DNA of 64,000 bases, taken from contig JAEKNN010000030.1 in assembly GCA_016464795.1 (NCBI GenBank), positions 1 to 64,000 of the forward strand, in the 5' to 3' direction. This document shows positions 1 through 64,000 of this stretch, in pieces (position 1 is the first letter of the stretch; each line of letters begins with the position of its first letter). Under the pieces are notes generated by a model. It ran no database searches. It was not told where the DNA came from and was given only the letters and a program-made list of their open reading frames with translations. A program made the position numbers and the translations under genes. The DNA is from Candidatus Amunia macphersoniae. Its GTDB lineage: Bacteria; Chloroflexota; Dormibacteria; Aeolococcales; Aeolococcaceae.

Positions 1-510
1 ACTTTGTTCTTTCCGGGGCCGCGACCTCAGATCACTCGTGAAAGATCCGGGCTAGCGGGCGCGTTCGACGGTGCCGACCAGCTGCTTCTGGTGTCATCGA
101 ACGACCCGCGTGCCGACACGGTGAGCCTGCACCGCGCCGCGATTGACGCGGCCGTCGCCGCAGGGGTCGGACGGATCCTGTACACGAGCCACCAGGGCGC
201 CGCGCTCGACACCCCGTTCGTCGCAGGGCGCGACCACGCCGTCACCGAGCAGCTTCTCAACGAGTTCGGCGTCGCCTGGACGTCGCTGCGCAACGGCTTC
301 TACGCGCACAGCCTCAACTGGCTGATGGGGCCATGGCGCGACACCGGCGTCATCACCGTGCCAGCGGACGGACCCGTGCAAATACGGGATGACATTCGGG
401 GACTACTCGCCGAGATGGTCCACGTGAAGCGACACAAAGAAGTCAGGGGCCAAGGACGGTTCGTCACCGGCCCAGTCGTGCGGGTTCGGAGCCGGGACTG
501 CTCAAGCTGA
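1..510 (+). pseudogene. NmrA/QOR2-type NAD(P)-binding protein remnant
   Basis: The frame is open to the window edge. Residues about 18-125 look like the middle of an NmrA/QOR2-type atypical short-chain dehydrogenase: GAFDGADQLLLVSS, then GVGRILYTSH and LRNGFYAHSLNW, the usual order for NAD(P)H:quinone oxidoreductase-like sensors. No N-terminal GxxGxxG Rossmann segment is visible in this frame. After VPADGPVQ (about residue 126), where relatives carry a tryptophan-containing block leading to the C-terminal helices, the sequence turns into unrelated text and stops. Intact family members are about 280 residues. I infer a remnant with both ends damaged, although the true 5' part may lie outside the window. 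It ends convergently, overlapping the next gene by 9 bases. Confidence 0.6.
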
Positions 511-792
511 CGCGTTGCGTGAACTGGTGAGAAAGTACCGTTGCCGCTGCCGTAGCTCGCCGCTGGGAGTCTCAGTCAAGGTGTCAAGGTCGATGCCGGT
601 GGCGAGGAGCGCTTCCTTGGATTCCCAGCGCGAGTAGCCCACCAAGCAGGTGCCGTCCTCCGTAAGAAGGGGTGGGTCCACACCGAGGCAACCCGGTTGG
701 CTCTCCATCCAGCCGCGCATCTGCGCCATGCCGTCGGCGAGAGCCTCAACGGCTTCGGCGGACGGGTAGTGCAGAGTCATGAAAACGAACAC
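502..792 (-). CDS. Small ABM-type (antibiotic biosynthesis monooxygenase fold) protein
   Basis: A 96-residue protein beginning VFVFMTLHYPS, with a long first helix (AEAVEALADGMAQM), a PGCLGVDPPLL strand and a C-terminal TLTETPSGELRQRQRYFL segment. This is the layout of dimeric alpha-beta barrel ABM/quinol-monooxygenase domains, which are usually 90-110 residues. The function is not determinable from sequence. I chose the GTG at 792 rather than the ATG at 855 because AAAGGAGC lies 5 bases upstream of the GTG and the extra 21 residues look like random translation. It stands alone between a remnant and the MFS gene. Confidence 0.6.
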   Translation of the reverse strand: MFVFMTLHYPSAEAVEALADGMAQMRGWMESQPGCLGVDPPLLTEDGTCLVGYSRWESKEALLATGIDLDTLTETPSGELRQRQRYFLTSSRNASA

Positions 793-1004
793 TTCAGCTC
801 CTTTCGAAACACGATTTTCGACCGACGCCGACGCCCTCCGCGAGGGCATTGGCAACTCCTGATGTTACGCATGGGCCCCGACCAGCCCTATGCGGGTTGG
901 TGGGCCCCCCTTGACGAATCGCGGCCGCAGCCGTTTCCGCGTGGGGTACAGGCGCGGGAACGACTTCCAGGGCGAGTGCCACCGGCCCGCCGCCTCGGGA
1001 AGCC

Positions 1005-1034
1005 AGCCGGCGCGTCGCCGATGACGCGCCGGCT
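1005..1034. repeat. Perfect 12-bp inverted repeat downstream of the MFS gene
   Basis: AGCCGGCGCGTC, a six-base loop GCCGAT, and the exact reverse complement. It lies 28 bases past the stop codon of the minus-strand MFS gene and could end that transcript, but no T-run follows in either direction. It also forms the core of a tRNA-like fold described under findings. Confidence 0.55.
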
Positions 1035-1061
1035 GGGGTTCGAATTCCCAGTGGGCCGGCG

Positions 1062-2489
1062 TCAGCTTGCCGGCAGTGCGGCGGCCACGCGCATTGGCCC
1101 GCGCGCGCGGGCGCGTACTTGGAGGGCGGCGGCGGCGCCGAGGGCTGAGATGACGCCCGCGACGAGGAGTGCGGGTCCGACGCCGGCGGCGATCGCCTGG
1201 GGAGTGGCGAAGCCTCCGGCGTGGGCGAACACCGCGGCCGCGATGGCCACGCCGAACGGAGCGCCCAGCTGGCGAAACGAGGCGTTGGTGGCCGCGGCGA
1301 TACCGAGGTCGTCGGCAGTGACGCCGCCGACGACGGCGTTGGCGACCGTGCCAAACACCAGGCTGATGCCGATCCCGGCAAGCAGGAGCGGTGCTATCAG
1401 CGCGCCGTAGCCGAGCATCGGGGTGGCCTCGACCCCGATCCACGCAAAGCCGATGGCCTGTAGGAGCAGCCCACAGACCATCAGCGGCCGGTCGCCGATC
1501 CGGTCGGCCAACGCGCCGGCGAGGGGGGTGACGAGCATCGTCACGCCAGTCCACGGCAGCAGCATCAGCCCGGTGGCGATCGCTGAATGGTGCAGCCCGC
1601 TCTGCAGGTACTGCGGCACCAGAAACGCGGCCCCGAACAGCGATGCCGTGAGCAGGAAGGTGGCGGCGTTGGCGGCCACGAAGCTGCGGTCGGCGAACAG
1701 GTGGCGGGGCAGCATCGGGCTTGTCGCCCGTGACTGCCCGATGACGAAGGCGGCCAGCAGCGTCGCCCCGGCGAGCAGAGTGGTGAGGACTTCGGCGCTG
1801 GTCCAGCCGCTGTCGTTGCCGCGGATGATCGCCCACACCAGCGCGAGCAGGCCGCCGCTGGCCAGTAGCACCCCGGGCGCGTCGATCGGCCGCCGGGGGC
1901 CGTGGCTCTCCTCAAACACGCGCGGCGACAGGATCGCGGCCGCCAAGCCGATGGGGACATTGATCCAGAAGATCCAGTGCCAGCTGATCCCCTGAACGAT
2001 CGCGCCGCCGACGACCGGCCCAACCGCGACCGCCGAGCCGGTGATCGCTCCCCAGATCCCGATCGCCTTGCCCCGTTGCCCGGGCGGGAACGCCGCCGAC
2101 ACCAGCGCCAGGCTGAGGGGCGAGATCAGCGCCGCGCCCGCTCCTTGGACCGCGCGGGCGGCGATCAGCACCGTGGACGAGGGTGCCAACGCACACGCCG
2201 CTGAGGCCGCGGTGAAGATCCCCAGCCCGGCGGTGAACATGCGCCGTCGGCCGAGCCGATCCCCGAGCACGGCGCCAAGCAGGATCAGCACCCCAAAGCT
2301 CAGCACGTAGGCGTTGACAGTCCAGCCCAGCTGCGCCACCGAGGCGTGCAGGTCGCGCCGGATAGTGGCCAACGCGATCGTCACCACGAGCGCGTCCAGC
2401 CCGACCATGAATGCCGGCACGCACGCCAGCGCCAGCGCCTGCCGGGGATGCGGCTTTCCGGCGTTACGTCGGATTTGTGTCATCGACAT
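1062..2489 (-). CDS. MFS drug efflux transporter, DHA2 (14-TM) type
   Basis: A 475-residue polytopic membrane protein. Motif A (LGDRLGRRRMF, about residues 75-85) follows the second helix, and a motif C-like segment rich in Gly and Pro (GSAVAVGPVVGG) sits near residue 160. Length and helix count fit the EmrB/QacA DHA2 group of proton-coupled drug exporters. I chose the ATG at 2489, which has GGGAGG 7 bases upstream; a longer frame running back into the VOC gene is an overlap artefact. The VOC gene ends 34 bases upstream on the same strand, so the two are probably cotranscribed. The HxlR regulator divergent from them is the likely controller. The substrate is unknown. Confidence 0.85.
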   Translation of the reverse strand: MSMTQIRRNAGKPHPRQALALACVPAFMVGLDALVVTIALATIRRDLHASVAQLGWTVNAYVLSFGVLILLGAVLGDRLGRRRMFTAGLGIFTAASAACALAPSSTVLIAARAVQGAGAALISPLSLALVSAAFPPGQRGKAIGIWGAITGSAVAVGPVVGGAIVQGISWHWIFWINVPIGLAAAILSPRVFEESHGPRRPIDAPGVLLASGGLLALVWAIIRGNDSGWTSAEVLTTLLAGATLLAAFVIGQSRATSPMLPRHLFADRSFVAANAATFLLTASLFGAAFLVPQYLQSGLHHSAIATGLMLLPWTGVTMLVTPLAGALADRIGDRPLMVCGLLLQAIGFAWIGVEATPMLGYGALIAPLLLAGIGISLVFGTVANAVVGGVTADDLGIAAATNASFRQLGAPFGVAIAAAVFAHAGGFATPQAIAAGVGPALLVAGVISALGAAAALQVRARARGPMRVAAALPAS

Positions 2490-2523
2490 GTTGGTGCCTC
2501 CCATGACGGTGTTTGATGCTTGG

Positions 2524-2898
2524 TCAGCGCTGCGCGCGCGCCTGTCCGGAACCGGCCTCGGTGAGGCCGACGACGTGGCCCTCGGGGTCTGCGAACAGCG
2601 CCAGCGTCGGGCCGTTGGGAACGTCGATCGGGCCGGCAACGCGCCGGCCGCCGAGGCGCTCGATTGTCTCCAGCGTCGCCTCGAGGTCGACGACGTCGAC
2701 GTAGATGGTGACGTGCCCGGGGCCTCCATCCATCGCCGCGCCGATCCCGCCGTTGATGCCGCCCTCGACGCCCGGGTAGGCCATTGCGTAGGCCGGCATC
2801 GCCGGAGCCAGCGTCCAGCCGAAAGCGTCGCCGTAGAAGGCCTGCAGCGCCGGTGCGTCCCTGCCCACCACCTCGAAATGCATTACCGGGTTGCCCAT
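2524..2898 (-). CDS. VOC (glyoxalase/bleomycin-resistance) family protein
   Basis: A 124-residue protein with the vicinal-oxygen-chelate fold pattern. It opens MHFEVVGRDAPALQAFYGDAFGW, has a central GHVTIYVDVVDLEATLETIERLGG strand-helix, and closes GPTLALFADPEGHVVGL. The family includes metal-dependent lyases and simple ligand-sequestering resistance proteins. The paired pattern (His in MHFEV, Glu late in the second half) is only partly kept, so catalysis is uncertain. AAAGGAG precedes the ATG. It heads a two-gene operon with the MFS exporter, which suggests a small-molecule stress response switched by the divergent HxlR protein. Confidence 0.8.
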   Translation of the reverse strand: MGNPVMHFEVVGRDAPALQAFYGDAFGWTLAPAMPAYAMAYPGVEGGINGGIGAAMDGGPGHVTIYVDVVDLEATLETIERLGGRRVAGPIDVPNGPTLALFADPEGHVVGLTEAGSGQARAQR

Positions 2899-3010
2899 GG
2901 CCTGCTCCTTTCCGCTTGCGGTCGCTCCGCGGCGACCTGATGAGTTGAGATTCTAACGCACTGCATTGAGAAAGTCAAGCATCAAGTTTCCATTGGCAAG
3001 CCGTTCCTGC

Positions 3011-3016
3011 TATGAT
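3011..3016 (+). promoter_or_regulatory. -10 element (TATGAT) of a leaderless transcript for the HxlR gene
   Basis: TATGAT ends six bases before the ATG at 3023, and no Shine-Dalgarno sequence is present. With the usual 6-7 base distance from -10 to the start of transcription, the mRNA would begin at or next to the A of the ATG. No good -35 hexamer is visible. Confidence 0.55.
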
Positions 3017-3022
3017 GGCGAC

Positions 3023-3697
3023 ATGCGCTCCTACGGTCAGTTGTGTGCAGTCGCCAAGGCTCTGGACGCCGTCGGCGATCGCTGGACGCTGCTGATCGTG
3101 CGCGAGCTGCTGATCCGCGGCGCGGCGCGCTACACCGACCTGCACACCGGACTGCCCGGCATCGCGACCAACCTCCTCGCCGAGCGCCTGCGCGAACTGG
3201 AGCAGTCCGGGGTAGTGCGCCGCTACGACGCACCACCGCCAGTCGCGACCGCGCTCTTCGAGCTCACCGAGCGCGGTCGCGACCTCGAGCCAGTGCTTGA
3301 TGCCCTCGGGCGCTGGGGCGGTCCCCTGCTCGCCGAACCGGATCCCGCCGCCGCTTTCCAAACCCACTGGCTCGCCCTCCCTGCCAGACTGCGGCTCTCA
3401 GACCACGAGCCCGATCGCCGGCCGATCACCGTCGAGCTTCGAACGGGCGACGAGCCGCTCACCCTCACCACCCGCGATGGCCGGATTGACGCCCGTCCGG
3501 GAGCCGCCGAGACCCCCGACCTCGTACTCGACGGCCCCCCACAGATCGTCATCGGCGTCCTGCTCGGTACGCTCGAACCCGATCAAGCCCAAGCACACGG
3601 CCTGCGCCACGAGGGCGACATCGCACTCCTGCGCCGGGTGCAGCCGCGGACCCCCGGCGCCCGTCCTAACGACCTCATCTCCCCGACGGTCGCCTAA
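3023..3697 (+). CDS. HxlR family transcriptional regulator with C-terminal SCP2-like domain
   Basis: A 224-residue protein. Residues 1-100 form an HxlR winged helix: MRSYGQLCAVAKALDAVGDRWTLLIVREL is the classic opening, followed by a recognition helix around TNLLAERLRELEQSGVVRR. Residues about 120-215 resemble the SCP2/sterol-carrier fold often attached to this regulator group (GVLLGTLEPDQA near the end). HxlR proteins act as dimers on nearby promoters and often answer to electrophiles or quinones. It is divergent from the VOC-MFS operon, its probable target. I chose the ATG at 3023 because the family motif begins there and a TATGAT -10 lies immediately upstream; the 19-residue extension in frame looks non-coding. 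Confidence 0.87.
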   Translation: MRSYGQLCAVAKALDAVGDRWTLLIVRELLIRGAARYTDLHTGLPGIATNLLAERLRELEQSGVVRRYDAPPPVATALFELTERGRDLEPVLDALGRWGGPLLAEPDPAAAFQTHWLALPARLRLSDHEPDRRPITVELRTGDEPLTLTTRDGRIDARPGAAETPDLVLDGPPQIVIGVLLGTLEPDQAQAHGLRHEGDIALLRRVQPRTPGARPNDLISPTVA

Positions 3698-3891
3698 CGC
3701 TGCTTCTCGGTCGGGTCACAGCGACCGGCTTAGACGTCCGACCGACCGAAGATCGGCACGAGCCAAGTGTTGCGAGCACCCGGTGCCGTCGAGTTATCGC
3801 GCATACACGGCAACATGTCCGGCTGCCGGTCGAAACGCGGGTCTGCCACGGGCGTCCGACTCCAGCGATGTGCCTCGGGCATGATTACTCC

Positions 3892-4362
3892 ATGCCGGAG
3901 TCGGTCTGGGACTACCCTCGTCCGCCGCGGTGTGCGCCGACGGCGAAGCGGGTGCAGGTCATCCTCGGAGACTTGGTCATCGCCGACACCACGCGCGCGC
4001 ATCGGGTCCTCGAGACCAGCCATCCTCCCGTCTACTACATCCCCCGCGAGGACATCGTCGGCGGCGCACTGCAACCGTCTGGCGGACTCGGAAGCTTCTG
4101 CGAGTGGAAGGGCGCTGCGTCGTACCTCGACGTCATCGGCGGTGATGGCCACCGCGCGGCGCGCGCAGCATGGATCTACGCGAAGCCAACTCCGGCCTTC
4201 GCGGCGATCGCGGACGCCGTCGCCTTCTACCCCGGCCGCATGGGCCAGTGCACCGTGGACGGCGAGGACGTGCAGGCTCAGGAGGGGGACTTCTACGGCG
4301 GGTGGATCACCTCCGACATCGTCGGACCGTTCAAGGGCGGGAGGGGAACGATCGGCTGGTGA
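3892..4362 (+). CDS. DUF427 family protein
   Basis: A 156-residue protein with the DUF427 signature: VWDYPRPPR near the N terminus, VIADTTRAHRVLETSHPPVYYIPREDI at residues about 27-53, then GSFCEWKGAASYLDV and a late FYGGWITSDIVGPFKG. The strongly conserved HPPxYYxP and CEWKG blocks leave little doubt about the family, whose biochemical role is unknown. The start at 3892 matches the family's MPESVWDYP opening. A CATGAT hexamer sits exactly six bases upstream and there is no ribosome binding site, as for other leaderless candidates here. It appears to be a single-gene unit. Confidence 0.85.
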   Translation: MPESVWDYPRPPRCAPTAKRVQVILGDLVIADTTRAHRVLETSHPPVYYIPREDIVGGALQPSGGLGSFCEWKGAASYLDVIGGDGHRAARAAWIYAKPTPAFAAIADAVAFYPGRMGQCTVDGEDVQAQEGDFYGGWITSDIVGPFKGGRGTIGW

Positions 4363-4456
4363 CCCGGGCTGTCAGCCGCCGAAACAACCCAGATCTCCTC
4401 AGCGATTGCAAGTTCACCAGGTGGACCCTCCAACCTTCACCCCCGAACAGGAAGGG

Positions 4457-4645
4457 CTACGACAGGATCTCGACGTACCCGTCCGTCCCATGCACGCGGA
4501 TGTCTTCCTTCTCACACAGCAGGTGTGCAAGCACCAGGCGCTCGGCTTCTTCCAGCAGGGCCTGCTCTTGGACGAAGTAGCGGCTGGCCATGCCGTACTT
4601 CGGATACTCGCGGTACCCGATAAACGCGCGAACCCGGTCGATCAT
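4457..4645 (-). pseudogene. Internally deleted C-terminal remnant of a PEP synthase/rifampicin phosphotransferase-like enzyme
   Basis: This short frame joins two conserved pieces of the roughly 800-900-residue PEP synthase/rifampicin phosphotransferase family. The first, RVRAFIGYREYPKYGM...RYFVQEQALLEEAERLV...EKEDI, belongs to the part before the PEP-utilising mobile domain. The second, IRVHGTDGYVEIL, is the extreme C terminus of that mobile domain. They meet at about position 4500. The catalytic-His domain that should lie between them is gone, as is everything upstream of the first block. The deletion kept the frame. I call it a decayed gene with fair confidence, recognised from family motifs rather than a search. 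Confidence 0.6.
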
Positions 4646-4783
4646 CCGCTTGGCGGGATGGATTCTCTGACCATGCGCAGGCTCGGACAGGAGCTCCACT
4701 CCAGCAGGTCGGAATTGGCAAGCGTTTGGCGCCCGGGCCACGGATCAAGCACGGCGCCACGTGCTCTGGCACGATCACTTCCT

Positions 4784-5167
4784 GTGACGAGTCGCATCGC
4801 GTGCGTATGCATCGACTCCGTCGATCCCTTCCCCTTGGCCGAGTTCTGGATGGCGGTTCTCGGCTGGGTGATCGTCGACCGGGACGACACCGGAGTGAGC
4901 CTGGCCGCTCCGGGGACGAGGATGCCGACTCTCGACATCTTCAAGGTGCCGGAGGGCAAGGTGGTGAAGAACCGCCTGCATCTCGACCTGCGGGCCGACG
5001 GGTGCAGCACCGCGGAAGAGCTGGACCGGCTCCTGGGATTGGGGGCGACCCGGGCGAACGTCGGCCAGGGTCCGGACGTCTCCTGGGTCGTCCTGGCTGA
5101 CCCCGAGGGCAACGAGTTCTGCTTGCTGAAACGGACCGCGCAGGAGGTCGACACGGCCGCTGACTGA
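4784..5167 (+). CDS. VOC family protein (glyoxalase-like domain)
   Basis: A 127-residue protein with the glyoxalase-like pattern common in actinobacteria: RIACVCIDSVDPFPLAEFWMAVLGW at the start, NRLHLDLRA in the middle, and VVLADPEGNEFCLLKR near the C terminus. His in LHLDL and Glu in GNEFCLL match the usual metal-ligand positions of VOC enzymes, but the substrate is unknown. The GTG at 4784 is taken as the start because homology begins immediately after it; no Shine-Dalgarno sequence is seen. It appears to be a single-gene unit after the PEP synthase remnant. Confidence 0.75.
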   Translation: MTSRIACVCIDSVDPFPLAEFWMAVLGWVIVDRDDTGVSLAAPGTRMPTLDIFKVPEGKVVKNRLHLDLRADGCSTAEELDRLLGLGATRANVGQGPDVSWVVLADPEGNEFCLLKRTAQEVDTAAD

Positions 5168-5472
5168 ACGCCGCCAACCCAGGACGACGCCTGCACTGGT
5201 CGCGGATCGCGGCCGCGCGGCCGTAGTGCCCAGGCACCGGAGTGTGCAGGCCCAGCCCTGAGTGACGATGCTCGCCACACGCGCGCCCGAGGGCCGCCCC
5301 GCCCTACAGCACGGCCAGCCTCGTCGTGTCGGCTACGGGGCTTGGCTGTGCCGTCGAAGACCGCCTGGCTGCGCGGGACTGCCGGGCACAAGAGCCCTGA
5401 GATCCTCCAGGAAAGCCGATGCGATATCGCGGGCGGTACCCTGTCTCGACCACACGAAAGAGGAGTGAGCGA
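5168..5472. other. Intergenic stretch carrying the promoter of the ferritin-like gene
   Basis: I find no convincing gene on either strand. Near the end, TACCCT (5437-5442) is a plausible -10 that would give a leader of about 24 bases ahead of the ribosome binding site AGAGGAGT of the next gene. The rest shows nothing I can name. Confidence 0.4.
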
Positions 5473-6009
5473 ATGGGCGACTTCCTGACCGATGTCACGG
5501 ACCTTCGCAAGCGCGCCCGCGAGCACATTGAGCAGGGTCCGATCACCTCTGCCTACGGCGCGGACCGCGACCGGGTCATTGAGGTCCTCAATCAGGCGCT
5601 GGCGACAGAGCTGGTCTGCGTCCTGCGCTACAAACGCCACTACTTCACTGCCAGCGGCATCGAGGCTGGTCCGGTCGCGGCGGAGTTCCTGCAGCATGCC
5701 ACCGAAGAGATGGGACACGCTGACCAGATCGCCATGCGCATAACGCAGCTTCAGGGGCAGCCCAACTTCGACCCGGCCACGCTCAGCGAGCGCAGCCATT
5801 CGGAGTACGACGCGAGCACCGGTCTTGGAGACATGATCAAAGAGGACCTCGTCGCGGAGCGGGTCGCCATCGCGTCATATAACGAAATCATCAGGTGGCT
5901 CGGCGACAAGGATGTCACCACGCGACGCATGCTGGAGACGATCCTTGCCGTCGAGGAGGAGCACGCGACGGACCTCCTCAGCCTGCTCGAGCAGGTCGGC
6001 AGAGTCTAG
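5473..6009 (+). CDS. Bacterioferritin-like (ferritin superfamily) protein
   Basis: A 178-residue all-helical protein. Four-helix-bundle signatures include VIEVLNQALATELVCVLRYKRHYF (first iron-binding Glu in ATELV), EFLQHATEEMGHADQIAMRI (EExxHxxQ-like second helix), DLVAERVAIASYNEII (third helix Glu), and LETILAVEEEHATDLLSLL (fourth helix ExxH). These ligand pairs match a di-iron ferroxidase centre. The length sits between Bfr (about 158) and longer ferritin-like proteins; I see no clear haem Met. It probably stores or oxidises iron in the cytoplasm. AGAGGAGT lies 8 bases before the ATG at 5473. It is a single-gene unit. Confidence 0.85.
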   Translation: MGDFLTDVTDLRKRAREHIEQGPITSAYGADRDRVIEVLNQALATELVCVLRYKRHYFTASGIEAGPVAAEFLQHATEEMGHADQIAMRITQLQGQPNFDPATLSERSHSEYDASTGLGDMIKEDLVAERVAIASYNEIIRWLGDKDVTTRRMLETILAVEEEHATDLLSLLEQVGRV

Positions 6010-6383
6010 TCAATCCAGCCGCGGGGCGGACTTGCGGGAAGATCTTCGGGGTTGGCGCCAAGACGACGCTCGACATCGACCGCACCATGGCTCAGGCCCT
6101 GCACACGGCCCCGCTCTGCAGCGCTGCTGATCCGCCTCACCGCCATCTGAGGCGATGCGGCGAACCCGCTCCGTAGAACGGCCACAGCGAAGGCCGGGCC
6201 GGCGCCCTTCACGCCCTTGCTCGCCACCCCGTTGCGCAAGGGCTGCAAAGCGCGCCACTGCGTGGCTTGGCTCGATATGCTGGCTGGCTATGTGGCAGGC
6301 TAGCGGGCCGCGGGCTGAGGCGGCGGACAAGCGATCCGAGCTCCTGTGTCCCTCGGCAGCGATTCCCCACCGAGCGTCGCGCC
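6010..6383. other. Intergenic stretch without a recognisable gene
   Basis: Short frames on both strands have no family resemblance. TATGTG (6290s) with TTGGCT about 16 bases before it could be a weak promoter for the zinc-ribbon gene. I see nothing else to report. Confidence 0.35.
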
Positions 6384-7118
6384 GTGAGGTGGAAACGCAG
6401 CACAGAGCGGCAGCCGCCCGCGGCGGCGGAGGCACCCGCCGCGGCACCAACCCCCGCGCCCGTAGGGCTTGCCGGAGACCTGCAGTGCGAAAGGTCAGGA
6501 TGCGAGGCCCGTAATGGGACGCCTTGCCGCTACGTCGATCGCAGGGGGCGGCAGTGCGGGACAGCGTGGTGCCCGGGCCACCAGATGGTGGCCTCCGGCC
6601 GACCGTACTGCTCCCGCCACGGCAACATCATGGCCGGCGTGTTCGAGGGGACGATTCTCGCGGCGCCTCTTCCCGACATCGACAATCGCGCTCCAGGGCT
6701 GGTCCGTGCCGTGGGCCGAGCCGTGGAACCGCACATGACCAAACTGCTCGGGGAGCAGCGAGAGGAAGGTTCCGAGCTCACTGCTCGCCCGGTGGGCATC
6801 GCCTATCTCGGCATCGAGCGCCGGCGCGCCTGGACACGGCGCTGGGCTTTGGCCTCCCACACGGGCGTATCTGTAGCCGTGGTGCTGCTCGTCGACGAGG
6901 AGCGTCCCAGCCTGTTGAGCGTCACCGTCGACGGCAACGAGGTGTTCCGTACAGAGCGGTGGGCCCTGACGGCCTTGAGGGTCGGTGCCGGAAAGGAGCT
7001 GACCCAACTTGACGAGGTGGTTGGCGAGATGGTCACGGCGGTGCTCGCGGCGGTGACGAAGCGTCTCGCTGAGCTCCTGGCGGAGGCGGCGCGGGCGAAG
7101 ATGAGTCGACATCCATGA
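6384..7118 (+). CDS. Unrecognised zinc-ribbon protein
   Basis: A protein of about 244 residues in three parts. A basic, Ala/Pro-rich N terminus is followed by a Cys/His-rich block at residues 35-79 (C35, C40, C48, C58, C63, H66, C76, H79, within motifs CRYVDRRGR, WCPGHQ and YCSRHG) that could bind two zinc ions. The C-terminal alpha/beta part ends in a long amphipathic helix (LDEVVGEMVTAVLAAVTKRLAELLAEAARAK). I recognise no family. The start is uncertain: I propose the GTG at 6384 because sequence before it looks non-coding. Its stop overlaps the start of the GAF gene (ATGA at 7115-7118), so the two are translationally coupled and probably act together in signalling. Confidence 0.55.
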   Translation: MRWKRSTERQPPAAAEAPAAAPTPAPVGLAGDLQCERSGCEARNGTPCRYVDRRGRQCGTAWCPGHQMVASGRPYCSRHGNIMAGVFEGTILAAPLPDIDNRAPGLVRAVGRAVEPHMTKLLGEQREEGSELTARPVGIAYLGIERRRAWTRRWALASHTGVSVAVVLLVDEERPSLLSVTVDGNEVFRTERWALTALRVGAGKELTQLDEVVGEMVTAVLAAVTKRLAELLAEAARAKMSRHP

Positions 7119-7612
7119 TGAGCTACCCCCAACCGGACGATGAGCAGGATCGCCAGGCAGCCGTGGCCCGCCTCGACGGCCGCGCTCCCGGCGCTCAGGA
7201 CACCTGGGACGACATCACGCGGCTGGCGTCGCTGATTTGCGAGACGCCTATGGCTCTGGTCACCGTCATCGACGGCGCGCGGCAGTGGTTCATGTCACAG
7301 GTGGGCATGGACGCGACCGAGACCACGCGCGACGTTGCCTTCTGCGCACACGCCATTCTCGAACCCGACCGGCCAATGGTCATCCCGGATGCCAGCGAGG
7401 ACCCCATCTTCGCCACTAACCCCGCCGTCACCGAGGCTGGCGGCATCCGCTTCTACGCTGGGCTTCCACTGCGCTGCGGCGAGCAGCCCCTGGGCACGCT
7501 CTGCGTCGTCGATCGCCGCCCTCGTGAGTTGCGCGCCGACCAACTTGAGGCGCTGACGCTCCTTGCGCGCATCGCCGAGCGGCAATTCGAGTCGGCGACG
7601 GCGATCGACTGA
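7115..7612 (+). CDS. Stand-alone GAF domain protein
   Basis: A 165-residue protein that is essentially one GAF domain: TWDDITRLASLICETPMALVTVIDGARQWF, then TRDVAFCAHAI, PMVIPDASEDPIFATNPAV and IRFYAGLPLR...PLGTLCVVDRRPREL. This is the form often fused in front of GGDEF or histidine kinase domains. Cys in VAFCAHAI and the His after it are typical of this subgroup. It has no output domain, so it should sense a ligand and act through a partner. The ATGA overlap couples it to the zinc-ribbon gene upstream. A diguanylate cyclase with its own GAF domain follows 315 bases later on the same strand. Confidence 0.8.
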   Translation: MMSYPQPDDEQDRQAAVARLDGRAPGAQDTWDDITRLASLICETPMALVTVIDGARQWFMSQVGMDATETTRDVAFCAHAILEPDRPMVIPDASEDPIFATNPAVTEAGGIRFYAGLPLRCGEQPLGTLCVVDRRPRELRADQLEALTLLARIAERQFESATAID

Positions 7613-7927
7613 CCAGGCTACCACCTCTCGCACTCGACCAGCAGGTGTCGTCGCAACGTGATGCACCGGAGCTCCAGCGCGGGTGGAGTCATTCAGGCTC
7701 GCTTGCTCCTGCTGTAGTCAGATGCAGTATCGGTGCAATGGTTGATGAGGAACCAGACGAGGACAACCAGGCCACCAACCGCTGGTTTCGGCTCTTTCAC
7801 TCGGCACCAGTAGGCATCGCATAGGCTTCGTCCGACGGTCGCTCCGTGCTCGTTCCCCTGCGTCTCGGCTGCGTTACGGATGTCGCACGCCGGTCCCGGT
7901 GGTGTCGGTTGCACCTACGATCCGGCC
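7613..7927. other. Intergenic stretch ending in the promoter of the diguanylate cyclase gene
   Basis: There is no supported gene. A 73-codon minus-strand frame ends in a hydrophobic run but has no recognisable start signal. The last 12 bases hold the TACGAT -10 of the next gene. Confidence 0.4.
7916..7921 (+). promoter_or_regulatory. -10 element (TACGAT) of a leaderless transcript for the diguanylate cyclase
   Basis: TACGAT followed by exactly six bases (CCGGCC) and then the ATG at 7928; no Shine-Dalgarno sequence. This supports 7928 over the ATG at 7880 as the start. Confidence 0.5.
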
Positions 7928-8992
7928 ATGATCACCGACCCCACCGGGACGAGCGAGCTGGCGCACGTCGCCCGCCCACTGCTCACCCTCATGCACCGCC
8001 TCAGCGGTCTCGAGACCACCTTTATCAGCCGCATCGACTGGGCCGACCAGCGCCAGGAAGTCGTGGTGGCCTTAAACACCGACGGTGGGCTCCAGATCGC
8101 TGAGAAGTCGTGGGTCGACTGGTCGGACTCGATGTGTCGCTGGATCTTCCTGAGCGGGCATGAGCAGAGCACCGACGTGGCCGGCGACTTCCCGGGCAGC
8201 CTCGGCGACGTCCATCTCGGGATGAAGACGTTCGTGGCCGTCCCGATCGTCACTGGTGAGGACGAGGTGCTCGGTACCGTTTGCGGCGCCAGCCGCGCCA
8301 CCATCCCCGTCGCCGAGGAGACGTTGGAGATGATGCGGCTCGTCTCGCAGGCGCTCGGCCACCTCATGGAGAGCGAGGTCGCCGCACGAGCCGACCGTCT
8401 CCGCGCCGAGCACGCCGAACTCGACTCCATGGCCATGCGCGCGCAGGCCGCCGACGCTGTCAACGTGGCCCAGGCGCTCGAGACGCTCGCGCTCATCGAC
8501 TCGCTCACCGGGCTTGCCAACCGCCGCGGCTTCATGGTGCGACTCGAGGAGGAACTGGCCCGCTCGGGTCGGCACGACTACCCCATCGCCGTGCTCCGCC
8601 TCGACATCGACAAGTTCAAGGCCGTCAACGACACCCACGGCCACGACGCCGGTGACCGCGTGCTCGCCACGCTCGGCGCGGTACTGGGCGACGTCGCCCG
8701 CGTCGAGGACGTCTCCGGTCGACCCGGCGGCGACGAGTTCGCCGTGGCCCTCCCGTACTGCAACACTGGCGGTGCGCGTGACATCGCCGCACGCATCGCG
8801 GACGAGTTCGCGGCCGCGCAGACTTTCCTGCCCCACCCGTGCACGGTGAGCATCGGCATCGCCAACAGCCTGCTTACTCCGCGCCGGGAGATCTGGGAGG
8901 CTGCCGACCGCGCTCTGTACGCCGCGAAGCGTGCGGGTGGCAACGGCACACACACCTGGCCAGGTGCATTGACGGAGGCGGCCATCGCCTGA
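7928..8992 (+). CDS. GAF-GGDEF diguanylate cyclase
   Basis: A 354-residue cytoplasmic protein with no membrane segment. Residues about 10-165 form a GAF sensor (FVAVPIVTGEDEVLGTVCGASR), followed by a coiled-coil linker (residues about 155-195) and a GGDEF domain (LALIDSLTGLANRRGF to the end). The active-site motif GGDEF is intact at 267-271, and an RVED inhibitory I-site lies exactly five residues before it at 258-261. DIDKFKAVNDTHGHDAGD supplies the metal and substrate residues. It should make cyclic di-GMP under GAF control with product inhibition. There is no EAL domain. The neighbouring GAF and zinc-ribbon genes may feed signals to it. Confidence 0.9.
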   Translation: MITDPTGTSELAHVARPLLTLMHRLSGLETTFISRIDWADQRQEVVVALNTDGGLQIAEKSWVDWSDSMCRWIFLSGHEQSTDVAGDFPGSLGDVHLGMKTFVAVPIVTGEDEVLGTVCGASRATIPVAEETLEMMRLVSQALGHLMESEVAARADRLRAEHAELDSMAMRAQAADAVNVAQALETLALIDSLTGLANRRGFMVRLEEELARSGRHDYPIAVLRLDIDKFKAVNDTHGHDAGDRVLATLGAVLGDVARVEDVSGRPGGDEFAVALPYCNTGGARDIAARIADEFAAAQTFLPHPCTVSIGIANSLLTPRREIWEAADRALYAAKRAGGNGTHTWPGALTEAAIA

Positions 8993-9072
8993 CCGGGCCA
9001 ACCCGGACTCACACGCGGTGTACGCGCATCTCGGCGGAGAGTCGGCGGCTCGCAACGGCTACAGCTCGCCCT

Positions 9073-9246
9073 TCACCTGAGGCGCAACTCCAGCCGTGCC
9101 ACGCGCCCGCGAGTCACATCCCCGGACCGGAACGTTGTCGCGCAGCACGGCCGCGACGCGGGGATCACCGAGGGTGAAGGTGTCTCCGCCCCGGAGTCGT
9201 CGATGAGCCGGAACCTGTCGACGTCAAGCAGCAGCAAGCCCGGCGC
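9073..9246 (-). pseudogene. Possible GGDEF-domain scrap
   Basis: PGLLLLDVDRFRLIDDSG matches the opening strand and metal-binding loop of GGDEF domains. A second piece, AAVLRDNVP, appears in the neighbouring frame, and GDVTRGRVARL returns in the first. This is the order expected before the GGDEF motif, but with frame changes and the motif itself missing. It sits antisense and just downstream of the intact cyclase. The evidence is thin; a chance match is possible. Confidence 0.25.
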
Positions 9247-9396
9247 CACTTGATCCGGCGCCACCTCGGCGGAGCGCCGCCTCGGACTGTCGAGATGTGC
9301 CGCGGCCAAATGTGCCCACCTAGGCCCGCGGGAACAGCTCATGATCAGATCACCGTGGATCTACGGGAAAGTAGTGACTCTGGAAAACCAAATCCA

Positions 9397-9783
9397 CTAC
9401 CTGTCGAAGCCGGACGCTGGCGTGAGCGGACTCCGGAACTCAATGAATCCCTCTGGGGACATGGTCTCCAAGCAAGCGAGTTGGTGGTGGAGTACGTCTT
9501 CCACCAGCAAAACGCGACGGAGGGCAGTCCCAGCGCCGAGGCAGTCTCCGTTCAAGAGTCGGAACCAGAGTTCATAGCCCTGATGGATCACCCCGAATAG
9601 CATCTCGTCATGAGCTGCCGCGGTCAGGGATCGTTGAAGTTCGAGCAAGCGGGGGATCAGGAGATAACTTTCGTAGTCAGTGGCCGTCGCGGCAGATGGA
9701 CTGTCTACGGCGGTGTTGGCCGTGGCGGTGCGCGGCGAGCTCGGCGACGTTACGTCGTCAGGTGGGGTCGCGCAGCATCTCAT
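9397..9783 (-). pseudogene. Truncated tryptophan 2,3-dioxygenase
   Basis: The 128-residue frame carries the N-terminal part of tryptophan 2,3-dioxygenase: DYESYLLIPRLLELQ, then AHDEMLFGVIHQGYELWF (H58 corresponds to the conserved active-site His of the family) and LETMSPEGFIEFRSPLTPASGF. About 20 residues are missing between YELWF and the TALRRV helix, and the protein stops directly after PASGF. About 150 C-terminal residues, including the haem-ligating His, are therefore absent (family length about 260-290). No continuation is visible downstream in another frame. It overlaps the end of trpA by 26 bases in the same direction, so it is the last gene of the GntR-trpB-trpA transcript. It is very unlikely to be a working dioxygenase. 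Confidence 0.65.
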
Positions 9784-10603
9784 CGAGGAACCGGGCTACG
9801 GTGCTGGCCGCATCAGCGTGCCCCCTTTCCCACAGGCTATCCATCAAGGCGGAAGCCACGATGACGGCTTCGCACGCGCCCTTCATGGAGTCCAAATGAG
9901 CGCGTCCGGATATTCCGAAGCCGAGCGCGCGCGGCATCAACGTGCAATTGCGAACACGGGTAAGCAGATCGTATGCCTCTGGACCGACGTTCTGCCGCGC
10001 CCCCGTAGTACCGGTGACGCTGACGCAGTACACGAATCCCGTTGCCTGCTCGCAAGTCTCGCGGATTCGACTGTCCGGCGTCGTGGGGGCGACCATGGGA
10101 ACGAAGGCCAGTCCCAAGGATTGACAGATCGCTCGAAGTCCGAGACTCTCCTCGAGCGGAAGGTCTGGCACGATGACTCCGTCGACTCCCGAATGCACGG
10201 CGTCAAAGACGAACCGTCCAAGGCCATACGCATGGATGAGATTGAAGCACGTCATCACGACGAGGGGGATCGAAACACCATGCGCGCGGGCGCTGCTGGC
10301 CTGCTCCAACCCCAAGCCGAGGGTCATGCCATTGTCGATCGCCAAGCGGCCAGTCTTTTGAATGGTCGGTCCGTCCGCCAGCGGATCACTGTGCGGTATC
10401 CCAATCTCTGCGGCGAGGCATCCGGCTAGTTCAAATTCGCGAAGGATGCGGACGGTGTCATCGAGCTTCGGGAAGCCGGCGGTGATGTAGGGGATGACAC
10501 CTGGGCCCGCGTTGGGAGGCCGTGAGGCGAACGCCGTTGCCAAGCTTGGCCGTTCCGGCTCTGATTGCGCAACCGAAGTCGCGGCCGTCCCAAGTCGACC
10601 CAC
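9758..10603 (-). CDS. trpA: Tryptophan synthase alpha chain
   Basis: A 281-residue TIM-barrel protein that cleaves indole-3-glycerol phosphate to indole for TrpB. Both catalytic acids are present: Glu in AAEIGIPHSDPLADGP and Asp in the same block (Glu49 and Asp60 of the enteric enzyme). PYITAGFP, GVIVPDLPLEES and VTGTTGAR are the other family blocks. Unusual details are PHSDP where PFSDP is typical and CVSVTGTTG in the phosphate loop. The GTG start at 10603 lies three bases after the trpB stop, so translation is coupled. There is an N-terminal extension of about 20 residues before the barrel. It is the second gene of a regulator-trpB-trpA operon with no other tryptophan genes in the window. 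Confidence 0.9.
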   Translation of the reverse strand: MGRLGTAATSVAQSEPERPSLATAFASRPPNAGPGVIPYITAGFPKLDDTVRILREFELAGCLAAEIGIPHSDPLADGPTIQKTGRLAIDNGMTLGLGLEQASSARAHGVSIPLVVMTCFNLIHAYGLGRFVFDAVHSGVDGVIVPDLPLEESLGLRAICQSLGLAFVPMVAPTTPDSRIRETCEQATGFVYCVSVTGTTGARQNVGPEAYDLLTRVRNCTLMPRALGFGISGRAHLDSMKGACEAVIVASALMDSLWERGHADAASTVARFLDEMLRDPT

Positions 10604-10606
10604 AGC

Positions 10607-11806
10607 TCAGCCAAGCTCAGGTACGCGCGCCCGGATGGTATCGATGTCCTTGTCGCCGCGACCGGACAGGCAGACCAGTACGATTTCGTCGGGACGCCTC
10701 CCCGCGGCCTGCGTCATCGCCGCCGCAACTGCATGGCTGGATTCGAGTGCAGGCAAGATTCCCTCGAGCTGACACAGCTGCTTGAGGGCATCCAGACAGT
10801 CGCCGTCGGAAATCGCGAGGTACTCGACCCGTCTGCTGTCCTTCAGAAACGCATGCTCCGGACCGACTCCCGGATAGTCGAGGCCCGCGCTGACGGAGTG
10901 CGTGGGCAGTATCTGTCCATGGCCATCTTGCAGAAGGTAGGTGAGCGTCCCATGCAACGTGCCCGGTGTGCCGATGCTCAGAGACGCAGCATTGCGGCCG
11001 CAGACGAGACCCTCACCCGCGGCCTCCGCGCCAACCAGGCGAACGTCGGCGTCTCCAATAAATGCCGTGAACATTCCGATGGCGTTGCTGCCGCCTCCAA
11101 CACATGCGACGACGACGTCGGGAAGCTGCTTCCATCTCTCCAATCCATCGGCCCTGGCCTCGTCGCCAATAACACGCTGAAGGTCGCGGACGAGAACGGG
11201 GTATGGGTGAGGGCCGATCGCGCTGCCGATCACGAAATGCGTGTCTCGAACGTTAGCCACCCAATCCCGGATGGCAGCCGCGGTGGCATCCGTAAGGGTC
11301 TGCGAACCAGTAGTCACCTCGCGGACCTCTGCCCCCATGAGGCGCATCTTGTAGACGTTGAGAGCTTGACGCCGCATGTCCTCGGCACCCATGTACACCA
11401 CACACCGGAGGCCCAGCGCCGCACACGCAGTCGCCGTTGCCACGCCGTGCTGTCCCGCCCCTGTCTCAGCAACGATCCGGGTCTTGCCCATGCGCCTTGC
11501 CAGCAGGACCTGACCAATGGCGTTGTTGATCTTGTGAGCACCGGTGTGCAAGAGATCCTCGCGCTTGAGCCAGATCTGCGCGCCACCCACACGTTGGGTG
11601 AGTCGGCCCGCGTACGTCATCGGCGTTGGCCGACCTGCGCTATCGGTCAACCAGCCACGAAGTTCCTCAAGAAAGAGCGGGTCCGCCATGGCAACAGGGA
11701 TTTCGTGCTCGAGCTCGTTGAGGGCGGGCACGACGGTCTCCGGAACGTAAGCTCCCCCATATTCCCCAAATCGGCCTGGAGCGGTTGCTTCGAGCGTCGC
11801 CGACAT
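10607..11806 (-). CDS. trpB: Tryptophan synthase beta chain
   Basis: A 399-residue PLP enzyme of the canonical TrpB1 type that joins indole and serine. Visible blocks are GRFGEYGGAYVPE at the start, the PLP-lysine motif HTGAHKINNA, AETGAGQHGVATA, the phosphate-binding VACVGGGSNAIG, and the C-terminal CLSGRGDKD. All catalytic features appear intact and the length is normal. TAGGAGAGGCG gives a ribosome binding site before the ATG at 11806. The GntR gene ends 26 bases upstream and trpA begins 3 bases downstream. The pair should be able to make tryptophan from indole-3-glycerol phosphate. Control by a HutC-like GntR protein and linkage to a dioxygenase fragment suggest a dedicated role rather than the housekeeping trp operon. 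Confidence 0.93.
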   Translation of the reverse strand: MSATLEATAPGRFGEYGGAYVPETVVPALNELEHEIPVAMADPLFLEELRGWLTDSAGRPTPMTYAGRLTQRVGGAQIWLKREDLLHTGAHKINNAIGQVLLARRMGKTRIVAETGAGQHGVATATACAALGLRCVVYMGAEDMRRQALNVYKMRLMGAEVREVTTGSQTLTDATAAAIRDWVANVRDTHFVIGSAIGPHPYPVLVRDLQRVIGDEARADGLERWKQLPDVVVACVGGGSNAIGMFTAFIGDADVRLVGAEAAGEGLVCGRNAASLSIGTPGTLHGTLTYLLQDGHGQILPTHSVSAGLDYPGVGPEHAFLKDSRRVEYLAISDGDCLDALKQLCQLEGILPALESSHAVAAAMTQAAGRRPDEIVLVCLSGRGDKDIDTIRARVPELG

Positions 11807-11832
11807 CGCCTCTCCTAACTCCGGCGCTTGAC

Positions 11833-12624
11833 TCAGTTGTTGGCGCTGACCGGCGCCACCTCGGCGAGGGAGTGCGCCGAGAGGATCGAAGCGGCGATGG
11901 GTAGGTACTCCGCCGTGAATGCGACGCCCTTCTTTTCCACGACGAGTTCGATCCGCTCAGGAGCCATGTACGCCTGGTCGTACACGAAGGGCACACCTGT
12001 TGCGGCGAACGTGATCCGGTGTGACAGCAGCGTCGGGCATCCGGGCGTCACCTGCAGCGCTCGGGCTACCGACGTGGGAGCTGCGCACGCAGTCACGTGC
12101 TCACGGTATGACGTGGGAGTGAATCCGCCACCCTCGCGGAGCATGACGTACAGCGACCGCGAAGCATCGTACTGCCGCATGACGTTATGAAACCTTCCCG
12201 CCATGAACGATCGCTGATGGACTACGGGCAGCCCGCCAACACTTCGGAGCCGGGTTAAGACGGACAAACCTGCTCTCGCACGCAGGCCGAGCATCTCGGC
12301 AGCCTTCGGCTCCTCAACACTGGCGTCCAACCCCAGGACGGCTGTGGAGAGACCGATGTGGTGGGCGTTCATCTCTTCGGTGAAGCCCCCCAGGCTAACG
12401 ATCTCATGGCCGGCGCCCACCGATGCAACAAACGTCCCTAACCCATGCTCAACCACAAGGAGTCCCTCCTGACAGAGCAGGTCCAGAGCCTGGCGGACAG
12501 TCATCATCGCCGTGCCAAAGTGCGAGGCGAGGTCACGCTGCGATGGAAGCGGCTCATCCGCCTCGTACTCACCGCTGAGAATCCGGCTACGTAGCGCGTC
12601 GGCGATGATCTGATATCGAGCCAC
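11833..12624 (-). CDS. GntR family regulator, HutC/UTRA type
   Basis: A 263-residue repressor-type regulator. Residues 1-70 are a GntR winged helix (YQIIADALRSRILSGEY, LPSQRDLASHFGTAMMTVRQALDLLCQEGLL). Residues about 90-250 form a UTRA ligand domain of the HutC type (LTRLRSVGGLPVVHQRSFM, CPTLLSHRITFAATGVPFVYDQAYM). I chose the GTG at 12624, which has GGAGG four bases upstream, over the in-frame ATG at 12669, which lacks a proper site. Between them lies the near-palindrome GTTCTAGAAG (about 12640-12650), a possible operator. It is first in a same-strand unit with trpB and trpA, so autoregulation and control of that pair are likely. The ligand is unknown. Confidence 0.82.
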   Translation of the reverse strand: MARYQIIADALRSRILSGEYEADEPLPSQRDLASHFGTAMMTVRQALDLLCQEGLLVVEHGLGTFVASVGAGHEIVSLGGFTEEMNAHHIGLSTAVLGLDASVEEPKAAEMLGLRARAGLSVLTRLRSVGGLPVVHQRSFMAGRFHNVMRQYDASRSLYVMLREGGGFTPTSYREHVTACAAPTSVARALQVTPGCPTLLSHRITFAATGVPFVYDQAYMAPERIELVVEKKGVAFTAEYLPIAASILSAHSLAEVAPVSANN

Positions 12625-12769
12625 GTCGCCTCCGAGCACTCTTCTAGAACAGTCCTTGAACTCTATCATCCTGCCGCCGGCGAGTCAATGGAGGGCTCGT
12701 TACCCTGCTCACCAGTTGCGGGGGGCAGCGCTTCCTGGGTTTCGTGGATGCTCCATCGCTTGAGATTCT

Positions 12770-13081
12770 CTACGGCTTGTCGAAGATGTCGTGGCCACCG
12801 ACGCGGCGCCAGCGGATCATCGGCTGGCCGTCGATGGTCCGCCATTCAAACGTGGCGCGACCGTCGGGGCCACTGAAACTCCAGGTCATCTCCATGATCC
12901 CAGCCGCTCCCTTGAGCGACTTCACCCTCAGTCCCCGCGGCCACGGGCGTATGGGGTCCTGGGCACGCGCATCACACGCAGGGATGAAGTGATCGTGCAG
13001 GGCCGTACGAAACAGCGCCTGCTCTCCGGCCGAGAGCCTCCGCCAGTCACCGTCGAAGGCCGGAGCGGTGCTGAACTTCAC
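12770..13081 (-). CDS. RelE/ParE-like toxin
   Basis: A 103-residue basic protein with a RelE-superfamily outline: FSTAPAFDGDWRRLSAGEQALFRTAL helices, then RVKSLKGAAGIMEMTWSF strands and RATFEWRTIDGQPMIRWRRVGGHDIF at the end. The terminal GGHDIF segment, preceded by arginine-rich strands, resembles the C-terminal strand and catalytic side of type II mRNA-interferase toxins. Its ATG overlaps the stop of the AbrB-type antitoxin gene (ATGA, 13078-13081), the usual order for type II pairs. Function is inferred from fold and context. Confidence 0.7.
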   Translation of the reverse strand: MKFSTAPAFDGDWRRLSAGEQALFRTALHDHFIPACDARAQDPIRPWPRGLRVKSLKGAAGIMEMTWSFSGPDGRATFEWRTIDGQPMIRWRRVGGHDIFDKP

Positions 13082-13377
13082 CCGTGGTCGGTGGCGAGCT
13101 CGTCGAGGTGTGCCAGGAGGTCATCCCCGCTGTCGTGGACGATGCCACGACCGTCAGCGTACTGCTCGTCGACCTCCCGCTCCATCGCCTGCCAGCGCTT
13201 CGTCCAGAACCACGCCTGGTCAGCAGGAACGGTCACCACCGGATGGAGCTCGATCACCCCATCGTCTCGTTCAATCACCTCGACCTGGCTGCCAGGCTGG
13301 TCGAGATGGTGGCGCCGGCGGAGGTCGGGGGGCAACGCCACGGTCCCGCGCTTCTGGATGGTGAGGAACCGTTCCAT
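13078..13377 (-). CDS. AbrB/MazE (SpoVT-AbrB fold) family antitoxin
   Basis: A 99-residue protein. Residues 1-48 form a swapped-hairpin AbrB domain (MERFLTIQKRGTVALPPDLRRRHHL, GSQVEVIERDDGVIELHPV). An acidic helical tail (WQAMEREVDEQYADGRGI) should wrap the toxin. Such antitoxins bind their own promoter as dimers. The gene is first in the pair and overlaps the toxin gene by four bases. TATACT lies exactly six bases before the ATG with no ribosome binding site, so the mRNA is probably leaderless. Confidence 0.8.
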   Translation of the reverse strand: MERFLTIQKRGTVALPPDLRRRHHLDQPGSQVEVIERDDGVIELHPVVTVPADQAWFWTKRWQAMEREVDEQYADGRGIVHDSGDDLLAHLDELATDHG

Positions 13378-13383
13378 ACGCGC

Positions 13384-13389
13384 AGTATA
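13384..13389 (-). promoter_or_regulatory. -10 element (TATACT) of the toxin-antitoxin operon
   Basis: TATACT, then GCGCGT, then the antitoxin ATG. It is a near-consensus -10 and points to a leaderless mRNA. No -35 is evident. The globin gene starts divergently 55 bases away. Confidence 0.55.
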
Positions 13390-13444
13390 GCACCGTTGCC
13401 GTAATGCGGCTTAGCGCTTACGCCAGGTATGCCACAGTTGACGA

Positions 13445-13894
13445 ATGCAGACCTTGCACGAGGCTGCGGGTGGTGACCGGGGCCTCCGCCGCCTGGCGGC
13501 CGCGTGGCATCGCCGAGTTATGGCCGACGAAGTGGTCAGTCACGCATTCAGCCATGGGTTCCACCCCCGGCACGGCGAGCGACTAGCGGCCTATTGGTCC
13601 GAGGCACTCGGCGGCCCTGCCACCTATTCCGAAACCATGGGCGACGAAACCTCGGTCGTGCGGATGCACAGCGGCAATGGAGAGCACCAGGAGATGAACC
13701 GCCGCGCCATCGCCTGCTTCGACCAAGCCTTGACTGACGTGGGACTCATCGAAGACGGACCGCTGCGGCAAGTGCTTCACAACTACTTCGCGTGGGCCAC
13801 AACAACGACCATGTCCCGCTACCACGATTCCGCTGACGACGTTCCCAACGGCCTTCGCATCCCCCGCTGGTCGTGGGACGGTCTCCAAGACTGA
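13445..13894 (+). CDS. Truncated-haemoglobin-like globin
   Basis: A 149-residue protein with the two-on-two globin pattern: RRLAAAWHRRVMADEVVSHAFSHGF (B/C helices and CD turn), RLAAYWSEALGGPATYSE (E-helix region with the typical YWSEALGGP block), and GEHQEMNRRAIACFDQALTDVGL (F/G helices with the likely proximal His in GEHQEM). It probably binds haem and O2 or NO in the cytoplasm. There is no ribosome binding site; CACAGT lies six bases before the ATG at 13445. The antitoxin gene is divergent 67 bases away. Confidence 0.75.
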   Translation: MQTLHEAAGGDRGLRRLAAAWHRRVMADEVVSHAFSHGFHPRHGERLAAYWSEALGGPATYSETMGDETSVVRMHSGNGEHQEMNRRAIACFDQALTDVGLIEDGPLRQVLHNYFAWATTTTMSRYHDSADDVPNGLRIPRWSWDGLQD

Positions 13895-13963
13895 GCAGAA
13901 CTGGCTCGCCAGCCTCTGTCGCGACCCGTCAGAAACCCGCCGCCCGGGGTTGACCAGATGCTC

Positions 13964-14827
13964 CTACATGGCTTTGAGCGACGCGAGCGGCCACAGGCGG
14001 TGCTCGACCTCTGCCAAGCCGGCATCGGTGATCGCCTGGATCACCTCGGCGCTGGACTTGTACGCGGGGCCGGACTCGTCGATGGGCACGCGGCCATCGA
14101 GGTTGACAACGATGCCGGCGCGGCGGTAGTCCGCGTTGACCACCTCCTGGTCGAGAAGCTTCCTGGCCGCCGTGCGCGACATCCGGCGGCCCGATCCGTG
14201 GTTGACCGTGTAGGCGCTCTTGGCCGAGCCGGTGGGTCGCAGGATGTACGACCAGTCCCGATTGCTCCCAGGAATCAGCACCGGGTGGCCGGTCTCGCAC
14301 CACAGAGTCCCGTCAAGCGCGCGATGGCCGGCAGGGAATGCGCGCGTCGCGCCCTTGCGATGCACGTTGACCCCGCCGAATTCGTCGCTCCACTCGCGCT
14401 GCACCAGGTTGTGGCTGATCTCGTACACCAGGTCCAGCTCGGCATTGAAGACGTCGCGGAAGGCCACGCTCACCTCCTCGGCGATCACCAGGCGGTTGAT
14501 GATGGCGTAGTTGCCGCCTGCGGCGACGGCGGCCAAGTACTCGTCGCGATGCACGGATTCAGGCGCGAACCAGGCCTCGTCCAGGTTGCGGATGACGTCC
14601 GGCTGCTCGTCCCTGGCCACCCGGAAGTAATGTTCGGCGAGACCGGAGAGACGGCCGACACCGCGCTTACCCAACAGACGGACCGGTACGCCGCGCACCG
14701 CCTCGTCACTCAGCACGAAGAAGCGGCCCTCGTTGTCGAAGGTGAGCCGTTCCTTCCAGCCAGTGGTCGGAATTATGGAATTTCTCCTCCGCGTCTGTCG
14801 TGATTCATCCGGTGCCGAGTCCTTCAC
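13964..14827 (-). CDS. rtcB: RtcB family RNA ligase, N-terminally short
   Basis: A 287-residue protein whose C-terminal two-thirds is clearly RtcB: YLAAVAAGGNYAIINRLVI (about 97-115), VYEISHNLVQREW with H139, VHRKGATRAFPAGH, HPVLIPGSNRDWSYIL (181-196), and VNHGSGRRMSR with H210, the position of the guanylated His. Full RtcB proteins run about 380-480 residues and start with a metal-binding DxGCG block, which is missing here. The first 60 residues fit only loosely. It is either a truncated gene or an unusually short RtcB. The GTG at 14827 has no clear ribosome binding site, and a 10-bp hairpin lies directly upstream. RtcB repairs 2',3'-cyclic phosphate RNA ends in a GTP-dependent reaction. Confidence 0.7.
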   Translation of the reverse strand: MKDSAPDESRQTRRRNSIIPTTGWKERLTFDNEGRFFVLSDEAVRGVPVRLLGKRGVGRLSGLAEHYFRVARDEQPDVIRNLDEAWFAPESVHRDEYLAAVAAGGNYAIINRLVIAEEVSVAFRDVFNAELDLVYEISHNLVQREWSDEFGGVNVHRKGATRAFPAGHRALDGTLWCETGHPVLIPGSNRDWSYILRPTGSAKSAYTVNHGSGRRMSRTAARKLLDQEVVNADYRRAGIVVNLDGRVPIDESGPAYKSSAEVIQAITDAGLAEVEHRLWPLASLKAM

Positions 14828-15000
14828 GGGCTGAGGGCGGACGTCCCGCCCTCAGTCGCGAAAAGTAGTCGGACGGCTGGGCTCCATCCCGCCGGCCGGA
14901 GCGGAGGCAGCACTGCTTGAAAGCGACGACCCGAACCGCACCGGCAGGGATCGTTGCGTCCCAGCTTCTCGAGCAGCTCCTTGTCTCCGCCGCTGCCTCG
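14805..15000 (-). pseudogene. Frameshifted SEC-C motif C-terminal remnant
   Basis: LLEKLGRNDPCRCGSGRRF is a SEC-C zinc-binding motif (canonical CxCx8C[HC]). At the TTT of 14920-14922 (read on the minus strand) the frame breaks. Removing one T restores RRFKQCCLRSGRR and a frame that runs to a stop at 14805. The second Cys-x-Cys position reads CRC rather than CPC. Nothing upstream can be assigned before LigD ends at 15036, so only the tail of the parent protein remains. Confidence 0.5.
14831..14855. repeat. Perfect 10-bp inverted repeat upstream of rtcB
   Basis: CTGAGGGCGG, loop ACGTC, then the exact reverse complement, ending four bases before the rtcB GTG. It could be a leader hairpin or the remains of a terminator for the broken SEC-C gene. 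No T-run follows. Confidence 0.5.
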
Positions 15001-15035
15001 AGCCGTGCCTGCTGAGCCTGCGGTCGGCCAATCGC

Positions 15036-16001
15036 TCAGCCGCGGCGGGTTCGGGAGCGGCGCCGACCCTCGTGCATCGCCTGCACACGGCCTGCAGGGA
15101 TCGCCCTCCCCTCTTCGACCAGTCCGGGTGGCAACGGCTGCGCCCGCGGCATGGTGGCCGCCCATCGGTCGCCATCACCGAGGAGCCGCAGCGCCGTGTG
15201 CACAGTGAAGTCGCCGGGCCTCACCCGGTCGAGCTCTTCCCAGTCGACCGGGAACGATACGGGCGTCCCCGCCCGCAGTCGCGGGCTGTACGCGGCCACC
15301 ACGGTCGCGCCACCGACCCTTGTTGCATCGACGAACACACGGCCGCCGCGGTCCTCCTTCATGAACGCCGTGGTGGCCAGGCTCGGATCGAGTCGCTCTG
15401 CGCGTGTCGCGAGGGCGCGTGTCGCTGCCGCCGCCTCCTCGACCGGCGCTCCGCCGGCAATGGGCACGAAGACATGCACGCCCTTGGCGCCGCTGGTCTT
15501 GACGGCTCCCTCGAGGGCCGCATCGGCGAGCGCCTGGCGAACCATATGTGCAGCCCGGACTGCCATGGGGAAGGGGTCGGCGCCGGGCGGGTCGAGGTCG
15601 AGCACCAGGTGCGTGACGCGGTCGGGAGAGGCGGCCGTGGTGAGGGCTGGGTGGTACTCGACGGCACGCTGATTGGCGAACCACAGCAGAGTCCGACGGT
15701 CGTTGCACAGCGCGTACGTAACCTCCCGCTTCGAGGATTCCGCCCACGAGCTGACCCGCTCGACCCATTCCGGGGCGTAACTCGGCAGGTTCTTTTGCAT
15801 GAACGCCTCCTGCCCGCGGTGCACCCGGATCACGGAGAGCGCGTGGTCACGCAGCACCGGAAGAAGGCGATCGGCCACACCGTCGAGGTAGTCGACGAGG
15901 TCACGCTTGGTGGCGCTTGCGCCCTCGAACAAGGGGTCATCGAGGTTGCTGAGCGGAACTCCCTCCCGCTCATCCCCACCAGCGGTCGGTGCTGCTGCCA
16001 T
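15036..16001 (-). CDS. ligD: LigD-type primase-polymerase (non-homologous end-joining polymerase domain)
   Basis: A 321-residue protein corresponding to the LigD polymerase (archaeo-eukaryotic primase fold) domain alone. Family blocks are LSNLDDPLFEGASATKRDLVDYL, FMQKNLPSYAPEWV, LLWFANQRAVEYHP, the catalytic DLD at about 135-137 in LVLDLDPPG, and VKTSGAKGVHVFVPI. The polymerase adds templated nucleotides during Ku-dependent break repair. There is no ligase or phosphoesterase domain and no ku gene in view, so those functions must be encoded elsewhere. I chose the ATG at 16001, which has AGGGG five bases upstream; a longer frame from a TTG at 16055 is possible. The C terminus ends in a basic tail. 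Confidence 0.85.
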   Translation of the reverse strand: MAAAPTAGGDEREGVPLSNLDDPLFEGASATKRDLVDYLDGVADRLLPVLRDHALSVIRVHRGQEAFMQKNLPSYAPEWVERVSSWAESSKREVTYALCNDRRTLLWFANQRAVEYHPALTTAASPDRVTHLVLDLDPPGADPFPMAVRAAHMVRQALADAALEGAVKTSGAKGVHVFVPIAGGAPVEEAAAATRALATRAERLDPSLATTAFMKEDRGGRVFVDATRVGGATVVAAYSPRLRAGTPVSFPVDWEELDRVRPGDFTVHTALRLLGDGDRWAATMPRAQPLPPGLVEEGRAIPAGRVQAMHEGRRRSRTRRG

Positions 16002-16350
16002 GAACACCCCTGACGCCCTTCGCGGGCCATGTTGCTGAGCGCCGTCCCAGTCCAATCATGTCGCCCCGTCACCACGAGCCCTCAGCCCCCGGCCCAAGAA
16101 TATGACAGTGACACTATCACGCCGCTGCTGCCGCCGACGTCACTGCTGAAAGGCGGTGAACCTCGTCAGCTCGGTGGTGGACCAGCCGTCATCCTCACGC
16201 GGTTTGAATCGGCGGGTCTCGGCGCGGCACGGGCGTCGCGTTATCAGCGACGTGCTGGTTTCACCGTGGGTGAGGAACCGATCGAGAATTTCGACCGAGG
16301 TCCAGCGACCAGCTCACCAGAGCCAGGCGGGACAAGGTGCTTGGCGCTCG
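16002..16350. other. Intergenic stretch upstream of ligD
   Basis: There is no supported gene. It should hold the ligD promoter. The imperfect dyad GTGATAGTGTCAC (minus strand, about 16110-16122) and CATATT beside it are the only promoter-like features I see. Confidence 0.35.
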
Positions 16351-17526
16351 CTACTGACCCGCTCGCGAGCTCCCACCGCCACTGGGCGATTCCAAGGGAT
16401 TGACGCTCGCCCTGCCGGCGGCGAGCGCCGCGCGGTCCTTCACGCCCGGTAGCTCAGCAGGTGGTTCTTGGGCGTTCGCCTCCCAGTTGCCCTCGTCGTA
16501 CAAGCGAAGGTATGACGCAGCCATCTGGGACGGACTGAATCGCACGCGCGTAGCCTCGGCGCAGGCCCATGGATCGAGTCCTGCCACTGCCGGCACCGCG
16601 GCAGCCATGCCGTCGACATCCTGGACCAGGAAGCCTGTAACGCCCTCGGTGACCAGTTCGGGCGCGGCGCCGCGAGCCATGGCGATCACCGGAGTACCGC
16701 TGGCCATCGCCTCCACGATCGCCAGACCGAAGGGCTCGTCCCACTGGATCGGGGCCAGTGCAGCATGAGCGCGCGCCAGCAGTTGGGCCTTCTGCTCGCC
16801 AGCGGCGTTGACGACGTGCACCACCCGATCGCCATCGACAGCCGGCGCGACGTGCCGCTGGAAGTAGTCGGTGGCCTCTGGGATGTCTTCAACCTTGCCC
16901 GCCAGCACCAGGCGCATCCCGACCCGACGGGCCACCTCGATGGCGAGGTGCTGGCCCTTGTCCGGGCAAATGCGCGCCAGACAGAGGAGATATGGCTGCT
17001 TCTCCGCGGGCGTCACTCGGAGAGCCTCGACATCGACCGCATTGTGGACGGTGCCGATCCAGGGCAGTTCCGAGGCGAGGTTGCGCTGGGCCGCGCTGAT
17101 GGCGACGAATCCGACGTGGCCCGGGACTGTTGAGTAAAAGGTCGAGTACGCCTCGGGGATGCTGCCGTGCACCGTGTGCACCACCGGCGCGACGTTGACG
17201 AGGGAGGCTGCGACCAGACTGGAAAAGCCGCAGTGGTCATGAATGACGTCGATCCTGCCGAGTTGCGTGAGTGCAGTGCTGATACGACCCGCGTAGGTCA
17301 GCTCTCGCAGGCGCTCATCCGGTCTGCCGAGATCACGCCGCCACCAACGCGGCGCGAGGACTGTCGCGTCCGGCCGCGACCCCTCGGCAGCGAGAAGCGT
17401 GACACGCTGGCCTCGGTCCCGGAGCCCGTCGCAGAGCAGGTCGACGACAAGTTCGATGCCCCCGTAACCGTCGGGTGGAACGGGGTACCACGGCGGCGCC
17501 ACCAAGACGATATGGAGTTGTCTCAT
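16351..17526 (-). CDS. Glycosyltransferase family 4 protein
   Basis: A 391-residue GT-B enzyme. The N-terminal half opens RQLHIVLVAPPWYPVPPDGYGGIELVV, the donor/acceptor glycine-rich loop of GT4 enzymes. The C-terminal half has YLLCLARICPDKGQHLAIEVAR, LAPIQWDEPFGLAIVEAMASGTPVIA (the E-x7-E motif) and GAAPELVTEGVTGFLV. These enzymes retain anomeric configuration and transfer sugar from an NDP-sugar. The acceptor is unknown. I chose the ATG at 17526, where homology begins; CACGGT lies six bases upstream and no ribosome binding site is present. It follows the GH65 fusion gene on the same strand after a 226-base gap, which hints at a shared role in disaccharide or storage-sugar metabolism. Confidence 0.83.
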   Translation of the reverse strand: MRQLHIVLVAPPWYPVPPDGYGGIELVVDLLCDGLRDRGQRVTLLAAEGSRPDATVLAPRWWRRDLGRPDERLRELTYAGRISTALTQLGRIDVIHDHCGFSSLVAASLVNVAPVVHTVHGSIPEAYSTFYSTVPGHVGFVAISAAQRNLASELPWIGTVHNAVDVEALRVTPAEKQPYLLCLARICPDKGQHLAIEVARRVGMRLVLAGKVEDIPEATDYFQRHVAPAVDGDRVVHVVNAAGEQKAQLLARAHAALAPIQWDEPFGLAIVEAMASGTPVIAMARGAAPELVTEGVTGFLVQDVDGMAAAVPAVAGLDPWACAEATRVRFSPSQMAASYLRLYDEGNWEANAQEPPAELPGVKDRAALAAGRASVNPLESPSGGGSSRAGQ

Positions 17527-17752
17527 CCAGATACCGTGCGAGAGCGAGGGCATAGGCGATGTCGGGTGCTCACATGCAACCGTCGGCCGCGGCGGCGGAA
17601 AGCGCCAGTGCTGCCGGCATCCTCATGAGGATTGCGCCGACGCCGCACTGCAACATGCCGCGCAATTTGCAAGAACGCGTATCCAACCCTTTAGGGTACC
17701 AGCCTCGCTGCTGCCTTGTCTGCGCAGCGCGTACACGCCCGTCGGGTCTCGC

Positions 17753-20302
17753 TCAGCCCTGGGTAACCTTCACGTCGAGGGGGCGGTCGGTCTCCACCTG
17801 GGCTCCGTCGTGGTCGATTCGGACCTTCACGCGCACTCCACGGTAGACAACGCGAACTGTGAGGTCCTGCCAGGCGTCGGGTAGGCGCGGATTGACCGTC
17901 AGGCCATCGCCGTTCGGCTGGATTCCCGCAAAACCCTCCGCCATGGCCAGCCAGACACCACCCATGGTGGCCGTGTGCAACCCATGAGCGGTCGTCGGGG
18001 AGGCATTGTCGACGTCGATGCCTGCGGCAAAGTGGAGCAGGTCCAGCGCCTCGGGATGGCGCCAAGCGCGGGCAAGCAGAGCCGCGTGAACGGCCGGGGA
18101 CAGCGAGCTGCCGTGGGCGGTGATCGGCAGATAGCGATCGAGGTTGGGCAGCAGTGAACCCGGCTCGACTTCCCCCGGCACCATCAGATGCAGCATCAGC
18201 GCGTCGGCCTGCTTCAACACCTGGAGCGACTGGATACGGTCGAACCCGATCAGCGAGTCGGCCGCGAGCGGACCGGGCCCGTAGGCCTCGCGAAGGGGAA
18301 ATGGGGTCAGGCTCGAGAACCCGGCGAACTGTTCGTAAACACGGCTGTGCGGGTCGTACCCATCCACCAGGCGGTCGGCCAACGTGCCCCACCGTTGCAC
18401 CTCACGGTCGTCGCAGTGTGATGCTGCGCGGGTGACCGCGGCTCTCAGGTTCCATCGGGCGATGACGTTGGTGAATGCGTTGTCATCGACGTCGTCGTGG
18501 TATTCGTCGGGTCCGATGACGTGACGGATGTGCGCCGAGCCGTCAGAGTCACTCTCAATGCGCGAAGCCCAGTACCGCGCAGTCTCGACCAGGAGTTGCT
18601 CGAGTGGGCCGCGACGGAAGCCGTCGTCACCCGTCCAGTCGACGTAACGGCATGCCGCCCAAGCCACGTCAGCGACGATGTGCTCCTCCATCTCACCGGT
18701 GCGAACCACCACCTTCTCCCCGCGCGGTCCGGTCACCATCGTGGGGGTGATCTCGCGACCGGTGCTCGCCGACTCCCACGGGAACTTGGCTCCGTCACGG
18801 CCCAGCTGGCGCGCCTGTTCCATGGCGGGACCGATGCGACGGACCCGGTACTCGAGCATCGCCCGGGCAGCCGCCGGGCATGTCGCCGCCAGAAATGGAA
18901 TCACGAAGACATCCGAGTCCCAGAAGACGTGGCCGCTGTAGCCATCACCGCTGAGACCGCGCGCGCCCAGCGCAGCCTCTCCACTGGTTGCGACCGCGCT
19001 CATGAGCTGGAACAGCGAGAACCGAACGTTGCGCTGCAGCTCGTCGTCGCCGCTGATCTGGATATCAGCGTCAGTCCATCGAGCTGCCCATGCCTGCCGG
19101 TGTGCGCGATACGCAGCGGTGACCCCGCGCGCTCGTGCGTCGTCGGCTCGCGAGCGTGCCACGCCCACATCGCCCGACGCATACACTGCGATCCGCTGGA
19201 GGATGGCGGACCCTCGGCCGTCATCCTCCCGCACGTCGCTCACATGGATCGCCAGCGGACCGTTCTCCGACGTGTCGATCTCACTCTCGCTCCGGCGAGG
19301 CTCTGACGGCCCCAGGAGCGTCGGTTCACCCGCAGCCCACAGCACTGCGGTTCCGGGGTCAGCCAGCGAGCTGAAGCCCACCGAGGACGCCCGCTGACCG
19401 TCCTGTTCAATCTGCTGAGCAAGCACTCCGGCGCGCAGGTCGAGCACCCGGGATAGGCGCGCATTTGCTTCCAGCGTGGCGGGGAGCTGGTTCCACGCGG
19501 CGTACGGGCGCAGATGCTCTGCCGATCCCTCTCCCTCGTAGACGCCTGCGGCCAGCGTCTCGGCGCGAACGGACGGGTGGGACAGCAGCGGTGCTCCGAT
19601 GGTGCCGATGACACCGTCGGCGACGGTGAGGACCGAGGCACGGGCACGTTCGTTCTGCTCGTCAAAGCCATCGATGGCTACGGACCACTCCGCCGCGGGG
19701 CTGAGCACCGGCGGGTCGCCCTGGCACCGTCGACGGCGTTGGTCATCGAGGACCGCGAGGAGGCGGTCTGGGCCAGCTGGCAAGCCCGGGGCGCCGGGCA
19801 ACGTGCCGAACTCGTCCCCGATGACGATCACATCTGCGGGTGCGATTCCGTGGTCCCAGAGATTCGCAAACGTCCAGCGGGCAGCCTCGGCCTTGTCGGG
19901 CGTCCCCTCGCGCCGCAGAAAAAGGGTGGGACCAGCGTGCCCACACTCGAAGATCTCGGAACCGCGGTTGACACACAGGATGAGTCGACCCGGACCGGCG
20001 GGGCGCGCTCGGAGCTGTCCGTCAACGGTATCCACATCGGTGCTGGTGATCACCACCATGTCGAACCCTGCCGCGCAAAGATCCTCGATGACCTCGCGCA
20101 GCCGCCCGGCGTCGGCGCTGCGATGGGCGACCAATGTGCCGTCCCCGTCTGCGACACATGCTTCACAGCGACGGAGGGCCACGCCAAACGGCGGCGTCGG
20201 AAGGATCAGCCGGGCTTCGTCGCCACCGCTGAGCGGCGCGGAGGTTGGGGTTGACCGGCGGCGACGTGACAGTCTGTCGGCCGCCCCGTCCAGGTCCTTC
20301 AT
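17753..20302 (-). CDS. HAD phosphatase-like domain fused to glycoside hydrolase family 65
   Basis: An 849-residue protein with two parts. Residues about 45-200 look like a HAD phosphatase: DGDGTL (motif I), VVITSTD (II), a Lys in PDKAEAARW (III) and VIGDEFG (IV). Residues about 215-849 are GH65: GLSGDGYSGHVFWDSDVF, the general-acid block VIGPDEYHDDVDDNAFTN, LPITAHGSSLSPAVHA and a C-terminal beta domain. GH65 members phosphorolyse or hydrolyse alpha-glucosides such as trehalose, maltose, kojibiose or their phosphates. The HAD partner suggests handling of a sugar phosphate. I chose the ATG at 20302, with GGAGGA just upstream. The GT4 gene follows on the same strand. Confidence 0.85.
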   Translation of the reverse strand: MKDLDGAADRLSRRRRSTPTSAPLSGGDEARLILPTPPFGVALRRCEACVADGDGTLVAHRSADAGRLREVIEDLCAAGFDMVVITSTDVDTVDGQLRARPAGPGRLILCVNRGSEIFECGHAGPTLFLRREGTPDKAEAARWTFANLWDHGIAPADVIVIGDEFGTLPGAPGLPAGPDRLLAVLDDQRRRRCQGDPPVLSPAAEWSVAIDGFDEQNERARASVLTVADGVIGTIGAPLLSHPSVRAETLAAGVYEGEGSAEHLRPYAAWNQLPATLEANARLSRVLDLRAGVLAQQIEQDGQRASSVGFSSLADPGTAVLWAAGEPTLLGPSEPRRSESEIDTSENGPLAIHVSDVREDDGRGSAILQRIAVYASGDVGVARSRADDARARGVTAAYRAHRQAWAARWTDADIQISGDDELQRNVRFSLFQLMSAVATSGEAALGARGLSGDGYSGHVFWDSDVFVIPFLAATCPAAARAMLEYRVRRIGPAMEQARQLGRDGAKFPWESASTGREITPTMVTGPRGEKVVVRTGEMEEHIVADVAWAACRYVDWTGDDGFRRGPLEQLLVETARYWASRIESDSDGSAHIRHVIGPDEYHDDVDDNAFTNVIARWNLRAAVTRAASHCDDREVQRWGTLADRLVDGYDPHSRVYEQFAGFSSLTPFPLREAYGPGPLAADSLIGFDRIQSLQVLKQADALMLHLMVPGEVEPGSLLPNLDRYLPITAHGSSLSPAVHAALLARAWRHPEALDLLHFAAGIDVDNASPTTAHGLHTATMGGVWLAMAEGFAGIQPNGDGLTVNPRLPDAWQDLTVRVVYRGVRVKVRIDHDGAQVETDRPLDVKVTQG

Positions 20303-20422
20303 GTATCCTCCGCGATGCTGGCAGGACCCGGTCTGAGCAGATGCCTCGTGTGAGCCTAGCGCACCAAGCGCGATCGCGCCCTCGGAATCGTCAAACCGCC
20401 CCTGCACGCACGTCGATTCGCT

Positions 20423-20755
20423 CTATTTCGCAGGCAGCGACCGTGCGTACGCCACACCCCGAGCGACCCATGCCTCGAGCTGGCGCTTGGTCCGGACTCC
20501 GTCAGCGCCGATGCGCAGCCAGCCGTCCATCTCGCGTCCGCGCATCACGGCGATGTGAGCATGTGCTCGGTGAGCGAGGTCCGCGCTTTCGGCCGGGTCG
20601 ACGCGCAGCAGCAGTCCGCCTTGACCGCTGGCGCTCACCGCCATGTTTCCCTGAATCAGGAACGCCAGCCCACCGAACATGCGCTTCTCAGTGACGCCGG
20701 TCTCCGAGCGCACCAGCTCACGCACGCGGTTGGCGAGCTCTTCATCCAAGGCCAT
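20423..20755 (-). CDS. TfoX N-terminal domain protein
   Basis: A 110-residue protein matching the TfoX N-terminal domain: ELANRVRELVRSETGVTEKRMFGGLAFLIQGNMAVSASG, then LLLRVDPAESADL, and a C-terminal MDGWLRIGADGVRTKRQLEAWVARGVAYA helix. In many bacteria such stand-alone domains are annotated as competence-regulator-like, but their role is unproven. I chose the ATG at 20755, where the domain begins. TACACT lies nine bases upstream and there is no ribosome binding site. It is probably monocistronic. Confidence 0.78.
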   Translation of the reverse strand: MALDEELANRVRELVRSETGVTEKRMFGGLAFLIQGNMAVSASGQGGLLLRVDPAESADLAHRAHAHIAVMRGREMDGWLRIGADGVRTKRQLEAWVARGVAYARSLPAK

Positions 20756-20823
20756 CGGAACAGCAGTGTAGGAGCTCAGCCGCCGGTGCGCCGTCAACCC
20801 CCCAGACGCCTCCACCAGCGCTC

Positions 20824-21723
20824 CTACGACGGGCGCTCGACGATGGTATTGCGCAGCAGACCCACACCTTGGACCTCGGTCTCCATGACGTCACCGGGAC
20901 GCAGGAACTCGGGGGGATTGCGCGCGAAGCCGACGCCCTCGGGTGTCCCGGTGGCGATGAGCATTCCGGGCAGGAGGGTCATCCCGACGGAGAGCCACTC
21001 GATGACGGCGTCGACCGGGTAGATCATGTCGCGCGTGTTGGCGTCCTGCTTGACCACCCCGTTGACCCGCAGCCGCAGCCGCAGCGACTGAACGTCGGGC
21101 ACCTCGTCCTTGGTCAGCACCCACGGGCCCGTCGGGCACGATCCGTCCAGGCTCTTGCCCTTGAACCACTGTCCGCCCCACCCCTTCTGGAGGTCACGCG
21201 CGGTGATGTCGTTGACCACCGTGTAGCCGAACACGTGGTTGAGCGCGTTCGCGCGCCTGATGTTGTCTCCCGCGCGGCCCATCACCACGCCCAGCTCCAC
21301 CTCCCAGTCGATGCTGGTGCTGATGGCGGGATTGATGGTCACGTCGGCGTAGGGACCGTTGATGGTGGTGATCGCCTTGGTGAAGATGGTCGGTGGCTCC
21401 ACCTGTGTGTTGGTCGCGCGGGCGCCCTCCTCGGCGTGCTTCTGGTAGTTGCGCCCGATGCAGAGCACGTTTCCGCGGGGCGGATCGAACGGCGCAAGCA
21501 GCTCCAGGTCGGCGAGCTTTCGCACGCTTCCGGCCGCGGGTGACGACGCCAGCTCGCGGAGGCGTCTGAGGGCATCGTCGCCGCCGTCGATGACGCCGAG
21601 GATGTCCACCGGCAGGGTGGCCCGGCCGGACGCCGCGGCCACGTCAACGATCTCCCCCGCTGTGGCATCGCGGGCCACGCCGAGGCGGCGATGCCCGCTG
21701 TCCCGGAACATCAGCAGTTTCAT
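20824..21723 (-). CDS. Fumarylacetoacetate hydrolase family protein
   Basis: A 299-residue enzyme. An N-terminal beta domain (residues 1-75) precedes the catalytic FAH domain: NVLCIGRNYQKHAEE (general-base His), PTIFTKAITTINGP, SIDWEVELGVVMG (metal-binding Glu and Asp), YTVVNDITARDLQ, GSCPTGPWVLTKDEV and LLPGMLIATGTPEGVGF. The fold cleaves or hydrates 2-oxo acids with a divalent metal, for example in aromatic ring-cleavage or sugar-acid pathways. The substrate cannot be named. CAGAAT lies seven bases before the ATG at 21723. It is divergent from the isocitrate dehydrogenase gene, with 97 bases between them. Confidence 0.87.
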   Translation of the reverse strand: MKLLMFRDSGHRRLGVARDATAGEIVDVAAASGRATLPVDILGVIDGGDDALRRLRELASSPAAGSVRKLADLELLAPFDPPRGNVLCIGRNYQKHAEEGARATNTQVEPPTIFTKAITTINGPYADVTINPAISTSIDWEVELGVVMGRAGDNIRRANALNHVFGYTVVNDITARDLQKGWGGQWFKGKSLDGSCPTGPWVLTKDEVPDVQSLRLRLRVNGVVKQDANTRDMIYPVDAVIEWLSVGMTLLPGMLIATGTPEGVGFARNPPEFLRPGDVMETEVQGVGLLRNTIVERPS

Positions 21724-21820
21724 GAACCCTATTCTGGCCCGCCGGTCACCACCATCAGGCGTCGGGCCGTCGCTGATTTGCGACACTCGGACACATCCGT
21801 CAGTCGCAGGAGGCTTCACC

Positions 21821-22921
21821 TTGGCGCGCCACACCATCACGTTGATCCCCGGGGACGGGATCGGATACGAGGTCAGCCAGGCGGCGCGCCGCGTCATCGA
21901 CGCCACCGGTGCCGACATCGAATGGGACGTCCAGAACGCAGGCCTCGATGTGGTCGAGCAGTACGGCCAACCCATGCCTGACCACGTCCTCGAGTCGATC
22001 CGTCGCAACAAGGTGGCCATCAAGGGCCCGCTCACCACCCCGATCGGTACCGGCATCCGCAGTGTCAACGTCGCGCTGCGGCGTGAGCTCGACCTCTTCG
22101 CGCTGGTGCGACCCACCAAGTGGTATCCCGGCGTGCGCAGCCGTTACCAGGAGGTCGACCTCGTGGTCATCCGCGAGAACACCGAGGACCTCTACGCGGG
22201 CATCGAGTTCGCCGAGGGCGAGGAGGGGACGCTCGAGGTCATCGACACCATCGAGCGGCTCACCGGTCGCAGCATCCGCAGAGACTCCGGCATCAGCATC
22301 AAGCCGACCAGCATCACCGGCACCCAGCGAGTCTTTCGCTTCGCTTTCCAGTGGGCCATCGACAACGGCCGCCGCAAGGTGACCGCGGTGCACAAGGCGA
22401 ACATCATGAAGCACACCGACGGCCTCTGGCTCCGCATCGCCCAAGATGTGGCCAAGGAGTTTCCGCAGATCGAGTTCGATGACCGCATCGTCGACAACAT
22501 GGCCATGCAGCTAGTGCAGAAGCCCGAGCTGTACGACGTCATGGTGATGCCCAACCTGTTCGGTGACATTCTCAGCGACCTCTGCGCCGGCCTGGTCGGC
22601 GGTCTCGGGCTCGCGCCCGGCGCCAACACCGGCGATGAGATCGCGCTCTTCGAGGCGACACATGGGAGCGCGCCCAAGTATGCCGGCAAGAACGTGGCCA
22701 ACCCGATGGCGATGATGCTCAGCGGGATGATGATGCTGCGTCACATCGGCGAGAAGGACGCCGGCGACCGTCTGGAGGCTGCGGTCGCCCGGGTCATCGC
22801 CGGGGGCGCGCAGGTTACCTATGACATGAAACCCAACCGCGACGACCCCAGCGCCGTGGGCACCTCACAGGTCGCCGACGCGGTCATCGCCGAGTTGGAG
22901 CGCGCGCCGGTCGCGCGCTGA
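21821..22921 (+). CDS. Isocitrate/isopropylmalate dehydrogenase family, NAD-type isocitrate dehydrogenase
   Basis: A 366-residue beta-decarboxylating dehydrogenase. Visible blocks are LIPGDGIGYEV, RENTEDLYAGIE (substrate loop), TAVHKANIMKHTDGLW (catalytic Lys), MPNLFGDILSDL (metal Asp residues) and EATHGSAPKYAGKNVANP. ENTEDLYAGIE and the length point to NAD-dependent isocitrate dehydrogenase or a close homoisocitrate relative rather than LeuB. The start is a TTG at 21821 because AGGAGG lies seven bases upstream and homology starts at once; no ATG or GTG fits. In metabolism it would oxidise isocitrate to 2-oxoglutarate. Confidence 0.87.
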   Translation: MARHTITLIPGDGIGYEVSQAARRVIDATGADIEWDVQNAGLDVVEQYGQPMPDHVLESIRRNKVAIKGPLTTPIGTGIRSVNVALRRELDLFALVRPTKWYPGVRSRYQEVDLVVIRENTEDLYAGIEFAEGEEGTLEVIDTIERLTGRSIRRDSGISIKPTSITGTQRVFRFAFQWAIDNGRRKVTAVHKANIMKHTDGLWLRIAQDVAKEFPQIEFDDRIVDNMAMQLVQKPELYDVMVMPNLFGDILSDLCAGLVGGLGLAPGANTGDEIALFEATHGSAPKYAGKNVANPMAMMLSGMMMLRHIGEKDAGDRLEAAVARVIAGGAQVTYDMKPNRDDPSAVGTSQVADAVIAELERAPVAR

Positions 22922-22945
22922 GCGCGACGGCCCGACGACCTCCCT

Positions 22946-23170
22946 TCAGCCAATCCCACCGGCGGCGGTGAGCTTGCCGAGCAGCTCATGGCAGCGCACC
23001 GCGCGCTGTGCGTCCTCGGCCTTGCATTGCCTGAGAAATTCCACCACGTCCTGATGACCATGAGCGTCCTGCTCGTACTTCCCGTGTGCCTCCGCAGCCC
23101 TGAGCGCGTGGTACTGGATGCTCACCAGGTCATACACGATGTCGTCCGCGGGTGTGTGCTCGCTTGCCAT
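22946..23170 (-). CDS. Small helical hypothetical protein
   Basis: A 74-residue acidic, mostly helical protein (DIVYDLVSIQYHALRAAEAHGKYEQDA, then QCKAEDAQRAVRCHELLGKL). It resembles short ferritin-like hypothetical proteins found in actinobacteria and relatives, with an ExxH-like spacing, but metal binding is not established. A strong site, GAGGAGG, precedes the ATG. It is convergent with the dehydrogenase gene and lies 91 bases after the start side of ftsH's 3' end, so it appears to be its own unit. Confidence 0.7.
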   Translation of the reverse strand: MASEHTPADDIVYDLVSIQYHALRAAEAHGKYEQDAHGHQDVVEFLRQCKAEDAQRAVRCHELLGKLTAAGGIG

Positions 23171-23261
23171 TGTGCCTCCTCTCGATATCAGTTGTTGATG
23201 TCTGTCGATCCATGACCATTCGGCACGCGGCGTTGGTGCGTCAGAAACTGCTCTCTGGCGC

Positions 23262-25289
23262 TCATCGATCCAGCACCTCCGCCAGGTTCACCGCGTGGCT
23301 GGCGGCCACCGCCGGCCTGCTCACGTTCGCCACCCGCAGGATCTCGTCGGCGTAGAGGGTGTCGTGCTCCAACAGGGCATGGGCAAGTGCGTCGAGCCTC
23401 GAGCGATTGGCCTCGAGCAGGTCCATCGCTTGGACGAGGCACTCGTCCGATATGCGCTTCACCTCGGCATCGATCAGGTGAGCTGTGGCGTCGCTGTACG
23501 GACGCTGGGTTCCGAAGGCCGACCCCCCGCCATCGTCAGCGTAGTTGAGCGCGCCCACCTTCGCACTCATCCCCCACCGCACCACCATCTCCCGTGCGAT
23601 GCCCGTCACCAGGCGCAGGTCCGATTCAGCACCGGTGGTGACAACGCCGTAGACGAGTTGCTCCGCGGCCCTGCCACCCAAGGCACCGGTGATCCGCCCA
23701 CGGAGGTAGTCCTCGCCATAGTTGAAGCGGTCGTCAACAGGCGTCTGCGTGGTTGCTCCGAGAGACTGGCCGCGCGGGATGATCGACACACGGCTGACCG
23801 GGTCTGCCCCGGGAAGGAGCAGGCCGAGCAGGGCGTGGCCGGACTCGTGGTACGCGATCCGTTCGCGGTCGAGCGACGTGAGCATCAGCTTCCTCTCCGA
23901 CCCCAGCTCGACCTTCTCGATGGCGATGGTGAAGTCTGCGAGGGTCACCAGCGATGCGCCGCGCCGCGCCGCGGAGAGGGCGGCCTCGTTGGCGAGGTTG
24001 CGCAGGTCGGCGCCGACCATGCCGGCGGTCTGAGCGGCGATCTCGTTGAGGTCGACAGTGGTGTCGATCGGAATGTTCCGGGTGTGGATCGCCAGGATCG
24101 CCGCGCGGCCGCTGCGGTCGGGAGGGTGAACCTGGATGCGGCGATCGAATCGCCCCGGGCGCAGCAACGCGGGATCAAGCACATCAGCGCGGTTGGTCGC
24201 CGCCAGGACGATCACGCCCTCGTGCGCATCGAAGCCGTCCATCTCCGTGAGGATCTGGTTGAGCGTCTGCTCCTGCTCGTCGTTGCTCCCCACGCGCAGC
24301 GCCGCGCTCCGCGATCGCCCCACCGCGTCCATCTCGTCGATGAAGATGATCGCCGGGGCGGCGGTGCGTGCCTTGCTGAAGAGGTCACGCACGCGCGACG
24401 CGCCGACCCCGACGATGGCTTCGATGAATTCCGAAGCTGAGATCGAGAAGAACGGAACCCCGGCCTCGCCGGCGACCGCGCGCGCCAGCAGCGTCTTGCC
24501 GGTGCCCGGTGCGCCGATCAGGAGCACCCCTTTGGGCACGGTGCCGCCGAGTCGCTCGTACTTGGCGGGCTGCCTGAGAAAATCCACCACCTCCAGCAGT
24601 TCCGCCTTGACCTCGTCGATGCCGGCCACATCAGCGAAGGTGGTCGGTGGATGCTCGGCGTTGTACAGCCGCGCACCGCTCTGACCGAAGCGTCCGAGGA
24701 TGCCGCCCGCCCCGCCCGCCCGCATCGAGGCCATGCGCCGGCTGACGTAGACGAAGAGCAGCACCAGCAATAGCACCGGGCCGAAGCTGAGCAGAAGCGT
24801 TTCCCACAGCGGAGTGGCCGGGTTCGGATTCTTCGCGTTGGTGGTGACCTTGTGCTTCAGCAGCAGAGCCACCAGATCATCAGTGGCGAACGACGGCCGC
24901 TGCGTGGAGAAGGCTGTGGCGCTGTCCTGACCAGGGGCAGCGGACACCGGGCTCTTGGCAGTGCCGATGATCGCGTCCGAGGTGGTGGTGACGCTGGTCA
25001 CGTTGTCGCCCGTCACCTGCTGTACGAACACGTCGTATGGAATCACCACCGACTTGGCTTGGGTGGGGGCGAACAACACGTTCGTGAAGAAGATGTTGAC
25101 GGCAAGGAGGATGGCCAGGGTGATCCAGAAGTTCCGTGAGCGAAAGCGGTTCTGGGCCGGTGAGGGTGCGCTCGGTGGCATCCGCCGAGCGGGGTTGGGG
25201 GAGCCCGGGCCGGGCTTGGACGCGGGACGCCAACGTTCCAGGAACGGGCGGCGCGGCTTGGTGTCAGCGCTTCTCGAATCGGCGGCCAT
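23262..25289 (-). CDS. ftsH: FtsH-type membrane AAA+ zinc metalloprotease
   Basis: A 675-residue inner-membrane protease. A basic Pro-rich N-terminal tail is followed by a membrane helix (about 54-72), an external domain, a second helix (about 165-184), the AAA+ domain and the M41 peptidase. Walker A is GAPGTGKT (259-266), Walker B IIFIDE (about 314-319), [11 protein letters not shown] (377-384), and the zinc motif HESGH (481-485). Oddly, the pore loop reads [13 protein letters not shown] where FtsH normally has [13 protein letters not shown], so the pore Phe is replaced by Ile. It may be a specialised paralogue. A TAGGCT -10 lies six bases before the ATG. Confidence 0.93.
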
Positions 25290-25295
25290 GGATCT

Positions 25296-25301
25296 AGCCT
25301 A
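25296..25301 (-). promoter_or_regulatory. -10 element (TAGGCT) of a leaderless ftsH transcript
   Basis: TAGGCT, then AGATCC, then the ftsH ATG at 25289. No Shine-Dalgarno sequence is present. Confidence 0.5.
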
Positions 25302-25313
25302 CCGCCCGCGCGG

Positions 25314-25856
25314 CTACGGGAGCGGCGGGGGCATCCAGTCGCGCCCGGGGACCTCAGGGTAGGAGGCTACTCCCAGGGCGTCGTCGGGGTCGAGCTCGAG
25401 CAGGAAGCTGCGGCAGCGGGCCGCTTCGTCCTCCTCGCCGAGCGCGGCCGCGGCGGCGAGGAGCGCGTGAAGCCCGCGCAAGAACCCACGGCTTCCGGGC
25501 TGCGCCCAGCGAACCATGCCCGTCCCTCCCCAACCCTCGCGGCGCAGGCGGTCGAGCCCGCGGTGGTATGCGACCCGCGCGAAGGCGTACGCGGCGACGG
25601 GCTCGTCAGCGGCGAGGCTCAGCTCGCTCAGCCGCGCCCACGCCTCGAGGAGGGTTGGATGGTCGGCCGCGACTCGGAGGAGCGCGTTGCGGCGGGTCGA
25701 GTCGTCGGTACGGGCGATCGCGGCCGCCAGGGCCTGGACCGCTTCGGCGGGCTCTGGGGGGAGGACGGTCTCGTGACGCGAGGGCGAGGGCGACATCGAG
25801 GCGGGCGCGCCGGCCACGGACAGCTGGTGGAGCGGGCGCTGCGGGGGGTTCGGCAT
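25314..25856 (-). CDS. DUF3151 family protein
   Basis: A 180-residue soluble protein matching DUF3151, a family best known from actinobacteria. Blocks are LLRVAADHPTLLEAWARLSELSLAADEPVAAYAFARVAYHRGLDRLRREGW, then GFLRGLHALLAAAAALGEEDEAARCRSFLLELDP. The helix pairs resemble TPR repeats. The role is unknown. The ATG at 25856 may be right (TACGCT eight bases upstream), but conservation begins about residue 35, so the ATG at 25796 is an alternative. It ends 24 bases before the ftsH start on the same strand; ftsH nevertheless has its own -10. Confidence 0.8.
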   Translation of the reverse strand: MPNPPQRPLHQLSVAGAPASMSPSPSRHETVLPPEPAEAVQALAAAIARTDDSTRRNALLRVAADHPTLLEAWARLSELSLAADEPVAAYAFARVAYHRGLDRLRREGWGGTGMVRWAQPGSRGFLRGLHALLAAAAALGEEDEAARCRSFLLELDPDDALGVASYPEVPGRDWMPPPLP

Positions 25857-26001
25857 GATCGGGGAGCGTAGCCGAGATCGCCTGGCTCGACGCCAGGCCC
25901 CTCGGCCGCCGAGATGGTGCGACCCGTCACCGCGGTGCCATGATGGTCAACGGGTCCCCAACGACGCGAGATTCGCGTGCTGGTGGCCAGAGGAGTGTCT
26001 T

Positions 26002-26157
26002 ATGGGCCCAATCCTGTGGGTTGTGGTGGCAGTGCTGGTGGTGCTGTGGCTGCTCGGATTCGTTGTGGTGCACGTCACCGGCTTCTTCATCCACATCCTG
26101 CTGATCCTCGCCGTGCTGGCTGCGATCTTCGCCCTGTTCGACAGGTCGCGCGCCTGA
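26002..26157 (+). CDS. Small lmo0937-like membrane protein
   Basis: A 51-residue protein of two hydrophobic helices (VVVAVLVVLWLLGFVVVHV and IHILLILAVLAAIFALF) joined by a short turn and ending in a basic tail. This is the pattern of the short lmo0937/DUF5670-type membrane proteins often linked to envelope stress. AGAGGAG lies eight bases before the ATG at 26002. It is a single-gene unit. Confidence 0.72.
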   Translation: MGPILWVVVAVLVVLWLLGFVVVHVTGFFIHILLILAVLAAIFALFDRSRA

Positions 26158-26330
26158 GCTTCTCGGTTCAGGCCGTGGCCCCCACGTGGCGAGGCCGTGT
26201 GCTGCGACTCAGCGGGTGGTCACCCTCGGCGTCCACGGCGTGCCACAGCTCACTGATCGCCCAACGGCTCGAGCGCGAGCACGGCCTCACCGTCACCCAC
26301 CTCGTCCCCTGACCACCAACGACACGACCG

Positions 26331-27812
26331 TCATCGCACAGCGCGGATGCGGCTGACCATGACCGTCCCCAGCACGAACCACAGCGTCGCCGCACCGAAG
26401 ACCACCCGATAGCCGAGGTTGTGGCCGCTGGCAATGCCCGCAAAGGCATGACCACTCTCATTGAAGTGATGCAGCACACCGGCAAGAAGCGCCGGTGCCA
26501 GCACTTGGGGCAGCGTGAAGGAGATGTGCCAGAGCGCCATGTCCTTGCCGGCGTCGGCCCCACCGTTGGGCAGGACGTCGCACGCCAGGGCCCAGTCGAC
26601 AGCGTAGTACGTGCCGTACCCGACACCGAAGACCACACCGAGCAGGTAGAGCAGGGGCAGGCTGCTCACCAGCCCGAAGAGCAGTACGGCCACCGCCCCG
26701 GCCATGATGCCCCCGGCGCCGTACACGAACATCTTTCGCCGCCCGGTGCGGTCGGAGGTGGCACCGCAGACCAGCGCCGGAGCGATGCCGGCCACGATCA
26801 CGAAGGCCAGCCACAGTGAGCTGGCGAACCCTGTGTTGTCGCCGGTGCCCACCACGTCCTGAAAGTAGAAGCCGATGAACGGAACGATGCTGAAGATGCC
26901 GAACTGCACAAGGAAGCGGGTGGCGAACACCCAGAAGAAATCGCGCTGAGCAAACGGGGTGACGAAGTCGCGGAGCGCCGGCATGTGCCGCCCGATCGCC
27001 AGAGACCCGAGCAGCGCCAGCAGAAGGATCGCCAGATTCAGGAGATGGACGTGATCGTCGATGAGCAGCCACAGAGTTGCCACGATGAGCACTGTGAAGA
27101 CCAGGCCGAATGCCCCGGCGATCGGCTGGATGGCCGGGGAGCGGCCCGCGGCGGAGGCGGCGCGCACGGAGGGCCGCTCATGGGTGCCACGACAGGTGAC
27201 CACCAGGGTGACGGTCAACACCACCGCGATGAAGCCGTAGCCGAGCACGACGCCGGCACGCGAGTCATGGAAGATCGCGAAGATCACGATCACGCCGACC
27301 AGCCCAAAGACGGTGCCGACACCGTTCATCACCCCGAGCAGCCCCGACGCGCGACCGCGCTCGGCTTCAGGAACCACGTCGGGGATGACTCCCGAATAGG
27401 CCGCGCCGGCGACGTTGTTGCTGGCCTGCAGCAAGAGGTAGAAGCCGACCAGGAAGTAGGCGGTGCCGGCAAGTGAGAGCAGGATCAGACCGATCACATT
27501 GATGAGGCTTCCGGCCACCATCCACGGTCGTCGCCTCCCCCACCGGGTCGCGGTTCGATCCGAGAGCCAGCCGACAGCGATCGGCACCAGCAGCGCGAAC
27601 ACCCCGCCGGCGGCGGTGACCTTGCCGACCAGGATGTCCTTGTTGACTGGATCGACCAGCTTGGCGCCCACCGGGATCAGGGAGACGAAGATCGGCTGCC
27701 AGTGGGCGCCGTTGCCGAACCAGAAGGCGTTGATCGCCAGCAGCCGGCGGTATCCGAGGCGTGCAGGTGGTGCCGGACGATCACCCGCAATCAACGGCCC
27801 CGGCGTGGTCAC
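26331..27812 (-). CDS. MFS transporter (sugar/GPH-SLC45-like)
   Basis: A 493-residue protein with twelve predicted helices. NAFWFGNGAHWQPIF at the N terminus and the motif-A copy GWLSDRTATRWGRRRPWM (about 98-115) followed by a second half with GATSDRTGRRKMF suggest the sucrose/glycoside-type MFS branch rather than drug exporters, with moderate confidence. The GTG start at 27812 lies 34 bases after the stop of the glyoxylate aminotransferase gene on the same strand, so the two probably share a transcript. No ribosome binding site is clear. It may import or export a metabolite of the glyoxylate/serine branch. Confidence 0.82.
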   Translation of the reverse strand: MTTPGPLIAGDRPAPPARLGYRRLLAINAFWFGNGAHWQPIFVSLIPVGAKLVDPVNKDILVGKVTAAGGVFALLVPIAVGWLSDRTATRWGRRRPWMVAGSLINVIGLILLSLAGTAYFLVGFYLLLQASNNVAGAAYSGVIPDVVPEAERGRASGLLGVMNGVGTVFGLVGVIVIFAIFHDSRAGVVLGYGFIAVVLTVTLVVTCRGTHERPSVRAASAAGRSPAIQPIAGAFGLVFTVLIVATLWLLIDDHVHLLNLAILLLALLGSLAIGRHMPALRDFVTPFAQRDFFWVFATRFLVQFGIFSIVPFIGFYFQDVVGTGDNTGFASSLWLAFVIVAGIAPALVCGATSDRTGRRKMFVYGAGGIMAGAVAVLLFGLVSSLPLLYLLGVVFGVGYGTYYAVDWALACDVLPNGGADAGKDMALWHISFTLPQVLAPALLAGVLHHFNESGHAFAGIASGHNLGYRVVFGAATLWFVLGTVMVSRIRAVR

Positions 27813-27846
27813 TGCGCCAGGGCCCCCCTCCTCCCGTCGAGCGAGG

Positions 27847-29016
27847 TCATCGGCTGTCGGCCAGGGAGTCGAGAGCCGCGGTGACGCCGCCCGGCGTGGA
27901 GGGCACCGTCGACCGAGCCAGGCCCATCTCCACCCCGCCGAGAGTGCCGATCAGCGACAACTCGTTGAGATGGCCGACGTGGCCGATGCGGAACACCCTG
28001 CCCGCCACCTTGCCCAACCCGGCCCCGAGTGACATGTCGAAATCGTCGAGGATCTGGGCCCGCAACTGGTCGGCGTCGTGACCATCCGGCAGGAGCACGG
28101 CGGTGACTACCGGGGAGTGTTCGCGTTGGTCCTGACAGAGCACCTCCAGGCTCCAGGCGCGCACCGCGCGGCGAGTGGCGTCGGCAAACCGTTGGTGGCG
28201 CGCGAACACGGCAGGCAGCCCCTCCTCCTCGAGCATGAGCAGCGCCTCACGCAACCCGTAGAGGAGGTTGGTCGGTGGCGTGTAGGGGAAGAACCCGCGG
28301 CTGTTGAACGCGAGTATCTGCGCCCAATCCCAGTAGGAGCGCGCCATGCCGGCGGTCTGCGACGCTGCCAACGCCTTCTCACTCACCGCGTTGAAGCCGA
28401 GACCGGGGGGCAGCATCAACCCCTTCTGGGAGCCGCAGATGGTCACGTCGACGCCCCACTCGTCGTGCCGGTATTCGGTGGCGCCCACTGAGGAGACTCC
28501 GTCGACCATCAGCAAGGTGGGGTGACCGGCCTCATCGATGACGCGGCGGATCTCGGGGATGCGGCTGCAGATTCCTGTCGAGGTCTCGCTGTGGACCACC
28601 ATCACCGCCCGGATGGTTCTGTGGGTGTCAGCCTCGAGCTCCGCCGCCAGAGCCTCCGGGGAAGCGCCGTGGCGCCAGTCGCCGGCAAGCGTGGTGACCT
28701 CCAGCCCGAGGTTGGCGGCCATGTCGCGCCAGAGCACGGCGAACTGGCCCGTCTCGAAGCACACGACCCGGTCGCCGGGTGACAGCGTGTTGACGATCGC
28801 CGCCTCCCAGGCGCCGGTGCCCGACGAGGGATACATGATCACCTGCCCCTGGGTCCCGAACGGCGTCCTGACCCGCTCGAGGAGATCGTGGACAAGTGCC
28901 GCGAACTCGGGTCCGCGATGGTCGATGGTGGGCATGGAGATGGCGCGCAGGACGCGGTCCGGCACGTTGGTGGGGCCGGGAATCTGCAGGAAGTGGCGGC
29001 CGGTGTGGGTTGTCAT
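27847..29016 (-). CDS. Class V aminotransferase (serine/alanine-glyoxylate type)
   Basis: A 389-residue PLP enzyme. QIPGPTNVPDRVLRAI opens the protein, SSGTGAWEAAI and HSETSTGI bind substrate and cofactor, LLMVDGVSSVGA holds the PLP Asp, and CGSQKGLMLPPGLG carries the Schiff-base Lys (K198). The pattern matches serine-glyoxylate and alanine-glyoxylate aminotransferases, which turn glyoxylate into glycine. It is divergent from glcD with only 65 bases between start codons, so shared control is likely. GAAGAT lies six bases before the ATG at 29016; no strong ribosome binding site is seen. Confidence 0.9.
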   Translation of the reverse strand: MTTHTGRHFLQIPGPTNVPDRVLRAISMPTIDHRGPEFAALVHDLLERVRTPFGTQGQVIMYPSSGTGAWEAAIVNTLSPGDRVVCFETGQFAVLWRDMAANLGLEVTTLAGDWRHGASPEALAAELEADTHRTIRAVMVVHSETSTGICSRIPEIRRVIDEAGHPTLLMVDGVSSVGATEYRHDEWGVDVTICGSQKGLMLPPGLGFNAVSEKALAASQTAGMARSYWDWAQILAFNSRGFFPYTPPTNLLYGLREALLMLEEEGLPAVFARHQRFADATRRAVRAWSLEVLCQDQREHSPVVTAVLLPDGHDADQLRAQILDDFDMSLGAGLGKVAGRVFRIGHVGHLNELSLIGTLGGVEMGLARSTVPSTPGGVTAALDSLADSR

Positions 29017-29022
29017 CCCTTG

Positions 29023-29075
29023 ATCTTCACAGGCGGGACGAGCCACAGTGGCAACAGCGGCCCACCACCTATGCT
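29023..29075. promoter_or_regulatory. Back-to-back promoters of the aminotransferase and glcDEF-aceB operons
   Basis: On the minus strand GAAGAT (29023-29028) and on the plus strand TATGCT (29070-29075) each end exactly six bases before a start codon. The whole divergent region is 65 bases, so one regulator bound between them could switch both directions. Confidence 0.5.
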
Positions 29076-29081
29076 CTGGGC

Positions 29082-30530
29082 ATGGACAGTGGCCTGGTCG
29101 CGGCCCTCGCCCGCGCGGTGCCGACGGGGGGCTTGATCACCGCGCCGGAGGCGTTGCGGACGTACGAATGTGACGGGCTGACCGGTCACCGTGTGGTTCC
29201 CTCCGCTGTCGTCCTTCCCGAGAGCACAGACCAGGTGGCCGCCTGCGTGTCCGCTTGTCACCAGGCACGGGTTCCCTTCGTCGCGCGCGGCGCCGGCACC
29301 GGGCTCTCGGGCGGCGCTCTGCCGGTCGCCGATGGCGTGGTCATCTGTCTGACACGGATGCGCGCGATCCTCGATGTCGACATCCAGGGGCAGCGGGTCA
29401 CCGTGCAGCCCGGCGTCGCCAACCTCCAGGTCAGCGACGCGGTTCGTGCCAACGGTCACTACTACGCGCCCGATCCCTCGAGCCAGTCCGTGTGCACCAT
29501 CGGCGGCAACGTCGCCGAGAACTCGGGCGGCGCTCACTGCCTCAAGTACGGCTTCACCACCACTCACGTCGTCGGCGTCACCCTGGTCACCCCCGACGGC
29601 CGCGTCACCACGCTCGGTGGCGCCGTCGCGGATGCGCCTGGGTACGACCTGCTTGGCGTTGTTGTCGGCAGCGAAGGCACGCTCGGCATCGTCACCGAGG
29701 TGATCCTCAACATCATCCCCATCCCAGAGACGGTGCGCACCATGCTGTGCGGCTTCGCCTCGATGTCCGCGGCGGGCCTCGCGGTGTCGGCGATCATCGC
29801 CGAGGGAATCACCCCGGCGGCCATCGAGATGATGGACCGGCTCGCCATCGAGGCCGTCGAGGCGGCGGTGCACGCCGACTACCCTCGGTGCCAAGCGGTG
29901 CTGCTCGTCGAGCTCGACGGACCGCGGGCGGAGTGCGCCTCCACGTTTGCCCGCGTTGAGGAGATCTGCCGCCAGTCCGAGGCACAGGAAATTCGTGTCG
30001 CCGCCGATGCGTCACAGCGGGCGATGATGTGGAGGGGACGTCGGGCAGCGTTCGCTGCCATGGGACGGATCAGCCCCGACTACTACGTGCAGGATGGGGT
30101 CATCCCACGCGGTCGCCTCGCCCCGGTTCTGGACGGCATCGCCGCCCTGGAGCAGGAATACGACCTGCGCGTGGCCAACGTCTTCCACGCGGGTGACGGC
30201 AACCTCCACCCCCTGGTGCTGTACACCGGCTCGCACCACGGCGAGGGCGACCGCGCGCTCGAGCTCGCCGGGCGCATCCTCGATCTGTGCCTCAGCGAAG
30301 GAGGCTCGATCACCGGTGAGCACGGCGTCGGGTCGGACAAGGCGTGCGCCATGCCCAAGATGTTCAGCGAGGGCGCTCTCGAGGTCTTCACCCGGGTTCG
30401 CGCCGCCTTCGATCCCGACGGAGTCTGCAATCCCGGCAAGGTGTTGCCGACACCGCGGCTGTGCGGGGAGGTGCCCGGACCGTACCGTCCGCATCCTCTC
30501 GAGATCGCCGGCGTGGCCACACGGATGTGA
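29082..30530 (+). CDS. glcD: Glycolate oxidase FAD-binding subunit
   Basis: A 482-residue FAD-linked oxidase of the GlcD/D-lactate dehydrogenase group. The PCMH FAD domain shows PFVARGAGTGLSGGALP, then SSQSVCTIGGNVAENSGGAHCLKYG and GSEGTLGIVTEV. The C-terminal cap has NVFHAGDGNLHPLVLY and GSITGEHGVGSDK. It oxidises glycolate to glyoxylate and passes electrons through GlcF to the membrane chain. It is first of four overlapping genes. The start at 29082 is supported by TATGCT six bases upstream. Its stop overlaps the GTG of glcE (30527-30530). Confidence 0.92.
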   Translation: MDSGLVAALARAVPTGGLITAPEALRTYECDGLTGHRVVPSAVVLPESTDQVAACVSACHQARVPFVARGAGTGLSGGALPVADGVVICLTRMRAILDVDIQGQRVTVQPGVANLQVSDAVRANGHYYAPDPSSQSVCTIGGNVAENSGGAHCLKYGFTTTHVVGVTLVTPDGRVTTLGGAVADAPGYDLLGVVVGSEGTLGIVTEVILNIIPIPETVRTMLCGFASMSAAGLAVSAIIAEGITPAAIEMMDRLAIEAVEAAVHADYPRCQAVLLVELDGPRAECASTFARVEEICRQSEAQEIRVAADASQRAMMWRGRRAAFAAMGRISPDYYVQDGVIPRGRLAPVLDGIAALEQEYDLRVANVFHAGDGNLHPLVLYTGSHHGEGDRALELAGRILDLCLSEGGSITGEHGVGSDKACAMPKMFSEGALEVFTRVRAAFDPDGVCNPGKVLPTPRLCGEVPGPYRPHPLEIAGVATRM

Positions 30531-31765
30531 GCACCGCAACTGCCATCGACGTTCTCCCCTTCGCGGCGCTGGTGGGTGAGGAGCACGCACTCGCCGCCCG
30601 AGCAGACGACACCGTGCAGGGGGTCTCGCCATCGCTCGTGGTCGAGCCGGCCGACGAGGCAGAGGTGTCGGCGGTGATGCGCGAGGCGTCGCGACAGCGG
30701 CTGACGGTGGTGGTCCGCGGCGGTGGAACGACACTCGCCTGGGGAACGCCACCGCGACGCTGCGAGCTGCTGCTCTCGACACGCCGCCTCGACCGCCTGG
30801 TCGAGCATCAGCCTGGCGACCTGATCTGCGTCGCCGGCGCCGGGATGACCCTGGCGGCGTTGCAGGCTCACCTGGGACGCGCCCAGGGTCACCGCCAGCG
30901 GCTGATGCTCGATCCCCCGGTCCCGCCGGAAGTGGCCACACTTGGCGGTATCGTCGCCACCGGCTGCTCCGGGCCCCTGAGAACCCGCTACGGCACGGTG
31001 CGCGACCTGCTCATCGGGGTGCGCTTCGTCCTCGCCGACGGCACCGTCGGCCACGCCGGTGGGAAGGTGGTCAAGAACGTTGCCGGGTACGACATCGGCA
31101 AGCTCCTCACCGGTTCCCTGGGCACGCTGGCGGTGATCACCCAGGTGGCGCTGCGCCTTCATCCCGCGGCGCCGGACTCGCGCGTGGTGCTGCTCGACGA
31201 CAGCACCCCGGAAGCGCTCGCCGCCAGGGTGCAGGGGCTGGCCCGCCTGCCGGTGACGCCGAGCTGCGTCGACGTCATCTGGCCCGACCGCACCTGCGCC
31301 GTCCGTGTCGACAGCTCGGCGGAGGGAGCCGAGCGGCAGGTGCAGATCATCGCCGCGCGCGTTGGTGGGCGCATCCTCGGTGAGGGGGAGGCGGCCGCGC
31401 TGAACTCGTCGCTGGCGCAACGGCCCTGGATGGGCGACGGCGTGGTCGCGGGCATCGCCGCCCCGCGCAGCCGGCTCGCGGAGCTGATCCGGCTGGCCGG
31501 CCGGCACGCCGACGAGGTGGTCGTCCGCGGGCTCATCGGCGTGGCCGAGGCGCGACTTGGCGCGGACCCGGCGCCCATCACCGCACTGCGCAACGGCGTG
31601 GAACAGCTCGGCGGCCACCTGGTGCTCCACCGATCGCCCCTCCCCCTACGCGACCTGGTCTGGCCCGCGGCGGCCGGGGCCGCGGTCGAGCTGATGCGCT
31701 CGGTCAAGCATGCGCTCGACCCCCAGGGCGTTCTCGCTCCCGGACGGCACCTGGGGGGCATCTGA
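30527..31765 (+). CDS. glcE: Glycolate oxidase FAD-binding subunit GlcE
   Basis: A 412-residue second FAD-type subunit. VVVRGGGTTLAWG is the PCMH flavin loop, VATLGGIVATGCSGPLRTRYGTVRDLLIG and GGKVVKNVAGYDIGKLLTGSLGTLAVI match GlcE closely. It has the shortened substrate domain typical of this subunit and forms a complex with GlcD and GlcF. The GTG start overlaps the glcD stop by four bases. The next gene starts on the base after its stop codon. Confidence 0.9.
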   Translation: MSTATAIDVLPFAALVGEEHALAARADDTVQGVSPSLVVEPADEAEVSAVMREASRQRLTVVVRGGGTTLAWGTPPRRCELLLSTRRLDRLVEHQPGDLICVAGAGMTLAALQAHLGRAQGHRQRLMLDPPVPPEVATLGGIVATGCSGPLRTRYGTVRDLLIGVRFVLADGTVGHAGGKVVKNVAGYDIGKLLTGSLGTLAVITQVALRLHPAAPDSRVVLLDDSTPEALAARVQGLARLPVTPSCVDVIWPDRTCAVRVDSSAEGAERQVQIIAARVGGRILGEGEAAALNSSLAQRPWMGDGVVAGIAAPRSRLAELIRLAGRHADEVVVRGLIGVAEARLGADPAPITALRNGVEQLGGHLVLHRSPLPLRDLVWPAAAGAAVELMRSVKHALDPQGVLAPGRHLGGI

Positions 31766-33108
31766 GTGTCGACCGCCTTCGACGATCACCACCCGCCGGC
31801 AGCCGATCTGATCGCCGATTGCGTCCACTGCGGCTTCTGTCTGCCTGCCTGTCCCACCTACCAGCTCTGGGGCGAGGAGATGGACTCTCCGCGCGGGCGA
31901 ATCCTTCTGATGGACGCGGCGCGCCGTGGCGAGGTGGACCTGAACGACACCGTCGTGCAGCACTGGGACGCGTGTCTGGGGTGCATGGCGTGCGAGACGG
32001 CGTGCCCGTCGGGGGTGCGCTACGGACGCCTCATCGAGCAGACCAGACAGCAGGTGGAGCGCCGTTACCGCCGTCCCTGGCCAGAACGCATGTATCGCGC
32101 CGTCCTCTTCGCGATGCTGCCCTACCCGCTCCGCCTGCGCGTGGTCGCGCAGTTGCTGGCCCTCTACCAGGACAGCGGCGCGCGACGTGTGCTGCGCCGC
32201 TCAGGTGTCATTCGCAGACTTCCCCAACGGCTCCGCGAGCTGGAGGCACTGGCACCGGCACTGAGTCGGCGCCGTCTCGAGGAGAGCCCGCCGGAAAGGT
32301 CCGCTGTGTCAGTGGGACGAGCGCGCCTTCGTGTCACGCTTCTGCGCGGCTGCGTCCAGCGGGCCTTCTTCGGCGACGTCAGCGCGGCGACGGCGCGCGT
32401 GCTGGCCGCCTTCGGCTGCGAGGTGAGCGCTCCCCGGCAGCAGGGGTGCTGCGGTGCGCTCGAGCTGCACAGTGGGCGCGAGCAGGCCGCGCTGGCCCGC
32501 GCACGCGCCCTGATCGCTGCACTGGAGGCCGGTGATCCTGACCGCATCGCAGTCGATTCGGCGGGTTGCGGCGCGTCGATGAAGGAGTACGGCGAACTGC
32601 TCGCGGACGACCCGATCTGGGCCGAGCGCGCCGCCGCCTTCTCCGCAAGGGTTCGCGACGTGTCGGAGATCCTCGACGAGTTGGGACCACCGGCACTCCC
32701 AATGCACCCCTTGCCGATGCGGCTGGCCTACCACGACGCGTGCCACCTCGCCCACGCCCAGAGGGTGCGCGCTCAACCGCGCCGAGCGCTCAGCGCCATC
32801 CCCGGTGTGGAGCTGATCCCACTTGACGACGCGGATCTCTGCTGCGGCAGCGCCGGCGTCTACAACCTCGTGGAGCCAGGGCCGGCCGCCGATCTCGGAC
32901 GGCGCAAGGCGGCATCCATCGCCACGGCCGCGCCGCAGGCACTGGCTGCAGGCAATCCCGGCTGCTTGCTGCAGATCGGCGCCCATCTGTCGCTCGCGGG
33001 ACAGGCGATTCCCACCTTTCACCCGGTCGAGCTGCTCGACGCCTCGCTGCGCGGCATCCCCGTCGAACGGTTGCTCGCCGACCGCTCTCGTCTGCTGGCG
33101 ATCGACCG

Positions 33109-33112
<4 letters not shown>
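31766..33112 (+). CDS. glcF: Glycolate oxidase iron-sulfur subunit
   Basis: A 448-residue protein with two 4Fe-4S motifs: C19, C22, C25 and C29 in [15 protein letters not shown], and C70, C73, C76 and C80 in [14 protein letters not shown]. Two CCG (heterodisulfide-reductase-like) domains follow, with [12 protein letters not shown] and [12 protein letters not shown]. It carries electrons from the flavin subunits toward quinone at the membrane. The GTG at 31766 directly follows the glcE stop. Its own stop overlaps the aceB GTG by four bases. Confidence 0.92.
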
Positions 33113-34722
<1,610 letters not shown>

Positions 34723-36436
34723 GCACCAGGTAGGCCAGCAGCGCCAGGGTCCACGGCATGTTGTGCCGGATGATCGCGCCCTCGTTGCGCACGTAGCGGC
34801 TCGTCGACACCCCGACGCTCGCCGTCTGCGGGGCCACCGGCTTGCCCACCTCCGCTCCCACCGAGTTCAGTGAGGGAAGCAGCAGCAACGGGAAGTGGAG
34901 CAGCTTGCCGACGGTGTTCTGGAACGCCCCGAACAGCGCGTTGGTCGAGGTGTTGCTGCCCGAGAGGGCCACGCCGATCCAGCCGAGGATCGGGGCGATC
35001 AGGATGAACGCGGTGCCCGCCTTGGAGAAGGCGAACGCAAGTGAGTTGCCGAGCCCCCCGAAGGTGAAGACGAACGCCAGCCCGAAGATCAGCACGCCGA
35101 CGATCAGCGCACCCCACATCTGGTGGAAGGTGCGTGACGCGACCTCACGGAACTGCCCGGCCGAGGGACGCAGCAAGAGCAGCATCACGATCCAGGCGCT
35201 GGCGATCGCTGTCCCGGCGATGAACGGGGTGAAGTTGAAGACCGAGACCACCGTCTTGCCTGTCACCGACGACACCGCGCTGACGCTGGCCTTGGCGAGG
35301 CTGTAGGCGGGCAGGCGCGACCAGGGACCGGTCCAGGCGACCACCACCGCGATGAGCACCAGGAACGGAAGCACCGCTCCGACGATCTGACGGGTGGCCA
35401 GCGGCTCCTCGCGGGGGCGGGCGTCCTCGGAGATGGGCACCCCGCCATAGCCGAGCACGGTGCGCGGCCGCCAAACCCGCAGGAAGAGCAGGGTGACGGT
35501 GAACGCGGTCAGCGCGCCCACCACGTCGGGGAGGTAAGGGCCGAAGAACTGGGAGACCGGGAACTGCCCGAGGATGTACCCGAATGAACCCACTATCGCC
35601 AGGGGCCAGCCGTCGCGCAGGCCGCGCCGGCCGCTCACCAGGTAGATGAGGATCCATGGCGGCAGCAGCGCGAGCACCGCGACGATGCGGCCAATCGATG
35701 CCGTCAGCGCGTTGAGCGACAGTCCCGTGACCGCCGCCAAGGAGATGATCGGTGCGCCCAGCGCCCCGAATGACACAGGAGCGTTGTTGGCGATCGCGGC
35801 GACCCGGATGGCATCGATCTCGACCACACCGAGACTGACGAGAATCGGCGCCACCACCGCCCAGGGATAGCCGAACCCGACAAGTCCCTCCAGGAGCGCG
35901 CCGAACGCCCAGGCCAGCAGGATGGTCTGGACCCGGATGTCGGCGGTGGCCTGGGAGACCAGCCAGCGCTGAAACGTGGGGAACACGCCGGTGACCATCA
36001 GGGTGTTGAAGATCACCACCCCCCAGAGCGTGATCCAGTCGACGGCGATGAGGCCGGTGAGGGCGCCGTACAGGAACGACTTGGCGGTGAGGTCGGCCGG
36101 CGCCTCCCAGAACGTGATCGCCAGCCCAACCGTCACCGCGGCGCCGATGATCGTGGCCACCCAGGCGCTGAGGCGGAAGACGGCGAGCAGGACCAGCAAC
36201 ACGATCACCGGCACCAGCGCCACCAGCGCGGTCAGCGCGAGGTTGCGCGCGGGATCCAGCACCTGATGAAACGCGGCGACGACCATGTGGTCCTCTCGGG
36301 TTCGACTGCTGAGCGACGGGATGATAGCCCAGGGTCACGTGCTCCTACGTCCCGCCCGCCTGCGGCCCCCGATCGACCTGCGCGACGCCTCCGCCCGGCG
36401 TCTGCTTTGCAGCGGCTACCCGCCGCTGGCGTTCGG

Positions 36437-37432
36437 CTACTGAGAGGGGAGTGTCGCGAGATCCGCGACGCGGCGGAGAGGCGTCGGCCGCCCCGGCGCG
36501 CTGACGCTCGGCGACCGCCACTCGCCAGAGGCCAGCACGTGGTCGACGAACCGCCGCGCCATCGGCGGCAGGTCGAGCTGCCCAACCAGGTGAAAGGGCC
36601 TGCTCAAGGGCGTGCCGGGAAGCGGCACCTCGACGAGGCGCCCGCCCGCCAGTTCGGAGACGACAGTCTCCCGAGCCACCAGAGTCGCGCCCAGCCCCGC
36701 GACCGCGCCGGCGATGACGGCGCCGTGGGAGCCGAGGGTGAGACAGGGCGCATCGTTGCCGAGGGAGTGGAGGATGCTCTCGAGGGTCGCCCGCATCCCA
36801 CTGCCGGGCTCGCGGAGCAGCCAGGCCGTCTCGTGCCCGCGCACCCCGTGCCGTCCGGGTGTGGCGACGATGACGAGATCATTGGCATGCACTGCGTAGG
36901 TCACCATGCCGGAGTCCAGTGGAGGCCGGCCGGCAACCGCAAGGTCGACATGATGGCCGCGCAGCCGGCTCCACACCCTGTTGCGCGGCGCCACCTCCAG
37001 CTCGACACCGACGTCGGGCAGCAGCCCGCGGAAACCGGCGAGCAGGTCTGGTAGGTGAACCTCGGCGACGCTGCTGACGGCGGCGATCCGCAACCATCCG
37101 CGGTCCGGGCTCGCCTCGCCCAGGGCTGCCATCGCCGCCGCCTCGAGCTCGCCGAGCAGGTGCCGCACACGTTCCGCGTACCGGACCCCCGCCGGCGTGA
37201 GCCTGACCCCGCGACCCGCCCTCTCGATGAGCGCAGCGCCGATCTGCCGCTGCAGCGAAGCGACCGACGCCGAGACGGCGGACTCTGTGACATTGAGCTG
37301 CTCGGCGCCGGCTCGGACTGAGCCGAGCTCGGCCACAGCTGCGAAGGTGCGCAGCTGTCCGGCCGTGACCGCGAGCACGCTGTTGCGCCGAGCCCGGGAG
37401 AGGCTCCCCAGCGGTGGGCTGTCCGACGACAT
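36437..37432 (-). CDS. LysR family transcriptional regulator
   Basis: A 331-residue regulator. Residues about 22-82 form the winged helix (LRTFAAVAELGSVRAGAEQLNVTESAVSASVASLQRQIGAALIER), a linker helix follows, and residues about 110-310 are the periplasmic-binding-like effector domain (LRIAAVSSVAEVHLPDLLAGFRGLLPDV, DLAVAGRPP). It resembles the CbbR/CysB-like side of the family. The effector could be glycolate or glyoxylate, by context only. The promoter reads TCGACT, 17 bases, AATGAT, then six bases to the ATG at 37432, so the mRNA is probably leaderless. It is upstream of and codirectional with the permease gene. Confidence 0.87.
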   Translation of the reverse strand: MSSDSPPLGSLSRARRNSVLAVTAGQLRTFAAVAELGSVRAGAEQLNVTESAVSASVASLQRQIGAALIERAGRGVRLTPAGVRYAERVRHLLGELEAAAMAALGEASPDRGWLRIAAVSSVAEVHLPDLLAGFRGLLPDVGVELEVAPRNRVWSRLRGHHVDLAVAGRPPLDSGMVTYAVHANDLVIVATPGRHGVRGHETAWLLREPGSGMRATLESILHSLGNDAPCLTLGSHGAVIAGAVAGLGATLVARETVVSELAGGRLVEVPLPGTPLSRPFHLVGQLDLPPMARRFVDHVLASGEWRSPSVSAPGRPTPLRRVADLATLPSQ

Positions 37433-37524
37433 GGGGCGATCATTTCAAATCCTCAACTTGGAGTCGAGCGAAATCGGTGGCGAGGTATGAGCCAGGGCTC
37501 AACGATCAGTGCAGACATTCTTGA

Positions 37525-37553
37525 TTGACACCCTGCAGAGCCCTCCATAGGCT
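37525..37553 (+). promoter_or_regulatory. Near-consensus sigma70-type promoter of the membrane-protein operon
   Basis: TTGACA (37525-37530), a 17-base spacer, and TAGGCT (37548-37553). Transcription should start near 37560, giving a leader of about 145 bases before the first gene at 37705. This is the best -35/-10 pair I see in the window. Confidence 0.65.
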
Positions 37554-37704
37554 TGCGCTGACCTGCATGCCCCGGTGAGCGACTCGTTGTCGGGGTCACG
37601 CGGGTTGGGCAGACAGCCCAAGCGCTGCCGGTCAGACACCAGTGCCGGCGCACAAGAGAGTCGAGGAAGGCGCGTCGGACCTCACCAATTGGGAGGAGAG
37701 CACG

Positions 37705-38013
37705 ATGACCGACGCTGGGGTGGTCCACCGCTGGCTGCTGGGCTTGGCCGCGGCCCTGATCGTGGTCATCATCGCGGCAACGCTCGTCCTGGTGATCGTC
37801 AACCACGCCAGGGCGATCCTCGTCTCGGTGACCCGCAGCCGGCACGCGGTCTCGCGGGTTCACTCCAACGTCGCCGCCATCGCTGAGCTGGGAGCCGCAG
37901 CCACCACCACCGACCGCATCCTGGCCGGCGCGCTGGGCATCGAGGCCAAGGTCCACCTGGTCGCCGATGCCCTCGAGCGAACCAACGTGCCGGCCGGGCG
38001 GGGAGGGCGCTGA
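37705..38013 (+). CDS. Membrane operon protein 1 (single-TM, unknown)
   Basis: A 102-residue protein of unknown family. One membrane helix (WLLGLAAALIVVIIAATLVLVIV, about 10-32) is followed by a soluble helical tail of about 70 residues containing AVSRVHSNVAAIAELGAAATTTDRILAGALGIEAKVHLVADAL. The tail pattern (repeated Ala/Thr/Asn heptads) recurs in the proteins downstream, suggesting a shared helical bundle. A strong site, GGGAGGAG, lies before the ATG. It is first in a six-gene run with gaps of 2 bases or overlaps. Confidence 0.75.
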   Translation: MTDAGVVHRWLLGLAAALIVVIIAATLVLVIVNHARAILVSVTRSRHAVSRVHSNVAAIAELGAAATTTDRILAGALGIEAKVHLVADALERTNVPAGRGGR

Positions 38014-38015
38014 GC

Positions 38016-38393
38016 ATGCAGACGTCCGCGCAGAGCCAGCTGCTGTGGTGGCTGGCCCTCGCCACCGGGGCCCTGGTGATCATCGTCGTCGCCACCCTGT
38101 TGACGCTGGTGCTCACCGAGGCGAGCGCCATCGCTGAGGAAGCGCAGATCATCAGCCACAAGGCCAGGAGCGTCAGCCTCGCGACCATCAAGCTTCTCTA
38201 CGCGCTCCGGATCAACTCCGCCCTCACCGGCGTGGGCGACGGGGCCGGAGCCATCCTGCGCCAGGCGGGGCGTGTTGTTGTGCACGTGCAGTCGTGTCCC
38301 GGCTGCCCCAATTGCCGATCGCCGCGCGAGCTGCAGCCATCCGCTGTCAGGCCGAAGGGGCCGGGGCCGCCCGGCCCGTCGAGCTGGACATGA
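38016..38393 (+). CDS. Membrane operon protein 2 (single-TM, Cys-containing tail)
   Basis: A 125-residue protein of unknown family. The membrane helix is LLWWLALATGALVIIVVATLLTLVL (about 9-33), and a helical segment (ASAIAEEAQIISHKARSVSLATIKLLYALRINSALTGVGDGAGAIL) follows. The tail holds three closely spaced cysteines (CPGCPNC) and ends Pro-rich. The ATG at 38016 is two bases after the previous stop. Its stop overlaps the next start (ATGA, 38390-38393). Confidence 0.65.
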   Translation: MQTSAQSQLLWWLALATGALVIIVVATLLTLVLTEASAIAEEAQIISHKARSVSLATIKLLYALRINSALTGVGDGAGAILRQAGRVVVHVQSCPGCPNCRSPRELQPSAVRPKGPGPPGPSSWT

Positions 38394-38674
38394 TCGTTCT
38401 GCTCATGGTGCTCACTGCCCTCTTGACAGTCGTGTTCTTCGTCGTGCTGCTGCGCTTCCTAGCGGCCATTGCCGCCCGCCTGCACTCGATCGGCGGCTCC
38501 TTGGGGCAGATCAACGTTGAGGTAGCAGGCGTCCAGGGACACACCTCCTTCATCACACCGGAGCTGACCAAGCTCAACAACGGGCTCGGCAGTGCCAACG
38601 CGGGCCTGGCCGCCGTCGACGGCGGTCTGGTCGCTCTGGCGGAAGCGGCCGTCGCCCAGAGGGGATACCGATGA
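38390..38674 (+). CDS. Membrane operon protein 3 (single-TM, unknown)
   Basis: A 94-residue protein with an N-terminal membrane helix (IVLLMVLTALLTVVFFVVLLRFL, 2-24) and a soluble tail with LHSIGGSLGQINVEVAGVQGHTSFITPELTKLNNGLGSANAGLAAVDGGLVAL. The repeated NxGLxxxxxGL pattern in the tail resembles protein 5. I chose the ATG at 38390 because it overlaps the upstream stop (ATGA) and directly begins the membrane helix. It overlaps the next gene in the same way (38671-38674). The function is unknown. Confidence 0.7.
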   Translation: MIVLLMVLTALLTVVFFVVLLRFLAAIAARLHSIGGSLGQINVEVAGVQGHTSFITPELTKLNNGLGSANAGLAAVDGGLVALAEAAVAQRGYR

Positions 38675-38991
38675 TCGCCGACGACGGGCAGTACACAGCA
38701 GTCCTGGTGATCTGGACGCTCCTTCTCGTTCTGGTGGTGCTCGTGCTGCTCCCGGCCAGCCTGTTGGCGGCGGCCCGCCTGGTCAGGTCTGCGCGCAGGG
38801 TCGACGCACGGTTGGCCGCGACCCTGAAGGCCGCGACGGCCATCGTCGACAACACCGCACCCACCCGCGGCCTGCTCGATACGACCATCCGGTCGGCCAG
38901 CGACGTGCTGGCGACTGTGCGCGGCATCGACCAGCACGCCGGCGCCACCGAGGGCGTCCTGGTCAGGCGTGCCGCCGGCGCGAAGTCGTGA
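38671..38991 (+). CDS. Membrane operon protein 4 (single-TM, unknown)
   Basis: A 106-residue protein. The membrane helix LVIWTLLLVLVVLVLLPASLLAAARLV (about 12-38) is followed by RVDARLAATLKAATAIVDNTAPTRGLLDTTIRSASDVLATVRGIDQHAGA, a helical tail with regularly spaced Thr, Ala and Asn residues. VDNTA here and ADNTA in protein 5 hint at common descent. The start overlaps the previous stop (ATGA) and the stop overlaps the next GTG (38988-38991). The function is unknown. Confidence 0.72.
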   Translation: MIADDGQYTAVLVIWTLLLVLVVLVLLPASLLAAARLVRSARRVDARLAATLKAATAIVDNTAPTRGLLDTTIRSASDVLATVRGIDQHAGATEGVLVRRAAGAKS

Positions 38992-39278
38992 GCCTCGACA
39001 GCTGGGACAGCGTTCTGACGATCGTTTCGATGGTCGTCGCCTCGATCCTTGCCATCGTGCTGGCGGTCACCCTGGTGTTGACCGCCGCGGCCCTTGGACG
39101 GGTCCGCCGCGCGGCTGCGCAGCTCCCCGGCGGGCTCGAGGCCGCCGCCGACAACACCGCCAGCCTGCCCGACCAGATCCCCACCATCAACAGCGCCTTG
39201 ACCGCCATCCAGGATGGCCTCGACTCCGTCGACACCAGCGTCCTCGGCATCGCGCGCGCCTACGGCCTGGTGCGCTGA
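38988..39278 (+). CDS. Membrane operon protein 5 (single-TM, unknown)
   Basis: A 96-residue protein with a membrane helix (IVSMVVASILAIVLAVTLVLTAAAL, about 12-36) and a tail with LPGGLEAAADNTASLPDQIPTINSALTAIQDGLDSVDTSVLGIARAYGLVR. The start is a GTG overlapping the previous stop by four bases. The next gene begins 10 bases after its stop. The function is unknown; its architecture is the same as proteins 1-4. Confidence 0.72.
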   Translation: MSLDSWDSVLTIVSMVVASILAIVLAVTLVLTAAALGRVRRAAAQLPGGLEAAADNTASLPDQIPTINSALTAIQDGLDSVDTSVLGIARAYGLVR

Positions 39279-39288
39279 GGGTGACGCC

Positions 39289-40878
39289 ATGACTCGTCGC
39301 GCGGAGCGCAATTTCAACACGTTGTCCTGGTCAGTGGTGGTGTTCGTCGGCCTGGTCGTGATCACGCTCGTCCTGGCGCTGCAGCTCTTTCCCCGCCTGA
39401 GCAGCGGCCAGCGGGTCCTCGACGGCGCGCGTCCCGCATTCACCGACGAGCGCGTCGCCGGCGACGTCGCAGGAGTCAAGATGGTGTCGAACATCGTCGA
39501 CCTCGCCGACCCGCTGGTCAGGGATCCGCGGACAGCGCCCGAGGTCACCGGGCTCATCGCCTATGTGTCACAGCAGACCGGCCTTCCCCAAGCTGCTGTT
39601 GTCAGCGCGCTGCAATCCAAGTTCCCCCACTCGTTGGCACTGCTGCAGGCGATCCCACTGCAATCGGTCAGCGCTGAGCTCCCTCAGCTGATCGCGTTCG
39701 TGGCGAGCCATTCCACGCTCACACCCGTGGCTCTCCTCGCCGCCCTCAACCAGAACTTCCCTCACCTCGCCCAAGCGATCAATGCCCTGCCACGCATGAC
39801 CTCAGGCTGGAACAACGTACCGGGCACGGCTGGCGTGACCCGGTTCGACGGCTCGCCGGTGACCACCGTCCCGCAGGTGCGCGACTACCTTGCCGGCGAT
39901 GTGGTCGGCGCTGTCCAGAGCCAGCGGGCCAACTTCCAGACGCTGGACCGCACCTCGCCCGGGCTTGTTGTCATCCCCGCGGTGCTGCTGGCGATCGGGA
40001 TCATCGCCACCCTGTACGGACTGGTGATGCTTCTGGCCCTGCGGCGGGTCGGGGTGCTCGATACGGGCAGCCGTGAGCGCCGGCTCACACTGGGCGCGTG
40101 GGCAGTCGTCGGCGTGGTCGGGATCATCGTGCTCGCGCTCGTCCCCATCTGGTCTCTGGTCGGGCGTCTCGACGCCGGCCAGTCAGTGCTCGACAACCTC
40201 CGGCCCGCATTCACCGACGCCCGAGTCGCGGGCGATGCGGCCGGCGTGAGCATGGTCTCGACCATCGTCGACGTGGCCGATCCGATCGTCCTCGAGTCGG
40301 GTGGAGCCGCCTCCGAGGTGCCCAAACTGGTGAGCTTCGTGGCCACGGCCACGGGTTTGTCTGCTGCCCAGGTCCTGTCTGCCATCCAGCAGAACTTCCC
40401 CCACGTCTACGGGCTGCTCAACGCCATCCCGCTGGAGTCGGTCACTGCCGAGCAGTCTGGGCTGACCACCTTCCTGACCACCACTTTGAAGATCACGCCC
40501 GACCAGTTGAACGCCGCCCTGCAGAAGAATTTCCCGCAGATCGCACAGAGCCTGGCGGTGCTCCCTGCGGTCACCGCCGGATGGGCCAACGTGCCCGGTA
40601 CCCAGAATCTCACAAGGTTCGACGGGACCCCGGTGCGATCGGTGACGCAGGTGCGCAACTACTTCGCGCTCGACGTGGTTCCGGCTCTGCAGACGACGCG
40701 AGCCGACTTTCAACGGCTCGATGGTTTGCCGCCGCCGGTCACCTGGGTCCCGCCACTTCTCCTCATCGCCGGTGGCCTCGTCCTCTACTACTCCCTGGTG
40801 ATGATGTACATCTGGCGGCCTCGACCGCGAGGCTCGCCGGCGGTCGATAGGTCCGCCAATCGGGCACCTGCAGCGTAG
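39289..40878 (+). CDS. Membrane operon protein 6: duplicated 4-TM protein with NFP repeats
   Basis: A 529-residue protein made of two homologous halves offset by about 257 residues. Each half is TM helix, external domain, TM helix. Matching blocks are GQRVLDGARPAFTD (from residue 40) and GQSVLDNLRPAFTD (from residue 297), NVPGT...TRFDGSPVTTVPQVRDYL and NVPGT...TRFDGTPVRSVTQVRNYF. Within each half a motif of the form ALxxxFPxxxxxxxAIP or ALP occurs twice, giving four copies. It has no family I recognise. Membrane helices lie near 13-34, 224-247, 268-290 and 490-510. GAGG precedes the ATG at 39289. It closes the six-gene operon and is probably its structural core. Confidence 0.8.
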   Translation: MTRRAERNFNTLSWSVVVFVGLVVITLVLALQLFPRLSSGQRVLDGARPAFTDERVAGDVAGVKMVSNIVDLADPLVRDPRTAPEVTGLIAYVSQQTGLPQAAVVSALQSKFPHSLALLQAIPLQSVSAELPQLIAFVASHSTLTPVALLAALNQNFPHLAQAINALPRMTSGWNNVPGTAGVTRFDGSPVTTVPQVRDYLAGDVVGAVQSQRANFQTLDRTSPGLVVIPAVLLAIGIIATLYGLVMLLALRRVGVLDTGSRERRLTLGAWAVVGVVGIIVLALVPIWSLVGRLDAGQSVLDNLRPAFTDARVAGDAAGVSMVSTIVDVADPIVLESGGAASEVPKLVSFVATATGLSAAQVLSAIQQNFPHVYGLLNAIPLESVTAEQSGLTTFLTTTLKITPDQLNAALQKNFPQIAQSLAVLPAVTAGWANVPGTQNLTRFDGTPVRSVTQVRNYFALDVVPALQTTRADFQRLDGLPPPVTWVPPLLLIAGGLVLYYSLVMMYIWRPRPRGSPAVDRSANRAPAA

Positions 40879-40947
40879 CCGCGCGCGGCTTCGTCGAACA
40901 GGTCACTGCGTCCTTCGGCGTGGTCTCCTAAAAACCCCTCGGGTCGT

Positions 40948-42120
40948 TCAACCGGCGTCGGCCGAGACCGAGGCAGCGAGATCCACCAGCCGGCGCAGAC
41001 CCTCGCTCACCGCCGCGGCCGGCGAGGCCAGGGAGACGCGCAGGAACCCCTCACCGCGCTCACCGAATGCCGAGCCCGGCGCCACCGCCACGCCAAGCTC
41101 GTCGAGCAACCGCATCGCCAGCACGCGCGATGGGATCCCGGTGCTGCGGACGTCGACCCACAGGTAGAACGCGCCCTGGGGCGTGAATGCTTGCAACGGA
41201 GACCCCTCGAGCACCGAGAGCGCCAGCTCGCGCCGCTCCAGGTACGCATCGCGCATTGCCCGCACAATCTCCTGGGGCCCGGTCACCGCGGCCAGCGCCG
41301 CGTGCTGGGTTGGCGTGTTGACGCAGGAGATGAGCGGTTCCTGGCACTTTGCCAGCGTCGCCGAGAGCTCCCGAGGCGCGACCGCATACCCGATTCGCCA
41401 GCCGGTCATCGCGTACGTCTTCGAGAAGCTGTACACCGAGACCACTCGCTCTGGGGAGATCGACGCCGGGCTGACGAAGCTGCCGTCGAAGCTGATCTCG
41501 TCGTAGCACTCGTCGGAGACCAGCCAGAGGCCGTGGCGGTCGGCAAAGTCGAGCAGCTCGGTCATGCGGGCCCGGTCGATCACAGCGCCGAGCGGGTTCG
41601 ACGGCGAGTTGACGACCATGACCGAGGTGCGCTCGCTGACCAGCTGCTCCAACGTGTCCACCGTGGGCACGAAGCCCGATTCCAACGTCAGCGGATAGCT
41701 CACAGCAGTGAGGTTCAGCAACCGCGCCATCATCAGGAAGTTCGGCCACGCCGGGTCGGGCAGGAGGATCTCGTCGCCCGGGCATGTCAATGTCAGCAGC
41801 GCCGCGTAGATCGCCTCCACCCCTCCCTGGGTGACGATCGTCTGCTCAGGCGCAACCAGGTAGCCGTTGCGCTCGCGCACCTTCTCGGCGAGTGCCTCGC
41901 GCAGCGGCGGGATCCCTGCGCTCGGCATGTACCCGGTGTGGCCCTCCAGCGCGGCGACGTGTGCGGCCTCGACGATGTGCGCCGGCGTCGGGAAGTCCGG
42001 TTCGCCCACCTCCAGGCGAAGCACATCGGGCCGTCCCCACGCCGCGTCCATGATCTCGCGGATGCCCGACCGCGCCATGCCGGTGACCGCCGGGTTCAGG
42101 CGTGACGACTTGGTGCTCAC
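40948..42120 (-). CDS. Class I/II PLP aminotransferase
   Basis: A 390-residue aspartate-aminotransferase-fold enzyme. Blocks are RLEVGEPDFPTPAHI, YMPSAGIPPLREALAEKV, VVNSPSNPLGAVIDR (PLP-binding Asn), DECYDEISFDG (Asp and Tyr), and SFSKTYAMTGWRIGYAV with the Schiff-base Lys. The substrate is not predictable. The GTG start lies three bases after the amidohydrolase stop, so it is the last gene of the six-gene Lrp-led operon. It is convergent with the membrane-protein operon. Together with the second aminotransferase across the divergent promoter, it suggests amino-group removal in the pathway. Confidence 0.88.
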   Translation of the reverse strand: MSTKSSRLNPAVTGMARSGIREIMDAAWGRPDVLRLEVGEPDFPTPAHIVEAAHVAALEGHTGYMPSAGIPPLREALAEKVRERNGYLVAPEQTIVTQGGVEAIYAALLTLTCPGDEILLPDPAWPNFLMMARLLNLTAVSYPLTLESGFVPTVDTLEQLVSERTSVMVVNSPSNPLGAVIDRARMTELLDFADRHGLWLVSDECYDEISFDGSFVSPASISPERVVSVYSFSKTYAMTGWRIGYAVAPRELSATLAKCQEPLISCVNTPTQHAALAAVTGPQEIVRAMRDAYLERRELALSVLEGSPLQAFTPQGAFYLWVDVRSTGIPSRVLAMRLLDELGVAVAPGSAFGERGEGFLRVSLASPAAAVSEGLRRLVDLAASVSADAG

Positions 42121-42123
42121 GCT

Positions 42124-43239
42124 TCAGCCACCGACCACGCGGAGGTGATACAGCTCACGCGCATTTCGTTCGAAGATGCGCTCACCTGTCTCATCCAGCC
42201 AGGCCGCGCTCACCGAGCCCGCCAGTCGTTCGCGTACCGTCCGCCACGCGTCGCGAAGCACCACGCAGCCGAACCAGTGGCTCTCCGGGAGTCCGTGGCC
42301 ATCGCTGCCCAGGGTGATGCGCGCTGTCGGCGCCACATCGAGCAGTCGGAGCAGGCGGTCGGCGGTGGTGGCAGGGCTGAAGAGGTTGCAGAGCGAGTAC
42401 TCAGTCCACACGCGTGGCCGAACCGACGCCAGGTATCCGGCCTGCTCGTGCCACGGGTAGGAGGCGTGGATGAGCACGACATCGACGCTCGAGCCGGCCG
42501 GAGTGCGCAGCACCTCATCGAGCAACAGCGGATCGGACTCGGCCAAGCGGATCTCGGAGTCGCCCATCCCGGTGTGCACCTGCAGCGGCAGGCCGGCATC
42601 CGCGCACCGTTCCAGGACTCGGTGGAACAGCAGGTCGCGCAACGCCTTGCCGCTGCGTCGCAGCGCCACGCCGGCGGTGCGGTCGGCCGCCAGACCGCGC
42701 TCCGCCTTCTCGAGAGTCGCGTCGGGATCCACCGCGAGACCGGTGCGGTAGGCGAGCACTGTCTTGAAGCCCACTGCACCGTCGGCCACCGCCTTGCCCA
42801 TGTACGTGTCGACGGCGTCGACCACCTCCGCGGCGTCGGCACCCTCCTCCAGCAGCCGATCGACGACTGGCTCGAGGCGGGCGAGCTCCCACACCGGCAC
42901 ACCGGCCACCTCGGCGTAGCGCGCCGCGTCCCCCGGCGCAAGACCCTGCCAGCCGGCGTCCAGCACCATCCCCGTGATGTCGGCGTCGGCGAAGAGGGCA
43001 CGAACGTAGCCGCTCCAGTCGGCACGCGCGCCGTCATCGCGCGCCGACACCGCGTCCGCCGGCTCGACCCCGAGGCGACGCGCCACGCGGATGCGAAGCA
43101 TCTCCACTGCCAGCCGCGCCGGTTGCAGCGCCAGCCGTCGCTGATCGCCGTTCGGCCCCCCCTCCACGTCCAGGCTGAACCCGCTCAGGTCCAGGGGTGT
43201 GAACGCCAGAGGGAAGGGATGGGCGTGGTCATCGATCAC
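42124..43239 (-). CDS. Amidohydrolase-2 family protein (FluG N-terminal-like)
   Basis: A 371-residue TIM-barrel metal hydrolase. DDHAHPFPLAF gives the HxH metal pair, PLQVHTGMGD a third His, VVLIHASYPWHEQAGYLA a fourth, and ITLGSDGHGLPESHW the catalytic Asp. The pattern resembles the amidohydrolase half of fungal FluG proteins and related bacterial enzymes that sit beside glutamine synthetase-like genes. That is the case here, with the ligase three genes upstream in the same operon. Its ATG overlaps the APC permease stop (43236-43239). It probably hydrolyses an amide or decarboxylates a product of the pathway. Confidence 0.82.
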   Translation of the reverse strand: MIDDHAHPFPLAFTPLDLSGFSLDVEGGPNGDQRRLALQPARLAVEMLRIRVARRLGVEPADAVSARDDGARADWSGYVRALFADADITGMVLDAGWQGLAPGDAARYAEVAGVPVWELARLEPVVDRLLEEGADAAEVVDAVDTYMGKAVADGAVGFKTVLAYRTGLAVDPDATLEKAERGLAADRTAGVALRRSGKALRDLLFHRVLERCADAGLPLQVHTGMGDSEIRLAESDPLLLDEVLRTPAGSSVDVVLIHASYPWHEQAGYLASVRPRVWTEYSLCNLFSPATTADRLLRLLDVAPTARITLGSDGHGLPESHWFGCVVLRDAWRTVRERLAGSVSAAWLDETGERIFERNARELYHLRVVGG

Positions 43240-44744
43240 GCTGACAGCAGCTTGGCGTCCTCGCCACCCTCCTCGCCGAGGATCGAGCCGATCCGCTCCA
43301 CAGCGGCGGGATTCTGCGACCGCAGCACAACCACGGCGACGATGCCGATCACCAGCCAGGCCGCGGTGATGTACGGGGTCAGGTTGAGCGGGAACGGCGG
43401 CTGGGGGTACACCGAGCCGTAGAAGGCGGCGCCGAAGATGACGGCGCCGATGAGCGGGACGACCGCGTGCAGGAGCACGTTGTAGCTGGCCTTGGTGCGG
43501 CGAAAGAAGGCCATGCCGCCAAGGCAGAGCATGATGTAGACGAGGATGACGCCCAGCGTCCCGAGCGTCGCGAAGAAGAAGTACACGGTCTGAGGTGCGC
43601 CACCGAAGGCATCCTGAGACCAGAGGTACCCGACGAGTGCAGCCAGCACTGTGCTGATTCCCGCCACCGTGAGGGTGGCGTTGGCCGGCGTCCTGAAGCG
43701 CGCGTTGGTCTTGCCGAACCAGCGTGGCATCACGCCTTCACGGCCCATGGCGAACAGCGTTCTCGCGGCGGCGGTGGCGCATGCCAAGCAGACGATGAAT
43801 GCCGACAGCATGCCGCCGATCTCGACGAGCTGCGGAAACGGGCCGCCCACGAAGTTCTTGGCCACCGTCTTGAGCGCGAAGGCATCCGACCCGAAGGCTG
43901 CATTGTCAACCCCAAAGCCGACAGTCATCGCATAGGTGGTGAAGAGGTAGAAGACGATGGCGAAGCCGGTGGCCGCGATGATGGCGATCGGGATCGACCG
44001 GCGTGGATTGTCAGTCTCCTCGCCGAAGTCGGCTGCGGTCTCGAAGCCGATGTACGAGGTGACCCCGAGGATGATCCCGTAGAACACGCCGTTGAAGCCG
44101 CCCGAGATGGTGTGCCCGAACGTGAAGGGCTGCACCGTGTTGCCTCCGGCGCCGCCCTTGGCGGTGGTGATGACGTCGACGACGACGATGACCGCCACGG
44201 TGATGGCACCGACCAGCAGCTGGACTCGAGTGGTCACCCTGATGGCGATGATCGACAGCGTGACCAGCAAGGCCATACCGATCAGGAAGAAGAGGAACCA
44301 GAGCTTGGGATCCAGGCCGAGCAGGTTGACCGCGAGAGCGGCGGTACCGGCCATGGTCATGGGCACGAAGCACGAGAGACCAAACGCGTAGAGCCAGCCG
44401 GCAACGAAGCCACCCTCCTTGCCGATGCTCCGCGACGCGTACGTGTACGCGTACCCCGCCGATGCCATGCGCCGGGTGAAGCCGATCACCACGAACGCCA
44501 ACGCCAAGATGCCGACGCCACCGAGGAGGAACGACAGCGGCGTCGAGCCGCCGGCCACGGCGGCGACGCCAGGCACGTTGAGGAACATCGCCATTCCCGG
44601 CGCCAGCACCGAGACCGAGATGGCGACCGCGTCCCACGTGGTGAGCGTGCCGCGGGCCAGCTGATTGGCTCCGGTCGCCGTGAGCACACCCGGTCCACTG
44701 GCGGACACCGGGTCCGGACCACGGGTGGTCTTCGTCTGCGTCAT
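43236..44744 (-). CDS. APC superfamily amino acid/amine permease
   Basis: A 502-residue, twelve-helix membrane transporter. Conserved blocks are TWDAVAISVSVLAPGMAMF (helix 1), GYAYTYASRSIGKEGGFVAGWLYAFG, YIGFETAADFGEET and ARTLFAMGREGVMPRWFGKTN. The family imports amino acids or amines by proton or sodium symport or exchange. It lies between the Dabb gene and the amidohydrolase, overlapping both by four bases, so it belongs to the operon and probably brings in the pathway's substrate. GAGGAGAG precedes the ATG. Confidence 0.9.
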   Translation of the reverse strand: MTQTKTTRGPDPVSASGPGVLTATGANQLARGTLTTWDAVAISVSVLAPGMAMFLNVPGVAAVAGGSTPLSFLLGGVGILALAFVVIGFTRRMASAGYAYTYASRSIGKEGGFVAGWLYAFGLSCFVPMTMAGTAALAVNLLGLDPKLWFLFFLIGMALLVTLSIIAIRVTTRVQLLVGAITVAVIVVVDVITTAKGGAGGNTVQPFTFGHTISGGFNGVFYGIILGVTSYIGFETAADFGEETDNPRRSIPIAIIAATGFAIVFYLFTTYAMTVGFGVDNAAFGSDAFALKTVAKNFVGGPFPQLVEIGGMLSAFIVCLACATAAARTLFAMGREGVMPRWFGKTNARFRTPANATLTVAGISTVLAALVGYLWSQDAFGGAPQTVYFFFATLGTLGVILVYIMLCLGGMAFFRRTKASYNVLLHAVVPLIGAVIFGAAFYGSVYPQPPFPLNLTPYITAAWLVIGIVAVVVLRSQNPAAVERIGSILGEEGGEDAKLLSA

Positions 44745-45094
44745 CGTCTCTCCTCCTCTTCGCGGTGAGATGCCTGCGGCATCAGAGCTGTGTCAGGGTC
44801 CAGGAAGTAATCGAAGGCGAGCGGCGTGCACTGCCGCTCCACGATCCAGCGGTTGAATGCCTGGTGGACGGGGTGCTGCCGGTATCGCTCCAGCTCGGCG
44901 GTCCCGGCGAACTCCATGTACAGCAGCCGTGAGTACCCGTTGGTTCGAGCGCCGGTGAGGTCCGCACCGAAACGCAGCTGGGTCATGCAGCCGATCTGGC
45001 TCGGCCACGACGCCACCTGCGCCTTCATGTCTGCGGCGTCCTGGGTGGACAGCTCCTGCGGGAACGAGAAGAGCACCACGTGCTGGAGGGTCAT
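44741..45094 (-). CDS. Dabb (stress-responsive alpha/beta barrel) domain protein
   Basis: A 117-residue protein. LQHVVLFSFPQELSTQDAADMKAQVASWPSQI and RLLYMEFAGTAELERYRQHPVHQAFNRWIVER are the Dabb pattern, including the H-P-x-H element late in the domain. Dabb proteins form dimers and include small decarboxylases, cyclases and heme-binding relatives, so this may be an enzyme of the pathway rather than a stress protein. It starts three bases after the ligase gene and overlaps the permease start by four. Confidence 0.8.
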   Translation of the reverse strand: MTLQHVVLFSFPQELSTQDAADMKAQVASWPSQIGCMTQLRFGADLTGARTNGYSRLLYMEFAGTAELERYRQHPVHQAFNRWIVERQCTPLAFDYFLDPDTALMPQASHREEEERR

Positions 45095-45097
45095 GCG

Positions 45098-46609
45098 TCA
45101 ATACACCTCGAAGTACTCACGCATCTCCCAGTCGGACACCACCTGGCCGTCGGCGAGCGGCGTCTCCGCGAGCGCTGCCTGATAGCGCGCGTACTCGGCG
45201 CGCTTCATCATCAGGTAGTAGTCGACGAAGCTGTCCCCGAACTCGCGCGCAAACAGCTCGTCGTTGGCCAGCGCGGCGATGGCTGCCTCGAGCGAGGTGG
45301 GCAGCAGCTCAGCGTCCTCGACGTAGGGATCGGCTGATACCGGGGGCGGCGGTTCCAGGCCACGGCGAATGCCATCGAGGCCCGCGGCGATGTTCGCCGC
45401 CATGTAGAGGTAGGGGTTGGCGGCGGGCTCGCCGAGGCGGTTCTCGATGTGGGTACCCGTGTCCCCGGCCCCTCCCTGCACGCGCACCATGGCACCACGG
45501 TTCTCCAGCGCCCAGCCGATCCGGTCGGGCGCGAAGGAGTACGGGCGGAAGCGCCCGTAGCCGTTGACCGTCGGGGTGGTGAAGATGGTCATCGGCTTGG
45601 CGTGCTCGAGCAAGCCGGCGACGAACTGGCGGCCGACGCGCGAGAGCATCTCATCCTCTGACGCAAAGGCGTTGCTGCCGGTGTCGGCAGCAACCAGCGA
45701 CTCGTGAAGGTGCCAGCCGGACGGGAAGAAGTTGGGCAGTGACGGCCAGCACATGAAGGTCGCCAGGAGTCCACGGCGGCGGCAGATCGCCTTGACCGCA
45801 CTGCGGAAAAGGATCATCGCGTCGGCGGCGGCGAGGCCGGTCAGGGGGCTGAAGGTGGCCTCCATCTGGCCGGGACCCCATTCGTCCTCCATGGTCCGCG
45901 GCGGCAGGCCGACGTCGTAGAGGGCGTCGCGCAGGGCGCTGACTGTGCTCTCGACGCCGTCGAGCCGTGTCTCGGAGAGGAACTGGTATCCGTGCTCGAA
46001 GATGTCCACAGCCGGAGTGGGTGCCGGGGCACCCGTTTGGTCGAGCCCGATGCGGTCGCTGATCAGGCGCACGATGTAGTACTCGACCTCGAGGCCCGCC
46101 GCGTACAGGTATCCCGCCGCCTCGAGGCGGCGCAACTGCTCGCGCATGATCGCCCGGCCGTCGAGCGGCACCGGCTTGCCGTTGCTGAAGTACACGTCGC
46201 AGAGCACCCAGCCGGTGCGGTCTGCCCACGGAAGAACGCGAAAGGTGGCCGGGTCGGGCACGATCACAACGTCGGGGAACCCGGTGAACTCGTCGATGCC
46301 GAAGCCGCCGCCGGCTCCGAAGGCGGTGGGGAAGACGGCATTGCCGGTGTCGAGGCTGTAGATGGCGCCGGAGAAGTCAGCCCCGTTGCTCATCGCCGCG
46401 ATGGCTGCCTCGGCGGAGAGGAACTTGGTGCGCGGCACGCCGTGCTGGTCGACCAGGACAACCCGAACGGTGCGCAGGCCCCTCTCGCGTATCTCGGCAG
46501 CGACCCCGCGTGCGGTCTCCTGCTGCTCCGCTGTGTGCAGCCCGTGTCTGGCCACGAAGCCGGGTGTGCCGATGCCGTGGTCGATCCGGCCGGCCTCGGG
46601 CGCGCTCAC
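45098..46609 (-). CDS. Glutamine synthetase-like gamma-glutamyl ligase
   Basis: A 503-residue type I glutamine synthetase homologue. The N-terminal beta-grasp has LVDQHGVPRTKFLS. Catalytic-domain blocks are AGLEVEYYIV (metal Glu), EDEWGPGQMEATF, GWHLHESL (His), NGYGRFRPYSFAPDRIGWALENRGAMVRV (NRGA where true synthetases have NRSA) and THIENRLGEPAANPYLYMAANIAAGL. Such variants often ligate glutamate to amines. The GTG at 46609 overlaps the Lrp stop; an in-frame ATG at 46747 lies inside the regulator gene and is rejected. It is the central enzyme of the operon. Confidence 0.88.
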   Translation of the reverse strand: MSAPEAGRIDHGIGTPGFVARHGLHTAEQQETARGVAAEIRERGLRTVRVVLVDQHGVPRTKFLSAEAAIAAMSNGADFSGAIYSLDTGNAVFPTAFGAGGGFGIDEFTGFPDVVIVPDPATFRVLPWADRTGWVLCDVYFSNGKPVPLDGRAIMREQLRRLEAAGYLYAAGLEVEYYIVRLISDRIGLDQTGAPAPTPAVDIFEHGYQFLSETRLDGVESTVSALRDALYDVGLPPRTMEDEWGPGQMEATFSPLTGLAAADAMILFRSAVKAICRRRGLLATFMCWPSLPNFFPSGWHLHESLVAADTGSNAFASEDEMLSRVGRQFVAGLLEHAKPMTIFTTPTVNGYGRFRPYSFAPDRIGWALENRGAMVRVQGGAGDTGTHIENRLGEPAANPYLYMAANIAAGLDGIRRGLEPPPPVSADPYVEDAELLPTSLEAAIAALANDELFAREFGDSFVDYYLMMKRAEYARYQAALAETPLADGQVVSDWEMREYFEVY

Positions 46610-47181
46610 GCCGCCCCTCCCTGGGATGCGCGGGTGTCGGCCAGGTCGGTGCGCATCGATGAGATCAGCTGCGCAGCGAAATGCTTGGGCTGCATGCCCG
46701 CCAGCGTCAGCAGGGTCTCCGTCCTCTGCACGCCGGTGATCTGCCACACCCGTTCGAGGAGCAGCTTCTGGAGGTGGTTGTGATCGCGGACGACGAGCCG
46801 GGCAAGCAGGTCGATGGCCCCGGTCACGAGGCTCACGTCGGCCACCTCGGGAAGGGCTCTCAGCTCCTCGATGATCGGCGCCAGTGACTGTCCCTGCACG
46901 GCGGTGATGGTCAGGAACACCGTCACCGGGAATCCCGCCTCCGCCCAGCCGATGTCGACGGTGTAGCCGCGGATCACGCCCGAGCGCTCCAAGCGCGCCA
47001 GGCGCTCCCCGACAGCCGGGGGAGACATGCCCAGGTCGCGGGCCAGGCGGCGCTGGGACATCCGAGCATCCCCGGCCAGGAGACGAAGGAGATCCAGGTC
47101 GACCGCATCGAGGCTGGCGGCTCGAACCGGCGGCGCCACCACCTCGACCAGGCCGGCCAAGGGACCCGAACTCTTACGCAT
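46606..47181 (-). CDS. Lrp/AsnC family transcriptional regulator
   Basis: A 191-residue regulator. LDAVDLDLLRLLAGDARMSQRRLARDLGMSPPAVGERLARLERSGVIRGY is the helix-turn-helix (about 23-72), followed by a RAM effector domain (TVFLTITAVQGQSL, PEVADVSLVTGAIDLLARLVVRD). Lrp-type proteins sense amino acids. It heads the six-gene operon and overlaps the ligase gene by four bases, so it likely controls its own operon and the divergent one. The start is uncertain: TAACGT lies directly against the ATG at 47181, which would place transcription inside the frame, so a TTG or GTG at codons 8-15 may be used. Confidence 0.85.
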   Translation of the reverse strand: MRKSSGPLAGLVEVVAPPVRAASLDAVDLDLLRLLAGDARMSQRRLARDLGMSPPAVGERLARLERSGVIRGYTVDIGWAEAGFPVTVFLTITAVQGQSLAPIIEELRALPEVADVSLVTGAIDLLARLVVRDHNHLQKLLLERVWQITGVQRTETLLTLAGMQPKHFAAQLISSMRTDLADTRASQGGAA

Positions 47182-47206
47182 ACGTTAGCCTCACGGCCGT
47201 GCCGAC

Positions 47207-47235
47207 TTGCCAATCGCGCGCCATTTCGACAATAT
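47207..47235 (+). promoter_or_regulatory. Promoter of the plus-strand aminotransferase-cupin-SDR-amidotransferase operon
   Basis: TTGCCA (47207-47212), 17 bases, CAATAT (47230-47235). Transcription near 47242 would leave about 80 bases before the ATG at 47321. It lies 26 bases from the Lrp start codon, well placed for divergent control. Confidence 0.5.
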
Positions 47236-47320
47236 CTCCTTTCGCGCGGACGTTTTCGGTGGGCAAAGTCTGCCGGTCGAGTCCGGCGGTGTCAAGGTGA
47301 ACCCGGGAGATCCTGCACAG

Positions 47321-48532
47321 ATGGCAACGCTGCCTCAGCCTGGTTGGTCGCCAGCCTTCGCGCGCCGCACCCAGGGTGCCAGCGGTGAGCTGGCCGCCAT
47401 CCTGGCCCTGGCCGCCGGCACCGGCATGATCAGCTTCGCGGGCGGACTGCCGGACCCCCGGACGTTCCCGGTCGGGGTGCTGGCGGAGCTGACCAAACGC
47501 CTCCTGGCCGGCGACGCCGCGGTCAGCCTGCAGTACTCGCCCACCCCGGGGCTCCCCGGCCTTCGCCAGGCCTTCGGGGATCGGCTCGCGCACACCGAGG
47601 GGCGGCGGCCGCAGCCGGGCGAGCTGATGGTCACCAGCGGCACCATCGACGCCATCGGGCTCCTGGCCAAGGCACTGATCGACGCCGGGGACGTCGTGGC
47701 CGTGGAAGCACCCACCTACCTCGGGGCCATCGACGGTTTCCGCGGCTTCCAGGCCGACATTCGCGGCATCCCAGTCGATGAGGATGGCGTCGATGTCGCC
47801 GCCTTCGAGCGGCTCTGCGCGAGCAACGCACCGCCAAAGCTCCTCTACACCATCCCCGACCACCAGAACCCGACCGGGATCACGATGTCGGCGGAGCGGC
47901 GCACCGCCCTCGTCGAGGTGTGCCGAAAGCACGGTGTGCTGCTGGTCGAGGACGTCGCGTACCGTGAGCTGTCCTTCACCGCCGATCGGCCGCCGACACT
48001 GTGGTCACTGGCGCCAGACGTTGTCGTCCAGGCCGGCACCACGTCGAAGACGTTCTTCCCCGGGGTGCGCCTCGGCTGGGCGGTCGGTCCCGCCGAGGTC
48101 ATCGCCCAGATGGTCATCGCCAAGCAGAATTCAGACCAATGCGCGGGCGCGTTCGGCCAGCGCCTGCTCGAGGAGTACCTGCGCGGACACCACCTCGACC
48201 CCCAGTTGCGCGCCTCCAGGGCTCTGTACGCGGGGCGCTGCCACCTGATGCTGGCCGCGCTCGACGAGTACATGCCACCGGCGATCACCTGGACGCGCCC
48301 GCGTGGGGGCTTCTTCACCTGGCTGAGCGGGCCTGAGTGGCTCGACACCACCGCGCTCGCGCGGCGAGCCCGGGATGCGGGTCTCGCCTTCGTGCCCGGC
48401 CGTCCATTCCATCCCACCGGCGGCGGCGGCAACCAGCTTCGACTTGCCTACAGCCTTGCCGATGACGGTCAGATCATCGAGGGCGTGCGTCGTCTGGGCA
48501 CCTTGATCAGGTCAACCATGGAGAACCGATGA
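47321..48532 (+). CDS. PLP-dependent aminotransferase (2-aminoadipate/MocR-catalytic type)
   Basis: A 403-residue fold-type I enzyme. MISFAGGLPDPRTFP, LQYSPTPGLPGLRQAFGDRL, YTIPDHQNPTGITMSAERR, LLVEDVAYRELSF and the Schiff-base block GTTSKTFFPGVRLGWAVGP match the 2-aminoadipate/aromatic aminotransferase group related to MocR catalytic domains. There is no N-terminal winged helix. I chose the ATG at 47321; GGGAG lies 11 bases upstream, and the 38 in-frame residues before it are not conserved-looking. It is the first gene of the plus-strand operon, with a four-base overlap to the cupin. Confidence 0.85.
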   Translation: MATLPQPGWSPAFARRTQGASGELAAILALAAGTGMISFAGGLPDPRTFPVGVLAELTKRLLAGDAAVSLQYSPTPGLPGLRQAFGDRLAHTEGRRPQPGELMVTSGTIDAIGLLAKALIDAGDVVAVEAPTYLGAIDGFRGFQADIRGIPVDEDGVDVAAFERLCASNAPPKLLYTIPDHQNPTGITMSAERRTALVEVCRKHGVLLVEDVAYRELSFTADRPPTLWSLAPDVVVQAGTTSKTFFPGVRLGWAVGPAEVIAQMVIAKQNSDQCAGAFGQRLLEEYLRGHHLDPQLRASRALYAGRCHLMLAALDEYMPPAITWTRPRGGFFTWLSGPEWLDTTALARRARDAGLAFVPGRPFHPTGGGGNQLRLAYSLADDGQIIEGVRRLGTLIRSTMENR

Positions 48533-48954
48533 CCGACAGCCTGCAACACTTCAGCACTGAGGCCGAAGGCGTCCCCACCGCGGCGGGGCGCTACGTCGAT
48601 GTCGACGCCATCGAGTCTGTGGAGTTCGTCCCCGGGCTGGGCTTTCGCCCCGTCCTGGGCGAGCGCACCATGGTCAACTTCGTGTCGTTCGAGCCCCACA
48701 CCGAGGCCCCCCTGCACGTGCACGAGGAAGAACAGATAGTCCTGGTCATCGACGGTGAGTTCGAGTTCAACATCGACGGGGATGTGCGGATGATGCGCAC
48801 CGGCGACGTGGCGGTGATCCCGAGCTGGGTCCCGCACGGCGCGCGCACCCACGCCAGCAGCTGCAATGAGATCGACGTGTTCAACCCGCCGCGCCGGTCG
48901 CTGCTCGATCACGCCGGCAGGTCCTCGCCTCCGCCTGCGGGCGCGGGTGTGTAG
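48529..48954 (+). CDS. Cupin domain protein
   Basis: A 141-residue single-domain cupin. The metal motifs are PLHVHEEEQIVLVIDGEFEF (HxHx4Ex6G-like, with two His and a Glu) and VAVIPSWVPHGARTHASSCNEID (PxxxxH). It could be a metal-dependent isomerase, dioxygenase or binding protein. The last 20 residues are Pro-rich. ATGA overlap with the aminotransferase, and the SDR start directly follows the stop, so it is firmly part of the operon. Confidence 0.83.
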   Translation: MTDSLQHFSTEAEGVPTAAGRYVDVDAIESVEFVPGLGFRPVLGERTMVNFVSFEPHTEAPLHVHEEEQIVLVIDGEFEFNIDGDVRMMRTGDVAVIPSWVPHGARTHASSCNEIDVFNPPRRSLLDHAGRSSPPPAGAGV

Positions 48955-49737
48955 GTGGACCTCAAGCTCACCGGCCGGCGCGCCCTGGTCACCGGCGGTT
49001 CCAAGGGGATCGGGCTGGCGGTGGCGGAGGAGCTCGCTGGCGAGGGAGTCGACGTGGCCATCTGCGCACGCAACGCGGCCGAGGTGGAGGCGGCGGCCGA
49101 ACGGCTGCGTCGGCTCGGGCACACAGTGCATGCCCAAGCGGCCGACGTCACCATCCCAGGGCAGGTCATCGACCTCGTCGAACGATCGGCGCAGGCGCTC
49201 GGGGGGCTCGACATCCTGGTCAACAACGCCGGGGCGGCGCATCCCGGCAATTTCGAGTCCCTGACCGACGAGGACTGGCAGGGTGACCTCGACGTCAAGC
49301 TGTACTCGCAGATCCGCTGCACGCGCGCGGCACTCCCCCACCTCCGTCAGAGCCCGGCGGCGCGGGTCATCAACATCAACTCGGTCTACGCCCGCTATCC
49401 CGATCCCTCGTTCTTCGCCACCACCGTGAACCGTGCCGCCTGCCTCAACCTCTCCAAGGCACTGGCTCGCGAGTTCGCCGGTGAGGCGATTCTGGTCAAC
49501 AGTGTCAACATCGGCCTGGTGGTCACCCCTCAGTGGCAGAACATCCGCGCCCGGCGGGCGCCGGACCTCAGCGAGGAGGAGTTCTTCGCGAGCCTGGCGA
49601 GGGACGAGGTTCCCCTGGGCCGTTTCGGGAGCGTCGCCGAGGTGAGCGGGCTGGTCGCCTTCCTGGCCAGTGACCGGGCCAGCTACCTCACCGGCACGTC
49701 GATCGATGTGGCCGGCGGCATGGGCAAGTACGTCTGA
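48955..49737 (+). CDS. SDR family oxidoreductase lacking the usual catalytic Tyr-Lys
   Basis: A 260-residue Rossmann protein. The cofactor motif RALVTGGSKGIGLAVAEEL (TGxxxGIG) and DILVNNAGAAHPG (NNAG) are normal, and the Ser of NINSVYARY is present. Where classical enzymes have YxxxK, this one reads FFATTVNRAACLNLSKAL, so Tyr is replaced by Thr and Lys by Arg when aligned. The C-terminal LTGTSIDVAGGMGKYV is typical. It may be a clade with altered chemistry or a non-oxidoreductase. The GTG start directly follows the cupin stop. Its final A is the first base of the amidotransferase ATG. Confidence 0.85.
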   Translation: MDLKLTGRRALVTGGSKGIGLAVAEELAGEGVDVAICARNAAEVEAAAERLRRLGHTVHAQAADVTIPGQVIDLVERSAQALGGLDILVNNAGAAHPGNFESLTDEDWQGDLDVKLYSQIRCTRAALPHLRQSPAARVININSVYARYPDPSFFATTVNRAACLNLSKALAREFAGEAILVNSVNIGLVVTPQWQNIRARRAPDLSEEEFFASLARDEVPLGRFGSVAEVSGLVAFLASDRASYLTGTSIDVAGGMGKYV

Positions 49738-50573
49738 TGTGCCGGCTGCTCGGCTGGGCCGGAGCCGAGCCGGTCCCCGTCGCCACCGCGCTCGGGGACG
49801 ACGACCTGGCCGCCTTCACCGCGCTGTCGCGCCAGCACGCGGACGGCTGGGGCATGGCCTGGTGGGGGGCCGACGCCGCTCGACGGGAGGGGGCACCGTC
49901 GGTGGCGAGGTCGACGACCTGTGCGGCGGACGACCCGCGGTTCAACGAGCTCGCCACCGGAGTCGCCGCCGACGCCGGCTTCGCTCACCTGCGCTGGGCG
50001 ACCCCGGGACTCCCCGTGGTCACCGCCAACACCCATCCCTTCACCCATGGGCGACTGGCCTTCGCCCACAACGGAGCCATCCATCCGCAGCCGAGACTCG
50101 ACGAGCTCCTGCCTGCCGGCTGGCGGTCGCAGATGGGGGGCACGACCGACAGCGAGCGGTACTTCCTGGCGATCGCCGCACGGCTGGACGGTGGCGAATC
50201 GCCCGTCGAGGCGGTGGCGGCTGTGGTCCACCACATCTTCGGTGAATTCGAGCCCACCAGCCTCAACGCGATGATGCTGGCACCGGACGCGCTCTACGTG
50301 ATCAGCGCATACGACCAAGCACGGGTGCCGCCGCTGGGCGCCTCGGCAGGCCGTGCGTCCTCATCCGGCGAGCTGGACACAGTGTTCTACGACCTCCACT
50401 ACCGTCGCCGAGTCGCTTCCGTGGTGGTGGCGTCGTCGGGCTTTTCCCAGCGCCGTGAGGATGGTTGGGAGCCACTGGGGAACATGCGCCTCTTGCGCAT
50501 CGAGCGGGACACGCTGTCGACGTCCGTGTCCTCGCTGGAGAAACGTCCTGCCATCATCGGCGAGAGTTCATGA
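49737..50573 (+). CDS. Class II glutamine amidotransferase (EgtC/DUG3-like)
   Basis: A 278-residue N-terminal nucleophile enzyme. MCRLLGWAG exposes Cys2 after Met removal; HADGWGMAWWG, AHLRWATPGLPVVTANTHPF and LAFAHNGAIH are the substrate-binding blocks, and TDSERYFLAI follows. EgtC and DUG3 relatives hydrolyse gamma-glutamyl amide bonds. In this operon it would be the natural partner of the glutamine synthetase-like ligase, removing glutamate after the amine has been processed. It shares one base with the SDR stop codon (TGATG). Confidence 0.87.
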   Translation: MCRLLGWAGAEPVPVATALGDDDLAAFTALSRQHADGWGMAWWGADAARREGAPSVARSTTCAADDPRFNELATGVAADAGFAHLRWATPGLPVVTANTHPFTHGRLAFAHNGAIHPQPRLDELLPAGWRSQMGGTTDSERYFLAIAARLDGGESPVEAVAAVVHHIFGEFEPTSLNAMMLAPDALYVISAYDQARVPPLGASAGRASSSGELDTVFYDLHYRRRVASVVVASSGFSQRREDGWEPLGNMRLLRIERDTLSTSVSSLEKRPAIIGESS

Positions 50574-50734
50574 TCACCGGGGGGTGCTGCTCGGCGCGTT
50601 GACGGTTGACGCCATCGCTCGGCGCGGTCGCATGGCTGCCGGACGCGTCGCCCAGTTCGCGGCGCAGGCGCGCCTCATGCTGATGTAGGCTTCGGCCACC
50701 TGCCGGTGGGAAGATCTGGGGAAGGGAGAGCGAG

Positions 50735-52411
50735 ATGCAATCGATGACGCGCATGGGTTGGCACAGGAAGCTGCTCCTCGCCACCGGCACACTGGTGATG
50801 TGCGGCGGCGGTCTCGCCTCCTCCACCGCCGCCCACGCCAGCGGGCCGGCTGCCAACCAGGCCCTGACAGTGGCGGCGACACAGCTGTCCTACAGTGCCA
50901 CTCCCGAGACCACCAATCCCGACACCGAGCCGGTCAACGGGGCGGCGCCATACACCGGTGCGCCGCTGGTCCTGCAATCGTCGATCACCGGACGCGAAGC
51001 CGGTGAGCCGACCATCGGGATCAACAAGAAGGGCACAGTGTTCATCCCCGGCGACACCTTCGACTCCACCGGCGGCGCCCTGGCCCGCAACATCGAGCTG
51101 AAGACCACCGACCACGGCGTCACCTTCAAGGACATCTCACCGAACGTCGCCGGCGTCAACACCCACCCGGTGACCCTCGACACGATCACCTATGTGGACA
51201 AGACCTACGGACGGCTGTTCACCCTCGACACCACCGCCGCCGCGGGATCGCTGCTCTCCTTCAGCGACGATGAGGGTGCGACCTACACCACCACCATGGC
51301 TCTCGCCGCCGGGGTCAACGACCACCAGACGGTCGTCACCGGTGTGGTGCCTCCGGGATCGCCGCTGATCACGCTCGACCCGAAGTTCCCAAAGCTCGTG
51401 TACTACTGCGTCAACACAGTCGCCGCGGTGAGCTGCTCGCGCAGCCTCGACGGCGGGGTGAGCTTCATCCAGATGAACTCGCCGTTTCCGTTGCACATTG
51501 CCCAGAGCCTGCCACTGAGCGGACTGTGCAGCAGCCTGGTGGGGCACATGGTCACCGACCCGGCGGGCAACCTCTATGTCCCCAGCGCCTTCAATGAGAT
51601 CGCGGGCTGCGGCCAGCCACAGGTGGCCGTCTCGCACGATGCCGGCAACACCTGGACCCAGGCCTTCGTCAACACCAACATCAACGACCCCTACAACAAC
51701 GTTGGCCTGGCTTCCGACACCGCAGGTAACATCTACAGCATCTGGCAGGACGACAAGCACAACCTTCCGTACATGTCGGTCTCCAGGAACCAGGGGGCGC
51801 AGTGGAGCACGCCGGTGATGGTGGCTCCACCCGGCGTTCGGGTCAGCAACTTCCCGGCGATCGACGCGGGCGACCCGGGAAGGGTGGCGATCAGCTTCCC
51901 CGGATCGGCTGATGCCCTTGCCAACACCGACAACACCAAGGCTCCCTGGCAGTACTACGTCGCGTTCTCCAACGACGCGCTGGCACCGTCGCCGCACTTC
52001 GTCTCGCAGGTGACCCAGATCGCCAATGGCCCAGGGACGACGACCACCACCATGCATCGCGGAGCATGCAATGGTCGCTGCGGTGGCCTCTTCGACTTCC
52101 TCGATGTCAAGGTGGCGCCGACCGCCGGTGGGCCTGGGTGGGCGGCGCTGTCAGACGACTGCACGGGTCCGTGCGGCACACCCGGGGGTGGCGTCAGCAA
52201 TGACCCCTCCGCTGGAATGGGCCTCACCGTCGAGGAGATCTCGGGCCCTGCCCAGTTGGGCAGCGGGATGGACCTCGGCCCCCCCGCGGGCAACGTGCCG
52301 GAGACGCCGATGGCATTGTTGCTGCCCCTTGCCGCCGTTTCCGTGGGCGTGGGGATGATTGTGCAGCGCCGGCGGGCCGGCCGAGGCGGCCGAATGACTG
52401 CGGTCCGGTGA
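50735..52411 (+). CDS. Secreted BNR/sialidase-type repeat protein with C-terminal sorting tail
   Basis: A 558-residue exported protein. A signal peptide (HRKLLLATGTLVMCGGGLASSTAAHA) is followed by beta-propeller-like repeats with BNR/Asp-box elements (KTTDHGVTF, SFSDDEGATY, VSHDAGNTWTQAF, SRNQGAQWSTP). Near the end NVPETP (about 520-525) precedes a hydrophobic helix and QRRRAGR, a sortase- or exosortase-like tail. The propeller lacks clear sialidase catalytic Arg-triad evidence, so it is probably a binding or structural surface protein. GGGAGAGCGAG precedes the ATG at 50735. Confidence 0.75.
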   Translation: MQSMTRMGWHRKLLLATGTLVMCGGGLASSTAAHASGPAANQALTVAATQLSYSATPETTNPDTEPVNGAAPYTGAPLVLQSSITGREAGEPTIGINKKGTVFIPGDTFDSTGGALARNIELKTTDHGVTFKDISPNVAGVNTHPVTLDTITYVDKTYGRLFTLDTTAAAGSLLSFSDDEGATYTTTMALAAGVNDHQTVVTGVVPPGSPLITLDPKFPKLVYYCVNTVAAVSCSRSLDGGVSFIQMNSPFPLHIAQSLPLSGLCSSLVGHMVTDPAGNLYVPSAFNEIAGCGQPQVAVSHDAGNTWTQAFVNTNINDPYNNVGLASDTAGNIYSIWQDDKHNLPYMSVSRNQGAQWSTPVMVAPPGVRVSNFPAIDAGDPGRVAISFPGSADALANTDNTKAPWQYYVAFSNDALAPSPHFVSQVTQIANGPGTTTTTMHRGACNGRCGGLFDFLDVKVAPTAGGPGWAALSDDCTGPCGTPGGGVSNDPSAGMGLTVEEISGPAQLGSGMDLGPPAGNVPETPMALLLPLAAVSVGVGMIVQRRRAGRGGRMTAVR

Positions 52412-52421
52412 GCTGCCGCAG

Positions 52422-52598
52422 GTGAACAAGGTCGTCCTGACAGCGTGGGTGGTTGTCGCGGTGTGCGTCGTCGCCGCCGTTGTCGCCGCCGTGGCTCAGC
52501 CGCTGCACTGGGAGCGGACGGTCGGCGCCGCAGTGGTGCTTGGCGTCATCGCCGCGGCTGTGGCAGTGGTCCGATCGCGGCGGCCAACACAGGGCTGA
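52422..52598 (+). CDS. Small two-TM membrane protein
   Basis: A 58-residue protein from a GTG 10 bases after the BNR gene's stop. Two hydrophobic helices, VLTAWVVVAVCVVAAVVAAVA and VGAAVVLGVIAAAVAVV, flank a short QPLHWER loop and a basic end (RSRRP). It looks real because of the position, the hydrophobic regularity and the frame's codon use. The function is unknown; it may act with the surface protein upstream. Confidence 0.5.
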   Translation: MNKVVLTAWVVVAVCVVAAVVAAVAQPLHWERTVGAAVVLGVIAAAVAVVRSRRPTQG

Positions 52599-52631
52599 CC
52601 TCCGCCAGCAGGGCGCACCCGCGATCCAGGG

Positions 52632-53750
52632 CTAGGCCGCGGCGGTGTTGCCCAGCGTGTGGTCCGTCTGCGGGTCGAACGTGTGCACAAGGTCGTCGGC
52701 GATGGCGAGCTCGACCCTGTCCCCCACCGCAACGCCGCGGGCAACTGGCACCAGGGCGACCACCTCGGTGCCACCCACGGTGGCATGGAGCAACGCGTCG
52801 TTGCCAAGGAACTCGACAACGTCCACCAGCACCGGCACCCGGACAGCGTTGGACGTGTGGGCGGTGGCGACGTCCAGGTGTTCGGGACGCATCCCGATGG
52901 TCAGGGTCTGTCCGTCGCCGCAGGTCCGAGCCGCCGCGGCCGCTCGCCCGCTCAGGGTGATCTGCAGGCCGTCCAGCGCGAGCGCAGCGGCGGCTCCGTC
53001 GTGAGCCACGCGGCCGGTGAGGAAGTTCATCGCCGGCGAGCCGATGAAGCCGGCAACGAAGAGATTGACGGGGTGCTCGTACAGCTCCTGCGGGGTGCCC
53101 ACCTGCTGCAGAAGGCCATCGCGCATCACGCAGATCCTGTCGCCCATGGTCATCGCCTCCACCTGATCGTGGGTGACGTAGACGATGGTGGTTCCGAGAC
53201 GCTGGTGGAGGCGTGCGATCTCGGCGCGGGTCTGCACCCGCAGCTTGGCGTCGAGGTTGCTGAGTGGCTCATCCATGAGGAAGGCGGCCGGGTCGCGGAC
53301 GATCGCCCGTCCGAGCGCCACGCGCTGCCGCTGACCACCGCTCAACTCACCTGGCTTGCGGTCCAGCAGCTTCTCCAGCCCGAGGATCTGCGCAGCCTCA
53401 CGCACCTTGCTCTCGACCTCCGCCTTCGGCGCCTTGCGCATGCGGATGCTGAACGCCATGTTCTCGAACAGGCTCATGTGTGGGTACAGCGCGTAGCTCT
53501 GGAACACCATGGCGATGTCGCGATCCTTGGGCGGCAGGTCGTTGACCACGCGGTCACCGATCAGGATGTCTCCGGAGCTGATGTCCTCGAGCCCGGCGAG
53601 ACAGCGCAGCGCTGTCGTCTTCCCGCAGCCTGACGGGCCCACCAGCACCAGGAACTCACCGTCCTTGACATCCAGGTTGAGATCGTTGACCGCCAGTCCC
53701 TCCGCACCGCTGTAGCGCTTGTCGACGTGCTGGAACTCGATGCGCGCCAT
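52632..53750 (-). CDS. Carbohydrate ABC transporter ATPase (MsmK/UgpC type)
   Basis: A 372-residue nucleotide-binding subunit. Walker A GPSGCGKTT, Q-loop VFQSYALYPHMS, signature LSGGQRQRVALGRA, Walker B AAFLMDEPLSNLD and the switch THDQVEAMTMGDRI are all intact. A C-terminal TOBE/MalK-type regulatory domain (about 240-372) is present. It energises the importer whose two permeases and binding protein lie directly upstream on the same strand (gap 21 bases). ATPases of this group may serve several importers. Confidence 0.93.
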   Translation of the reverse strand: MARIEFQHVDKRYSGAEGLAVNDLNLDVKDGEFLVLVGPSGCGKTTALRCLAGLEDISSGDILIGDRVVNDLPPKDRDIAMVFQSYALYPHMSLFENMAFSIRMRKAPKAEVESKVREAAQILGLEKLLDRKPGELSGGQRQRVALGRAIVRDPAAFLMDEPLSNLDAKLRVQTRAEIARLHQRLGTTIVYVTHDQVEAMTMGDRICVMRDGLLQQVGTPQELYEHPVNLFVAGFIGSPAMNFLTGRVAHDGAAAALALDGLQITLSGRAAAAARTCGDGQTLTIGMRPEHLDVATAHTSNAVRVPVLVDVVEFLGNDALLHATVGGTEVVALVPVARGVAVGDRVELAIADDLVHTFDPQTDHTLGNTAAA

Positions 53751-53771
53751 CTCAGACCGCCCTCCCCGTGC

Positions 53772-54662
53772 TCACTTGACAGCGCCGGCGAGCACGCCGC
53801 GCACGAAGTAGCGCTGGAAGGCGAAGAACACTCCCAGCGGGATGATCATCGACACGAACGACGCCGTCGAGATGAGATCGATGTTGGAGCCGAACTGCCG
53901 GAGCTGGCCCAGGATCGCCACTGTGATCGGCACATGCGAGGAGCCGCTCAGGAAGACGAGCGAGACCAGGAGGTCATTCCACACCCACAGGAACTCGAAG
54001 ATGGCCAGAGAGGCCAGGGCGGGCTTGCCGAGCGGGAGCACGATGCGGCGGAACATCATCCATTCGTTGGCCCCGTCGATGCGGGCGGCTTCGAGAAGGT
54101 CCTTGGGTATGCCTGTGTAGAAGTTTCGCATCAGGAAGATCGCGAACGGCAGCCCGAACGCCACATGAAAAAGGACCACACCCGGGATGGAGTTGAACAG
54201 TCCGACGCTGCGGTACAGGCTGGCCACCGGGATCAGCGCCATCTGCAGCGGCACCACCATCAGGGCGACGATCAGAACCAGCACCCAGTCGCGTCCGCGC
54301 CAGCGCAGGAACACCAGCCCATACGCGGCCAGGGAAGCGATCAGCACCACCAGCAGCGTCGCCGGCACGGTGATCAGAGCGGTGGTGAGGATCGCGTCGC
54401 CGATCCCGCCCGTCTGCAGGATGTGGCGGTAGTTGTCGAGGGTGAGCGTGAAGGGATGCGCGATCGCCTGCCACCAACCGGCCGAGAAGAAGTCCTGGGC
54501 GGGCCGGAATGAGGTGACCAGCAGGCCAAAGCTGGGCAGCAGCCAGAGCAGCCCGATGACCACAAGGATGATGTTGACGGTGCTGCGGGAGAAGAGCCGG
54601 CGCAGCCGGCCCTGTCGCCGCCCCTGTCGAGGTGTGGTCAGCGGCGCGGCGACAGCCGTCAT
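53772..54662 (-). CDS. Carbohydrate ABC transporter permease (MalG type)
   Basis: A 296-residue, six-helix permease. The EAA motif is DLLEAARIDGANEWMMFRRIVLPLGKPALA. The N terminus opens with a basic arm (RRQGRLRRLFSRS) and the first helix VNIILVVIGLLWLLPSFGLLV. The start at 54662 overlaps the stop of the larger permease (ATGA). A longer frame starting at 55028 is inside that gene and is rejected. Confidence 0.9.
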   Translation of the reverse strand: MTAVAAPLTTPRQGRRQGRLRRLFSRSTVNIILVVIGLLWLLPSFGLLVTSFRPAQDFFSAGWWQAIAHPFTLTLDNYRHILQTGGIGDAILTTALITVPATLLVVLIASLAAYGLVFLRWRGRDWVLVLIVALMVVPLQMALIPVASLYRSVGLFNSIPGVVLFHVAFGLPFAIFLMRNFYTGIPKDLLEAARIDGANEWMMFRRIVLPLGKPALASLAIFEFLWVWNDLLVSLVFLSGSSHVPITVAILGQLRQFGSNIDLISTASFVSMIIPLGVFFAFQRYFVRGVLAGAVK

Positions 54663-56065
54663 CCGCGGATCCTGCGGATGTTGACGAAGATCACCGGCAC
54701 CACCAGCACGAACAGGAACACCGCGAGGGCGCTGCCCAGGCCGTAGTCCGGCGAGCCACCGAACCCGATGCGCCACATCTCCAGGGCGATGACGTTGGCC
54801 TGCTGCTGCGCTGAGTCCGGGACCAGCGCCAGGATGATGTCGAAGATCTTCAGGACATTGATGATCATGGTGATGAAGACCACGATGAGCACCGGTCGCA
54901 GCAACGGGAAGGTGATGTAGCGGAAGGTCTGCAACTCGCTCGCGCCATCCATTCGCGCCGCCTCGAGCACCTCGCGGTTGAGCGCAGCCAGCCCTGCCCC
55001 GATCACCACCATGGCAAATCCCGACCACATCCAGAGCATCGCCATGATTGCGGCGAGATCCACCAACGGAATCGTCAGCAGGGCCTGCCCGGTGGTGCCG
55101 AGGCTGCTCGTCGGCGTCAGCGATTGCGTCCCCAGCCAGTTGACGCCGCCGAAGGCAGTCCTGAAGTTGGAGGCGTCCAGCGCCACGTGGTACGTCCCTG
55201 CGGCAGCGCCGTCGAACCTGAACGCTCCGTCGTTGCCGCTGGTGGTGGTCGCCACCGTCTTGTCATCCGCGCCCACCAGGTTCAGATGGAGGCCGGGAAG
55301 CCCCTTCTCACCGGGATCGATGGTTCCGACGTGGCCGCCCGGCGAGAAATCGCGCCAGACCAAACCGGAGATGGCGGTCGCCACTGTCGCGGCGGCCCTG
55401 GCGTCCTGCGCCGCCGGAGGCACGGCGCTGAGGGGGATGCCCGTCAGTCCCAGCCTCACGGTCCCACCGGGCTGCACTGTCTGCGCGCTGACCATGCTGC
55501 CGTCAGCAGCGCCGGAGACACCGCTGATCGGCTTGATGTTGGGAAGCGCGTAGAGGCCAGGCGGATGGATCACATCGACCACCGTGCCCACCGCCGAGTT
55601 GATGACCCCGCGGTGAGGGTCGGTCTCGTACACGATCCGCCAGATCACGCCGGTGGCGAAGAGGCTGATCGCCATCGGCATGAAGACGACAGTCTTGAAG
55701 GCTGTCGCCCAGCGGATGCGCTCGGTGAGGACCGCGAACACGAGCCCGAGGAAGGTGACCAGGAAGGGGAAGACGATGACCCAGATGGCGTTGTTGCGGA
55801 TCGCCACCAGGATGTCAGAGGTGCCGAAGAGCGTCCTGTAGTTGTCGGCGCCGACGAAGGTGTTGCCGTTCTTGTCGTAGAGGCTTCGTGCCACGCTGGC
55901 GACGGCGGGATAGACGACGATCGCCCCGAGCAGCAGGGCCGCCGGGAACATGAACAGCACCACCACCGCGCTGCGCGGGACGCCCCCCCGCCGGGGCGGG
56001 CGTCCGGTGCGCACCTCGGGGATGGGCCGGGCTCGCGGCGCTGCGGCAGAAGGGACTGCCGTCAT
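54659..56065 (-). CDS. Carbohydrate ABC transporter permease (MalF type) with inserted beta domain
   Basis: A 468-residue permease, long for the family (about 300). Membrane helices at about 33-55 and 95-120 are followed by a third (about 130-150), then an external insert (about 165-325), then the remaining helices with the EAA motif EVLEAARMDGASELQTFRYITFPLLRPVL. The insert contains GEKGLPGLHLNLVGADD and DGAFRFDGAAAGTYHVAL, which resemble a SpaA/carboxypeptidase-regulatory-type beta sandwich. E. coli MalF also has a large periplasmic loop that contacts the binding protein, but not this fold. The gene starts 21 bases after the binding-protein gene. Confidence 0.87.
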   Translation of the reverse strand: MTAVPSAAAPRARPIPEVRTGRPPRRGGVPRSAVVVLFMFPAALLLGAIVVYPAVASVARSLYDKNGNTFVGADNYRTLFGTSDILVAIRNNAIWVIVFPFLVTFLGLVFAVLTERIRWATAFKTVVFMPMAISLFATGVIWRIVYETDPHRGVINSAVGTVVDVIHPPGLYALPNIKPISGVSGAADGSMVSAQTVQPGGTVRLGLTGIPLSAVPPAAQDARAAATVATAISGLVWRDFSPGGHVGTIDPGEKGLPGLHLNLVGADDKTVATTTSGNDGAFRFDGAAAGTYHVALDASNFRTAFGGVNWLGTQSLTPTSSLGTTGQALLTIPLVDLAAIMAMLWMWSGFAMVVIGAGLAALNREVLEAARMDGASELQTFRYITFPLLRPVLIVVFITMIINVLKIFDIILALVPDSAQQQANVIALEMWRIGFGGSPDYGLGSALAVFLFVLVVPVIFVNIRRIRG

Positions 56066-56086
56066 GCCGCGACCCGGCCCCTGCGC

Positions 56087-57421
56087 TCAGTGGCCGTATG
56101 CAGCGACGGCATCTGCCTCGAGCTTGGCCTCGGTGCCGGCGATGTCGCTGGTGTTGCGGACCCAGTTCTGCAGGTCAGCCCACTCCCCTGACCCGGCGGT
56201 GCCGCCAAAGGCCGCAGGCGCCTGGTCACTCATGTCGAAGACGGCGTTGTTGCCGGCGTCGACCAGCGCTTTGGCGGCGGCACGCGAGATGTCGTCGGGG
56301 TAGACGGACTGGTTCACCTGCTTGTTGGGGGACGTGAACCCGCCGAGGTGGGCCCAGATCGAGCCTGCGTCAGGCGATGCCAGGTACTTCATCAGCGCCT
56401 CCGACTGTGGCGTGTCCTTGAGCATCACCGCCACATCGCCACCAGCCGACACGGCTGCGGGCGAACCGTTGATCGACGGGAAGGGGAAGAAGTTGAAGCC
56501 GGTGCCCGCGGCAAGGCCGCTGTTGACAGTCGGGATCACACCGGCCACGAAGTCGGCCTCGTACAGCATGGCGGCCTTCGGCGTGCTGCCGAACGCCTGG
56601 CTGACGCAGTCCGGGAACGGGGTGGACACCGCGCCCGCCTTGCCGCCCACCATGTTGGCGTCGGTTCCGAAGATCTTCGACAGGGTCTGGAACGTGGTGG
56701 TCACGGTGGGATCAGTCCAGGGGATGGTGTGCGCCGCCAGCTGGTTGTACTTGTCGACGCCGGCAACCCGCAAATAGACGTTCTCGAACCAGTCGGTCAG
56801 CGTCCAGCCGGAGCCACCGCACATCGCAAACGGGGTGACGCCCGACTGCTGCAGAGTGCTCATGTCGGTGAGCAGCTGGTCGAACGTGGCCGGGGGCTTG
56901 GTGATGCCCGCGTCGGTGAAGCTCTTGACGTTGTACCAGACGGTGCTCTTGTTGGCTGTCTTGAAGTACACGCCGTACGTCTTGCCGCTGTCGGTGGCGA
57001 GGTTCTTCCACACCGGCGCGTACTGGCTGGTGAGGATGTCGCCGACCACGCTGTCGATCGGCTTCAACGCGTTCTTCTTGACCAGGTCGTGGAGCAATCC
57101 GGGTTGCGGCAGGATGGCGACGTCTGGCGGCGCGCCGCCGGCGATGGCGGTGCCGAGAACGGTGGGCAGCTGGTCGCCCTTCGACTGGAACTGGCCGGTG
57201 ACCCCGGTCTTGGTGTTGAAGTCGGCGAGGACAGCCTGGAAGTCCTTCTGCTCGGTGCCGGACCACACCGCCCAGACGCTGACGTTGCCGCCGATGGCCT
57301 GCGGAGTGCCACCACCGGCGGGGCTGCTGCTGGAGGTGCTCGAGCTGCCGCAGGCCGACAGCGTGAGCACGGCGGCGGTGGTCAGCACTCCAAGGGCTCG
57401 CCGCTGATCTCTCGTCTGCAT
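56087..57421 (-). CDS. Carbohydrate ABC transporter substrate-binding lipoprotein
   Basis: A 444-residue extracellular solute-binding protein of family 1. A signal peptide ends in LTLSAC, a lipobox giving an acylated Cys followed by a Ser-rich linker. Body motifs are VSVWAVWSGTEQKDFQAVLADFNTKTGV, VWYNVKSFTDAGITKPPATFDQLL and PQSEALMKYLASPDAGSIW. The sugar bound is unknown. I chose the ATG at 57421 with GGAGGAG five bases upstream. It is first of four genes; the promoter with a 15-bp palindrome lies about 80 bases upstream. Confidence 0.9.
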   Translation of the reverse strand: MQTRDQRRALGVLTTAAVLTLSACGSSSTSSSSPAGGGTPQAIGGNVSVWAVWSGTEQKDFQAVLADFNTKTGVTGQFQSKGDQLPTVLGTAIAGGAPPDVAILPQPGLLHDLVKKNALKPIDSVVGDILTSQYAPVWKNLATDSGKTYGVYFKTANKSTVWYNVKSFTDAGITKPPATFDQLLTDMSTLQQSGVTPFAMCGGSGWTLTDWFENVYLRVAGVDKYNQLAAHTIPWTDPTVTTTFQTLSKIFGTDANMVGGKAGAVSTPFPDCVSQAFGSTPKAAMLYEADFVAGVIPTVNSGLAAGTGFNFFPFPSINGSPAAVSAGGDVAVMLKDTPQSEALMKYLASPDAGSIWAHLGGFTSPNKQVNQSVYPDDISRAAAKALVDAGNNAVFDMSDQAPAAFGGTAGSGEWADLQNWVRNTSDIAGTEAKLEADAVAAYGH

Positions 57422-57501
57422 GCTGACTCCTCCGTTCGCCATCCCCGCAGTCATCGTCGGCCGGCGGCATCCGTGAGGGGCTGTTCACGCCACCATTTCG
57501 G

Positions 57502-57531
57502 ATGCTACGCCGGTTGTTAACCGGTGCGCAA
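57502..57531 (-). promoter_or_regulatory. ABC importer promoter with embedded operator palindrome
   Basis: On the minus strand: TTGCGC (57531-57526), an 18-base spacer, TAGCAT (57507-57502). Inside the spacer is CCGGTTAACAACCGG (57510-57524), two 6-base perfect arms around AAC. Its place between -35 and -10 is ideal for a LacI/ROK-type repressor. No such regulator is encoded nearby. Confidence 0.5.
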
Positions 57532-58327
57532 TGCCCAAGCCGTCGTGGATGCGAACTGTGCAGCGCGCACGGGTCTGGCTTTGGGCCTCGATCACCTGGC
57601 CGCAGGTGCTCGCGTGGAGGCTCCGACGCCAGCACCTCGATCCCCCGGGCGGTGTCGGGGCCGTGGAGGTGGTGCGGCGGCTCGCCGGCGTCCAGGCCCA
57701 GGTCGCCTCAGCCGCGGAGCTGGCGATTCGCATTCGTCAGCTCGCTCCGGCCCGGGATGAGGTGAGGCGCGCACTCGTCGAGGACCGCTCGCTCGTCAAC
57801 GCCTCGGCCGCGGCCACCCCCAGGGCCTGCCCTCTACCGAGGCGGCCGCACCTCGTGTGATCCGGCGCTACCTCGCTGCGCACGGGCCGGCCACTCCGGC
57901 AGCCTTCAGCGCCTGGTTGGCGCGGGGGCTGGGGGCCGGCATGGTCAAGCGCTGGTTCGATGCGATGCAGGACGAGCTGGCGGCCGTCGACGTTGCCGGC
58001 CGGCCGATGCAACTCTTGCGCAGCGACGTGGGCAGCCTTCATGCGCAGCAACCCAGCGATGTCGTCTGCCTGCTGGGCGGCTTCGACCAGTACCTCCTGG
58101 GCGCCGGCACCGACGCTGAGCAGATCGTCCCCAAAGAGCACCGCACCAAGGTGAGTCGAACGGCCGGGTGGATCTCACCGGTGGTCGTCCGGGGCGGTCG
58201 CGTGGTCGGGACCTGGACGTGGGAGGCCGCCGGCGGCGAGGTGGCACTGTCGCTCTGGGAGACGCTGCCGCGAGCGCTGTCGGAGCCGGCGGTGGCGCGC
58301 ATTCGCAGCCTGCTGCGAGCCGTGTGA
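57531..58327 (+). pseudogene. Broken winged-helix DNA-binding protein (HTH_42/YcaQ-like)
   Basis: Two frames carry the ends of a protein normally about 350-400 residues. The first (57531-57860) has VLAWRLRRQHLDPP, EVVRRLAGVQAQVASAAELAIRIRQL and DEVRRALVEDRSLVN, the start of the winged-helix family. It then leaves homology where a TWAMRGTLHLL-type block is expected. The second (57857-58327) has IRRYLAAHGPATPAAFSAWLARG, CLLGGFDQYLLG and HRTKVSRTAGWISPVVVRGGRVVGTW, the C-terminal half. About 100 residues between them are gone. GTGA joins the two frames, so a split product is conceivable, but decay is more likely. Confidence 0.65.
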
Positions 58328-58494
58328 TGCGCCGCTGACCCGAGCGGACAGTTGCGCTGAGGTCAGGTCCTGTCCACGCGAGAGCTGACCGCCGTCGGCC
58401 TGCATGGTTACAGACGCCAACGCTGCGCGGCTGTGAACCGCGCGACGTGTACCCTGTGAGTGTTCCCACACCCATACCTTCAGGACGTCCTCTT

Positions 58495-60102
58495 GTGCTC
58501 ACCCTCACCTCCGCCCGCGTCGAGATCGGCGCGCGCACGCTCCTGAAGGACACCTCCCTGCTGATCAAGCAAGGAGAGAAGGTGGCCCTGGTGGGCGCCA
58601 ACGGCATGGGCAAGACCACCCTGCTGCGGTCGATCGCCGGTGATCACACACTCACCGCCGGCAGCGTGATGGTGCCCAATCGCACCGGGTATCTCCGTCA
58701 GGAGACGCCCCGGCTGGACGCCACCGACGGTCAGACCGCCCTGGACTACCTGATGGAGTCGAGCCCGCTGACGGCGATGCATCGGGAGATGGATCGCCTC
58801 ACCGCCGCCATGTCCGCCACCACCGGCGCGGAGCTCGACATGGCGATCGAGCAGTACGGAGAGCTCCAGGACCGCTTCGCGCAGGGCGGCGGGTACGAGC
58901 TCGAGGCCACCGCGGAGCAGATCGCCAATGGTGTCGGCCTGGACGACGAGACGCTGTTGACACCGGTCGCCGCCCTCTCCGGCGGCCAGCGCCGCAAGCT
59001 CGACCTCGCCGGGCTGCTGCTGGCCGGGGGCGATCTCTTCATCCTCGACGAGCCCACCAACCATCTGGATGTCTCAGCCAAGAGATGGGTGATGAACTTC
59101 CTCGGCCAGACCGAGGCGACAGTGCTGGTGGTCAGCCACGACCTCAAGCTCATGGATTCCTCGTTCGATCGCGTGCTGGCGCTCGAGAACGCGCAGATCG
59201 ACAGCTACAAGGGCACCTACAGCGACTTCGTTCGCCAGCGCGCGGAGAGCGCGGCGCAACGCGCTCATCAGGCGAGGAGCCTTGGCAGGGAAGCGTCGCG
59301 GCTGACCGAGACCAAGAAGGTGTTCTCCAAGGGCAACGCCACCCATGCCGCCAAGCGCAGGGCTCTGCAGCGTCGCATCGATGCGCTCACCGAGCGCATG
59401 AAGGACCACGCGCCGCCGGTCCAACGGCGCCAGCTGCGGGTTCGCTTTCCGGAACCAGAGCGCGCCGGCGACCAGGTGCTCGACGTCACCGGCCTGTCCA
59501 AGGCCTTCGACGCGCACCAGGTGTTCTCGGGCGTGGAGCTCAACCTCCGGCGCGGCGACATGCTCCTGCTGGTGGGGGTCAACGGGGCCGGCAAGACGAC
59601 CTTGCTGCGCTGCCTGGCGGGCCGCGAGACACCTGACTGCGGGTCGGTGCGCATCGGGGCCAATGTCAAGGTCGGCTACTACGCGCAGGAGCACGAGGAC
59701 ATCCTCCCCATGGTGTCAGTGCTCGACAACCTGCGCAGCAGCGTGCCCGATGCCTCCGAGGGCGAGCTCCGTGGCGTGCTCGGACATTTCGGCCTGGTCG
59801 GCGACGTGGCCGCTCAGCGGGCAGGGACTCTCTCCGGCGGCGAGAAGACCAAGCTGGCCCTGGCCCGCCTGATGGTTGCCCGGGCCAACCTGCTGCTGCT
59901 CGACGAGCCCACCAACAACCTCGACCCGCAGTCGGTCGAGGCGCTGCTGGCGGCCCTGCAGCACTACGAAGGCACAGTGGTGCTGGTCAGCCACGACGCC
60001 GAGTTCGTCTCTCAGCTGGCCCCGGAGCGGATCCTGCTGCTGCCTGAGAGCCAGGTGACCTACTTCGACGAGAAGATCCTGGAGATGATCCCCCAGCGTT
60101 AA
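58495..60102 (+). CDS. ABC-F family ATPase
   Basis: A 535-residue soluble protein with two ABC domains and no membrane part. Domain 1 has GANGMGKTT, LSGGQRRKLDLAG and LFILDEPTNHLD. Domain 2 has GVNGAGKTT, LSGGEKTKLALAR and LLLLDEPTNNLD. A linker of about 80 residues (RAESAAQRAHQARSLGREASRLTETKK) lies between them. ABC-F proteins act at the ribosome in translation control or antibiotic protection. I chose the GTG at 58495 because homology starts there and AGGACG lies upstream; an alternative GTG lies at 58447. TACCCT at 58450-58455 is a likely -10. Confidence 0.88.
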   Translation: MLTLTSARVEIGARTLLKDTSLLIKQGEKVALVGANGMGKTTLLRSIAGDHTLTAGSVMVPNRTGYLRQETPRLDATDGQTALDYLMESSPLTAMHREMDRLTAAMSATTGAELDMAIEQYGELQDRFAQGGGYELEATAEQIANGVGLDDETLLTPVAALSGGQRRKLDLAGLLLAGGDLFILDEPTNHLDVSAKRWVMNFLGQTEATVLVVSHDLKLMDSSFDRVLALENAQIDSYKGTYSDFVRQRAESAAQRAHQARSLGREASRLTETKKVFSKGNATHAAKRRALQRRIDALTERMKDHAPPVQRRQLRVRFPEPERAGDQVLDVTGLSKAFDAHQVFSGVELNLRRGDMLLLVGVNGAGKTTLLRCLAGRETPDCGSVRIGANVKVGYYAQEHEDILPMVSVLDNLRSSVPDASEGELRGVLGHFGLVGDVAAQRAGTLSGGEKTKLALARLMVARANLLLLDEPTNNLDPQSVEALLAALQHYEGTVVLVSHDAEFVSQLAPERILLLPESQVTYFDEKILEMIPQR

Positions 60103-60183
60103 TAGAATGGTGAGCCCTCTCCTTCACAGGGGGCCGATGACGACCCGCCAGGAGGCGACGACGGGGGGTCGCCCCTCCCCCGG

Positions 60184-60726
60184 TCAGCTCGGGGACGAGA
60201 CGTAGGGTGGCCGGTCACCCCCAGGGTTGAGGGCGGCACGCGCAAGGATCCCGGCGGCGGCCCCCGCCAGGAGCACACCGTAGGCCCAGCCGTCACTGAA
60301 CGCCAGATACAAGGGGCCTCCGCTCAGTGATGCCGGAGTGATCGTCAGCACGACCTCCAGGGCGGCCACCGACAACAGGGTCATCGCTGACGCCACATAC
60401 GCTGTCGAGGCGTGAAGTGCGCGCAAGCTGAGGAGTGCCGCCGCAACCGCCAGGAAGATGAGCTCGTCGCGATACCGTCCGGCCTCGATGTGGTCGGCCA
60501 CGGTCAGCGCGATCCCAAGTGCCAGCAGGGTGCAGCCACTGCCGACGAATCGACGGCCGCGCTCGACCAGCCAGGCGGCGAGCAGGGTCGCCCCGAGCGC
60601 GATGACGATCTCCTGGACATGGTGGCGGGTCAGACCCATGGCCACGGTCAACGCGGCACCGGCGAGCAGGACGACGGCGGCGGCAGCGGTGCGCCGGCTC
60701 GCGCTCGTCATCGTCCCAGTCACCAT
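60184..60726 (-). CDS. Multi-TM membrane protein, unknown
   Basis: A 180-residue protein with about six hydrophobic helices (for example AAAAVVLLAGAALTVAMGL, IVIALGATLLAAWLV, LIFLAVAAALLSL, YVASAMTLLSVAALEVVLTI). No family is recognised. A few charged residues (HHVQE, VERGRR, DHIEAGRYRDE) fall in loops. I chose the ATG at 60726: CACACT lies six bases upstream, and GGAGG is too close to act as a normal ribosome binding site. In-frame alternatives are the GTG at 60723 and the ATG at 60711. It lies 56 bases after the DksA-type gene on the same strand. Confidence 0.65.
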   Translation of the reverse strand: MVTGTMTSASRRTAAAAVVLLAGAALTVAMGLTRHHVQEIVIALGATLLAAWLVERGRRFVGSGCTLLALGIALTVADHIEAGRYRDELIFLAVAAALLSLRALHASTAYVASAMTLLSVAALEVVLTITPASLSGGPLYLAFSDGWAYGVLLAGAAAGILARAALNPGGDRPPYVSSPS

Positions 60727-60782
60727 GCCTCCAGTGTGGGCCGTGCGGCACCTCGCTCGACCTCCCCGATCGGCCGCATCAG

Positions 60783-61160
60783 TCAGGCACGGCGCGATGG
60801 CGCGCTGCACGGTACGCAGACATCGGCCCACGGGACCAGCTCGAGCCTGGCCGCGGGGATGGGCCGCCCGCAGACAGCGCAGTGTCCGTACGACCCATCG
60901 TCGAGCCGGTCCAGGGCTCGGTCGATCTCGCGCACCGTCTCGTACAGGGTGCGCGCCTGGAAGGCGCCGTTCATCCGCTCGATGGCGTAGGTGGTGCCGT
61001 CGCCGATGCGCTTGCCGAAGTTGAGGTTGGAGGTCTCCGCAGGGTCGTGAGCGCCGAGGTGCGCGACGGTGGCGAGCAGCTCGGCTCGTTTCTCGGCCAG
61101 CGCTGCGCGGACATCCTGCGACGACGACAGGGTGCCGAGCTGGTCGTCCTGCTGGTCCAC
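60783..61160 (-). CDS. DksA/TraR-type zinc-finger protein
   Basis: A 125-residue protein. An N-terminal coiled coil (VRAALAEKRAELLATVAHLGAHD) is followed by REIDRALDRLDDGSYGHCAVCGRPIPAARLELVPWADVCVPC, the DksA zinc finger with two CxxC pairs. DksA-like proteins modulate RNA polymerase through the secondary channel. The acidic tip residues at the coiled-coil turn (HDPAET) are not a clear DxxDxA match, so regulation could differ from true DksA. The GTG at 61160 has TACCGT exactly six bases upstream and no ribosome binding site. Confidence 0.87.
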   Translation of the reverse strand: MDQQDDQLGTLSSSQDVRAALAEKRAELLATVAHLGAHDPAETSNLNFGKRIGDGTTYAIERMNGAFQARTLYETVREIDRALDRLDDGSYGHCAVCGRPIPAARLELVPWADVCVPCSAPSRRA

Positions 61161-61166
61161 CAGCCC

Positions 61167-61172
61167 ACGGTA
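61167..61172 (-). promoter_or_regulatory. -10 element (TACCGT) of a leaderless DksA/TraR-type transcript
   Basis: TACCGT, then GGGCTG, then the GTG at 61160. This is the one case in the set where a leaderless mRNA would start with GTG. Confidence 0.45.
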
Positions 61173-61226
61173 CGCCTCACCGGCGATCCGGCAAAGTCCC
61201 GCGTGGGAAGCGAGGGGGTCCGGGCC

Positions 61227-62144
61227 TCAGACTGCCGGCTGGTGGCGGCGGCGCGCTCTGGCAACCCAGACGGCGAGGAGCGAGCCGAGGCCGGCGATGA
61301 CCAAGGCGGACGCTTCGGGCTGCCCGGCGGCTCCGCCGGTGTGGGGGACGTTGGGAACGGGCGGCTGCCCGTTGCCCGTGGTCGGGCCGCCTGGGCCGCC
61401 GCCGGGCGATGCCGTGGTCGGAGTGGTCGTCGGTCCGGGACTCACCACACTCGCGGTGACGTTGTTGGTGATCGCAGTGCTGCACATCACCTTGCTGCCA
61501 CCGCCATTGTCGGAGCCGTTGCACTCGTTGACAGCGATCGGCAGCGTCGCGGCTGCGGTGGTGCCAGACGTGACTGTGCAGTTCAGACCCACCAGGGTGC
61601 CCCCGTTCGCGGACCCGTTGCACTCGGTGACATCGGCGCCGGTCGTGGTCGCGGGAAATGGGTTGCAGCTCACCTTGGGGGCTCCGAGCCCGTCACCGGA
61701 GCCGTTGCACTGGTTGACGGTGGCAGGGGTGACCGTGGTTGCGCCGGTGATGTTGTTGGTGACCCGAACCGTGCAGGTCATGGTGCTGCCGCCACCGTTG
61801 CCAGCGTTGTTGCACTGGTGGACTGACGTGACCAGCTGGGTCGGATAGTTTGTGGTGGTGCCAGCGGTCTCGCCGCAGACCACGTTGGTGCCGGCACAGT
61901 GCCGGGCCACGGTGACCTGCGAGCTGGTGACGTTGCCGTCGAGGGTGTTGGTGATGGTCACGTCGCAGGAGATCACGCTCCCGCCACCGTCCGCGCCGTT
62001 GCACTGGGCGATGTCGACTGGTGCGCTGGCACTGACCGGCGTCGACCCGAGAGCGGTCGCCACCAGGATGAGTCCGAGCGCCCCGGTCAGCGACCACCCC
62101 AGGCGAAAACCATCTCGGGCGCGAGTCGTACGTCTGAAGGTCAC
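61227..62144 (-). CDS. Secreted five-repeat CNG protein with VPHTG sorting tail
   Basis: A 305-residue exported protein. A signal segment (SLTGALGLILVATALGSTPVSASA) is followed by five copies of a Cys-Asn-Gly repeat starting near residues 48, 111, 146, 175 and 208: CNGADGGGSVISC, CNNAGNGGGSTMTC, CNGSGDGLGAPKVSC, CNGSANGGTLVGLNC and CNGSDNGGGSKVMC. Each has two Cys, likely one disulphide, often with an ITNN strand after. A Pro/Thr/Gly linker leads to VPHTG (266-270), a membrane helix and RARRRH, an LPxTG-like sorting signal. The GTG at 62144 has AGGAA upstream. The function is unknown. Confidence 0.7.
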   Translation of the reverse strand: MTFRRTTRARDGFRLGWSLTGALGLILVATALGSTPVSASAPVDIAQCNGADGGGSVISCDVTITNTLDGNVTSSQVTVARHCAGTNVVCGETAGTTTNYPTQLVTSVHQCNNAGNGGGSTMTCTVRVTNNITGATTVTPATVNQCNGSGDGLGAPKVSCNPFPATTTGADVTECNGSANGGTLVGLNCTVTSGTTAAATLPIAVNECNGSDNGGGSKVMCSTAITNNVTASVVSPGPTTTPTTASPGGGPGGPTTGNGQPPVPNVPHTGGAAGQPEASALVIAGLGSLLAVWVARARRRHQPAV

Positions 62145-62565
62145 TGGTGAAATTCCTCATGAGCCACATGTCTGGGTGGTTCAGAGGGCCCCGGAACTGA
62201 ACCCCTTCTCATGGGACCATGCCATGAAGTCTCGCGTGCGCGAGGTCTGTGACTGAGTGTCCACGAGCCCGTTACGCTGTTGACGCGCTGGGGGGTGTGA
62301 GGGAGCGCCGGCGGCCTCGGGGTTTGCTGACAACACACCGCGCTGAGGAGGGTATGGCGACCCCCACCCCGGGGGCCGGCACCGCTTGTACCACGGTCGT
62401 ACCCGCGGTGGCAATAGTTGATCGAGGGAAGGTAGGTGGCTGGCCGGGACGAGTACTCTACGCGCCGAGGTCTGGCCGAACCTTGCCCACGATTGTGCAG
62501 GGAGAGATTGGACGTTCGATAATGGGGGCACTCAACGAGTGTCCGGGAAGCTTTGGGAGGATCTC
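62145..62565. other. Divergent intergenic region between the CNG-repeat and DUF4331 genes
   Basis: There is no supported gene. It carries the DUF4331 promoter at its right end and presumably the CNG-gene promoter at its left. The middle holds an imperfect dyad (CCACGG...CGCGGTGG, about 62390-62412). Confidence 0.4.
62491..62521 (+). promoter_or_regulatory. Probable promoter of the DUF4331 gene
   Basis: TTGTGC (62491-62496), 19 bases, GATAAT (62516-62521). The leader would be about 40 bases, with GGGAGG five bases before the ATG at 62566. The spacer is longer than ideal. Confidence 0.4.
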
Positions 62566-64000
62566 ATGCGGCGACAGCTTGTGGCCATTGGCGGAGTGCT
62601 GGCGTGCGCCAGCCTCCTGGGGGCGCCGACGGGCGCCCGTGCATCGAGCCACCGTGAGGCTCCCCTGATCGCGGGGGATCCCCAGGTGGACAACACCGAC
62701 GTCTACGCGTTCACCAGTCCAGATGACGCCAACAGCGTCACGTTGATCGCCAACTGGATACCGTTCGAGGAGCCCAACGGAGGCCCGAACTTCTATCCGT
62801 TCGCGGAGGGCGCGCAGTACAACATCAACATCGACAACAGTGCGAGTGCGACGCCGAACATCACATACCGGTGGACATTCACCAATCACCGCAAGAGCGT
62901 TGATACGTTCCTGTACAACACCGGCGTGGTCAACAACATCACCGACGGAACGCTCAACTTCACCCAGACCTACAACCTCGAGATGATCGCTAAGGGCGTT
63001 GCGCCGGTTCGCCTCCTTACGGACGCGCCGGTGGCCCCATCGGATGTAGGCCTCGCCTCGATGCCCAACTACGCCGCACTGCGCGACCAGGCCATCTCCC
63101 CGCTTCCCGGTGGAGGCAAGTCCTTCACCGGCCAAGCCGACGATCCCTTCTTCCTGGACCTTCGCATCTTCGACTTGCTCTACGGTGCGCCCAGCATGAA
63201 GGAGGTGGGCCACGATACGCTCGCGGGGTACAACGTCAACAGCATCGCGCTGCAGGTGCCCAAGACCGCGCTCGCCGTCGGCGGTGACGGCAGCAGCATC
63301 ATCGGCGTTTACAGCACCACTGATCGTCAGAACGTCACGTTGAGCGCGGACGGGACGCGGCCACCCTCCGGCGCCCCCGTGCAGGTGTCTCGTCTCGGCA
63401 ACCCCTTGGTCAACGAGGTCGTGGTGCCTGTCGGCTCCAAGGACCTGTTCAACGCATCGAAGCCGATCGATGACGCTCAATTCCTGCCCAAGGTCCAGGA
63501 TCCCGAGGTGCCTAAGCTCATCCAGAAGCTCTATGGCATCCCAGCACCGGCCACGCCTCGCGACGACCTAGTCCAAGTCTTCTTGACCGGTGTACCGGGG
63601 CTGAATCAGCCGCCCGGCTTTCAAAGCCCTCCCCCAACAGGGATCGCCGCGGGCAAGGACGCCGAGGAGCTGAGGCTCAACATGTCCACCCCTACCTCGG
63701 CGTCACCAAACCGGCTGGGTGTGGTCGGCGGTGACAAGGCGGGGTTCCCGAACGGGCGCCGACTCACCGATGACGTCGTCGACATCGAGCTCCAGGCTCT
63801 CGAGGGCATCCTGCGGCCAAGTCCCCCTGCTGGAGTCGCGGCACTCGGTGACGGCGTCAATGCCAACGACAGTGCCTTCGGTGCCACCTTCCCCTACCTG
63901 GCGCTGCCGCACACTGCTGCGGTCAACCAGGGCAACACCCAGGCCGTGAACCCTGGTCCAGGGCCATCGTCGGCTCCGAATGGTGGGACCCCCACCGGTC
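62566..64000 (+). CDS. DUF4331 family secreted protein (3' end outside the window)
   Basis: The frame is open for 478 codons to the window edge. A signal peptide (VAIGGVLACASLLGAPTGARA) is followed by SSHREAPLIAGDPQVDNTDVYAF, the hallmark of DUF4331. Later blocks are NITYRWTFTNHR, DPFFLDLRIFDLLYG, NVNSIALQVPKTAL, QVSRLGNPLVNEVVVP and ALPHTA. The usual domain is about 400-450 residues, so the catalytic or binding part appears complete and a Pro/Gly-rich tail (NPGPGPSS) begins at the edge. A sorting signal like those of the two nearby surface proteins could follow. GGGAGG is the ribosome binding site. The function of the family is unknown. Confidence 0.87.
   Translation, partial: MRRQLVAIGGVLACASLLGAPTGARASSHREAPLIAGDPQVDNTDVYAFTSPDDANSVTLIANWIPFEEPNGGPNFYPFAEGAQYNINIDNSASATPNITYRWTFTNHRKSVDTFLYNTGVVNNITDGTLNFTQTYNLEMIAKGVAPVRLLTDAPVAPSDVGLASMPNYAALRDQAISPLPGGGKSFTGQADDPFFLDLRIFDLLYGAPSMKEVGHDTLAGYNVNSIALQVPKTALAVGGDGSSIIGVYSTTDRQNVTLSADGTRPPSGAPVQVSRLGNPLVNEVVVPVGSKDLFNASKPIDDAQFLPKVQDPEVPKLIQKLYGIPAPATPRDDLVQVFLTGVPGLNQPPGFQSPPPTGIAAGKDAEELRLNMSTPTSASPNRLGVVGGDKAGFPNGRRLTDDVVDIELQALEGILRPSPPAGVAALGDGVNANDSAFGATFPYLALPHTAAVNQGNTQAVNPGPGPSSAPNGGTPTG

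Follow-up and report, generated by a model that had tools for sequence, protein, structure and literature searches.

A six-gene operon of Candidatus Amunia macphersoniae for a probable membrane module of aerobic trace-gas oxidation

Introduction

The draft genome of Candidatus Amunia macphersoniae, a member of the Chloroflexota (2.92 Mb in 72 contigs, 91% complete), contains a compact row of six genes that all encode membrane proteins. Searches of Pfam and NCBIfam with the six proteins returned only sub-threshold matches, none of which was consistently common to their homologues, and searches for a phage or viral origin of the operon gave no match. The locus raises the question of what these proteins do together and with which enzyme, if any, they act.

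Electron transfer to quinone by trace-gas hydrogenases and carbon monoxide dehydrogenases (CODH) has been worked out for few enzymes, namely through HucM for the hydrogenase Huc and through CoxG for CODH. In Huc, a hydrophobic coiled-coil tube built of four HucM chains leads from the enzyme to the membrane and is the probable path of menaquinone (PMC10017518). CoxG of the Mo-CO dehydrogenase is a menaquinone-binding membrane protein (PMC13240472). Another set of small membrane proteins, HylTM1-5, is encoded in the gene clusters of group 1l [NiFe]-hydrogenases (PMC9561532), and in the literature surveyed here arrays of such transmembrane (TM) genes have so far been described only with group 1l hydrogenase. 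Here, we report what appear to be HylTM arrays that are uncoupled from hydrogenase, are linked instead to the oxidation of CO and include a sixth, new component.

Results and Discussion

Organization of the operon

We analyzed a stretch of 64,000 nucleotides (contig JAEKNN010000030.1, positions 1 to 64,000), hereafter the window. Open reading frame analysis places six genes in a single row on the + strand at 37705-40878, with the following features.

37525..37553, + strand: candidate promoter TTGACA-17-TAGGCT, read directly from the sequence
37705..38013, + strand: gene 1, TM1-like small membrane protein, subfamily B, 102 aa (type-B profile built from hydrogenase-operon sequences only, E 2.7e-13)
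38016..38393, + strand: gene 2, TM2-like small membrane protein, subfamily B, 125 aa, CPxCPxC tail (type-B profile, E 1.1e-11)
38390..38674, + strand: gene 3, TM3-like small membrane protein, subfamily A, 94 aa (type-A profile, E 5.2e-17)
38671..38991, + strand: gene 4, TM4-like small membrane protein, subfamily B, 106 aa (type-B profile, E 2.5e-12)
38988..39278, + strand: gene 5, TM5-like small membrane protein, subfamily A, 96 aa, GTG start (type-A profile, E 6.8e-17)
39289..40878, + strand: gene 6, 529-aa protein of two tandem repeats, 39289-40074 and 40075-40878 (repeat alignment, AlphaFold2)

All six reading frames are intact. Genes 1 and 2 are separated by 2 bases, the next two junctions are ATGA overlaps (38390 and 38671), genes 4 and 5 overlap by a GTGA at 38988, and 10 bases separate gene 5 from gene 6, which confirms the original prediction of a six-gene operon of unrecognized membrane proteins. 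Gene 1 is preceded by a purine-rich ribosome-binding site, GGGAGGAG. The promoter, which had been called near-consensus, has a perfect -35 hexamer (TTGACA) and a 17-nt spacer, but its -10 hexamer (TAGGCT) matches the consensus at only 3/6 positions, and the pair is missing from a consensus scan that required at least 4/6 per hexamer.

The operon is flanked upstream by a LysR gene in divergent orientation and by a lactate permease gene, and downstream by genes for an aminotransferase, an amidohydrolase, an amino-acid permease and glutamine synthetase. Its direct neighbors are thus the LysR and aminotransferase genes, and neither a hydrogenase nor a CODH gene borders it. The array does not lie between genes for hydrogenase small and large subunits, and we therefore do not assign the window to the group 1l clusters. 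A coxL gene with the AYxCSFR active-site loop is likewise absent from the window (the organism's own coxL is on contig C42), as are genes for MCE (MlaD, PF02470), YrbE, mas and RDD proteins.

The five small proteins are homologs of hydrogenase-operon TM proteins

The products of genes 1-5 are 94-125 aa long and each has a single strong N-terminal hydrophobic helix, which bears out the common layout originally noted for them, along with the four helices of the 529-aa protein. A profile built from three small proteins matched tandem arrays in the phylum, and in eight phylum genomes hydrogenase subunit genes, recognized by Pfam and homology, flank such arrays. Locus L054, from another family of the phylum, carries five small membrane genes between hydS and hydL in the subfamily order B-B-A-B-A, which is also the order of genes 1-5 in the window. 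The two sets pair one-to-one and collinearly, with z-scores against L054 TM1-TM5 of 5.0, 13.2, 16.8, 10.6 and 14.9, measured against shuffles that preserve the composition of the helix and of the tail, and with identities of 27%, 36%, 36%, 35% and 36%, respectively. Gene 1 gives the weakest pairing; its best matches are the TM genes of locus L057 (z 7.2) and TM1 of locus L052 (z 7.1). Profiles derived from hydrogenase-operon sequences alone, when run against 2,537 ORFs from 25 other loci, recovered all five window genes (E 1e-11 to 7e-17). The CPxCPxC tail of the gene 2 product recurs in TM2 of L052, with the same spacing of the cysteines (94/97/100 and 96/99/102, respectively).

Taken at the level of sequence, the five small proteins are almost certainly homologous to the hydrogenase-operon TM proteins. 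They match HylTM1-5, likewise a set of five short proteins that are each predicted to have a single TM helix (PMC9561532), in homology and in the order of the TM genes between hydS and hydL of L054, and homologous arrays occur in the clusters L052-L060, whose group 1l label follows the published gene layout rather than a hydrogenase phylogeny. The large subunit of one of these, L053, is only 43% identical to the group 1h examples. The window differs from the HylTM clusters in that its array has no adjoining hydrogenase genes and is joined to a sixth gene for the 529-aa protein, and in that relatives carry the array in CODH clusters.

Two parts of the original prediction need revision in this light. 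The five proteins had been thought to have diverged inside the operon; since each has its positional ortholog, in the same order, in hydrogenase operons from another family in the phylum, the divergence is older than that, and the five are older paralogs of two subfamilies. The proteins had also been placed in no described system, which holds for the 529-aa protein, a member of no named Pfam or NCBIfam family, but not for the five that match HylTM1-5.

The 529-aa protein is a tandem duplication with predicted extracytoplasmic domains

The two halves of the 529-aa protein align over their full length with 50% identity, and each consists of a TM helix, an all-helical domain of about 195 aa and a second TM helix. 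An AlphaFold2 model based on 16 sequences is all-helical, with a mean pLDDT of 84.9. The ends and the middle loop are positively charged, so both domains should lie outside the cell membrane. In a Foldseek search with the full model, the Tweety homologs TTYH1-3 were among the top matches, with E values no better than 0.008 and TM-scores that mostly stayed under 0.2, and no TTYH protein was listed for the model of a single repeat; the Tweety resemblance that the full model had suggested was not borne out by the single repeat.

A scan of the genome contigs with a single-protein pattern detected no homolog of the 529-aa protein, and none was present among 100 relatives of the source genome. In 400 genomes of the phylum there was no convincing homolog, only weak matches with E 1e-4 or worse that we take as chance. 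Plasmid pMYCCH.01 of Mycolicibacterium chubuense NBB4 gave a 39% match over 96% of the query, next to genes annotated as MCE and RDD, and a profile of four repeats found homologs in 18 further loci, all from Actinomycetota according to their record titles. In the phylogenetic tree, the mycobacterial homologs form one clade (support 100/100), and the window protein pairs with a protein from a Lac Pavin genome (locus L012; 87/86) among the non-mycobacterial members. In six mycobacterial loci, the homolog is the final gene after a row with the layout of an mce operon, mas and RDD genes included. These genomes lack the TM array, and the window conversely has no MCE, YrbE, mas or RDD genes.

TM arrays in carbon monoxide dehydrogenase neighborhoods

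We searched the genomes encoding the 529-aa protein with the array profile and read the contigs around the matches. The Lac Pavin locus L012 contains, in a single row on the + strand, coxM-S-L-F-G, five TM genes and the gene for the 529-aa homolog; the active-site loop of its coxL product, AYRCSFR, is that of form I, and the coxF slot holds an XdhC/YHS protein (coxM, S, F and G were named by reading the sequences and by homology among the clusters, coxL by its loop as well). Locus L117 has coxM-S-L-G followed by five TM genes. The order in L118 is coxM-S, five TM genes, coxM-S-L-F-D/E, coxG and a second coxL (AYACSFR); on the same contig the gene for the 529-aa protein is convergent with this second coxL and is preceded by a YceI-like gene. 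All three loci have a coxL with the AYxCSFR loop in the cluster of the array itself. In addition, coxM and coxS lie near the 529-aa homolog in L013/L123, and part of an array is present where the contig ends. The association of TM modules with CODH in relatives is, as judged from these gene neighborhoods in three genomes and one fragment, well supported. Among the arrays found, the oxidoreductase next to an array was always CODH when it was not a group 1l-like hydrogenase.

Other arrays show further arrangements. Those of L120 and L122 are divergent from hydrogenase genes, L058 has nine array genes with neither hydrogenase nor CODH, and L124/L008 carry a stand-alone set in the order B-B-A-[529-aa]-B-A. 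The five-plus-one set of the window is thus present also in L012 and L124/L008, and this recurrence indicates a conserved unit rather than a chance grouping, in line with the original prediction.

Co-occurrence across genomes points the same way. TM arrays were present in 8/17 genomes with the 529-aa protein and in 9/399 without it (Fisher test, P 2e-8), and CoxL with at least 70% identity in 7/17 and 6/399, respectively (P 7e-8), although these values overstate independence: related genomes were counted as independent, 7 of the 17 are mycobacteria, some counted genomes supplied sequences for the array profile, and one of the 529-aa loci was the source of the CoxL query (its genome is excluded from the CoxL count). 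Across the phylum, array matches are far rarer than CODH. The profile search found no TM arrays in mycobacterial genomes with the 529-aa homolog; as mycobacteria keep this protein in mce operons without the array, its role is not tied to CODH.

Candidate partner enzymes and alternative explanations

In the source genome, array-profile matches are confined to the window. Contig C42 has a form I cox cluster (AYACSFR) with homologs of coxM, S, F, MocA, D, E and G. The sole hydrogenase large subunit found, on contig C60, shares 80% identity with the Cupriavidus necator group 1h enzyme, which led us to reject its assignment to group 1l; no group 1l hydrogenase was found in the assembly, where the completeness of 91% leaves room for a missed one. 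Neither the CODH cluster nor the group 1h cluster has a TM array. The likeliest partner would be the form I CODH on C42, with the group 1h hydrogenase on C60 a less likely one. The mce operon of the organism, which contains all six matches of the genome to PF02470, was rejected as a partner, given that it is on a separate contig (C61) and that the array profile matches only in the window.

Anchoring of the group 1h hydrogenase (Hhy), rather than CODH, by a detached TM module deserves consideration because hydrogenases are the enzymes most often accompanied by such TM genes, and because the organism possesses the group 1h large subunit on C60 that resembles the C. necator enzyme. We nevertheless consider it quite unlikely: there is no array near the large subunit gene on C60 (where the contig is cut on the 5' side) or in two plasmid examples of group 1h, and the partners seen outside the group 1l-like hydrogenases were, as noted, always CODH. 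It is very unlikely, in turn, that the operon is a relic of a complete group 1l cluster in an ancestor, from which the hydrogenase genes were lost, leaving behind TM genes that have no function or are themselves disappearing. The collinearity with the hydrogenase TM genes and the failure to detect a group 1l hydrogenase in the assembly would fit such a history, yet the enzyme may have been missed in an incomplete assembly, the six frames are intact and tightly overlapping, and arrays with no hydrogenase next to them are found repeatedly (in L058, L119 and L124 and, linked to cox genes, in L012, L117 and L118), the 529-aa gene being attached to the array in L012 and L124 as it is in the window.

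A complex for lipid handling, in which the 529-aa protein would be an accessory of MCE importers, the small proteins its membrane belt and the link to gas oxidation incidental, draws on the six mycobacterial loci with mce, mas and RDD genes and on the mce operon that the source genome itself possesses on C61. Against it, the mycobacterial branch is a single clade from array-free genomes, and outside the mycobacteria the 529-aa homolog was not seen in an mce operon but was found beside cox genes three times. We judge this explanation unlikely as well. The mce and YceI neighbors do suggest that the 529-aa protein may be tied to the handling of lipids or quinones.

A putative docking and quinone-exchange module

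Three observations speak against a link to gas oxidation: no gene for a candidate enzyme borders the operon, the organism's own CODH and group 1h clusters are array-free, and arrays are much rarer than CODH in the phylum. On balance, the operon nevertheless probably specifies a membrane module such as aerobic oxidases of trace gases, H2 or CO, use. Its job, originally left open, is in this way narrowed by gene neighborhoods to H2 or CO oxidation, and assembly into one membrane complex, as had been predicted, is plausible. By analogy with HucM, the module would most likely serve for membrane docking and quinone exchange of such an enzyme.

CODH and these hydrogenases reside on the cytoplasmic side of the membrane. 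A net positive charge just past the helix in four of the five small proteins (gene 2 is undecided) indicates, under the positive-inside rule, that the tails of these four face the cytoplasm. Each small protein would thus have its N-terminus outside, one membrane helix and a mostly amphipathic helical tail in the cytoplasm; in comparison with shuffles, amphipathicity is significant for the tails of the second, fourth and fifth proteins (W2, W4 and W5) and not significant for those of W1 and W3. The five tails may form a bundle rooted in the membrane, a five-chain counterpart of HucM, that would dock the cytoplasmic gas-oxidizing enzyme and deliver menaquinone to it. The 529-aa protein could then be the membrane and outer-face component of the module, through its two putative extracytoplasmic domains.

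The likeness to HucM would be one of function, helical tails being proposed to join a gas-oxidizing enzyme to the membrane and to offer menaquinone a hydrophobic route. HucM of Huc, a group 2a hydrogenase, is one 188-aa protein that forms a tetramer peripheral to the membrane (PMC10017518), in contrast to the five distinct one-TM proteins of the window, and a search of the PDB with the subfamily-B profile returned no Huc subunit up to E 1. In L012 and L117, coxG directly precedes the TM genes; no sequence relation of CoxG to the TM array proteins is seen. The presence of CoxG together with the array implies that the array is an addition and not a replacement.

More tentatively, the five TM proteins and the 529-aa protein may constitute an interchangeable membrane module for quinone exchange that was passed between two unrelated kinds of trace-gas oxidase, [NiFe]-hydrogenase and Mo-CO dehydrogenase. 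Operons that stand alone, like the present one, would then act for these enzymes in trans. This broader scenario is possible rather than probable.

The oxidation of atmospheric H2 and CO supports soil bacteria and regulates the atmosphere. The presence of the five proteins in CODH clusters and in hydrogenase-free operons suggests that the oxidation of both gases may share a common membrane part, for which the operon described here supplies a named set of genes for experimental follow-up.

Genomic neighborhood of the six-gene operon

Immediately upstream of the six-gene operon, the window contains the following genes:
31766-37432, genes for an Fe-S (CCG) protein, a malate synthase, a lactate permease and a LysR regulator

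This set resembles a cluster for glycolate/lactate use, the LysR regulator of which is divergent from the operon.

Related loci in other genomes

An array of small one-helix membrane protein genes (TM array) was also found in a genome of the same family as that of the window (L058:5426-9197). It comprises nine genes of subfamilies A and B, in the order B-B-A-B-A-B-A-B-A, several of which are about 200 codons long, and no hydrogenase or CO dehydrogenase (cox) genes were recognized in the adjoining genes.

Among the arrays located inside cox clusters, that of L118 (2343-16253) is flanked by two coxM-coxS pairs, one per side, and two form I coxL genes lie within this single cluster. The final gene of another such array (L117; gene at 299-967) encodes a long C-terminal extension that looks like a separate small domain.

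Homologs of the 529-residue sixth protein occur in further contexts. At L013:4547-5338, the homolog lies between a LysR gene and a gene whose product was judged by eye to be a CbbX-like AAA protein, an arrangement suggesting that CO2 fixation genes may adjoin cox genes at this locus. The second half of the homolog at L014:2620-4194 appears frameshifted. In some environmental mycobacteria (L017, L018, L020-L023 and L006), an mce operon that also contains mas and RDD genes ends with the gene for this homolog. Three strains among them, NBB4, ENV421 and ENV482, are hydrocarbon degraders.
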